Both the position numbers and the translations under genes were made by a program. From Pseudomonadota bacterium (GTDB taxonomy: Bacteria > Pseudomonadota > Alphaproteobacteria > Acetobacterales > Acetobacteraceae): a stretch of 33,974 nt of DNA. The stretch is taken from NCBI GenBank assembly GCA_021780035.1, contig JAJXZO010000172.1, forward strand, positions 1-33,974, read 5' to 3'. Positions 1 through 33,974 of this stretch are shown piece by piece (positions within the stretch are counted from its first letter, which is position 1; each line of letters opens with the position of its first letter). Under the pieces are notes generated by a model, which saw only the letters and a list, made by a program, of their open reading frames with translations, did no database searches and was not told the origin of the DNA.

Positions 1-294
1 GGTGCGCTGGATGACGCTGCAGCCGGCGAAGTTCACCGCCGAGACGGCGAGCGGCGAGTTCCCGAAGTCGAACGCGGCGGGGGCGACGCCGCCCACTTCG
101 CCCATGCACATCGAGCCCACGCCGCGGCCGCGGAGTTCGAGCGCCTCGTCCGCGCCCCCCACCATGACGATGCGCGCCGCGCCGTTCGCCAGCACCACCG
201 CCGCGGTGGTGAAGGCGCGGAAGACGTCGATGACGGCGACCGCGCCTTTCGCCCGCGCCGCCCCCTCCAGCAAACTGCCGATGGTGATCTCCAC
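1..294 (-). CDS. Partial ComB-family 2-phosphosulfolactate phosphatase-like protein (N-terminal part, runs off the window start)
   Basis: Manual reverse-strand translation: VEITIGSLLEGAARAKGAVAVIDVFRAFTTAAVVLANGAARIVMVGGADEALELRGRGVGSMCMGEVGGVAPAAFDFGNSPLAVSAVNFAGCSVIQRT. The VIDVFRAFTTAA, MGEVGG and FDFGNSP blocks resemble the ComB family. GTG start with GGGAGGCGGGA upstream. Not in the supplied ORF track. Confidence 0.7.
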   Translation of the reverse strand, partial: MEITIGSLLEGAARAKGAVAVIDVFRAFTTAAVVLANGAARIVMVGGADEALELRGRGVGSMCMGEVGGVAPAAFDFGNSPLAVSAVNFAGCSVIQRT

Positions 295-386
295 TCCCGC
301 CTCCCGTTGCGCCTGCGGCGGACGAGTGTAGCCGCGCCGGCCCCGCGCCGGAACGGCCGAGAAAGCTCGGGCGGCACGGTCGCGTT

Positions 387-2234
387 TCAGCCCGCGGCGG
401 TGGGGTCTGGCCCGGCGCGCGCGTCGCGGAGCTTGCGCAGATCGGCGAGGCGCCGCCCGCGCGGGCGGATGTCGGCATGCGGCGCGGCGGCCTTGATCGC
501 CGCTTGCTCCTTCGCCCTCTCCTCGTGGATGGAGACGATCACCGGCCCCATCGGCACGCCGATATCGACAAGCACGGACTCGGCCAGTTGCAGGCTGGCC
601 TCCACCGTCTCGGGAACGGCGTCGGTCGCGCCGATGCGATAGAGATGCGCGGCATGCGCGGCGTCGCGGGCGCGGGCCACGATCCGCAGGTCGCGCCGCT
701 CGGCGAGCGCCGCCGCCACCAGCGCATCGACCGAGGGGCGGTCGTCGAGGGTCACCACCAGCGCCCGGGCGTGGGCGAGGCCAAGCTCGCGCAACAGCGC
801 CGGGGTGGTGATGTCGCCCCAGTAGACCGGCCTGCCCGACTGCCGGAGGCGGGCCACGCGGTCGGGGTCGCGGTCGATGGCGACGTAGGGAATGGCATGC
901 GCCTCGAGCAGCGCCGCCACCGTCTGGCCGACGCGCCCGAAGCCGGCGAGCAGCACCCGCGCCGGCGGCTCGGCCTCGTGCGGCGGCAGCAACGCCGGAT
1001 CGACGGCGGCGCGCGGCTGCAACCTCGGCGCGATGCGGCGGCCGAGCCAGGAAAGCGACGGGATGGCCGCCATGCTGAGCATGGTGGTCATCAGCAGCGC
1101 GGTGGCGAGGCGTTGCGGCAGCAGCCCCTCACCCACCGCCACGGCGAGCACGACGAAGCTGAACTCGCCGCCCGGGCCGAGCAGCAGCCCGGCCTGGATC
1201 GCCTGTGGCCAGGGCAGGCCGAAGGCGCGCGCCGCCGGCGCCAGCACCAGGAACTTCACGCCCACCAGCACCACCACCCAGCCGAGCGTGAGCCACGGGT
1301 GGGCGACGAGCAGCAGCGGATCGAAGCCGAGGCCGACGGAAATCAGGAACACGCCGAGGAACAGGCCCTTGAACGGTTCGATGGTCACCTGCACCTGCCG
1401 GCGGTACTCGGTGCCGGCGAGCAGCAGCCCGCCGATCAGCGCGCCCAGCGCCATGGAAAGCCCGCCGCTGGCGGTGGCGACGGCGCTTCCCACCACCACC
1501 ATCAGGCAGGCGGCGAGAAACAGCTCGGGGCTGCCGGTGCGGGCGACGGTACGGAACAGCCGCCGCAGCGCGAGACGGCCGAACAGCACGATGCCGCCCA
1601 CCGCCGCCAGCGCCTTCACCGCCGCGAGCCACAGCTCCGCGTCGCTGCCGGCGTGCAGCCCCATCGCCAGCAGCACCGGCACGATGGCGAGATCCTGGAA
1701 CAGCAGTACGGCGAAGCAGAGCCGCCCGAGCGGGCTGGCGAGGCGCTTCTCGGCCGAAAGCACGCCGACGACGAGCGCGGTGGACGACATCGCGCCGGTA
1801 AGGCCCACCACCGCCGCCGCCGGCCCCGGCAGGCCGGCGAACCAGCCGAGCAGGCCGAGAACGCCGGTCGCCGCCGCCACCTCCAGCGTGCCGAGCGCGA
1901 ACACGAGGCGGCGCATGACGAGCAGGCGTTCGAAGGACAGTTCGAGCCCGATCATGAACAGCAGCAGCGCCACGCCGAGTTCCGCCACCGGAGCGATCGA
2001 GGCCGGGTCGCCGAAGGTGACGGCGCCGAGCCAGGGAGCCGAGGCGTTGAGGCGGCCGAGGCCGAACGGCCCGACCACCGCGCCCACCAGCATGAAGCCG
2101 AGCGCAGCGGAGACACGGAGACGCTGGAACAGCGGGATCACCACCCCGGCGGCGGCAAGGATGATCAGCGCGTCCTTGAAGACCGAGAGATCGTTGTGCG
2201 TCGCGGGCCTCCTGCGGCGGCGCGACCTCCCCAC
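387..2234 (-). CDS. Monovalent cation:proton antiporter-2 (CPA2, KefB/KefC-like) with C-terminal RCK/TrkA-N domain
   Basis: ORF 387..2276. Multiple TM segments (FKDALIILAAAGVVIPLFQRLRVSAALGFMLVGAVVGPFGLG; LLLFMIGLELSFERL) plus Rossmann RVLLAGFGRVGQTVAALLEAHAIPYVAIDRDPDRV. Start uncertain (2276, 2234 or about 2201). Confidence 0.9.
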   Translation of the reverse strand: MGRSRRRRRPATHNDLSVFKDALIILAAAGVVIPLFQRLRVSAALGFMLVGAVVGPFGLGRLNASAPWLGAVTFGDPASIAPVAELGVALLLFMIGLELSFERLLVMRRLVFALGTLEVAAATGVLGLLGWFAGLPGPAAAVVGLTGAMSSTALVVGVLSAEKRLASPLGRLCFAVLLFQDLAIVPVLLAMGLHAGSDAELWLAAVKALAAVGGIVLFGRLALRRLFRTVARTGSPELFLAACLMVVVGSAVATASGGLSMALGALIGGLLLAGTEYRRQVQVTIEPFKGLFLGVFLISVGLGFDPLLLVAHPWLTLGWVVVLVGVKFLVLAPAARAFGLPWPQAIQAGLLLGPGGEFSFVVLAVAVGEGLLPQRLATALLMTTMLSMAAIPSLSWLGRRIAPRLQPRAAVDPALLPPHEAEPPARVLLAGFGRVGQTVAALLEAHAIPYVAIDRDPDRVARLRQSGRPVYWGDITTPALLRELGLAHARALVVTLDDRPSVDALVAAALAERRDLRIVARARDAAHAAHLYRIGATDAVPETVEASLQLAESVLVDIGVPMGPVIVSIHEERAKEQAAIKAAAPHADIRPRGRRLADLRKLRDARAGPDPTAAG

Positions 2235-2315
2235 TGGTTTTACCGCCCGCCGTGCCCATGATAGGCATAAACGCAACGCCGCGTGCGGGCATTCGCCAGC
2301 AAGGAGGGTTCAGGT

Positions 2316-2642
2316 ATGGGTCAATCTCTCGGTCGCAGGGCGCTTTTGCCCGGCTTCGCTTCCGCGCTGCTGCTTGCCGGCTGCGCCGCCTCCGAAGGCA
2401 CGCAGCAGCAGGCGGACGTGCAGCCGCAGCCGCCGCCGCCGCGCAACGAGGTCATTCCCAAGCCGCCGGTCTCCGAGGCGCCGCTGGTCTGGCAGCCGGG
2501 GCACTGGGACTGGACCGGCGGCGGCTACGCCTGGCGGCCTGGCCGCTGGATTTTGCGTGCCGGCCACGGCACGCTGTGGCAGGACGGCTACTGGGGCCGC
2601 GAAGGCGGCCAATGGGTGTGGATCCCCGGCCACTGGCTGTAG
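2316..2642 (+). CDS. YXWGXW-repeat lipoprotein
   Basis: AAGGAGG SD, then MGQSLGRRALLPGFASALLLAGCAAS (lipobox LAGC), with WQPGHWDWTGGGYAWRPGRW...WQDGYWGREGGQWVWIPGHW repeats. Confidence 0.85.
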   Translation: MGQSLGRRALLPGFASALLLAGCAASEGTQQQADVQPQPPPPRNEVIPKPPVSEAPLVWQPGHWDWTGGGYAWRPGRWILRAGHGTLWQDGYWGREGGQWVWIPGHWL

Positions 2643-2753
2643 GGGCGCTCCGGCAGCCGCGATTCGCCGCCGCCCCGGGCCGCGTGATTCCTGCCCGCTT
2701 GACAGCGGCCCCCGCCGCTCGCCACGCTGGGCGCGTGCAGGGGAGTGCCACCG

Positions 2754-3605
2754 ATGCCGGTCATCGACTCGCAGGTCCACGCCTACGAAGCGAACACGCC
2801 GGAGCGCCCCTGGCGTTCCGTGCCGAACTGGCCGCCGCACGCGACGGGCGACGAGGTCGTGGCGGCGATGGACCGGCTGGGCGTCGATGGCGCCATCCTC
2901 ATCTCCCCGTTCTCCATGTACGGCTTCGATGCCGGCTACTCGGTGGCGGTGCGGAACGCCCATCCCGGCCGCTTCGCCCTGGTCAAGCCGCTCGACCCCG
3001 ACGATCCGGCGGTGGGCGAGATCGTCGCCGAGTGGAAGCGCACTCCGGGCGCGGTGGGCGTGCGCATCATGCTGACGCGGGAATCGAGCCGCGCGGCGGA
3101 CGACTCCGGACTCGACCGTATCGTCCGCGCCGCCGTCCGCCACGACTTCCCCGTCAACGTGCTGTTCTGGGACAACCTCGACGTGGGCGCGGCCCTGATC
3201 GACCGCCATCCCGATGCCCGCTTCATCGTCGATCACCTGGCGATCCGGCAGCCGGCGGCGCCGCCCGCGCCGCCCGAGCCCTGGGCCGATCTGCCGAAAG
3301 TGCTGGAACTGGCGCGGCGCCCGAACGCCGTCATCAAGGTGAGCGGCGCCTGCACGCTCTCGCACCGGCCCTACCCCTTCACCGACATCTGGGAGCCGCT
3401 TGCCCGGATCTTCGAGGCATGGGGCTTCGATCGCTGCCTCTGGGGAACGGACTGGACGCGCGCCTTCCCGGTGGTGACCTTCGAGCAGGCGACCGAGCCG
3501 TTCCGCCTCACCGACCGGCTGAACGGCGCCGAGCGGGCGATGCTGATGGGCGGCGCCTGCGCGAAAGCCTACGGCTGGTCTCCGGAAACGGCGGTGCCAC
3601 GCTGA
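2754..3605 (+). CDS. Amidohydrolase family protein (TIM-barrel metal-dependent hydrolase, Amidohydro_2-like)
   Basis: MPVIDSQVHAYEANTPERPW; FIVDHLAI; IKVSGACTLSHRPYPF; CLWGTDWTRA motifs. Confidence 0.85.
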   Translation: MPVIDSQVHAYEANTPERPWRSVPNWPPHATGDEVVAAMDRLGVDGAILISPFSMYGFDAGYSVAVRNAHPGRFALVKPLDPDDPAVGEIVAEWKRTPGAVGVRIMLTRESSRAADDSGLDRIVRAAVRHDFPVNVLFWDNLDVGAALIDRHPDARFIVDHLAIRQPAAPPAPPEPWADLPKVLELARRPNAVIKVSGACTLSHRPYPFTDIWEPLARIFEAWGFDRCLWGTDWTRAFPVVTFEQATEPFRLTDRLNGAERAMLMGGACAKAYGWSPETAVPR

Positions 3606-3631
3606 GGCGGCCTTCGCCACGGAAGAACCTC

Positions 3632-3652
3632 CCGCCCGCCGCTCGCGGGCGG
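3632..3652 (+). terminator. GC-rich hairpin after the amidohydrolase (possible terminator, no clear U tract)
   Basis: CCGCCCG-N7-CGGGCGG, 7-bp perfect stem, 27 bp after the stop codon. Confidence 0.3.
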
Positions 3653-3826
3653 CGTCGCGGAAGACATTCCGAAGTCGTTCTGAAATTTCCGCGCGGCCGT
3701 GCACACGGCGTTCCTGTCCCGGCGCGCGATGCGTCGGAATGGTTTTGCCCGGTCCCCTTGCGGATGACAGGTAATGCGCCCCAGGCTCCCGGTCCCGATC
3801 CGACACCGGCCTCGACGGAGTGACGA

Positions 3827-5047
3827 TTGCTCTACCACGATCTCGCCAACCGGCTTCGGACCCGGGTCGCGGCCGGCGAGATGCCGTCGTCGTTCGAAGG
3901 GTATTTCGTCCGGACCGTCGCCTGCCGGATGGAAACCGCCGCCGACGAAGCGATCCTCTGGCAGATGCCGGGCAATCCGGAACCGTTCCACGGACCGGAG
4001 AAAATCTTCGGCGAGCCTGCCGACAGGACGTGCCTTGCGGGCATCGGCCCGTTCGATCTCGCGACCGGCCCCACGACCCTGCTTCGCCTGGAAGGTGCCG
4101 AGATCATCGGCAACAACGCGGTGCTTTGCGACGGGGCACTCTATTCGCCGGCGCCCGCCGCGAACGGCGACGTGTTGAAGCGGCTGCGCTGGGAAAACAA
4201 CTACCAGGGGTTCGTACTCACCGAGCGCGAAGGCACGCATTTCTGCACCTACGCCTGCCGCGAGGCGCCGCGCGCGCTCTCGCACCACGCTGTGTTCTTC
4301 CACAACCTCGAGCGCGGCAACTACGGCTCGTTCCTGCTCAGGCAACTGCCGCAGATGCTCCTGTTCCGCGCCGCCGCCGCCGCGGCGGGCCTTCCCGCGT
4401 TCGACTGCTACGTAGTGCCGGAGCGGACGCCGTGGTTCCGGGAAGCCCTCGCGCTGGTCGGCCTGCCCGAGCGCCCGGTCCTGTCGCTCGAGGACGTTTC
4501 CGGAGACCGGTTCGTCTCCGTCATGCTGTTCGGCAACTGCGAGGCGGAGGGATTCCTGCCGGCCGTGGCGACGGCGGAACTGCCGCGGCTCATCGAACGT
4601 TGCGGCGCCAACCCGCGCGGGCGGCCGGGAACGGACATCTATGTCTCGCGCCGCCTCCTCGATATCCGCCGGCCGAACTACCGCCGCCTGCGCAACTACG
4701 ACGATGTGGAGACGCTCTTCGCCGCGGCCGGTTTCGAGATCGTGACGCCGGAGGCGCTGTCCTTCGCCGAACAGGTGCGGGTGTTCGCCGCCGCCGGCAG
4801 GATCGCCGGGCCGTCGGGCTCGGGGATGCTGAACGCGGTGTTCGCCCCGGCCGACGCCCGCGTCCTCGACATGGAATCGTTTTCTAATAACGTCAGGCAG
4901 CACGCGAAACTCTACTCGTCCACGCGCAAACCGTATGCGTTTGCCTTCGGAGACGTCGACGCCGCCGGCGACCGCCCCCTGCTGACCCGGAACTGGACCA
5001 TGCCGCTGCCAGCCGCGAAGGAAGCCCTCGCCTGGCTGAAGGCGTAG
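3827..5047 (+). CDS. Glycosyltransferase family 61 (DUF563-like) protein
   Basis: 406-aa ORF with TTG start. HHAVFFHNLERGNYGSFLLRQLPQ, IYVSRRLLDIRRPNYRRLRNYDDVETLFAAAGFEIVTPEALSFAEQVRVFAAAGRIAGPSGSGMLNAVFAPADARVLDMESF is the typical GT61 C-terminal pattern. Confidence 0.85.
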   Translation: MLYHDLANRLRTRVAAGEMPSSFEGYFVRTVACRMETAADEAILWQMPGNPEPFHGPEKIFGEPADRTCLAGIGPFDLATGPTTLLRLEGAEIIGNNAVLCDGALYSPAPAANGDVLKRLRWENNYQGFVLTEREGTHFCTYACREAPRALSHHAVFFHNLERGNYGSFLLRQLPQMLLFRAAAAAAGLPAFDCYVVPERTPWFREALALVGLPERPVLSLEDVSGDRFVSVMLFGNCEAEGFLPAVATAELPRLIERCGANPRGRPGTDIYVSRRLLDIRRPNYRRLRNYDDVETLFAAAGFEIVTPEALSFAEQVRVFAAAGRIAGPSGSGMLNAVFAPADARVLDMESFSNNVRQHAKLYSSTRKPYAFAFGDVDAAGDRPLLTRNWTMPLPAAKEALAWLKA

Positions 5048-5137
5048 GGCTTCCGGTGCCGGCGACGGCGCGGGCAAACCCGATTCCGACACGCCGGCCG
5101 ATAAAAGAACTCAGGCCCGTTCAGCCTCGGGCGTGGC

Positions 5138-5159
5138 GCGGGGCGGTAGCCAGCCCCGC
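5138..5159. terminator. Hairpin between convergent GT61 and beta-helix genes (possible bidirectional terminator)
   Basis: GCGGGGC-GGTAGCCA-GCCCCGC; 7-bp perfect stem, 8-nt loop. No strong U tract. Confidence 0.35.
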
Positions 5160-5169
5160 ACCGCCCTGC

Positions 5170-7521
5170 CTACTGCTCCCGATACCAGGCGGACGCCGTG
5201 CCGTCCCAGCGCACCCGCAGCCCCGTGTAGGCGGCGAGCGTGGCACCGTTCGTCCAGCCGTTCACCGCCGGCGAGAAGGCAAGCGCCGTCACCGCCCCGG
5301 CGTAGTTGTCGAACTGGATGGCCTGCCCGTCCGCCAGCGCCGCCGGCAGCGTCACCGTGGAGGCGCTCACCGTGGCCGTCTGCGTGAAACGCACCAGCGA
5401 CGTGTTCGCCGGCACGCTGTAGGTGCCGCCGAGGGAAACGCGCACGCCGCTGCCGTCGATCAGCGCGCCTTCGGCGACCACCGGCGTTCCGGCGCTTCCA
5501 TTGATGCCAAGCTGCGTCTGGTTGTTCTGCAACAGCACACGGCCGCCCGCCGACGCCAGCGACAGCGAATTGCCGAGCGTCACCGTCACGCCGGAAAGGG
5601 AGCCGTTGGCGATGGTCACGGTCGGCGCCGCGACATAGCCGCCGCCGGCGCCGGTCACGGCGATCGTGTTCACGCGGAACACGTTGGCGGCCAGATCGAC
5701 GGTGAGACCGCTGCCCGCCATCGAGCCGGAAACATTGGTGGTGGGGACGGACGCGGACAGGAAGTCGTCCGCCGGGCAGTCGCCGATCGCGGCGTCCGAG
5801 CCGAGGCCGGTCACCACCCCGCCCGTGCCTACCGATGCCACCTTCAGCGGGATCGGGATCGAACAGCCGGCGTTGAGCTGCACGACGTCGTTCACCGCAT
5901 ACCCCGTCCCGCCGGTGCCAACCGTCTCCGTTCCCCAGAAGCCCCCCGTGTTGATCTGCGCCGTCGCCTGCGAGCCGCCATTGGGAGGAGGCGAAATCGC
6001 GATCGCGGGCAGCGCGCCGCCGAGCAGGGAAGCGTAGGAGGCGCCGGGGTCGACCGTGATGGCCGCCACACTGCCCGTGGCCTGCACGCTCGGCACGTTG
6101 AGCGCCGACGGCAGCGTCACAGCAGAGGAAAAGCCGCCGGAATAGCTGGGCGATCCGGCGACATCGAGCATGCCGAACGGCGTCGTCAGGTTCCACGGAC
6201 CGACCGCGCCGACATAGGCGCTGCCGTCCGCCGACCACGCCGCCGGGTCGAGGAAGACCGTCGCCCCGGAATTGTAGAACTGCGGAATGCGCAGTCTCAG
6301 GCCGTGGATGGTGGCCGACGTCACGCCCGTGTCGAGCGCGAGCACGGTGGCCGGCGTCATCTCGATATGGTTGTCGTAGGTCAGGCCGTTGATGACGGGC
6401 GCGGTCTGCGTGCCGGTCAGCAGGATGTCCTCCGCGAACTTGCCCTCGGCATGGACGTGCCAGACAAGATCGTTCACCGAATCACCGGCACCGTAATAAA
6501 GATCGAAGGCGCCGCCGCCCGTCGATGCCGCCTGCCCGTAGCCGACCACGTAGGAAGATTCGAAGCGCAGGCCGCGCACGTTGGAAGCCCACACCGCGGG
6601 GCCGTAATAGCTGCTGATCGACCCGCTGACAAAAACGCTCTCGTTGAAGGAATCCGGCGTGTCCGGCGTCAGCGCGTCCGCCACGGTCGGGTTCGAGGGG
6701 TTGTAGGTGGCGGCGAAATCCGACGTGATCGGGAAGTGGTTGTCGCCGTCGAGCACAACGCCGTAGGCGGTCGGGCTGTCGGTGCGGTTCTGCAGGAATA
6801 CATCGATGAAGTTGCTGGTTTCCGCCGCCCGGTCGTAGAGCGGCGCGAGCGAGAAGGCGCCGTCCATGTAGACATCGATCATCGACACTTCGCCGGCACC
6901 GCTCCACCCGTTGAGCGGGCGTCCGATCTGGATGCCGACCTTGGGGTTGTTCTGCGCGATGATCTTCACATGCTCGAACGTGACGTTCTGGCTCTCCACG
7001 GCGTCGAGCACGGCCTTGCCGGTGGCATTGCCGACGAGCGTGCTGCCGTTGCCGTTGAAGAGAAGGCCGTTCAGCGCCGTGAGGTTCACCGAGCCGTTCA
7101 GCACGAAGCAGGCGTGTGCCGGCAGGTTGAACTCGCGCGCGTAGCCCTGGTAGCCGGACAGGTTCCGCAGGTAGGTCGCGTAGGCGTTGAACGCCGCGGT
7201 GTCGTCGGTGGCGCAGTCGCCCGCCGCCCCGAAATCCATGACGTTCAGCGTATCACCGGCCAGACTGGCGAGCGTACGGGCGACGGTGCCCCCCGACGCC
7301 GTCACGGTGGTGGTGGAGGCGTTGCCGCCGGCGGATTGCACGGCACCGACGATGCGCGCGTCGTTGCCGGCGGCTGCGGTGCCGGCGGTGGTGCCGTAAA
7401 GCACCGACAGCCGCCCGCCGCTGCTGGTCAGGCCGTTGCCCGGCGGCGTCTGGGGAGAGAGTTGCGCCGCGGCAAGGGCAGGCAGCAGCGCCATGCCCAT
7501 TGCAAGGAACCATCGTTTCAT
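5170..7521 (-). CDS. Secreted right-handed beta-helix / pectate-lyase-superfamily-like protein with phage-tail-like terminal segments
   Basis: Frame 5170..7545; likely start at MKRWFLAMGMALLPALAAAQ (signal peptide). NVMDFGAAGDCATDDTAAFNAYATYL is the classic pectate-lyase-like/GH28-related opening. GTTAGTAAAGNDARIVGA near the N-terminus and ADGQAIQFDNYAGAVTALAFSPAVNGWTNGATLAAYTGLRVRWDGTASAWYREQ at the C-terminus resemble phage tail fibre proteins. Confidence 0.8.
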   Translation of the reverse strand: MKRWFLAMGMALLPALAAAQLSPQTPPGNGLTSSGGRLSVLYGTTAGTAAAGNDARIVGAVQSAGGNASTTTVTASGGTVARTLASLAGDTLNVMDFGAAGDCATDDTAAFNAYATYLRNLSGYQGYAREFNLPAHACFVLNGSVNLTALNGLLFNGNGSTLVGNATGKAVLDAVESQNVTFEHVKIIAQNNPKVGIQIGRPLNGWSGAGEVSMIDVYMDGAFSLAPLYDRAAETSNFIDVFLQNRTDSPTAYGVVLDGDNHFPITSDFAATYNPSNPTVADALTPDTPDSFNESVFVSGSISSYYGPAVWASNVRGLRFESSYVVGYGQAASTGGGAFDLYYGAGDSVNDLVWHVHAEGKFAEDILLTGTQTAPVINGLTYDNHIEMTPATVLALDTGVTSATIHGLRLRIPQFYNSGATVFLDPAAWSADGSAYVGAVGPWNLTTPFGMLDVAGSPSYSGGFSSAVTLPSALNVPSVQATGSVAAITVDPGASYASLLGGALPAIAISPPPNGGSQATAQINTGGFWGTETVGTGGTGYAVNDVVQLNAGCSIPIPLKVASVGTGGVVTGLGSDAAIGDCPADDFLSASVPTTNVSGSMAGSGLTVDLAANVFRVNTIAVTGAGGGYVAAPTVTIANGSLSGVTVTLGNSLSLASAGGRVLLQNNQTQLGINGSAGTPVVAEGALIDGSGVRVSLGGTYSVPANTSLVRFTQTATVSASTVTLPAALADGQAIQFDNYAGAVTALAFSPAVNGWTNGATLAAYTGLRVRWDGTASAWYREQ

Positions 7522-7624
7522 CGCGTTCTCCGAATCCGTCACCACAATATGGACCGGGTCGCCCCGCTGCGCGCCGCGGGCTTCTCGCGGATGGCAAGGA
7601 AGGTGTGCGCGGCCTGCGGACCCT

Positions 7625-7664
7625 GGTCCGCCGGAGTGTTAGTATATCTCACTTTTTCTGTCAA
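7625..7664 (-). promoter_or_regulatory. AT-rich putative promoter for the beta-helix gene
   Basis: Reverse strand TTGACAGAAAAAGTGAGATATACTAACACT: perfect -35 TTGACA (7664..7659). -10 assignment ambiguous: TATACT has a 12-nt spacer, TAACAC a 17-nt spacer. Markedly AT-rich island between flgH and the beta-helix gene. Confidence 0.4.
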
Positions 7665-7704
7665 GGAGACGCGCCCCGCCGACGGCGCGGGGCTCGCCGA
7701 CGCC

Positions 7705-8445
7705 TCAGAACGGGCTCAGGATATCGAGCACCTGCTGTCCCCAGCGCGGCGTCTGCACACCGGTCAACTGACCACGGCCGCCGTAGGAAATCCGCGCCTC
7801 GGCGACGCGGGAGCCGTCGATGGTGTTCTCGCTCGAGATGTCCTGCGGGCGGATGACGCCGGTCACCCTGAGATCGCGCAGCTTGCTGTTCACCCGCATC
7901 TCCTGGTGGGCGGAAATCACCAGGTTGCCGTTCGGCAACACCTGGGTGATGACCCCGGCAAGGCTCAGCGCCACCGCCTCCTTCCGTTTCAGCACGCCGG
8001 TGCCGACATTGCTGTTGCCCGTGCTCCCCGAGATCAGGTTCGCTGGATTGGCCCCCGCCATCATGTGCGGGATCAGAGCCTCCAGCCCGAACAGGTTGGG
8101 CAGCCCCATGCTCTCGGAGCCCGTGCGGGTGGCCGAGGTGGCGTTCTCCACGTCGGCGCTGTCGTTGGTATTGATCAGGATGGTGACGATGTCCCCCACC
8201 TGCGAGGCACGCTGGTCCTTGAAGAAGGCGCGGCTGCCGGGCAGCCACAGCGCATTGGGCGAAGGGCTCGCCGTCCGCGGGTTCGGCATCGGCATGGTGA
8301 GAGGCCTCCAGGTCGGCGCCCTGGTGGGGTCCGAGGTCGGGGTCATCGCCGGCGGCCGTCCCACTTCGGAGAGCCGCTGCAGCGCGCCGCAGCCGGCGAG
8401 CAGCAGCGGCATCAGCAGCAGCAGGGTGCGCAGGGGGGTTTTCAT
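7705..8445 (-). CDS. flgH: Flagellar basal body L-ring protein FlgH
   Basis: Lipobox LLLLMPLLLAGC; LWLPGSRAFFKDQRASQVGDIVTILINTNDSADVENATSATRTGS; NGNLVISAHQEMRVNSKLRDLRVTGVIRPQDIS; overlaps flgA by 4 bp. Confidence 0.95.
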   Translation of the reverse strand: MKTPLRTLLLLMPLLLAGCGALQRLSEVGRPPAMTPTSDPTRAPTWRPLTMPMPNPRTASPSPNALWLPGSRAFFKDQRASQVGDIVTILINTNDSADVENATSATRTGSESMGLPNLFGLEALIPHMMAGANPANLISGSTGNSNVGTGVLKRKEAVALSLAGVITQVLPNGNLVISAHQEMRVNSKLRDLRVTGVIRPQDISSENTIDGSRVAEARISYGGRGQLTGVQTPRWGQQVLDILSPF

Positions 8446-9407
8446 CGCTGCGCCAGCCTCCCCACGCCGGCCGCCGGCTGCAATGGCACGCTGCCGGGCG
8501 CCACCCGCACGAGGCCGGGGCCGACCACCTCGGCGGCGACGATCGCCTGCGAGGCCGGATTGAGCACGCGGATGCTCTGGCCGACGGCGCCGGCATCGAG
8601 CGCGAGCCCCCGGCCGGTGACGGTGAGCCCCGGCATCATCAGGCGCATCAGCACCCGCGCATTGCGCTCCACCACCAGCGGCGCGGTGAGATCGCCGGAA
8701 GCCAGCGGCTCGCCGGCGGCGGTGAAGTGCCGCAGCGCCTTGCCCGCGGCATCGGCGGCGGCGCGCAGCGTGTCGGGCCGCAGCAGGCTCGCCCGCAGCC
8801 GCGCGGGCCGCAGATCGGCGGGCACCAGCAGCTGTCCGGCGGGCAGCCGCCGCGCCAGCACCGGCACCGTCACCATCGCCTCGTCATCGCCAACCACGCG
8901 CACGCGGAGCGTATCCATGCCGGCTCCGCTCACCAGCACCGTGGCGGCGAAACGCCCCGTGGCGGCGCTGAAATCGAGCTGTTCCACCGCCACCAGCACC
9001 TTGCCGGCAAGCGGCACCATCGGCGCCTGGAATCCGGATAGCGTCACCTCGCCGTCGGCGGGAGCGCCCACCCCGAGCAGCGCCTGGCGCAGCACGGGTC
9101 GGAGATCCTTCTCTGGCAGCAGCCGGCCGGGACGGTTGAGCACCGCCCTCTCGGCCGGCGAGGCGGGCTGCCAGTCCACGCCGAATTGCTGCGCGATGGC
9201 GGCAAGCTGCGGCGCCTCCACCACGATGCGCTCGCCCGGCTGCGGCCCCGGCCCCAGCACGCGGTCGGCCAGCGGTCCGGCGTCGGCGAACAGGTCGCAC
9301 AGCCGCACCACCGGCGAATCGAGGGTGGTGAGCGGCCGCAGCGCCGCCGCCGCGGACGGCTGGGCGACGGCAAGGGTGGAGAAGAGGACCGAAAGAAAGA
9401 ATTTCAT
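8442..9407 (-). CDS. flgA: Flagellar basal body P-ring formation chaperone FlgA
   Basis: Signal peptide; VLARRLPAGQLLVPADLRPARL...AAGKALRHFTAAGEPLASGDLTAPLVVERNARVLMRLMMPGLTVTGRGLALDAGAVGQSIRVLNPASQAIVAAEVVGPGLVRV (SAF-like FlgA pattern); between flgG and flgH. Confidence 0.93.
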   Translation of the reverse strand: MKFFLSVLFSTLAVAQPSAAAALRPLTTLDSPVVRLCDLFADAGPLADRVLGPGPQPGERIVVEAPQLAAIAQQFGVDWQPASPAERAVLNRPGRLLPEKDLRPVLRQALLGVGAPADGEVTLSGFQAPMVPLAGKVLVAVEQLDFSAATGRFAATVLVSGAGMDTLRVRVVGDDEAMVTVPVLARRLPAGQLLVPADLRPARLRASLLRPDTLRAAADAAGKALRHFTAAGEPLASGDLTAPLVVERNARVLMRLMMPGLTVTGRGLALDAGAVGQSIRVLNPASQAIVAAEVVGPGLVRVAPGSVPLQPAAGVGRLAQR

Positions 9408-9436
9408 GGCGCGTCTCTCGCGGCGGGGCGGAGAAA

Positions 9437-10222
9437 TCAGTGCATGTTGGTGAGGGTGGAAAGCATCTGGTCGGCGGTGGTGATGACCCGGCTGTTCATT
9501 TCGTAGGCGCGCTGGGCGGTGATCAGGTTGGTGATCTCGGTCACCACGTTGACGTTGCTGGTCTCGACGAAGCCCTGCATCACGGTGCCGAAGCCGGGCT
9601 GACCCGGACTGCTGGTGGTGGGATTGCCGCTCGCGGCGCTCTGCAGCAGCAGGTTGTTGCCCTGGGCGTCGAGCCCGGCGTCGTTCGGGAAGGTGGCGAG
9701 CTGGATCTGCCCCACCGTGGTGGGCGAGGACTGGCCGCTCAGCGTCACCTGCACCTGGCCGCTGGTGTTGATGGTCACCGAGGTGGCGTTGGAGGGAATG
9801 GTGATGCCCGGCGCCACCACGTAGCCGTCGGCGGTGACGATCTGCCCCTGGGGGGAAAGCCCGAAGGTGCCGTCGCGGGTGTAGGCGGTGTCCCCCGACG
9901 GCAGGGTGACCTGGAAGTAGCCGTTGCCGCTGATGGCGAGGTCGAGCGTGTTCGAGGTCTGCTGCAGGTTTCCCTGCTCGTCGATGCGATAGATCGCCGC
10001 CGTGCGCACGCCGAGCCCCACCTGCGCGCCGGCCGGCACGATCGAGCCGGAATCGGACGAGTTCGAGCCGACACGGCGAAGGTTCTGGTACATCAGGTCC
10101 TGGAACTCCGCCCGCCGCCGCTTGAAGGCGGTGGTGGTCATGTTGGCGATGTTGTTCGAGATGACCTCGACGTTCGTCTGCTGGGCCTGCATGCCGGTGG
10201 CGGCGATATCGAGCGCGCGCAT
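9437..10222 (-). CDS. flgG: Flagellar basal-body rod protein FlgG
   Basis: MRALDIAATGMQAQQTNVEVISNNIANMTTTAFKRRRAEFQDLMYQNLRRVGS... and C-terminal EMNSRVITTADQMLSTLTNMH. The ORF track extends this frame artefactually to 11035; the true ATG is at 10222. Confidence 0.97.
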   Translation of the reverse strand: MRALDIAATGMQAQQTNVEVISNNIANMTTTAFKRRRAEFQDLMYQNLRRVGSNSSDSGSIVPAGAQVGLGVRTAAIYRIDEQGNLQQTSNTLDLAISGNGYFQVTLPSGDTAYTRDGTFGLSPQGQIVTADGYVVAPGITIPSNATSVTINTSGQVQVTLSGQSSPTTVGQIQLATFPNDAGLDAQGNNLLLQSAASGNPTTSSPGQPGFGTVMQGFVETSNVNVVTEITNLITAQRAYEMNSRVITTADQMLSTLTNMH

Positions 10223-10239
10223 CGTCGGTCTCCGTTCTC

Positions 10240-10980
10240 TCAGCTGTGCTGCTGCATGATGCGCTGGATGGCGCTCTGGTGGCGGTCGGCCTCCGCCTGG
10301 ATGAACTGCGCCACCATCTGGAAGCCGCGCAGGTCGTTCATCATGCGCGTGACCTCCATCGTCGGCTGCACGTCGCTCTTTTCCACCGCGCCCTCGACGA
10401 TCTTCGGGCTGGCCACCGGCCGCGTGGTGGTGGCGGCGGCGTTGAGCAGCCGCCCGCCCTCGGCCTTCAGCTTGTTCGGATCGGCGACGGAAACCACGCC
10501 GATCTTGCCGATCAGCCCGTTCTCGCTCGAGAGCGTGCCGTCTGCGGCGACGCTCAGCATGGTGTCGGCGGTGGTGACCTTGAGCGGCTTGCCGCGGACG
10601 TCGAGCAGGGCGTTGCCCTCTTCGTCCACCACCGTGCCGTTCGCGGCGAGGGCGAAGCGTCCGGCGCGCGTCAGCCTGGGTCCGCGTTTCGTCGATACGG
10701 TGAAATAGCCCGTTCCGGAAAGCGCGAGGTCGAGCGGGTTGCCGGTATGGTCGATCTCGCCGGGCCGGCGCGAACGGTAGGTGGCGCGGTCCTGCGTGTA
10801 GGCGATGACGCCGCTCCCCGGCGGCTCGTTTCCCTGCCGCTGCCACAGCCAGTCGGCGAAGATCGTCCGCTCGGCGCGGAAGCCGGGCGTGTTCATGTTG
10901 GCGACGTTGTTGGCGAGCACGTCGATCGCGCGCGTCTGCGCGACCAGGCGGGAAAGGGCGATCGTGGTGGCGTTGTCCAT
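10240..10980 (-). CDS. flgF: Flagellar basal-body rod protein FlgF
   Basis: MDNATTIALSRLVAQTRAIDVLANNVANMNTPGFRAERTIFADWLW; ORF trimmed from 11157 to the ATG at 10980. Confidence 0.94.
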   Translation of the reverse strand: MDNATTIALSRLVAQTRAIDVLANNVANMNTPGFRAERTIFADWLWQRQGNEPPGSGVIAYTQDRATYRSRRPGEIDHTGNPLDLALSGTGYFTVSTKRGPRLTRAGRFALAANGTVVDEEGNALLDVRGKPLKVTTADTMLSVAADGTLSSENGLIGKIGVVSVADPNKLKAEGGRLLNAAATTTRPVASPKIVEGAVEKSDVQPTMEVTRMMNDLRGFQMVAQFIQAEADRHQSAIQRIMQQHS

Positions 10981-11030
10981 CGCGAGGCTCCCGGGCCGCG
11001 CACGAACGGCGGTCCCTCGCCGCCTGTCGA

Positions 11031-11046
11031 GGCAAGCGCCGTGCCA
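11031..11046 (-). promoter_or_regulatory. Sigma54 (RpoN) -24/-12 promoter for flgF operon
   Basis: Reverse strand CTGGCACGGCGCTTGCC: TGGCAC-N5-TTGCC, near-perfect match to TGGCAC-N5-TTGCA, about 50 bp upstream of the flgF ATG. Confidence 0.75.
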
Positions 11047-11108
11047 GCCTGCCAAACGGCCCGCAGCCGAGGCCCGCCGCGCGCCACCTGGCCTCGGGGC
11101 GGCAGTCG

Positions 11109-11139
11109 CTGCCGGGCGCCCTCGCGCGCCACCCGGCAG
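11109..11139. promoter_or_regulatory. Inverted repeat CTGCCGGG-N15-CCCGGCAG, candidate enhancer-binding-protein site
   Basis: Perfect 8-bp arms between the divergent flgF and fliL starts, about 60-95 bp upstream of the flgF sigma54 element. Confidence 0.45.
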
Positions 11140-11184
11140 GAATGACCGCCTCCTCAAGCGTTCTTTAACCGCCGCCGGCGAGCA

Positions 11185-11200
11185 TGGTTCCGACCGTGCG
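11185..11200 (+). promoter_or_regulatory. Possible sigma54 promoter toward fliL
   Basis: TGGTTC-CGACC-GTGCG keeps GG-N10-GC spacing; about 50 bp before the fliL ATG at 11253. Weaker consensus. Confidence 0.35.
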
Positions 11201-11252
11201 GATGGCCCGCGCGGCGGGGATGGGCGCGACCCATCGGCGTGGAGCGTCGGGC

Positions 11253-11789
11253 ATGGCGGCGGCGGGCACGAAACAGCCGGCGGACACGGAGACGGAGACG
11301 GAAACCCCGCCGCCGGAGCCGCCCGGAAAGAACAGGCGGCGGCGCCTGCTGTTCCTCGCCATCCCCGTGCTGGTCGCCGGCGGGGGCGCCGGGCTGTGGT
11401 TCGGCGGCCCGCTGCCGCGCTGGCTCGGGCTGCGCAAGCCGAGGCCGGCGGCGGCCAACGACGCCAACCCCGCCATGCCGGTGGTGCATTCGCTGGAACT
11501 GCCCGAGATCATCGCCAACCTGAACCCCGGCCCCGGCCAGAACGCCGCATTCATCAAGCTGCAGGCGGTCGTCGAACTGGCCAGCGCGCGCGACGTCGCC
11601 ATCGCCAGGGCGGGGCTGCCCCGGCTGCTCGACCTGTTCCAGACCTACCTGCGCGAGATGCGGCCCGAGGAACTCGCCGGCTCGGCCGGCACCTGGCGCC
11701 TGCGGGAGGAACTGATCGCCCGCGCCAACGTCGCCATCGCTCCGGCCCGGGTGACCGACGTGCTGTTCACGGAGCTTCTGGTGCAATGA
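11253..11789 (+). CDS. fliL: Flagellar basal body-associated protein FliL
   Basis: N-terminal TM (RRRRLLFLAIPVLVAGGGAGLWF); LPEIIANLNPGPGQNAAFIKLQAVVELAS...LLDLFQTYLREMRPEELAGSAGTWRLREELIARANVAIAPARVTDVLFTELLVQ. Start at 11253 preferred over 11184. Confidence 0.93.
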   Translation: MAAAGTKQPADTETETETPPPEPPGKNRRRRLLFLAIPVLVAGGGAGLWFGGPLPRWLGLRKPRPAAANDANPAMPVVHSLELPEIIANLNPGPGQNAAFIKLQAVVELASARDVAIARAGLPRLLDLFQTYLREMRPEELAGSAGTWRLREELIARANVAIAPARVTDVLFTELLVQ

Positions 11790-12829
11790 GCGGCTCGGAC
11801 GCCGATCTCGCCGCCGCCTGGGAGGCGGAGGCCGCCGGCGAGGCGCCGCCGGTGGAAGCGCAGCGGGTGCTGAACCAGGCCGAGATCGACAGCCTGCTCG
11901 GCTTCGACGAAGGCCCCGCCGGCGGCGAGGCCAGCACCGGCATGCAGAAAATCATCAGCTCCGGGCTGGTGAGCTACGAACGCCTGCCGATGCTCGAGAT
12001 CGTCTTCGACCGCCTCGTGCGCATCATGTCCACCAGCCTGCGCAACTTCACCTCCGACAACGTCGAGGTCGGCATCGACAACATCCTCTCGCTCCGCTTC
12101 GGGGACTACCTGAACTCCATCCCGCTGCCGGCGATGCTCGCGGTGTTCAAGGCCGAGGAGTGGGACAACTACGGGCTGATGGTGGTCGATTCCGCCATGA
12201 TCTACTCCATCGTCGATGTCCTGCTCGGCGGCCGGCGCGGCACGGCGGCCATGCGCATCGAGGGCCGGCCCTACACCACCATCGAGCGCACGCTGGTGGA
12301 GCGGCTGATCCAGGTGGTGCTCGCCGATCTCGCCGCCGCCTTCGATCCGCTCTGCCCCGTCACCTTCCGCTTCGAGCGGCTCGAGGTGAACCCGCGCTTC
12401 GCCACCATCAGCCGCCTCTCCAACGCCGCGGTTCTGGCAAGGCTCCGCATCGACATGGAAGACCGTGGCGGGCGGCTGGAACTGCTGCTTCCCTACGCCA
12501 CGCTGGAGCCGGTGCGCGAACTGCTGCTGCAGCAGTTCATGGGCGAGAAGTTCGGCCGCGATTCCATCTGGGAAACCCATCTCGCCGAGGAATTGTGGAG
12601 CACCGACGTCGATCTTTCCGTGGTGCTCGACGAACAGGTGGTGCGGCTGTCCGAGGTGATGGCGCTTACCGTCGGCAGCCGCATCCTTCTCACCTGCGCG
12701 CCGGGGGCGCCGGTGCAGCTCCGCTGCGGCGGCACGGCGCTGTTCGAGGGCAAGGTGGGGCGGCGCAAGAACCGCGTGGCGGTGCGCATCGACCGCGAGG
12801 TGCCACGCGCCGCGGGCGCGGAGCGCTGA
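11786..12829 (+). CDS. fliM: Flagellar motor switch protein FliM
   Basis: VLNQAEIDSLLGFD (CheY-binding motif), LEIVFDRLVRIMSTSLRNFTSDNVEV, LLGGRRGTAAMRIEGRPYTTIERTLVERLI. ATG at 11786 overlaps the fliL stop by 4 bp. Confidence 0.97.
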   Translation: MSGSDADLAAAWEAEAAGEAPPVEAQRVLNQAEIDSLLGFDEGPAGGEASTGMQKIISSGLVSYERLPMLEIVFDRLVRIMSTSLRNFTSDNVEVGIDNILSLRFGDYLNSIPLPAMLAVFKAEEWDNYGLMVVDSAMIYSIVDVLLGGRRGTAAMRIEGRPYTTIERTLVERLIQVVLADLAAAFDPLCPVTFRFERLEVNPRFATISRLSNAAVLARLRIDMEDRGGRLELLLPYATLEPVRELLLQQFMGEKFGRDSIWETHLAEELWSTDVDLSVVLDEQVVRLSEVMALTVGSRILLTCAPGAPVQLRCGGTALFEGKVGRRKNRVAVRIDREVPRAAGAER

Positions 12830-12877
12830 CCGTGCCGCCACCGGATCGACGCCAAAACGGGCGAGGGAACTGCCGGG

Positions 12878-13417
12878 ATGCCGATGCAATGGCTGCTCGA
12901 ATCCGTGTTGCTGGTGCTGCTCGCCGCCACGCTGTTCCACGCCATCCGCCTGGAGCGCGCGCTCTCGGTGCTGAAGCGCGACCGGGCCGCGCTCGAATCG
13001 CTGGTCGACGGCTTCAACTCCAGCACACGCACGGCGGAGATCGGCATCGAGCGGCTGCGGGCGGCGGCGGAGGGCGCGGGAAAGCAGGTGGAGCGGCAGA
13101 CGGAAACGGCGTCGGGTCTTCGCGACGACCTGTTGTTCCTGATCGAACGGGGCGAGAGGCTGGCCGACCGGCTCGACGCGCTGGTGCGGGCGGCGCGCCC
13201 GCTGGTGCCGCCGGCACCCGTCGTCTCCGCGCCGCTGGTGCCGCCGGCACCCGTCGTCTCCGCGCCGCTGGTGCCGCCGGGTCCGGAAGCGCCGGCAGGC
13301 GGCCCCGCCCCCGAGGGGGATGGACCGGAAATGCCGCCGGCATCCGACCGCGAGGGCGCCGGGCCGCGCAGCCAGGCGGAGCGCGACCTGCTGCGCGCGC
13401 TCCGACTCAACCGCTGA
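12878..13417 (+). CDS. DUF6468-like membrane-anchored flagellar-cluster protein with Pro/Val-rich linker
   Basis: N-terminal TM segment then coiled coil RLERALSVLKRDRAALESLVDGFNSSTRTAEIGIERLRAAAEGAGKQVERQTETASGLRDDLLFLIERGERLADRLDALV. Synteny between fliM and the motE-like gene. Confidence 0.7.
   Translation: MPMQWLLESVLLVLLAATLFHAIRLERALSVLKRDRAALESLVDGFNSSTRTAEIGIERLRAAAEGAGKQVERQTETASGLRDDLLFLIERGERLADRLDALVRAARPLVPPAPVVSAPLVPPAPVVSAPLVPPGPEAPAGGPAPEGDGPEMPPASDREGAGPRSQAERDLLRALRLNR
13199..13280. repeat. 33-bp perfect tandem repeat (2.5 copies) encoding PLVPPAPVVSA
   Basis: ccgctggtgccgccggcacccgtcgtctccgcg at 13199-13231 and 13232-13264, then a 16-bp partial copy. Confidence 0.95.
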
Positions 13418-13430
13418 GAGGAGGCGCGCG

Positions 13431-14063
13431 ATGAAGTTCTCCCCGCCCGTGCCGCGCCTGCTGCCGCTCACCATCGTCGCGCTGGCCGCACTGCTGGCGC
13501 TGAAGTCGGTGGCGCTGGTGCGTGCCGCGGTGCCGCTGGCCGCCACAGCCGCCCCGCCTACCCCGGCCGCTCCTGCCGCCGATGCCCCCGCCGCGCCCGC
13601 CGCCTGCCGGGCGGCGGCAACCGGGCCGCTCACCCCGCCGATCTCGGAAACCGAACGCAAGCTGCTGCTCGACCTGCGCGCCCGCAAGGCGGAACTCGAC
13701 GCCCGCGAGAAAGCGCTCGGGGTGCGCAAGGCCACGCTCGGCGCCGCGGAAAAGCAGCTCGCGGCGCGCGTGCGGCAGCTCGACGCGCTGCAGAAGCGGC
13801 TGGAGGCGCTGAACGCCGCCCGCAAGGCGCACGAGGAGGCCAACTGGCAGGGGCTGGTGAAGGTCTACTCGGTGATGAAGCCGCGCGACGCCGCGGTCAT
13901 CTTCAACAAGCTCGACCTCACCGTGCTGCTGCCGGTGCTCGACCGCATGAAGGAGCGCAACGCGGCACCGATCCTCGCCGCCATGCAGCCCGCGCGTGCC
14001 CGGCTGGTCACCGACGAACTCGCCAAGCGCCGCCTCCAGGCCACCACCCCCGCCGCCCCCTAG
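13431..14063 (+). CDS. MotE-like / MgtE-N-like flagellar protein
   Basis: N-terminal TM; coiled coil; VYSVMKPRDAAVIFNKLDLTVLLPVLDRMKERNAAPILAAMQPARARLVTDELAKRR typical of the MotE family. Confidence 0.85.
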   Translation: MKFSPPVPRLLPLTIVALAALLALKSVALVRAAVPLAATAAPPTPAAPAADAPAAPAACRAAATGPLTPPISETERKLLLDLRARKAELDAREKALGVRKATLGAAEKQLAARVRQLDALQKRLEALNAARKAHEEANWQGLVKVYSVMKPRDAAVIFNKLDLTVLLPVLDRMKERNAAPILAAMQPARARLVTDELAKRRLQATTPAAP

Positions 14064-14078
14064 GAGAACCCGCCCGCC

Positions 14079-14459
14079 ATGGACCGCTCGCTCAATGTGC
14101 TGATCGTCGACGACTACAAGACGATGCTGCGCATCATCCGCAACCTGCTGAAGCAGATCGACATCAACAACGTGGACGAGGCCACCGACGGGGCCGAGGC
14201 CCTGGCCAAGCTGCGCGCCGGCTCGTTCGGGCTCGTCATCAGCGACTGGAACATGGTGCCGATGACCGGGCTGCAACTGTTGCAGGAGGTGCGGGCGGAT
14301 TCGCGGCTGCGGGCGCTGCCCTTCATCATGATCACCGCCGAAAGCAAGGCCGAGAACGTCATCGCCGCCAAGCAGGCGGGCGTCTCCAACTACATCGTCA
14401 AGCCGTTCAACGCCGAAACGCTGCGCGAGAAGATCGCCAAGGTACTCGGCCATGCATGA
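14079..14459 (+). CDS. cheY: Chemotaxis response regulator CheY
   Basis: VLIVDDYKTMLRIIRNLLKQI, SDWNMVPMTGLQLL, MITAE, YIVKPFNAETLREKI: all canonical receiver residues present. Confidence 0.95.
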   Translation: MDRSLNVLIVDDYKTMLRIIRNLLKQIDINNVDEATDGAEALAKLRAGSFGLVISDWNMVPMTGLQLLQEVRADSRLRALPFIMITAESKAENVIAAKQAGVSNYIVKPFNAETLREKIAKVLGHA

Positions 14460-15108
14460 TGTCCTGCCGATGACCGGCGAACTGCCGCTCCGCCTGCAAC
14501 AGTTGCGGCTGCGCTACCCCGAGCCCGCTCCCGAGGCCCTGGCGGAGGTGGTGCGCGCGGTGCTCACCACGCTGCGCGGCGACCTCACCGCCTCCGAGGC
14601 GGCGCTGCTCGGCGAGGTGGCCGCGCTCGGCCGCACCATCGCCACCGCCAAGGCGGAGATCGCGGCACTCCGGGTGGCAGACATCAACACGAGCCACATT
14701 CCCTCGGCCACCGACGAGCTCGACGCCATCGTCGCCCACACGGCGCGCGCCACCGAATCCATCCTCGAAACCTGCGAGACGCTTGACCATGTGGCGGCGG
14801 AACTCGAGGCCGAGAGCCAGCGGGCGCTGGCCACGAAGCTGCAGTGGGCAACCACCCGCATCTACGAGGAATGCGGCTTCCAGGACATCACCGGCCAGCG
14901 GATCACCAAGGTGGTGGCGACGCTGAAGGCCATCGACGCCAAGGTGGCGCAGATCATCGCTGCGTTCGGCGGCGACCTGCCGGTGCCGGCGGCCGTGCCG
15001 GACGCGCACCTTGCGGAGAGCGCCGACGTGGCGATGCACGGGCCGCAACTGCCGGTGAACGCCATGGACCAGACCGACATCGACCGCCTGCTCGCCAGCC
15101 TCGACTGA
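14452..15108 (+). CDS. cheZ: CheZ-family CheY phosphatase
   Basis: Helical protein with IYEECGFQDITGQRITKVV (CheZ catalytic DxxxQ motif), directly downstream of and overlapping cheY. Confidence 0.85.
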   Translation: MHDVLPMTGELPLRLQQLRLRYPEPAPEALAEVVRAVLTTLRGDLTASEAALLGEVAALGRTIATAKAEIAALRVADINTSHIPSATDELDAIVAHTARATESILETCETLDHVAAELEAESQRALATKLQWATTRIYEECGFQDITGQRITKVVATLKAIDAKVAQIIAAFGGDLPVPAAVPDAHLAESADVAMHGPQLPVNAMDQTDIDRLLASLD

Positions 15109-15112
15109 GACG

Positions 15113-15523
15113 ATGGCGCGCCCGCCGCTCCGCTGCCGCATGCTGCTGCTCGGCCTCGGAGGCCTGGCGATCGCCGCCGCGGCGCCGGCCGAGGTGCCGC
15201 TTCGCACCGGCATCCACGCCGGCTTCGGCCGCGTGGTCCTCGATTTGCCGGCATCCGTGCGGTACCGCCTGCGCCAACAGGCCGACGGACTGCTGGTGCG
15301 CGTCTCCGGCGGCGTGGTGCGGCCGCAAGGCGCGCCGCCGCCGCACATCAGCGCCATCGTCCCCGAAGCGGACGGCGTGCTGCTCCGCTTCGCCCCGGGC
15401 ACGCGCCTGCACGCGCTGCGCCTGCGCCATCACCTGGTGCTCGACTTCTCCGCTCCCGCCGCCCCCCGCACCGGCGCGCAGCCTTTGCCGCTGCCTTCCG
15501 CCGCGGCTCCCAGGCGGTGCTGA
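15113..15523 (+). CDS. N-terminal fragment of TPR-type periplasmic protein (frame break near 15462-15467)
   Basis: Signal-peptide-like start; HAGFGRVVLDLPASVRYRLRQQADGLLVRVSGGVV...LRLRHHLVLDFSAPAAP, after which the frame degenerates to a stop. Confidence 0.65.
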   Translation: MARPPLRCRMLLLGLGGLAIAAAAPAEVPLRTGIHAGFGRVVLDLPASVRYRLRQQADGLLVRVSGGVVRPQGAPPPHISAIVPEADGVLLRFAPGTRLHALRLRHHLVLDFSAPAAPRTGAQPLPLPSAAAPRRC

Positions 15524-17688
15524 TATTCGACGAGCGCCGGCCGATCGACGTGCGCGCCTTGCCGCGCTCCGGCGCCCTCGGCGCCGCCGCCGTGCATCTG
15601 CTGCCCGCCGGCACCGAACTCGTCTTCCCCCTCCTTTCCGGCCGCGGGCTGCGGCTGTCGCACGCCGCCGAGGGCTGGACGGTGCATCTCGGCGCCCAGG
15701 CGCCGCCGGCACGAATCCATCCCGCGCTCGATACCGCCGGCAAGGCTCCGGGGCCGCAACTGCGGCTGCCGCTGCCCAGTCCCGGCCACGCGCTGCGGCT
15801 CACCGACCCGCTGACCGGCGGCCTGCTGCTGGTCGGCACCGAACACGCCCCCGGCTCGGCGATGACGGTGGCGCACGCCACGCCGGAATTCACCCTGCTG
15901 CCGACGTGGCAGGGCGTGGCAGTCGCCGCGCTTTCCGACGAAATCACCCTCCGGCGAGCCGGGGAGGGCTTCGTCCTGCGCTCCATGCTGCCGGCCCGCG
16001 GCCTCGCCCTCGCGCCCGCCGAGGTCGATCTCGGCGCGCTCGACGCCGCCGCCCGCCTGACCCGCCGCTTCGACTTCCCCGACCTGCCGGTGCCCGCGCT
16101 GCTCCGCCGCCTCGATGCCGCCGAGGCGGGCGCGGGCAACGCGCCGCCGGGCCGGCGCACGTTTGCACGCATCGCCGCGGCGCAGGCGATGCTCGCGCTC
16201 GGCATGGGCGCCGAGGCCGACGGCCTACTCGGGCTGGTGGAAACAAGCGACCCGCAGGCCGCCGCCAACCCCGACGTCATCGGCCTGCGCGCCATCGCCG
16301 CGCTGCTCGCCGGCCGCCTCGGCGCGAGCGCGGGGATCGACGATCCCAGGCTCGCCGGTAGCGACGAGGTTTCCCTCTGGCGGGCTTTGCGCGCCGCCAT
16401 GCTGCATCATCCCAGCGCCGCCGCCGCCACGCTCGCCGGCGAAACCCGGCTGCTGCTCGCCTACCCCGCCACGTTGCGCCACCGCCTGCTGCCGCTCGCC
16501 GCCGAAACCATGGCCCAGGGCGGCGAGGCGGTGGCGGCGCGGCGTCTCGTCGCCTCCCGCCCGCACGACCACGGCCTCGACTTCGCCCGCGCGCTTCTCG
16601 CCGAGCGGCGCGACCCGGCACAGGCGCTCGCCCTGTTCGACCGGCTCGCGCAATCGCCCGACCAGTTGCTGCGCGCCCGTGCCGCCCCGCGCGCCGTCGA
16701 CCTTCGCCTCGCCCTCGGCCGGATCTCCACCACCGCCGCGGCCGACGCCATGGACAGGCTGCTGTATGTCTGGCGCGGCGACCGGCGCGAGGTGGCACTA
16801 CGGCTCCGCGCCGCCGAACTGCGCGCCGAGTCGGGCAGCCCGCGCGCCGCACTCACCCTGCTGCGCCACGCGATCCCGGCGCTGCCCTTCGCCGCCGGCG
16901 AATTCCGCGCCCGCATGCGGCAGATCTTCGTCGCCGCGCTGGCGCAGGACGCCAGATCGCCGATGCCGCCGCTGCAACTCGTGGCGATGGTCGAGGAGAA
17001 CCCCGGCTTCATCACCGAAGGTGAATCCGGCCTCGCCCTGGCGCGCCGTCTCGCCGACCGGCTGGAGGCGCTCGACCTGCCCGCCCGCGCCGAACCGGTA
17101 TTCGCCAGGCTGGTGGCCGCCGCCCCTCCCGGCGTGGTGCGCGCCGAACTCGGCCGCCGCCTCGCCGAGGTGCGACTGCAACGCGGCGACGCCGGCGGCG
17201 CGCTCTCGGCCCTCGGCGCCACCGCCGCCGACAATCTCCCGGCGGGAGTGCTGGAACAGAGGGTGCTGGTGTGGGCGCGCGCCACCGCCGCCGAGGGCGA
17301 CGCCGCCCGCGCCGCCGCCGCTCTCGATGGGCTTGGCGACCCCGCGGCGCTCGGCCTGCGCGCGCAGTTGCTCGAGAAGGCGCGGGACTGGGCCGGCGCC
17401 ACCGCCGCGCTGCGGCAACTCGCCGCCGCCAGCGTGCCGCCGTCCGGCCAGCTCACCTCCAACCAGGCCGAAACGGTGCTGCGCCTGGCCGCGGATGCGG
17501 CGCAGGCGAGCGACGCCGCCACCCTGGCGGATCTGCGGCAGCAGAACCTCTCCCGCATGCCCGCCGGCCACGCCGCCGACATGCTGCGCCTGCTCACGGC
17601 GCCGCCGGTATTGCTGCCCTCCGACCTCGCGCGTGCCCACCGCGAGAACCTTCTGGCCGGGAGCCTGCTCGGCACGCCGAGTCGTTGA
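15517..17688 (+). CDS. Main part of TPR/helical-repeat protein of the flagellar/chemotaxis cluster (likely continuous with 15113 ORF via -1 frame)
   Basis: 723-aa ORF with helical repeats. Upstream in the same frame reads AAFAAAFRRGSQAVLIFDERRPIDV, i.e. plausible coding sequence before the nominal start. Confidence 0.7.
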   Translation: MLIFDERRPIDVRALPRSGALGAAAVHLLPAGTELVFPLLSGRGLRLSHAAEGWTVHLGAQAPPARIHPALDTAGKAPGPQLRLPLPSPGHALRLTDPLTGGLLLVGTEHAPGSAMTVAHATPEFTLLPTWQGVAVAALSDEITLRRAGEGFVLRSMLPARGLALAPAEVDLGALDAAARLTRRFDFPDLPVPALLRRLDAAEAGAGNAPPGRRTFARIAAAQAMLALGMGAEADGLLGLVETSDPQAAANPDVIGLRAIAALLAGRLGASAGIDDPRLAGSDEVSLWRALRAAMLHHPSAAAATLAGETRLLLAYPATLRHRLLPLAAETMAQGGEAVAARRLVASRPHDHGLDFARALLAERRDPAQALALFDRLAQSPDQLLRARAAPRAVDLRLALGRISTTAAADAMDRLLYVWRGDRREVALRLRAAELRAESGSPRAALTLLRHAIPALPFAAGEFRARMRQIFVAALAQDARSPMPPLQLVAMVEENPGFITEGESGLALARRLADRLEALDLPARAEPVFARLVAAAPPGVVRAELGRRLAEVRLQRGDAGGALSALGATAADNLPAGVLEQRVLVWARATAAEGDAARAAAALDGLGDPAALGLRAQLLEKARDWAGATAALRQLAAASVPPSGQLTSNQAETVLRLAADAAQASDAATLADLRQQNLSRMPAGHAADMLRLLTAPPVLLPSDLARAHRENLLAGSLLGTPSR

Positions 17689-17745
17689 GCGAAAAAATCA
17701 CAGAAATGCAAAAAAACGGGGGATGAGCGCCTCTTGGGGCTTGCA

Positions 17746-17764
17746 CCCCCCCCCCCTTTCCCCC
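17746..17764. repeat. Homopolymer tract C11-T3-C5
   Basis: ttgcaccccccccccctttcccccatg: C at 17746-17756, T 17757-17759, C 17760-17764. Confidence 0.95.
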
Positions 17765-17847
17765 ATGTTGCGCCGCCTTGGCCCCCGGGGGCGCGCGCAC
17801 GCGGCCCGCGCCCACGCGGCCGTCTGCTGGTTATGGAGGGATGCGCG

Positions 17848-18312
17848 ATGAACGCACTCACGCAACTGGGGATGGTCTCGGAACTCCCGAGCGAGAACCA
17901 GACAACAACGATCGGTTCGGCCGCCGCCGAAGAGACAAGCAAGGACTATTTCGTCGAACGTGACGGCGTCCGCTTCGCCGGCACGCACCTGCTCGCCGAC
18001 CTGTGGGGGGCCACGAGGCTCGACGACGCCTCGCACATCGACGCCGCGCTGCGCGATGCGGCGCTGGCGGCCGGCGCCACCATCCTGCACAGCCATTTCC
18101 ATACGTTTTCGCCGAATGGCGGCGTTTCCGGCGTGGTGATCCTGGCCGAGAGCCATATCTCCATCCACACTTGGCCGGAGCGCGGCTTCGCCGCCGTGGA
18201 CATCTTCATGTGCGGCGCCTGCGACCCGCACCGATCGGTGCCGGTGCTGCGCCAGGCATTCTCCCCCTCCGAGATCCGCCTCGCCGAACAAAGGCGTGGC
18301 CGCCTCGGCTGA
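17848..18312 (+). CDS. speD: S-adenosylmethionine decarboxylase proenzyme
   Basis: GGAGG SD; MNALTQLGMVSELP...YFVERDGVRFAGTHLLADLWGA...AESHISIHTWPERGFAAVDIFMCGACDP (cleavage-site serine motif). Confidence 0.96.
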   Translation: MNALTQLGMVSELPSENQTTTIGSAAAEETSKDYFVERDGVRFAGTHLLADLWGATRLDDASHIDAALRDAALAAGATILHSHFHTFSPNGGVSGVVILAESHISIHTWPERGFAAVDIFMCGACDPHRSVPVLRQAFSPSEIRLAEQRRGRLG

Positions 18313-18355
18313 GCCCGCCCGGCGGCTATCCCCCTCCCAGCGTGGAGCACCCCGC

Positions 18356-19225
18356 ATGACCGCCGATCTGTGGGCGAACGAGAGCCTGTACCCGGACTGG
18401 GGCCAACGCTTCCGCGTCGTGCGCGAGTGCGCGCGGGTACGAAGCCCGTTCCAGGAGATCGTCATCTTCGACTCGGAACGCTTCGGCCGGGTGATGCTGC
18501 TCGACGGCGTGGTGCAGATCACCGAGGCCGACGAGTTCGTCTACCAGGAGATGCTCGCCCACGTCCCCTTGCTCGCCCATGGTGAGGCGAAACGCGTGCT
18601 GATCATCGGCGCGGGCGACGGCGGCGTGCTGCGGCGCGTGCTCGCCCACCGCACCGTGGCGAAGGCGGTGATGGTGGAGATCGACGGCGAGGTGATCCAT
18701 CTCTGCCGCCAATTCCTGCCTGCCGTCGGCGGCGATGCCTGGAACGATCCCCGCGCCGAGGTGATCGTCGGCGACGGCATCGACTACGTGGCGAAGGCCC
18801 CGTCCGCCTCCTTCGACGTCGTCATCGTCGATTCCACCGACCCGGCCGGTGTCGGCGAGGTGCTGTTCTCCGACGCCTTCTACGCCGACGCGGCGCGCGT
18901 GCTGGCGCCGGGCGGGCTCATCGTCAACCAGTGCGGCGTACCCTTCCTGCAAGGGCAGGAACTGCGCGAAACCAGCGCGCGGCGCGCCCGCTTCTTCGCC
19001 CACATCGGCGCCTACGTTGCGGCGGTGCCGAGCTACGTCGGCGGCTTCATGACCCTGGGCCTCGCCTCCGCCACGCCCGGCTTCGACCGCGTGCCGGCGG
19101 CAACGCTCCGCGCCCGCGCCGAGGCCGCCGGCATCCTCGGCGCCACCCGCTACTGGACGCCCGAGGTGCAGCAGGCGTCCTTCGCCCTGCCGCCCTGCAT
19201 CGCGGAACTCCTGCCTCCGGGCTAA
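18356..19225 (+). CDS. speE: Spermidine synthase (polyamine aminopropyltransferase)
   Basis: LWANESLYPDWGQRFRV, VLLIIGAGDGGVLRRVL-like block (RVLIIGAGDGGVLRRVLAHRTVAKAVMVEIDGEVI), VIVDSTDPAGVGEVLFSDAFY. Confidence 0.96.
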   Translation: MTADLWANESLYPDWGQRFRVVRECARVRSPFQEIVIFDSERFGRVMLLDGVVQITEADEFVYQEMLAHVPLLAHGEAKRVLIIGAGDGGVLRRVLAHRTVAKAVMVEIDGEVIHLCRQFLPAVGGDAWNDPRAEVIVGDGIDYVAKAPSASFDVVIVDSTDPAGVGEVLFSDAFYADAARVLAPGGLIVNQCGVPFLQGQELRETSARRARFFAHIGAYVAAVPSYVGGFMTLGLASATPGFDRVPAATLRARAEAAGILGATRYWTPEVQQASFALPPCIAELLPPG

Positions 19226-20562
19226 CGGTCGGCGAAGGGGTTTTCCGTGCCGCGCAATTGCAGGCGGATCGGCACGCCCGGCAGGTGGAAGCGCTCGCGC
19301 AGCCCGTTCACCAGGTAGCGCTGGTAGATGATCGGCGTCTGCTCGGCGCGGCTGCCAAACAGCACGAAAGTGGGCGGCCGCGCCTTCGCCTGCGTGAGAT
19401 ACCGCAGCTTCAGCCGCCTGCCCGCCACCAGCGGCGGCGCGTGCGCGGCGAGCGCGGTCTCCAGCCAACGGTTCAGCACCCCGGTATTGATGCGCGTGTT
19501 CCACACCGCGTGCGTGGCGCGTACGGCGGGCAGCAGCGCCGCCATTCCCTCGCCGGTCAGCGCCGAAAGCGTCACCACCGGCAGGCCGCGCAACTGCGCG
19601 AACGAGGCCTCGAGCCGCGCGGCGATGGCGCGCTTCACCTCACCGCGGTTCGCCACCGCGTCCCATTTCGTCAGCGCCAGCACCAGGGCGCGGCCCTCGC
19701 GCTCCACCAGCCGGGCGATCTCCAGGTCCTGCTCGTCGAGCCCGCGCTCGGCGTCCACTGTCAGCACCACCACCTCGGCGATCTTCAGCGCGCCTATGGC
19801 CGCGGCCACCGCCGCCTTCTCCAGCGGCTGCTCGACGCGGGCGCGGCGGCGGATGCCGGCGGTGTCCACCAGTTCGATCGGCGCGTCCCCGCCGCCGTCG
19901 AGCAGTACCGAAACGGCGTCGCGGGTCAGCCCCGGCTCGGGGCCGGTGATCATCCGCTGCTCGCCGAGCAGGCGGTTGAGCAAGGTGGACTTGCCGGCGT
20001 TCGGCCGCCCGATAATGGCGAGCTTCAGCGCCGGCCCGGCCGCTTCCCCTTCGGTTTCGTCCACCTCCGCGGGCAAGCGCTCGGCCACCTCGCGCATCAG
20101 GTCGGCGATGCCCTCGCCGTGCTCGGCCGAGACAGCGAGCGGCTGCCCGAAGCCGAGCGCGCACGCCTCCAGCGCCGCCTGCGCCCCCGCGCGACCCTCT
20201 GCCTTGTTCGCCACCACCAGGATTTCGCGGTTCTGGCGACGGAGCCACGCCGCCACTTCCTCGTCCGCCGGGGTGACGCCCGCGCGCACATCCACCACCA
20301 GCAGCACCAGCGCCGCCTGCCGCACCGCGTCCGCCGAGGAGGCGCGCATGCGCCCGGCCAGGGTCTGCGGTGCCGCCTCCTCCACACCGGCGGTGTCGAT
20401 GAGCCGCACCTTCCGTCCGCGCAGCATCGCCTCGGCCTCGTTGCGGTCGCGGGTGACGCCGGCGCTCTCGGCCACCAGCGCCCGCCGCCGCCCCGCCAGC
20501 CGATTGAACAGCGTGGACTTGCCGACGTTCGGCCGGCCGACGATGGCGACGATGGGCGGCAC
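19222..20562 (-). CDS. der: Ribosome biogenesis GTPase Der (EngA)
   Basis: Two G domains: IVAIVGRPNVGKSTLFNRLAGRRRALVAESAGVTRDRNEA and LAIIGRPNAGKSTLLNRLLGEQRMITGPEPGLTRDAVSV. GTG start at 20562. Confidence 0.97.
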   Translation of the reverse strand: MPPIVAIVGRPNVGKSTLFNRLAGRRRALVAESAGVTRDRNEAEAMLRGRKVRLIDTAGVEEAAPQTLAGRMRASSADAVRQAALVLLVVDVRAGVTPADEEVAAWLRRQNREILVVANKAEGRAGAQAALEACALGFGQPLAVSAEHGEGIADLMREVAERLPAEVDETEGEAAGPALKLAIIGRPNAGKSTLLNRLLGEQRMITGPEPGLTRDAVSVLLDGGGDAPIELVDTAGIRRRARVEQPLEKAAVAAAIGALKIAEVVVLTVDAERGLDEQDLEIARLVEREGRALVLALTKWDAVANRGEVKRAIAARLEASFAQLRGLPVVTLSALTGEGMAALLPAVRATHAVWNTRINTGVLNRWLETALAAHAPPLVAGRRLKLRYLTQAKARPPTFVLFGSRAEQTPIIYQRYLVNGLRERFHLPGVPIRLQLRGTENPFADR

Positions 20563-20564
20563 GA

Positions 20565-21899
20565 CTAGCGTAACGCGACCAGCGTCGCGTCGTCGGTAAC
20601 GAGAAGCAGCGTGCCGGCGGCGAGGCTCGGGGGCACCGAAACCGCGCCCGGCACGCGCTGCTCGCCGAGGATGGCGCCGGTGTAGGGGCTTACCGAGAGG
20701 GCGTGGCCATGGTTCGATCCCACCACCAGCCGGTCGCCGGCCAGCAGGGGGCCGACCCAGAAGATCGGGTCGCTCTGGTCCTTCTCGTTCTGGAAGCGCG
20801 GCAGCTGGGCGACCCACGCGGCCACGCCGTCCGTGCGCCGGATCGCCGCCAGTTGCTGGTTGGTGTCGAGCACGAACAGCCAGTCTCCGGCCACCGCCGC
20901 AGTATCGGCAACGGCAAGGGCCTGTTCCCACAGCCGCCGCCCGGTGCGCAGGTCGAGCGCCAGCACCAGGCCGCCGAGACTGCCGGCGTACACCTTGCCG
21001 TCGGCGATCACCGGCATGCCGTGCACCGCCGAGAGATCGGCGACGCTGTCGCGGCCGCCCGGAGAGGCGAGGCTGTCGCCCCATACCATCGTGCCGGAGG
21101 CGGCGCGCAGGCAGGCGAGTTCGCCCGAGTTGAAGCCGGCCACCACCAGCCCATCGGCATAGGCCGGCGAGGGCAGGCCCAGCACCGGGGTCACGGTTCC
21201 GGCCGCCTGATAGCTCCAGAGCGCGCGGCCGTCGTCCCGCGCGACCGTCACCAGCCGGTTGTCCATGGTAAGCACGAACACTAGCCCGTCGGCCACGGTG
21301 GGAGCGGCGCGCGCCGGCTCCTCCAGGTCGTGCCGCCAGAGGATCTTGCCGCTGGCGTCGTCGAGGGCGAGCAGGTCGCCGCGGCCGGTGCCGGCGAACA
21401 GCCGCCCGCCGTCCCACGAAATGCCGCCGCCGATGTTGCTGCTGCGGTTGCCCTTGGCGCGGGTGCTCTGTTCCCAGAGTTGCCGGCCGCTGGCGAGATC
21501 GAAGGCGCGCACCCGCGCGTCGCTGTCCATGGTGAACACGCGGCCCTGCGCCGCCACGGCCTGCGCGGTGATCTTGCGGCGGTAGCCGCCGCCCGAGCCG
21601 ATATCCGCCTGCCAGGCGACGCGAAGAGAATCGGCCAGCCGCAGATGCCCCATGGCGTGCGCCGGGTTGCCGCCCGTTTCCGGCCAGGCGGCATTGGCCA
21701 CCGGCGGCGGCAACTCCACCCTGGGCGCCGCCTCGCCGACATGCAGTCCGTTCGGGAACGTCATCACCGGAACGCGCGTGCCCGGCAGGGGCACCTTGTG
21801 CTCGCCGAACCACTGGTTCCACAGCCCGCAGCCGCTGAGCGCGAGCGGCGCCAGCAGCACCGACCGCCGGCCCCACGCCGGGATGCGCCGGGCGCTCAT
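20565..21899 (-). CDS. bamB: Outer membrane assembly lipoprotein BamB-like PQQ/WD beta-propeller protein
   Basis: Lipobox LLAPLALSGCGLW; repeats such as RVRAFDLASGRQLWEQ, DLLALDDASGKILWRHDLEEPARAAPTVADGLVFVLTMDNRLVTV; next to der and the YfgM-like gene. Confidence 0.92.
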   Translation of the reverse strand: MSARRIPAWGRRSVLLAPLALSGCGLWNQWFGEHKVPLPGTRVPVMTFPNGLHVGEAAPRVELPPPVANAAWPETGGNPAHAMGHLRLADSLRVAWQADIGSGGGYRRKITAQAVAAQGRVFTMDSDARVRAFDLASGRQLWEQSTRAKGNRSSNIGGGISWDGGRLFAGTGRGDLLALDDASGKILWRHDLEEPARAAPTVADGLVFVLTMDNRLVTVARDDGRALWSYQAAGTVTPVLGLPSPAYADGLVVAGFNSGELACLRAASGTMVWGDSLASPGGRDSVADLSAVHGMPVIADGKVYAGSLGGLVLALDLRTGRRLWEQALAVADTAAVAGDWLFVLDTNQQLAAIRRTDGVAAWVAQLPRFQNEKDQSDPIFWVGPLLAGDRLVVGSNHGHALSVSPYTGAILGEQRVPGAVSVPPSLAAGTLLLVTDDATLVALR

Positions 21900-22549
21900 T
21901 CGTCGAGCCACGCGAGCATGGCGCTGGCCCGGCCACGCACGCCCTGCGGCGCGGCCGCGTCGGTCGCGAGTTGCTTCAGAATGGTTCGGGCCTCCTGCTT
22001 CTGGCCCTGCTCGAGATCGATCAACGCCTCCGCCTCCTGGGCAAGCGGCCGCCACGGGCTTCCCGCCGCCGCCAACGGCGCCAGCCGCGCCTTCAGCGCC
22101 TCGGGCTTGCCGCGGCCGATTTCGTGCAGCACCGACTGCAGCACCGCAACGTCGCGAAGCAGCGGATCGGCCGAGGCATCCGCCGCGACCTTCGCCCAGA
22201 GCGCCTGCGCCTCGGCCGCCTTGCCGAGATCGGCGTCGAGCGAGGCCTCGCGCAACTCGGCGAGCACCGCGTACCCGGCGTTGCCGTGCGCCGCGACATC
22301 GGCCAGCGCCACCACCGCGCCCTGGCGCGCCGCCGGCGCCTGGCTGGCGGCGCTGTCGAGCGCGGTCAGGAACTGCTGCGCCACCGCCGCGTTCCGCCTC
22401 GCCTGCACGCCCTGCCAGTACTGCCAGCCGCCGACGCCGACAATCACCAGCACCACGGCGGCGACGACCACGCCGCCATAGCGCGTGAGCAGCTGCCGCA
22501 TCCTTTCGGCGCGCAGGTCTTCGTCGACTTCATCAAAAATATCGGGCAC
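21896..22549 (-). CDS. YfgM-like tetratricopeptide (TPR_21) membrane protein
   Basis: VPDIFDEVDEDLRAERMRQLLTRYGGVVVAAVVLVIVGVGGWQYWQG; GTG start with AGGGGA upstream; overlaps bamB by 4 bp. Confidence 0.85.
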   Translation of the reverse strand: MPDIFDEVDEDLRAERMRQLLTRYGGVVVAAVVLVIVGVGGWQYWQGVQARRNAAVAQQFLTALDSAASQAPAARQGAVVALADVAAHGNAGYAVLAELREASLDADLGKAAEAQALWAKVAADASADPLLRDVAVLQSVLHEIGRGKPEALKARLAPLAAAGSPWRPLAQEAEALIDLEQGQKQEARTILKQLATDAAAPQGVRGRASAMLAWLDE

Positions 22550-22654
22550 GGAATTCCCCTCGGTCCGGCGGGCGCCGGACCATACAAGCGACCGCGGCGC
22601 GAGGCAAACGGCGCACACAACAAATCGTTCACCACGCAGGCGCAGGCTCGGGCG

Positions 22655-23029
22655 ATGCGGTCACCCACGCTGCTGCTGCTGTTCGCGCTGACGGGCTGCG
22701 CCTCGATGGAGGCGCCGGCCGGCGGCTTCATCGCCGCCGACGCGGCCACCGTCCCCGTGCTGGGGCGCGGCATCGGCGATACCGTCTATTCCGCCGCCAC
22801 CGGCAAGGACTGCTCGATCGTCCGGCTCGACGCGGGCAAAACCTATTGCCGGAAAATCGGCCCGCCGCCCGCCGCGCCGCCCTTCTGTACCCGCACTCTC
22901 GGCACCATCGACTGCTGGAAGAACCCGAAGGGGCTGAACGGGCCGCCGCGCCACGGCGTCGCTGACGGGCCCTCTACCCTCACGCCGGCGCAGGAAGCCA
23001 ACCGCACCGCCCGCTGGCCGCCGCTGTAG
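22655..23029 (+). CDS. Small hypothetical lipoprotein
   Basis: MRSPTLLLLFALTGCASMEAPAGG (lipobox LTGC); 124 aa with four further Cys residues. Confidence 0.7.
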   Translation: MRSPTLLLLFALTGCASMEAPAGGFIAADAATVPVLGRGIGDTVYSAATGKDCSIVRLDAGKTYCRKIGPPPAAPPFCTRTLGTIDCWKNPKGLNGPPRHGVADGPSTLTPAQEANRTARWPPL

Positions 23030-23035
23030 GTGCGC

Positions 23036-24361
23036 TCAGCCGGCGAAGCGCAACAGCCGCCCGCTCGGAACTCCCAGCACCTCGTCGTCCCGCATCGCCA
23101 CCCGCCCGCGCACGATGGTCGCCACCGGCCAGCCGGTCACGTCCATGCCTTCGTAGGGGTTCCAGCCGCAGGCGGAGGCGATCCACGCGGATTCGATGCG
23201 CCGCCGGCGGCGCAGATCGACCAGGGTGAAATCGGCCTCGAACCCCACCGCGAGGCGCCCCTTGCCGAGCAGCCCGTACACCCGCGCCGGCCCGGCGCTC
23301 ATCAGATCGACCAGCCGCTGCAGGGAAAGCCGCCCCGCGTTCACGTGGTCGAGCATCACCGGCAGCAGCGTCTGCACGCCGGGCAGGCCGGAGCGGCACT
23401 CCGGCCAGGGCTTCTCCTTGGTGGCGCGCGGATGCGGCGCGTGGTCGGAGCCGATGGTATCCACCGTGCCGTCGCGCACGGCCGCCCAGGCGGCCTGCCG
23501 GTGCTCCTCGGTGCGGATCGGCGGGTTCATCACCGCGTAGCCGCCCAGGCGCTCGTAGCACTCGGGCGCCACCAGGGTGAGATGGCCCACCACAACCTCG
23601 CAGCTCACGATGTCGCGGTGGTCGCGCAGGTAGGCGAACTCCTCGGCCGTGGAGAGGTGCAGCAGGTGCGCGGGCCGCCCGGTGCGCTCGGCCAGCGCGA
23701 CGATGCGGCGCGTGGCGCTGAAGGCCACCTCGGCGTCCCGCCACTCGGCATGCCGCGCATAGGGTTCGCCGGTGGAAAACAGCGCCCGGCGCTCGCGCAG
23801 GCGGTACTCGTCCTCGGCGTGGTAGGAGATGCGGCGGTGCCCGCACAGCATCACCCGCTCCAGCGTCGCGTCGTCCTCGATCAGCAGGTCGCCGGTGGAG
23901 GAGCCGGCGAACACCTTTATCGAACAGACACCGGCCTCGCTTTCGAGTTCCGCCAGCGCGCCGATGTTCTGGCGGCTCGCGCCGACATAGAGGCCGACGT
24001 CGCACCACGCCTCGGCCTCCACCGTGCGGCGGCGGCGGTCGAGCGCCTCGGCGTCGGTGAGAGAGGGCCTGGTGTTCGGCATGTCGAACACGGCGGTGAT
24101 GCCGCCGAGCACCGCCGCCCGCGTGCCGGTCCCGGTGCTTTCCGCCGTCCCGTCGCCCGGGTCGCGCAGGTGCACATGCGGGTCGATCATCCCCGGCAGC
24201 ACGTGCAGGCCGCGGGCGTCGATCGTCTCCGGCGCCTCGGCGTCGGGGCCGACGCCGAGAGCCGCGATGCGGCCGTGGCGGACGCCGACGCTGGTATGCT
24301 CGATGCCCCAGGGCAACACGCAGGCACCGCCGCGGATAATCAGGTCGTAGTGCGCGCTCAT
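23036..24361 (-). CDS. Dihydroorotase / cyclic amidohydrolase
   Basis: GMIDPHVHLRDPG, GGITAVFDMPNTRPSLTD, IGSDHAPHPRATKEKPW, CGWNPYEGMDVTGWPVATIVRG. Confidence 0.93.
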   Translation of the reverse strand: MSAHYDLIIRGGACVLPWGIEHTSVGVRHGRIAALGVGPDAEAPETIDARGLHVLPGMIDPHVHLRDPGDGTAESTGTGTRAAVLGGITAVFDMPNTRPSLTDAEALDRRRRTVEAEAWCDVGLYVGASRQNIGALAELESEAGVCSIKVFAGSSTGDLLIEDDATLERVMLCGHRRISYHAEDEYRLRERRALFSTGEPYARHAEWRDAEVAFSATRRIVALAERTGRPAHLLHLSTAEEFAYLRDHRDIVSCEVVVGHLTLVAPECYERLGGYAVMNPPIRTEEHRQAAWAAVRDGTVDTIGSDHAPHPRATKEKPWPECRSGLPGVQTLLPVMLDHVNAGRLSLQRLVDLMSAGPARVYGLLGKGRLAVGFEADFTLVDLRRRRRIESAWIASACGWNPYEGMDVTGWPVATIVRGRVAMRDDEVLGVPSGRLLRFAG

Positions 24362-24376
24362 GGCGTTCCCTCCGGC

Positions 24377-26140
24377 TCAGAGACTGGCAAGGGTTTCGAA
24401 AACGTCGCCCGCCGGCGGCAGGCCCAGCATGTGGGCGCGGTGCCAGAGAGCGTAGAACAGCAGGTGCCATGCGGCGGCGCCCTCGCGCCTGCCCGCGGCG
24501 GCACGGAACAGCGCCCCCACGCGCGACGGTTCGGCGATCTCGGCCACACCGGGCTCGGCGGCCACCAGCGGCCCGAGGCGCGACCCCTGGGCCGCGATCC
24601 ACGCGCCGACGGGCACGGTGAAGCCCTGCTTGCGGGCGAAGGGTTCCGCCGCCGGGCAGTGCCGCGCCAGCCACTGGCGCAGCAGCCACTTGCCCATGCC
24701 GCGGCGCACCTTCAGCGCATCGGGAAGCCGGAAAGCCGCCGCCGCCACGCCGGGGTCGAGGAACGGCGTCCGCCCCTCCACCCCGTGCGCCATCAGGCAG
24801 CGGTCGAGCTTCAGCAGCAGGTCGTGGGCGAGCCAGTCGGCGCAGTCGGTCGCCTGCGCCACGGCGAGGCGCGAGCGTCCGGGCGTGGAGGCCGCCGTCT
24901 CCGCCGCAGCGATGCCGTCGCGCCACGCCTGCGGCCGGTTGCGCAGCACATCGATGCTGTCGAAGGCACCGTGGCCGCGCATCACCCGCCCGCCCAGCCA
25001 CCACGGCCGCATGGCGCTGCGGTAGCGGCCGTAGCCGGCGAAGATCTCGTCGCCGCCCTCGCCGCACAGCACCACCTTCACGTCCTGGCGCGCGCGGCGC
25101 GCCAGGAACCAAGTTGGGATGATGGCGTAGTCGGCCGCCGGGTCGTCCATGCAGGCCACGATCTCGGGCAGGTGCCGCCAGGTGTCGGCCTCCGTCACTT
25201 CGATGGTGCAACGGTGCGCGCCGAGCGCCTTCGCCACCCGCGCCGCCGCCTCGCGCTCGTCGGTCGCGCCCGGAGCGTCGAATCCGGCGGTGAAGGCCAG
25301 CACCGGCCGGGAGTTGAGCCGCGCCATCAGCGTGAGCAGGGCGCTGCTGTCGATGCCGCCGGAAAGGAACATGCCGTAGGGAACGTCGGCGCGCTGGTGC
25401 AGATCCACGCTTTCTTCCAGCGCGCGGTCGAGGCGGGCGAGCGCGGCCTCCTCGCCGATCGCCTCCGCCGGTCCTTCGGGCAGCGCCGCCAGCCGCCGCC
25501 GCTCGACGATCCGCCCTCCGGCGCAGATCAGTGTCTCGCCGGGCAGCACGCGGGCGATGCCCTGGAAGATGGTCTCCGCCCCGGTGGTGAACTGCAGTTG
25601 CAGCAACTCGTCGCGCGCCGCGGCGCGCAGCGCCCGCGGCACGAGGCCGGTGGCCAGCAGCGCCCGCGGCTCGGAGGCGAAGGCAAGCCCGCCCGCCACC
25701 TGCGCCACGTAAAGCGGCTTGATGCCGAACGGATCGCGGCAAAGCGCCAGGGTGCGGGCGGAGCGGTCGTAGAGGGCGAGCGCGTACATGCCGCGCAGCC
25801 GGTGCGCGAACGCCGCCCCCTCGCGCGGCCAGAGGTGCAGCGGCACTTCGCAGTCGCTCTCCGTGGAGAAGCGCGCGCCCGCGAGTTCGGCCTTCAGTTC
25901 CCGGTAGTCGTAGATCTCGCCGTTGCCGACCAGCACCGCCGAACCGGCGGACAGCGGCTGCGCGCCGCCCTCGAGGTCGATGATGGAAAGCCTGGTGTGG
26001 GCGAGGCCGACGCCGCCGGCCACGCTCTGGCCGCTGCCGTCCGGGCCGCGGTGGGCGAGAGCGCGGCAGAACGCCGCCAGCAACGCCGGCTCCGGGGGCG
26101 GCGCCTCCGCGGCGCTCAGCACGCCGGCGATGCCACACAT
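24377..26140 (-). CDS. asnB: Asparagine synthase (glutamine-hydrolysing)
   Basis: MCGIAGVLSA (N-terminal nucleophile Cys2), LAHRGPDGSGQ, RLSIIDLEGGAQPL, FLSGGIDSSALL, EGGDEIFAGYGRYR, VEGRTPFLDPGVA. Confidence 0.95.
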   Translation of the reverse strand: MCGIAGVLSAAEAPPPEPALLAAFCRALAHRGPDGSGQSVAGGVGLAHTRLSIIDLEGGAQPLSAGSAVLVGNGEIYDYRELKAELAGARFSTESDCEVPLHLWPREGAAFAHRLRGMYALALYDRSARTLALCRDPFGIKPLYVAQVAGGLAFASEPRALLATGLVPRALRAAARDELLQLQFTTGAETIFQGIARVLPGETLICAGGRIVERRRLAALPEGPAEAIGEEAALARLDRALEESVDLHQRADVPYGMFLSGGIDSSALLTLMARLNSRPVLAFTAGFDAPGATDEREAAARVAKALGAHRCTIEVTEADTWRHLPEIVACMDDPAADYAIIPTWFLARRARQDVKVVLCGEGGDEIFAGYGRYRSAMRPWWLGGRVMRGHGAFDSIDVLRNRPQAWRDGIAAAETAASTPGRSRLAVAQATDCADWLAHDLLLKLDRCLMAHGVEGRTPFLDPGVAAAAFRLPDALKVRRGMGKWLLRQWLARHCPAAEPFARKQGFTVPVGAWIAAQGSRLGPLVAAEPGVAEIAEPSRVGALFRAAAGRREGAAAWHLLFYALWHRAHMLGLPPAGDVFETLASL

Positions 26141-26194
26141 CGAACCCACTCCTCCCGCGACAATTCCGCCTCGGCCATAGCACCACCGCCCGCC

Positions 26195-26260
26195 GCTGTC
26201 TTGGAGGGAGCACGGAGCGGCCCCATCGCTGTCTTGGAGGGAGCACGGAGCGGCCCCATC
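26195..26260. repeat. Perfect 33-bp tandem duplication in the asnB/ygfZ divergent intergenic region
   Basis: gctgtcttggagggagcacggagcggccccatc at 26195-26227 and 26228-26260, identical. Confidence 0.97.
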
Positions 26261-26268
26261 TGCCGGCG

Positions 26269-27081
26269 ATGACCACCGTTGTCGCCCTTGCCGATCGTGG
26301 CGTTCTCGCGCTCGCCGGACCCGACCGGACGGGCTTCCTGCAGGGGCTCGTCAGCGCCGACGTCGCCCGGGTCGCTCCGGAGCGGGCGGCGTGGAGCGCG
26401 CTGCTCACCCCGCAGGGACGCTGGCTCGCCGAGTTCTTTCTTTACGCCGATGGCGAGCGGCTGCTGCTGGAGGGGCTGCGCGCCACCCTGGCCGACGTGC
26501 GCGAGCGCCTTTCCCGCCACCGGCTGCGGGCGCGCGTGGAAATCGCCGACCTTTCCAACGAATTTTCCGTCCACGCGTCCTGGGACGGCCCGCCGCCGCT
26601 GGCCCCGGGGATGATCGCGGCCCCCGATCCCCGCCTCGCCGAGGCCGGCTGGCGGCTGCTCTCCCCCGCGCCGCTCGCGGCCACCGCCGCCGAGGAGGCA
26701 TGGCGGGCGCACCGCATCGGCCTCGGCCTGCCCGACAGCGAGGATCTGGAGGCGGGACGGACGCTGCTGATGGAAGCCGGCTTCGACGAACTCGGCGCCA
26801 TCGCGTGGGAGAAGGGTTGCTATCTCGGCCAGGAGGTCACCGCGCGCAGCCGCTACCGCGGGCTGGTCCGCCGCCGGCTGGTGCGGGTGGCGGTGCGCGG
26901 CGATCTGCCGGAACCGGGCACGCCGGTAACCCTGGCCGGCGCGGAAGCGGGCACCATGCGGAGCGGCATCGGCGCCCAGGGCCTCGCCATGCTGCGCCTG
27001 AAGGCGCTCGGCGCCGGACCGCTGAGGTGCGGCGGGGCGGAACTGCGGCCCGACCCGCCGGCGTGGATGCGCCTGCCCTGA
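26269..27081 (+). CDS. ygfZ: YgfZ/GcvT-domain tRNA-modifying/Fe-S cluster assembly factor
   Basis: [54 protein letters not shown] (YgfZ signature K-G-C-Y-x-G-Q-E). Confidence 0.93.
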
Positions 27082-27094
27082 GAAGCGGCGCCGT

Positions 27095-27967
27095 CTAGCT
27101 CCAGTCGCCGCCGCCGCCCATGTCGCCGCCGCCCGTGTCGCCGCCGCCCGTGTCGCCGCCGCCCATGTCGCCGCCGCCCGTGTCGGAGCCGCCGTCCTGC
27201 CAGCCGCCCTGCCCGCCGGACGTGTCCTGCCAGCCGCCGCCCTGGCCCCCGGAAGCATTCTGCCAGCCGCCCGCGTCGCCCGGGGCGCTCTTGTCGGCGC
27301 CGCCCGCATCGTAGGGATCGGTGCCGCCGGCAAGGGCGGGATCGGCGCCGGAATTCCCCCATGGGTTCGCCGCCGCCGGGGGCACGCCGGCGAAGCCGCC
27401 GCCGTAGCCCGCGTGGCCGCCGGAAAACAGGTTCATCAGCGCGTTGCCCGCCACCATGCCGCCGGCCACGCCCGCGGCCGTCGTCAGGGCGCTGCCGAGG
27501 AATCCCGAGCCGCGCGGCTGGAACATCCCCTGGCTGTAGCCGGGCGCGTATTGCGGCTGCGGCGGCGCCTGCGGCGGAGGCGGCGGAGGCGGCGCGGCGC
27601 GGTTGCCGCCGCCGAACAGCCCGGCGAACAGCCCGCGCGGCTGCTGCGGCGCCGCCTGTCCCTGCCCCCACGGAGACCCGGAAGCCGGCTGCGCCTGCTG
27701 TTCCTGCATCTGCTGCATCTGCCACTCCACGTGGCGGAGCCGGTTCTGCGCCTCGGCCAGCGCGTGCTCCTGCACGAACGCCATCTGGGCGATGCGGTAG
27801 CGCGCCTCCGGATACTGCGCGAACAACTGCGCGAGCAGCGCGTCGGCCTCCGCGTCGATCGGCACGGCGGGAGCCTGCCCCTGCGCCAGCGGCGCCGTGA
27901 AGCCCGTCGGGGCTCCGCCCACACGCTGGATGAAGGAGGTGATCAGGTCGCGTTCTTCATTGGTCAT
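27095..27967 (-). CDS. DUF2076 domain-containing protein with Gly/Asp-rich C-terminal repeats
   Basis: [18 protein letters not shown]...[71 protein letters not shown]; low-complexity GGGD tail. Confidence 0.9.
27109..27192. repeat. 15-bp minisatellite encoding (T/M)GGGD pentapeptides
   Basis: gccgccgcccatgtc/gccgccgcccgtgtc alternating units; protein [30 protein letters not shown]. Confidence 0.9.
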
Positions 27968-28102
27968 GGGGGCCTCTCCGGGACACCTGCGGCCGGCGGC
28001 GACGGAATGCGCCTCGCGCCGCCAGCGATGTGGCGCGAGCATACGTCCGCTTCAAGGCCGCGTCACCGCCGCCCCCTCTTGTTGGGGCAGGGCCGCACCC
28101 TT

Positions 28103-29035
28103 ATGGTGCGCCCGCTTTTCACCGCCGCGGGCCACCCGAGAGAACCCGAGAGAACCTTGCCGTTTCAGCCCCAAGGCTCGGCAAAGCCGAGCTTCCAGGA
28201 CGCCATCCTGCGTCTGCAAGCCTACTGGGCAGCCCAGGGCTGCCTGATCCTGCAACCTTACGACGTCGAAATGGGAGCGGGCACCTTCCATCCGGCCACC
28301 ACGCTCCGCGCCCTCGGCCGCCGGCCCTGGGCCGCCGCCTACGTGCAGCCGAGCCGCCGGCCGAGCGACGGCCGCTACGGCGAGAACCCGAACCGGCTGC
28401 AGCACTATTACCAGTACCAGGTGATCATCAAGCCGAGTCCGGAGAACGCGCAGGAACTGCTGCTCGACAGCTACCGCGCGCTGGGCCTCGACCCGCTCCG
28501 GCACGACTTCCGCTTCGTCGAGGACGACTGGGAAAGCCCCACGCTGGGCGCCTGGGGCCTCGGCTGGGAGGTATGGTGCGACGGCATGGAGGTGGGCCAG
28601 TTCACCTACTTCCAGCAGGTCGGCGGCATCCCCGTGGAATACCCCAGCTTCGAGATGACCTACGGGCTCGAACGGCTGGCGATGTACATGCAGGACGTCG
28701 AAAACGTCTTCGCGCTCGACTTCAACGGCCGCGGCGTCACCTACGGCGACGTGTTCCTGCGCGCCGAGCGCGAGTACAGCGCCTTCAACTTCGAATTCGC
28801 CGACACGGCGATGCTCGCCCGCCACTTCGCCGACGCCGAAACGGAGTGCCGCGCCCTGCTCTCGCGCGCGCTCGCGCTGCCCGCCTACGACCAGTGCATC
28901 AAGGCGAGCCACCTGTTCAACCTGCTGGATGCGCGGGGCGTCATCAGCGTCACCGAGCGCGCCGCCACCATCGGCCGCATCCGCGCGCTCGCCAAGGGAT
29001 GCTGCGAGGCGTGGCTCGCCGCGGAGACGGACTGA
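28103..29035 (+). CDS. glyQ: Glycyl-tRNA synthetase alpha subunit
   Basis: [84 protein letters not shown]. Start uncertain (ATG 28103 or TTG 28157). Confidence 0.97.
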
Positions 29036-29038
29036 GCC

Positions 29039-31081
29039 ATGGCCGAACTTCTGCTCGAACTGTTCTCCGAGGAAATCCCCGCCCGCATGCAGGCCGAAGG
29101 CGCGCAGGCGCTCGGCCGCCTGGTGGCGCAGGCGCTGGCGCCGCTCGCGCCCGAGAACATCCGCTGCTTCGACGCTCCGCGCCGCATCGCCCTCGTCGCC
29201 ACCGTCGCCCCCGCGGTCGCCGCCAGCCGCAGCACCGAGCGCGGCCCGCGCGCCTCGGCGCCGGAGGCGGCGCTCGCCGGCTTCCTGCGCAAGCACGGCG
29301 CGAGCCGCGAGCAGCTGCGCGAGGAAGGCGGCTTCTGGATGCTGGAGCGGGAAACCCCCGGCATCGACGCGGCGGCGCTGATCGCCGAGGCGCTGCCCGG
29401 CCTGCTGCGCCGCTTCCCCTGGCCGAAGTCGATGCGCTGGGGCCGCGGCAGCAACTTCGCCTGGGTGCGGCCGCTGCGTCGCATTCTGTGCCTGCTCGAC
29501 GGGCGGGTGGTGCCGGTCACCCTGCGGGAAGGCGACGACGACGGCCACGGCCTCGCCAGTGCCGACCTCACCGAGGGCCACCGCTTCCTCGCTCCCGGCG
29601 CCTTTGCCGTGCGTTCCGCCGCCGAATGGCAGGAAAAGCTCGCGGAGCGCTTCGTGCTGGTCGAGCGCGCCGAGCGCCGGCGCCGCATCGCGCTGGGGCT
29701 GCATGCCGCCGCCGCCGCCCACGGCCTCACCCTGGTCGAGGATGACGGCCTGCTCGACGAGGTGGCCGGCCTGGTGGAGTGGCCGGTGCCGCTGCTAGGC
29801 GCCATCGACCCCTCCTTCATGGACCTGCCCCCCGAGGTGATGCAGGTGTCGATGCGGGTGAACCAGCGCTACTTCGCGCTGCGCGACGCCACGGGGCAGC
29901 CGGCGCCTTTCTTCGCCTTCGCCGCCAACGTCGAGGCGACGGACGGCGGGCGCACCATCGTCGCCGGCAATGAGCGGGTGCTGCGCGCCCGCTTCGCCGA
30001 CGCGCGGCACTTCTGGGACCACGACCGCATGCAGCGGCTGGCGGGAAGGGTGGCGGCGCTCGACGCCATCACTTTCCACGCCGACCTCGGCAGCCAGGGC
30101 GAGCGCGTGCGCCGGCTGGTGACGCTTTCCGCCCATATCGCGCCGCTGGTGGGCGCCGCGGCGGAGGAGGCGGGGCGTGCCGCGCTGCTGGCGAAGGCGG
30201 ACCTCACCACCGGTATGGTGGGCGAGTTCCCGGAACTGCAAGGCGTGATGGGCCGCTACTACGCGCTGCACGACGGCGAGAAGCCGGCGGTGGCCGATGC
30301 CGTCCGCGACCATTACGCCCCCCGCGGCGCGGCCGATTCGGTGCCCACGGCGCCGGTGGCGGTGGCGGTGGCGCTCGCCGACCGCCTGATCCAGCTCGCC
30401 GGCTTCTTCGCCATCGGCCAGAAGCCCTCCGGCTCGGGCGACCCGTACGCGCTCCGCCGCGCCGCTCTGGGCGTGGTGCGCATCGTCCGCGACAACCGTC
30501 TCCGCCTCAACCTGCGGCCGCTGATCGCCGCCACCGGCCTCGGGGATGCCTCCACGGCCGAGGAGGTGCTCGCCTTCCTCGCCGAGCGGCTGCGCATCCA
30601 GTTGCGCGCCGAGGGAGCGCGCCACGACGTGCTCGCCGCCGTGCTCGCCACCGGGCTCGACGACGACCTCTGCCGTCTGCTCGCCCGCACCGACGCGGTC
30701 ACCGCCTTCCTCGCCAGCGAGGACGGCGCCAATCTCCTCACCGCCAGCCGCCGCGCGGCGAACATCCTCCGCATCGAAGAACGCCGCGACGGCCCGCACG
30801 ATGGGCCGGTCGATCCCGCGCTTCTCGCCGAACCCGACGAATCCGCCCTCGCCGCCGCGCTCGGCGTGGCCGAGGGCGTGGTGGAGCTGGCGTTGGCGAA
30901 GGAGGACTTTGCCGCCGCCATGGCCGGGCTCGCCGCGCTGCGCGTCCCCCTGGATGGCTTTTTCGATCGCGTTACCGTAAACATCGCGGCATCGGAACTG
31001 CGCCGCAACCGTTTGCGGCTGCTTGCCCGTGTGCGCGCGGCGATGAACCGTACGGCCGATTTTTCGTGTATCGAAGGTTGA
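29039..31081 (+). CDS. glyS: Glycyl-tRNA synthetase beta subunit
   Basis: MAELLLELFSEEIPARMQAEGA; PKSMRWGRGSNFAWVRPLRRILCLLDG; LADRLIQLAGFFAIGQKPSGSGDPYALRRAALGVVRI. Confidence 0.97.
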   Translation: MAELLLELFSEEIPARMQAEGAQALGRLVAQALAPLAPENIRCFDAPRRIALVATVAPAVAASRSTERGPRASAPEAALAGFLRKHGASREQLREEGGFWMLERETPGIDAAALIAEALPGLLRRFPWPKSMRWGRGSNFAWVRPLRRILCLLDGRVVPVTLREGDDDGHGLASADLTEGHRFLAPGAFAVRSAAEWQEKLAERFVLVERAERRRRIALGLHAAAAAHGLTLVEDDGLLDEVAGLVEWPVPLLGAIDPSFMDLPPEVMQVSMRVNQRYFALRDATGQPAPFFAFAANVEATDGGRTIVAGNERVLRARFADARHFWDHDRMQRLAGRVAALDAITFHADLGSQGERVRRLVTLSAHIAPLVGAAAEEAGRAALLAKADLTTGMVGEFPELQGVMGRYYALHDGEKPAVADAVRDHYAPRGAADSVPTAPVAVAVALADRLIQLAGFFAIGQKPSGSGDPYALRRAALGVVRIVRDNRLRLNLRPLIAATGLGDASTAEEVLAFLAERLRIQLRAEGARHDVLAAVLATGLDDDLCRLLARTDAVTAFLASEDGANLLTASRRAANILRIEERRDGPHDGPVDPALLAEPDESALAAALGVAEGVVELALAKEDFAAAMAGLAALRVPLDGFFDRVTVNIAASELRRNRLRLLARVRAAMNRTADFSCIEG

Positions 31082-31101
31082 AACAGGAGTCCGAGACAGC
31101 A

Positions 31102-33771
31102 ATGACAAAATGGGTATACGCCTTCGGCGCCGGCCTCAAGGAAGGCAGCGCCGACATGAAGAACCTGCTCGGCGGCAAGGGTGCGAACCTCGCCGAGATG
31201 GCCCGCATCGGCCTTCCTGTGCCCCCCGGTTTCACTCTCACCACCGAGGTCTGCACCGCCTTCTATCAGAACGCGCGCAGCTATCCGTCCGACCTCGCGC
31301 CGCAGGTGCAGGCGGGCATGACGCACATCGAGAAGGCGCTCAGCCTCCGCTTCGGCGACGTCAAGGCGCCGCTGCTGGTTTCCGTGCGCTCGGGCGCCCG
31401 CGTCTCCATGCCCGGCATGATGGACACGGTGCTGAACCTCGGCCTCAACGACGACACGGTGCAGGGCCTGGCGGCGATGTCGGGCGACCAGCGCTTCGCC
31501 TGGGATTCGTACCGCCGCTTCATCCAGATGTACGGCGGCGTGGTGCTCGGCATCGACCACCACCGCTTCGAGGAGATCATCGCCGAGGCGAAGAAGGCGC
31601 GCGGCGTCACCGAGGACCCGCAGCTTACCGCCGATGACTGGCAGAAGGTGGTGGCGAAGTACAAGGCGATGGTCGCCGCCGAGATCGGCAAGCCGTTCCC
31701 GATGGACCCGACCGAGCAGCTCTGGGGCGCAGTCGGCGCCGTGTTCGGCAGCTGGGAAACCCCGCGCGCCGTCACCTACCGCAAGCTGAACGACATCCCC
31801 GGCGACTGGGGCACCGCCGTCAACGTGCAGGCGATGGTGTTCGGCAACATGGGCAACGACTGCGCCACCGGCGTCTGCTTCACCCGCGACCCGGCGACCG
31901 GCGAGAACATGTTCTACGGCGAGTACCTGGTGAACGCCCAGGGCGAGGACGTGGTGGCCGGCATCCGCACGCCGCAACCGATGGCGAAGGAGCGCGCCAA
32001 AGCCGGCGAGAAGCCGATGGAAGAGGCCATGCCGGTCGTCTACCAGCAGCTTCTCGACGTCCGCAGCACCCTTGAGCACCACTACAAGGACATGCAGGAC
32101 ATCGAGTTCACCGTGCAGCGCGGCACGCTGTTCATCCTGCAGTGCCGCAACGGCAAGCGCACCGCCGCCGCCAGCCTGCGCATCGCCATCGAGCTCGCCG
32201 AGGAAGGCCTGATCGATCGCAAGGAAGCGGTCACCCGCGTCAACCCGGCCTCGCTCGACCAGCTTCTGCATCCCACCATCGACCCGAAGGCCAAGCGCGT
32301 CGTGCTCGGCAAGGGCCTGCCGGCGAGCCCGGGCGCCGCTTCCGGCGCCATCGTCCTCACCGCCGACGAGGCCGAGAGCCGCGCCGACCGGGGCGAGGCG
32401 GTCATCCTCGTGCGCGTCGAGACCAGCCCCGAAGACATCCACGGCATGCACGCGGCCAAGGGCATCCTCACCACCCGCGGCGGCATGACCAGCCACGCGG
32501 CCGTGGTGGCGCGCGGCATGGGCCGGCCCTGCGTGGCCGGTGCCGGCAGCATCTCCGTCGACTACACGGCGCAGACCATCACCGCCGGCGGGCAGACGCT
32601 GCGCGCGGGCGACGTCATCACCATCGATGGTGCCTCGGGCGAGGTGTACGCCGGCCTGGTGCCGATGATCGAGCCGACGCTGTCGGACGACTTCTCCACC
32701 CTGATGCAGTGGGCCGACGACTGCCGCCGCCTCAAGGTGCGCGCCAACGCCGAGACCCCGCTCGACGCCCAGACGGCGCGGAAGTTCGGCGCCGAGGGCA
32801 TCGGGCTCTGCCGCACCGAGCATATGTTCTTCGATCCGACACGCATCCTCGCCGTGCGGCAGATGATCATGGCGTCCGACGAGGAGGGCCGCCGCGCGGC
32901 ACTGGCGAAGCTGCTGCCGTTCCAGCGGCAGGACTTCATCGACCTGTTCCGCATCATGGCGCCGCTGCCGATCACCATCCGCCTGCTCGACCCGCCGCTG
33001 CACGAGTTCCTGCCGCACGGCAACGCCGAGTTGCAGGAAGTGGCGACGACGCTCGGCACCGACGTCGAGACCATGCGCCGCCGCGCCACCGAGCTGGCGG
33101 AAGCCAACCCGATGCTCGGCCATCGCGGCTGTCGCCTCGGCGTCACCTTCCCGGAAATCTACGAGATGCAGGCACGCGCCATCTTCGAGGGCGCGGTCGC
33201 GGTCGCCAAGGAGACCGGGGTGGCGCCGGTGCCGGAGGTGATGATCCCGCTGGTGGGCGTGAAGAAGGAACTCGACATGACCCGCGCCCAGGTGGAGCGG
33301 ATGGCGCAGGCCGTCTTCAAGGAAACCGGCGTCACTATCGACTACACCATCGGCACCATGATCGAGCTGCCGCGCGCCGCGCTGGTCGCCGACCACATCG
33401 CCGAGGCGGCCGATTTCTTCAGCTTCGGCACCAACGACCTGACGCAGACCACCTTCGGCCTGTCGCGCGACGACGCGGGCAAGTTCCTGCCCACCTACGT
33501 CGACCTCGGCATCCTGCCGAAGGACCCGTTCGTCTCCATCGACATCGAGGGCGTGGGCGGGCTGATGCGCATCGCGGCCGAACGCGGGCGGAGCACCAAG
33601 CCCGGCCTCAAACTCGGCATCTGCGGCGAGCACGGCGGCGATCCGGCCTCCATCGCCTTCTGCGACGAGATCGGCCTCGACTACGTCTCATGCAGCCCGT
33701 ACCGGGTGCCGGTGGCCCGCCTCGCGGCGGCGCAGGCGGCGCTCAAGGCCGGCGGAGACCGCACGGTCTGA
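31102..33771 (+). CDS. ppdK: Pyruvate, phosphate dikinase
   Basis: MTKWVYAFGAGLKEGSADMKNLLGGKGANLAEMARIGLPVPPGFTLTTE; GGMTSHAAVVARGMGRPCVAG (phospho-His motif); FGTNDLTQTTFGLSRDDAGKFLP. Confidence 0.97.
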   Translation: MTKWVYAFGAGLKEGSADMKNLLGGKGANLAEMARIGLPVPPGFTLTTEVCTAFYQNARSYPSDLAPQVQAGMTHIEKALSLRFGDVKAPLLVSVRSGARVSMPGMMDTVLNLGLNDDTVQGLAAMSGDQRFAWDSYRRFIQMYGGVVLGIDHHRFEEIIAEAKKARGVTEDPQLTADDWQKVVAKYKAMVAAEIGKPFPMDPTEQLWGAVGAVFGSWETPRAVTYRKLNDIPGDWGTAVNVQAMVFGNMGNDCATGVCFTRDPATGENMFYGEYLVNAQGEDVVAGIRTPQPMAKERAKAGEKPMEEAMPVVYQQLLDVRSTLEHHYKDMQDIEFTVQRGTLFILQCRNGKRTAAASLRIAIELAEEGLIDRKEAVTRVNPASLDQLLHPTIDPKAKRVVLGKGLPASPGAASGAIVLTADEAESRADRGEAVILVRVETSPEDIHGMHAAKGILTTRGGMTSHAAVVARGMGRPCVAGAGSISVDYTAQTITAGGQTLRAGDVITIDGASGEVYAGLVPMIEPTLSDDFSTLMQWADDCRRLKVRANAETPLDAQTARKFGAEGIGLCRTEHMFFDPTRILAVRQMIMASDEEGRRAALAKLLPFQRQDFIDLFRIMAPLPITIRLLDPPLHEFLPHGNAELQEVATTLGTDVETMRRRATELAEANPMLGHRGCRLGVTFPEIYEMQARAIFEGAVAVAKETGVAPVPEVMIPLVGVKKELDMTRAQVERMAQAVFKETGVTIDYTIGTMIELPRAALVADHIAEAADFFSFGTNDLTQTTFGLSRDDAGKFLPTYVDLGILPKDPFVSIDIEGVGGLMRIAAERGRSTKPGLKLGICGEHGGDPASIAFCDEIGLDYVSCSPYRVPVARLAAAQAALKAGGDRTV

Positions 33772-33788
33772 CGGATAAGGTATCGGCC

Positions 33789-33974
33789 ATGCGGCTGGTG
33801 GCGGTGACGCGCGTCCTCAACGAGGACGACATCGTCGAGGCGTTCGTCCGCCACCACGCCGCCCTGGTCGATCACCACATCCTGCTCGACAACGGCAGCA
33901 CCGACCGCTCGCTCGCCATCCTGAAGGCGCTGCGGGCGGAAGGTCTGCCGCTGACCGTGCTACAGACCCGTGCG
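33789..33974 (+). CDS. Glycosyltransferase family 2-like protein (N-terminal fragment, runs off the window)
   Basis: MRLVAVTRVLNEDDIVEAFVRHHAALVDHHILLDNGSTDRSLAILKALRAEGLPLTVLQTRA, typical of GT2-like (Glyco_tranf_2_4) proteins: RVxNEDDIVE...LDNGSTD. Confidence 0.8.
   Translation, partial: MRLVAVTRVLNEDDIVEAFVRHHAALVDHHILLDNGSTDRSLAILKALRAEGLPLTVLQTRA

Follow-up and report, generated by a model that had tools for sequence, protein, structure and literature searches.

How two divergently transcribed flagellar operons are controlled from a shared intergenic region of 272 bp (10981-11252) is the question raised by this locus. According to the original prediction, both operons would depend on sigma-54 and share one enhancer-binding site, placed at an inverted repeat between the two promoters. 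The window, i.e. the whole analysed stretch of 33,974 nucleotides, corresponds to contig C49 of a 2.67 Mb assembly that comprises 253 contigs and is 90% complete, and the nearest named relatives of its flgF belong to Acetobacteraceae. On the minus strand, flgF (10240..10980; Pfam Flg_bb_rod, LlgE_F_G_D1 and Flg_bbr_C) is the first gene of flgF-flgG-flgA-flgH, running leftward from 10980. On the plus strand, the order fliL-fliM-DUF6468-(MgtE_N-like)-cheY-cheZ runs rightward, with fliL at 11253..11789 (Pfam FliL; start codon uncertain, with further in-frame ATGs at 11202 and 11220) and fliM at 11786..12829 (Pfam FliM and FliMN_C). Pfam matches, including those to CheY-like and CheZ, bear out the gene calls of flgFGAH and fliL-cheZ, and the letters of all strings named in the prediction are found at their positions. 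In Caulobacter, too, flgF and fliL are divergent. Downstream of flgH, a 791-aa ORF (5170-7545, minus strand) has coding-like base composition and gave no Pfam or NCBIfam match. We consider it likely that the 272 bp constitute an asymmetric divergent flagellar control region, in which the two arms follow different rules.

Two sets of orthologous flgF/fliL intergenics were compared. The family set comprised 29 of them, the window included, and the set from named records comprised 77, of which 75 were short enough for analysis, giving 76 together with the window. An unsupervised count of gapped words in the 75 intergenics, relative to dinucleotide shuffles, returned three non-coding motifs. They match a sigma-54 element (GCAA-N7-GCCA, in 62/75), a 19-bp dyad CCCGGCA-N5-TGCCGGG (its core GGCA-N5-TGCC being present in 63/75, with 2.0 expected), and a CtrA-type promoter (GCAA-N7-TTAA with a downstream G.CA). 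Alignment of the orthologues kept the minus-strand -24/-12 element and also the inverted repeat, the latter in the form of two dyads, but not the plus-strand element of the original prediction. Judging from these comparisons, the combination of one sigma-54 promoter, two enhancer-type sites and one CtrA-type promoter is kept across much of the bacterial family. All elements are present, for example, in the cultured relative Rhodopila globiformis (L160).

The minus-strand sigma-54 element proposed for flgF proved genuine. TGGCACGGCGCTTGCC (11031..11046, minus strand) is an exact consensus, with the -24 GG at 11045-11044 and the -12 GC at 11033-11032, the latter 52 bp from the flgF ATG as claimed, and the transcription start is predicted at about 11020. 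The exact TGGCACG-N4-TTGC occurs once in the window and 8 times in the 2.67 Mb genome, TGGCACGGCGCTTGCC included. A strong element on the same strand was present in 29/29 family loci, scoring 12.7-14.4 of 14.4 and located no more than about 100 bp away from the flgF ATG, and in 70/76 intergenics of the named set with the window, vs 5.9% of shuffles. Both rpoN (Sigma54_DBD, E 7.4e-65) and three genes for enhancer-binding proteins, on which the original prediction depended, were found in the genome. flgF is thus read from a predicted sigma-54 promoter. Three further loci, L193, L228 (G001) and L241 (G056), have divergent flgF and fliL, yet their intergenics hold neither a sigma-54 element nor dyads. 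Outside flagellar genes, exact sigma-54 elements were located 36-71 bp before long ORFs of the source genome in L011 (C206:1949), L012 (C231:507) and L013 (C240:1228), two of which begin like exported substrate-binding proteins, and these loci are candidates for a non-flagellar sigma-54 regulon.

On the fliL side, the conserved element is a CtrA-type box, TCAA-N7-TTAAC (11154..11169, plus strand), followed by a conserved A at 11181, the -11 position. The right half of the box is exact and the left half, TCAA, has 1 mismatch to TTAA, the geometry being taken from the alignment, in which the consensus reads [T/G]CAA-N7-TTAAC, then G..A. The box with the A at -11 is kept in about 70/76 loci, the A itself in 66/70. 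In CtrA-activated flagellar promoters of R. sphaeroides, fliL2 included, transcription starts 23-24 nt after the CtrA site and the A at -11 is invariant (PMC6180460); this spacing, applied to the window, places the predicted fliL start at 11192-11193. Moreover, in 27/69 relatives an in-frame fliL ATG is found 23-25 nt after TTAA, which is the predicted +1, so that the fliL mRNA is probably leaderless in these relatives. Examples of such loci are L177, L161, L155, L139 and L197, and they represent the Rhodopila/Acidisphaera group. The ctrA gene itself is present in the genome (NF045991, 366 bits vs a cut-off of 350).

Between the two promoters lies the perfect 8-bp inverted repeat CTGCCGGG-N15-CCCGGCAG (11109-11139), for which a match with up to 2 mismatches to the pattern appeared in 9/100 whole-window shuffles; in the window, the repeat is less common than chance would predict. 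It does not form a unit of its own, since it combines the right half of one 19-bp dyad with the left half of another. Dyad 1, GGCGGCAGTCGCTGCCGGG (11098..11116), agrees with CCCGGCA-N5-TGCCGGG at 12/14 positions and is a probable FlbD site, and dyad 2, CCCGGCAGGAATGACCGCC (11132..11150), is degenerate (10/14), has a perfect left half and ends 3 bp before the CtrA box. In the window the two are 34 bp apart. A dyad of at least 11/14 is found in 66/76 orthologues vs 10% of shuffles, and one of at least 12/14 in 52/76 vs 1.4%. The pair with the spacing of the window recurs in L133, L135, L138, L143, L191 and L192, and also in L144. In the first six of these loci, about 60 and 93 bp separate the two dyads from the sigma-54 element, and their distances to TTAA are 56-58 and 24 bp. 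Among relatives in general, the spacing varies, mostly between 14-21 or 32-34 bp, whereas the dyads themselves are kept, and the 8-bp repeat was therefore rejected as a single binding site. The repeat is present and conserved in the form of dyads, and an enhancer-type element between the operons is borne out by them, but the repeat is not the binding unit. A pair of dyads 34 bp apart was also detected on C32 (L212/L214), inside a long open frame and without a sigma-54 site, and was discarded as a product of coding composition.

In regard to the relation of the dyads to the promoters, phasing was evaluated using one locus per similarity cluster (60 clusters), by which kinship is only partly removed. 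The best dyad and the sigma-54 element are separated by distances that group into bins about 11 bp apart, with R = 0.54 at period 11 and the 99.9% point of random placement at 0.43. For the flgF-proximal dyad alone, periodicity relative to the sigma-54 element was not period-specific, and for this reason only the best-dyad test is relied on for sigma-54 phasing. The fliL-side dyad is phased with the CtrA box as well (R = 0.51, 99.9% point 0.41). Furthermore, in L132 and L144 the distance from the dyads to the sigma-54 element is shifted while that to the CtrA box is unchanged, an argument for a role of the dyads at fliL as well. Because the dyads are in helical phase with both promoters, one shared element for both operons, as originally proposed, is plausible, although not with a single 8-bp repeat as the site. 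Alternatively, the dyads could serve flgF only; common descent would then explain their fixed distance to the CtrA box, and CtrA alone would control fliL. Dyads and a sigma-54 element are enough to explain flgF, and the relatives are not independent of each other, so we regard this as a substantial possibility that falls somewhat short of an even chance, the phasing with the CtrA box and the behaviour of L132 and L144 speaking against it.

Concerning the protein that binds the dyads in this shared element, evidence comes from their distribution over other flagellar promoters. In the source genome, an exact sigma-54 site is also present at flgI, which adjoins fliX (PF10768 over the cut-off, contig C85), and a 12/14 dyad lies upstream of this site. 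In the congener G076, five perfect dyads occur genome-wide, with about 0.35 expected by our estimate from base composition, and three of the five are found upstream of sigma-54-like elements, those of flgF, flgI and flgE. The presence of dyads before the sigma-54 promoters of flgI in both genomes, and of flgE in the congener, points to FlbD; in Caulobacter, the genes for rod, ring and hook belong to the FlbD/RpoN class (PMC6180460, PMC7064773). A FlbD with a degenerate receiver is encoded in G076 and in most motif-bearing relatives examined. In the source genome, FlbD was not found in the incomplete, 90% complete assembly. FlhA was not found either, and since flbD of G076 is located between a fliN-like gene and flhA (names from reading translations), an assembly gap would be the simplest reading of the missing flbD. 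The FlbD-type site of the original prediction can be retained to the extent that FlbD is most likely the binder and the best candidate, even though its gene was not found in this assembly. Also in G076, a GTG-start 104-aa ORF in L215 (1501-2000; G076:C27:15166) has upstream of it a perfect dyad and, after the dyad, a strong sigma-54 element. This ORF had no Pfam or NCBIfam match and is a candidate member of the FlbD regulon.

The same anatomy could be served by a different protein, and the three enhancer-binding proteins of the assembly, namely an NtrC-like one, an NtrX-like one (names by our reading) and a kinase-linked one, would be available for this role. The last of them, in L003 (G000:C132:1-2135), has an intact receiver, is located directly behind a histidine kinase gene and is cut by the contig end; L098, L103 and L107 share an enhancer-binding protein of this type. 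These genes were found in the assembly and flbD was not. However, the dyads mark rod, ring and hook promoters, as in the Caulobacter FlbD class, the FlbD partner FliX is present, and FlbD is encoded in most of the motif-bearing relatives examined, all of which make another binder rather improbable. The 11 family genomes without full-length FlbD (G009, G022, G025, G037, G042, G048, G054, G060, G061, G079 and G085) have no such region before fliL, but flgF was not found beside fliL in them, and the co-occurrence of FlbD and the motifs is therefore only suggestive. It seems that genomes which lost FlbD also had their flagellar genes rearranged. Three other genomes, G001, G056 and G086, bear FlbD and have divergent flgF and fliL, and the motifs are absent from their intergenics.

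That both operons are sigma-54 dependent, with one shared enhancer-binding site at the 8-bp inverted repeat, is very unlikely. The plus-strand element TGGTTC-N5-GTGCG (11185..11200) does contain GG-N10-GC at 11186-11199, its -12 is about 55 bp from the ATG at 11253 as claimed, and the repeat lies between the two elements. However, it scores 10.5 of 14.4, which is weak and unremarkable in GC-rich sequence, and its position includes the predicted fliL start. Only 3/76 intergenics have a plus-strand element as strong as the minus-strand one, the plus-strand scores being at or below background, and a search of the 76 for a plus-strand -24/-12 element gave no conserved offset, while the CtrA-type box is conserved base by base in the same place. 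In addition, with the ATG at the predicted +1 of the CtrA-type promoter, the 27/69 relatives lack the space for a sigma-54 promoter further downstream, and the arms of the repeat are parts of two different dyads. A plus-strand sigma-54 promoter of fliL was thus rejected, and the sequence evidence, which lends no support to sigma-54 dependence of the fliL arm, favours a CtrA-type promoter instead. Finally, chance motifs in GC-rich DNA have a negligible probability, for although the genome holds many dyads with up to 2 mismatches (89 vs 30 for the reversed pattern), conservation and phasing across the 60 similarity clusters refute this reading both for the promoter of flgF and for the class of dyads.

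With the elements, their conservation and phasing, and the genes for RpoN, FliX and CtrA all observed in the sequence and its comparison, we think there is a good probability that FlbD/FliX-sigma54 activates flgFGAH and CtrA activates fliL-fliM, and that the shared dyads probably act on fliL too. CtrA would activate a sigma-70-type promoter (box 11154-11169, start about 11192) for fliL-fliM and the genes behind. An enhancer-binding protein at both dyads, most likely FlbD under FliX, would activate the sigma-54 promoter of flgFGAH. In the order that we infer, CtrA would first turn on the switch genes and FlbD would later turn on flgF. Bound FlbD would probably modulate fliL too, most likely by repression, given that dyad 2 lies next to the CtrA box and in helical register with it. 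More tentatively, and with somewhat less confidence than would be needed to prefer it, FlbD in register with both promoters could activate flgF and simultaneously shut off CtrA-driven fliL-fliM, acting as a two-sided switch.

Several known systems resemble this region. It shares with the Caulobacter FlbD/FliX-sigma54 class III promoters with ftr sites the use of sigma-54 for rod and ring genes, enhancer-type sites upstream, a fliX that neighbours flgI and its sigma-54 promoter and, in relatives of the source genome, a degenerate-receiver FlbD next to fliN. It differs in that the dyads, as putative FlbD sites, are arranged in helically phased pairs which a CtrA-type promoter shares, and in that flbD was not found in this assembly. 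Likewise, the fliL arm resembles CtrA-activated class II promoters (Caulobacter; R. sphaeroides fliL2p, PMC6180460) in its TTAA-N7-TTAA-like box, the start 23-24 nt downstream, the A at -11 and fliL as the target, but the left half here is TCAA or GCAA, not TTAA. R. sphaeroides lacks FlbD and has a single CtrA site for two CtrA promoters (PMC6180460), whereas here the opposite promoter is a sigma-54 one. A model for possible fliL repression is provided by Caulobacter fliF, an early CtrA-dependent promoter repressed by FlbD through ftr4 (PMC3930126). There, too, an enhancer-type site is near a CtrA-dependent early flagellar promoter, but in the present region such sites would have a second role as activators of the opposite operon. 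A literature search found no paper on the flgF/fliL control region in Acetobacteraceae, and one for FlbD ChIP-seq returned mainly fungal FlbD.

The region is thus a well-preserved relative of the known Caulobacter-style flagellar control and not a new type of system, with clearer architecture and spacing rules than had been proposed. It extends the Caulobacter-type hierarchy from CtrA to FlbD/FliX-sigma54, with base-level anatomy, to the mostly uncultured Acetobacteraceae, and the enhancer consensus CCCGGCA-N5-TGCCGGG, together with the helical spacing rules, can be used for finding regulons in genomes. It can be tested directly whether late flagellar genes are activated and early ones repressed in a coupled manner through one enhancer site, and if the two-sided switch is true, one binding event would pass expression from the switch genes to the rod and ring genes across the family.
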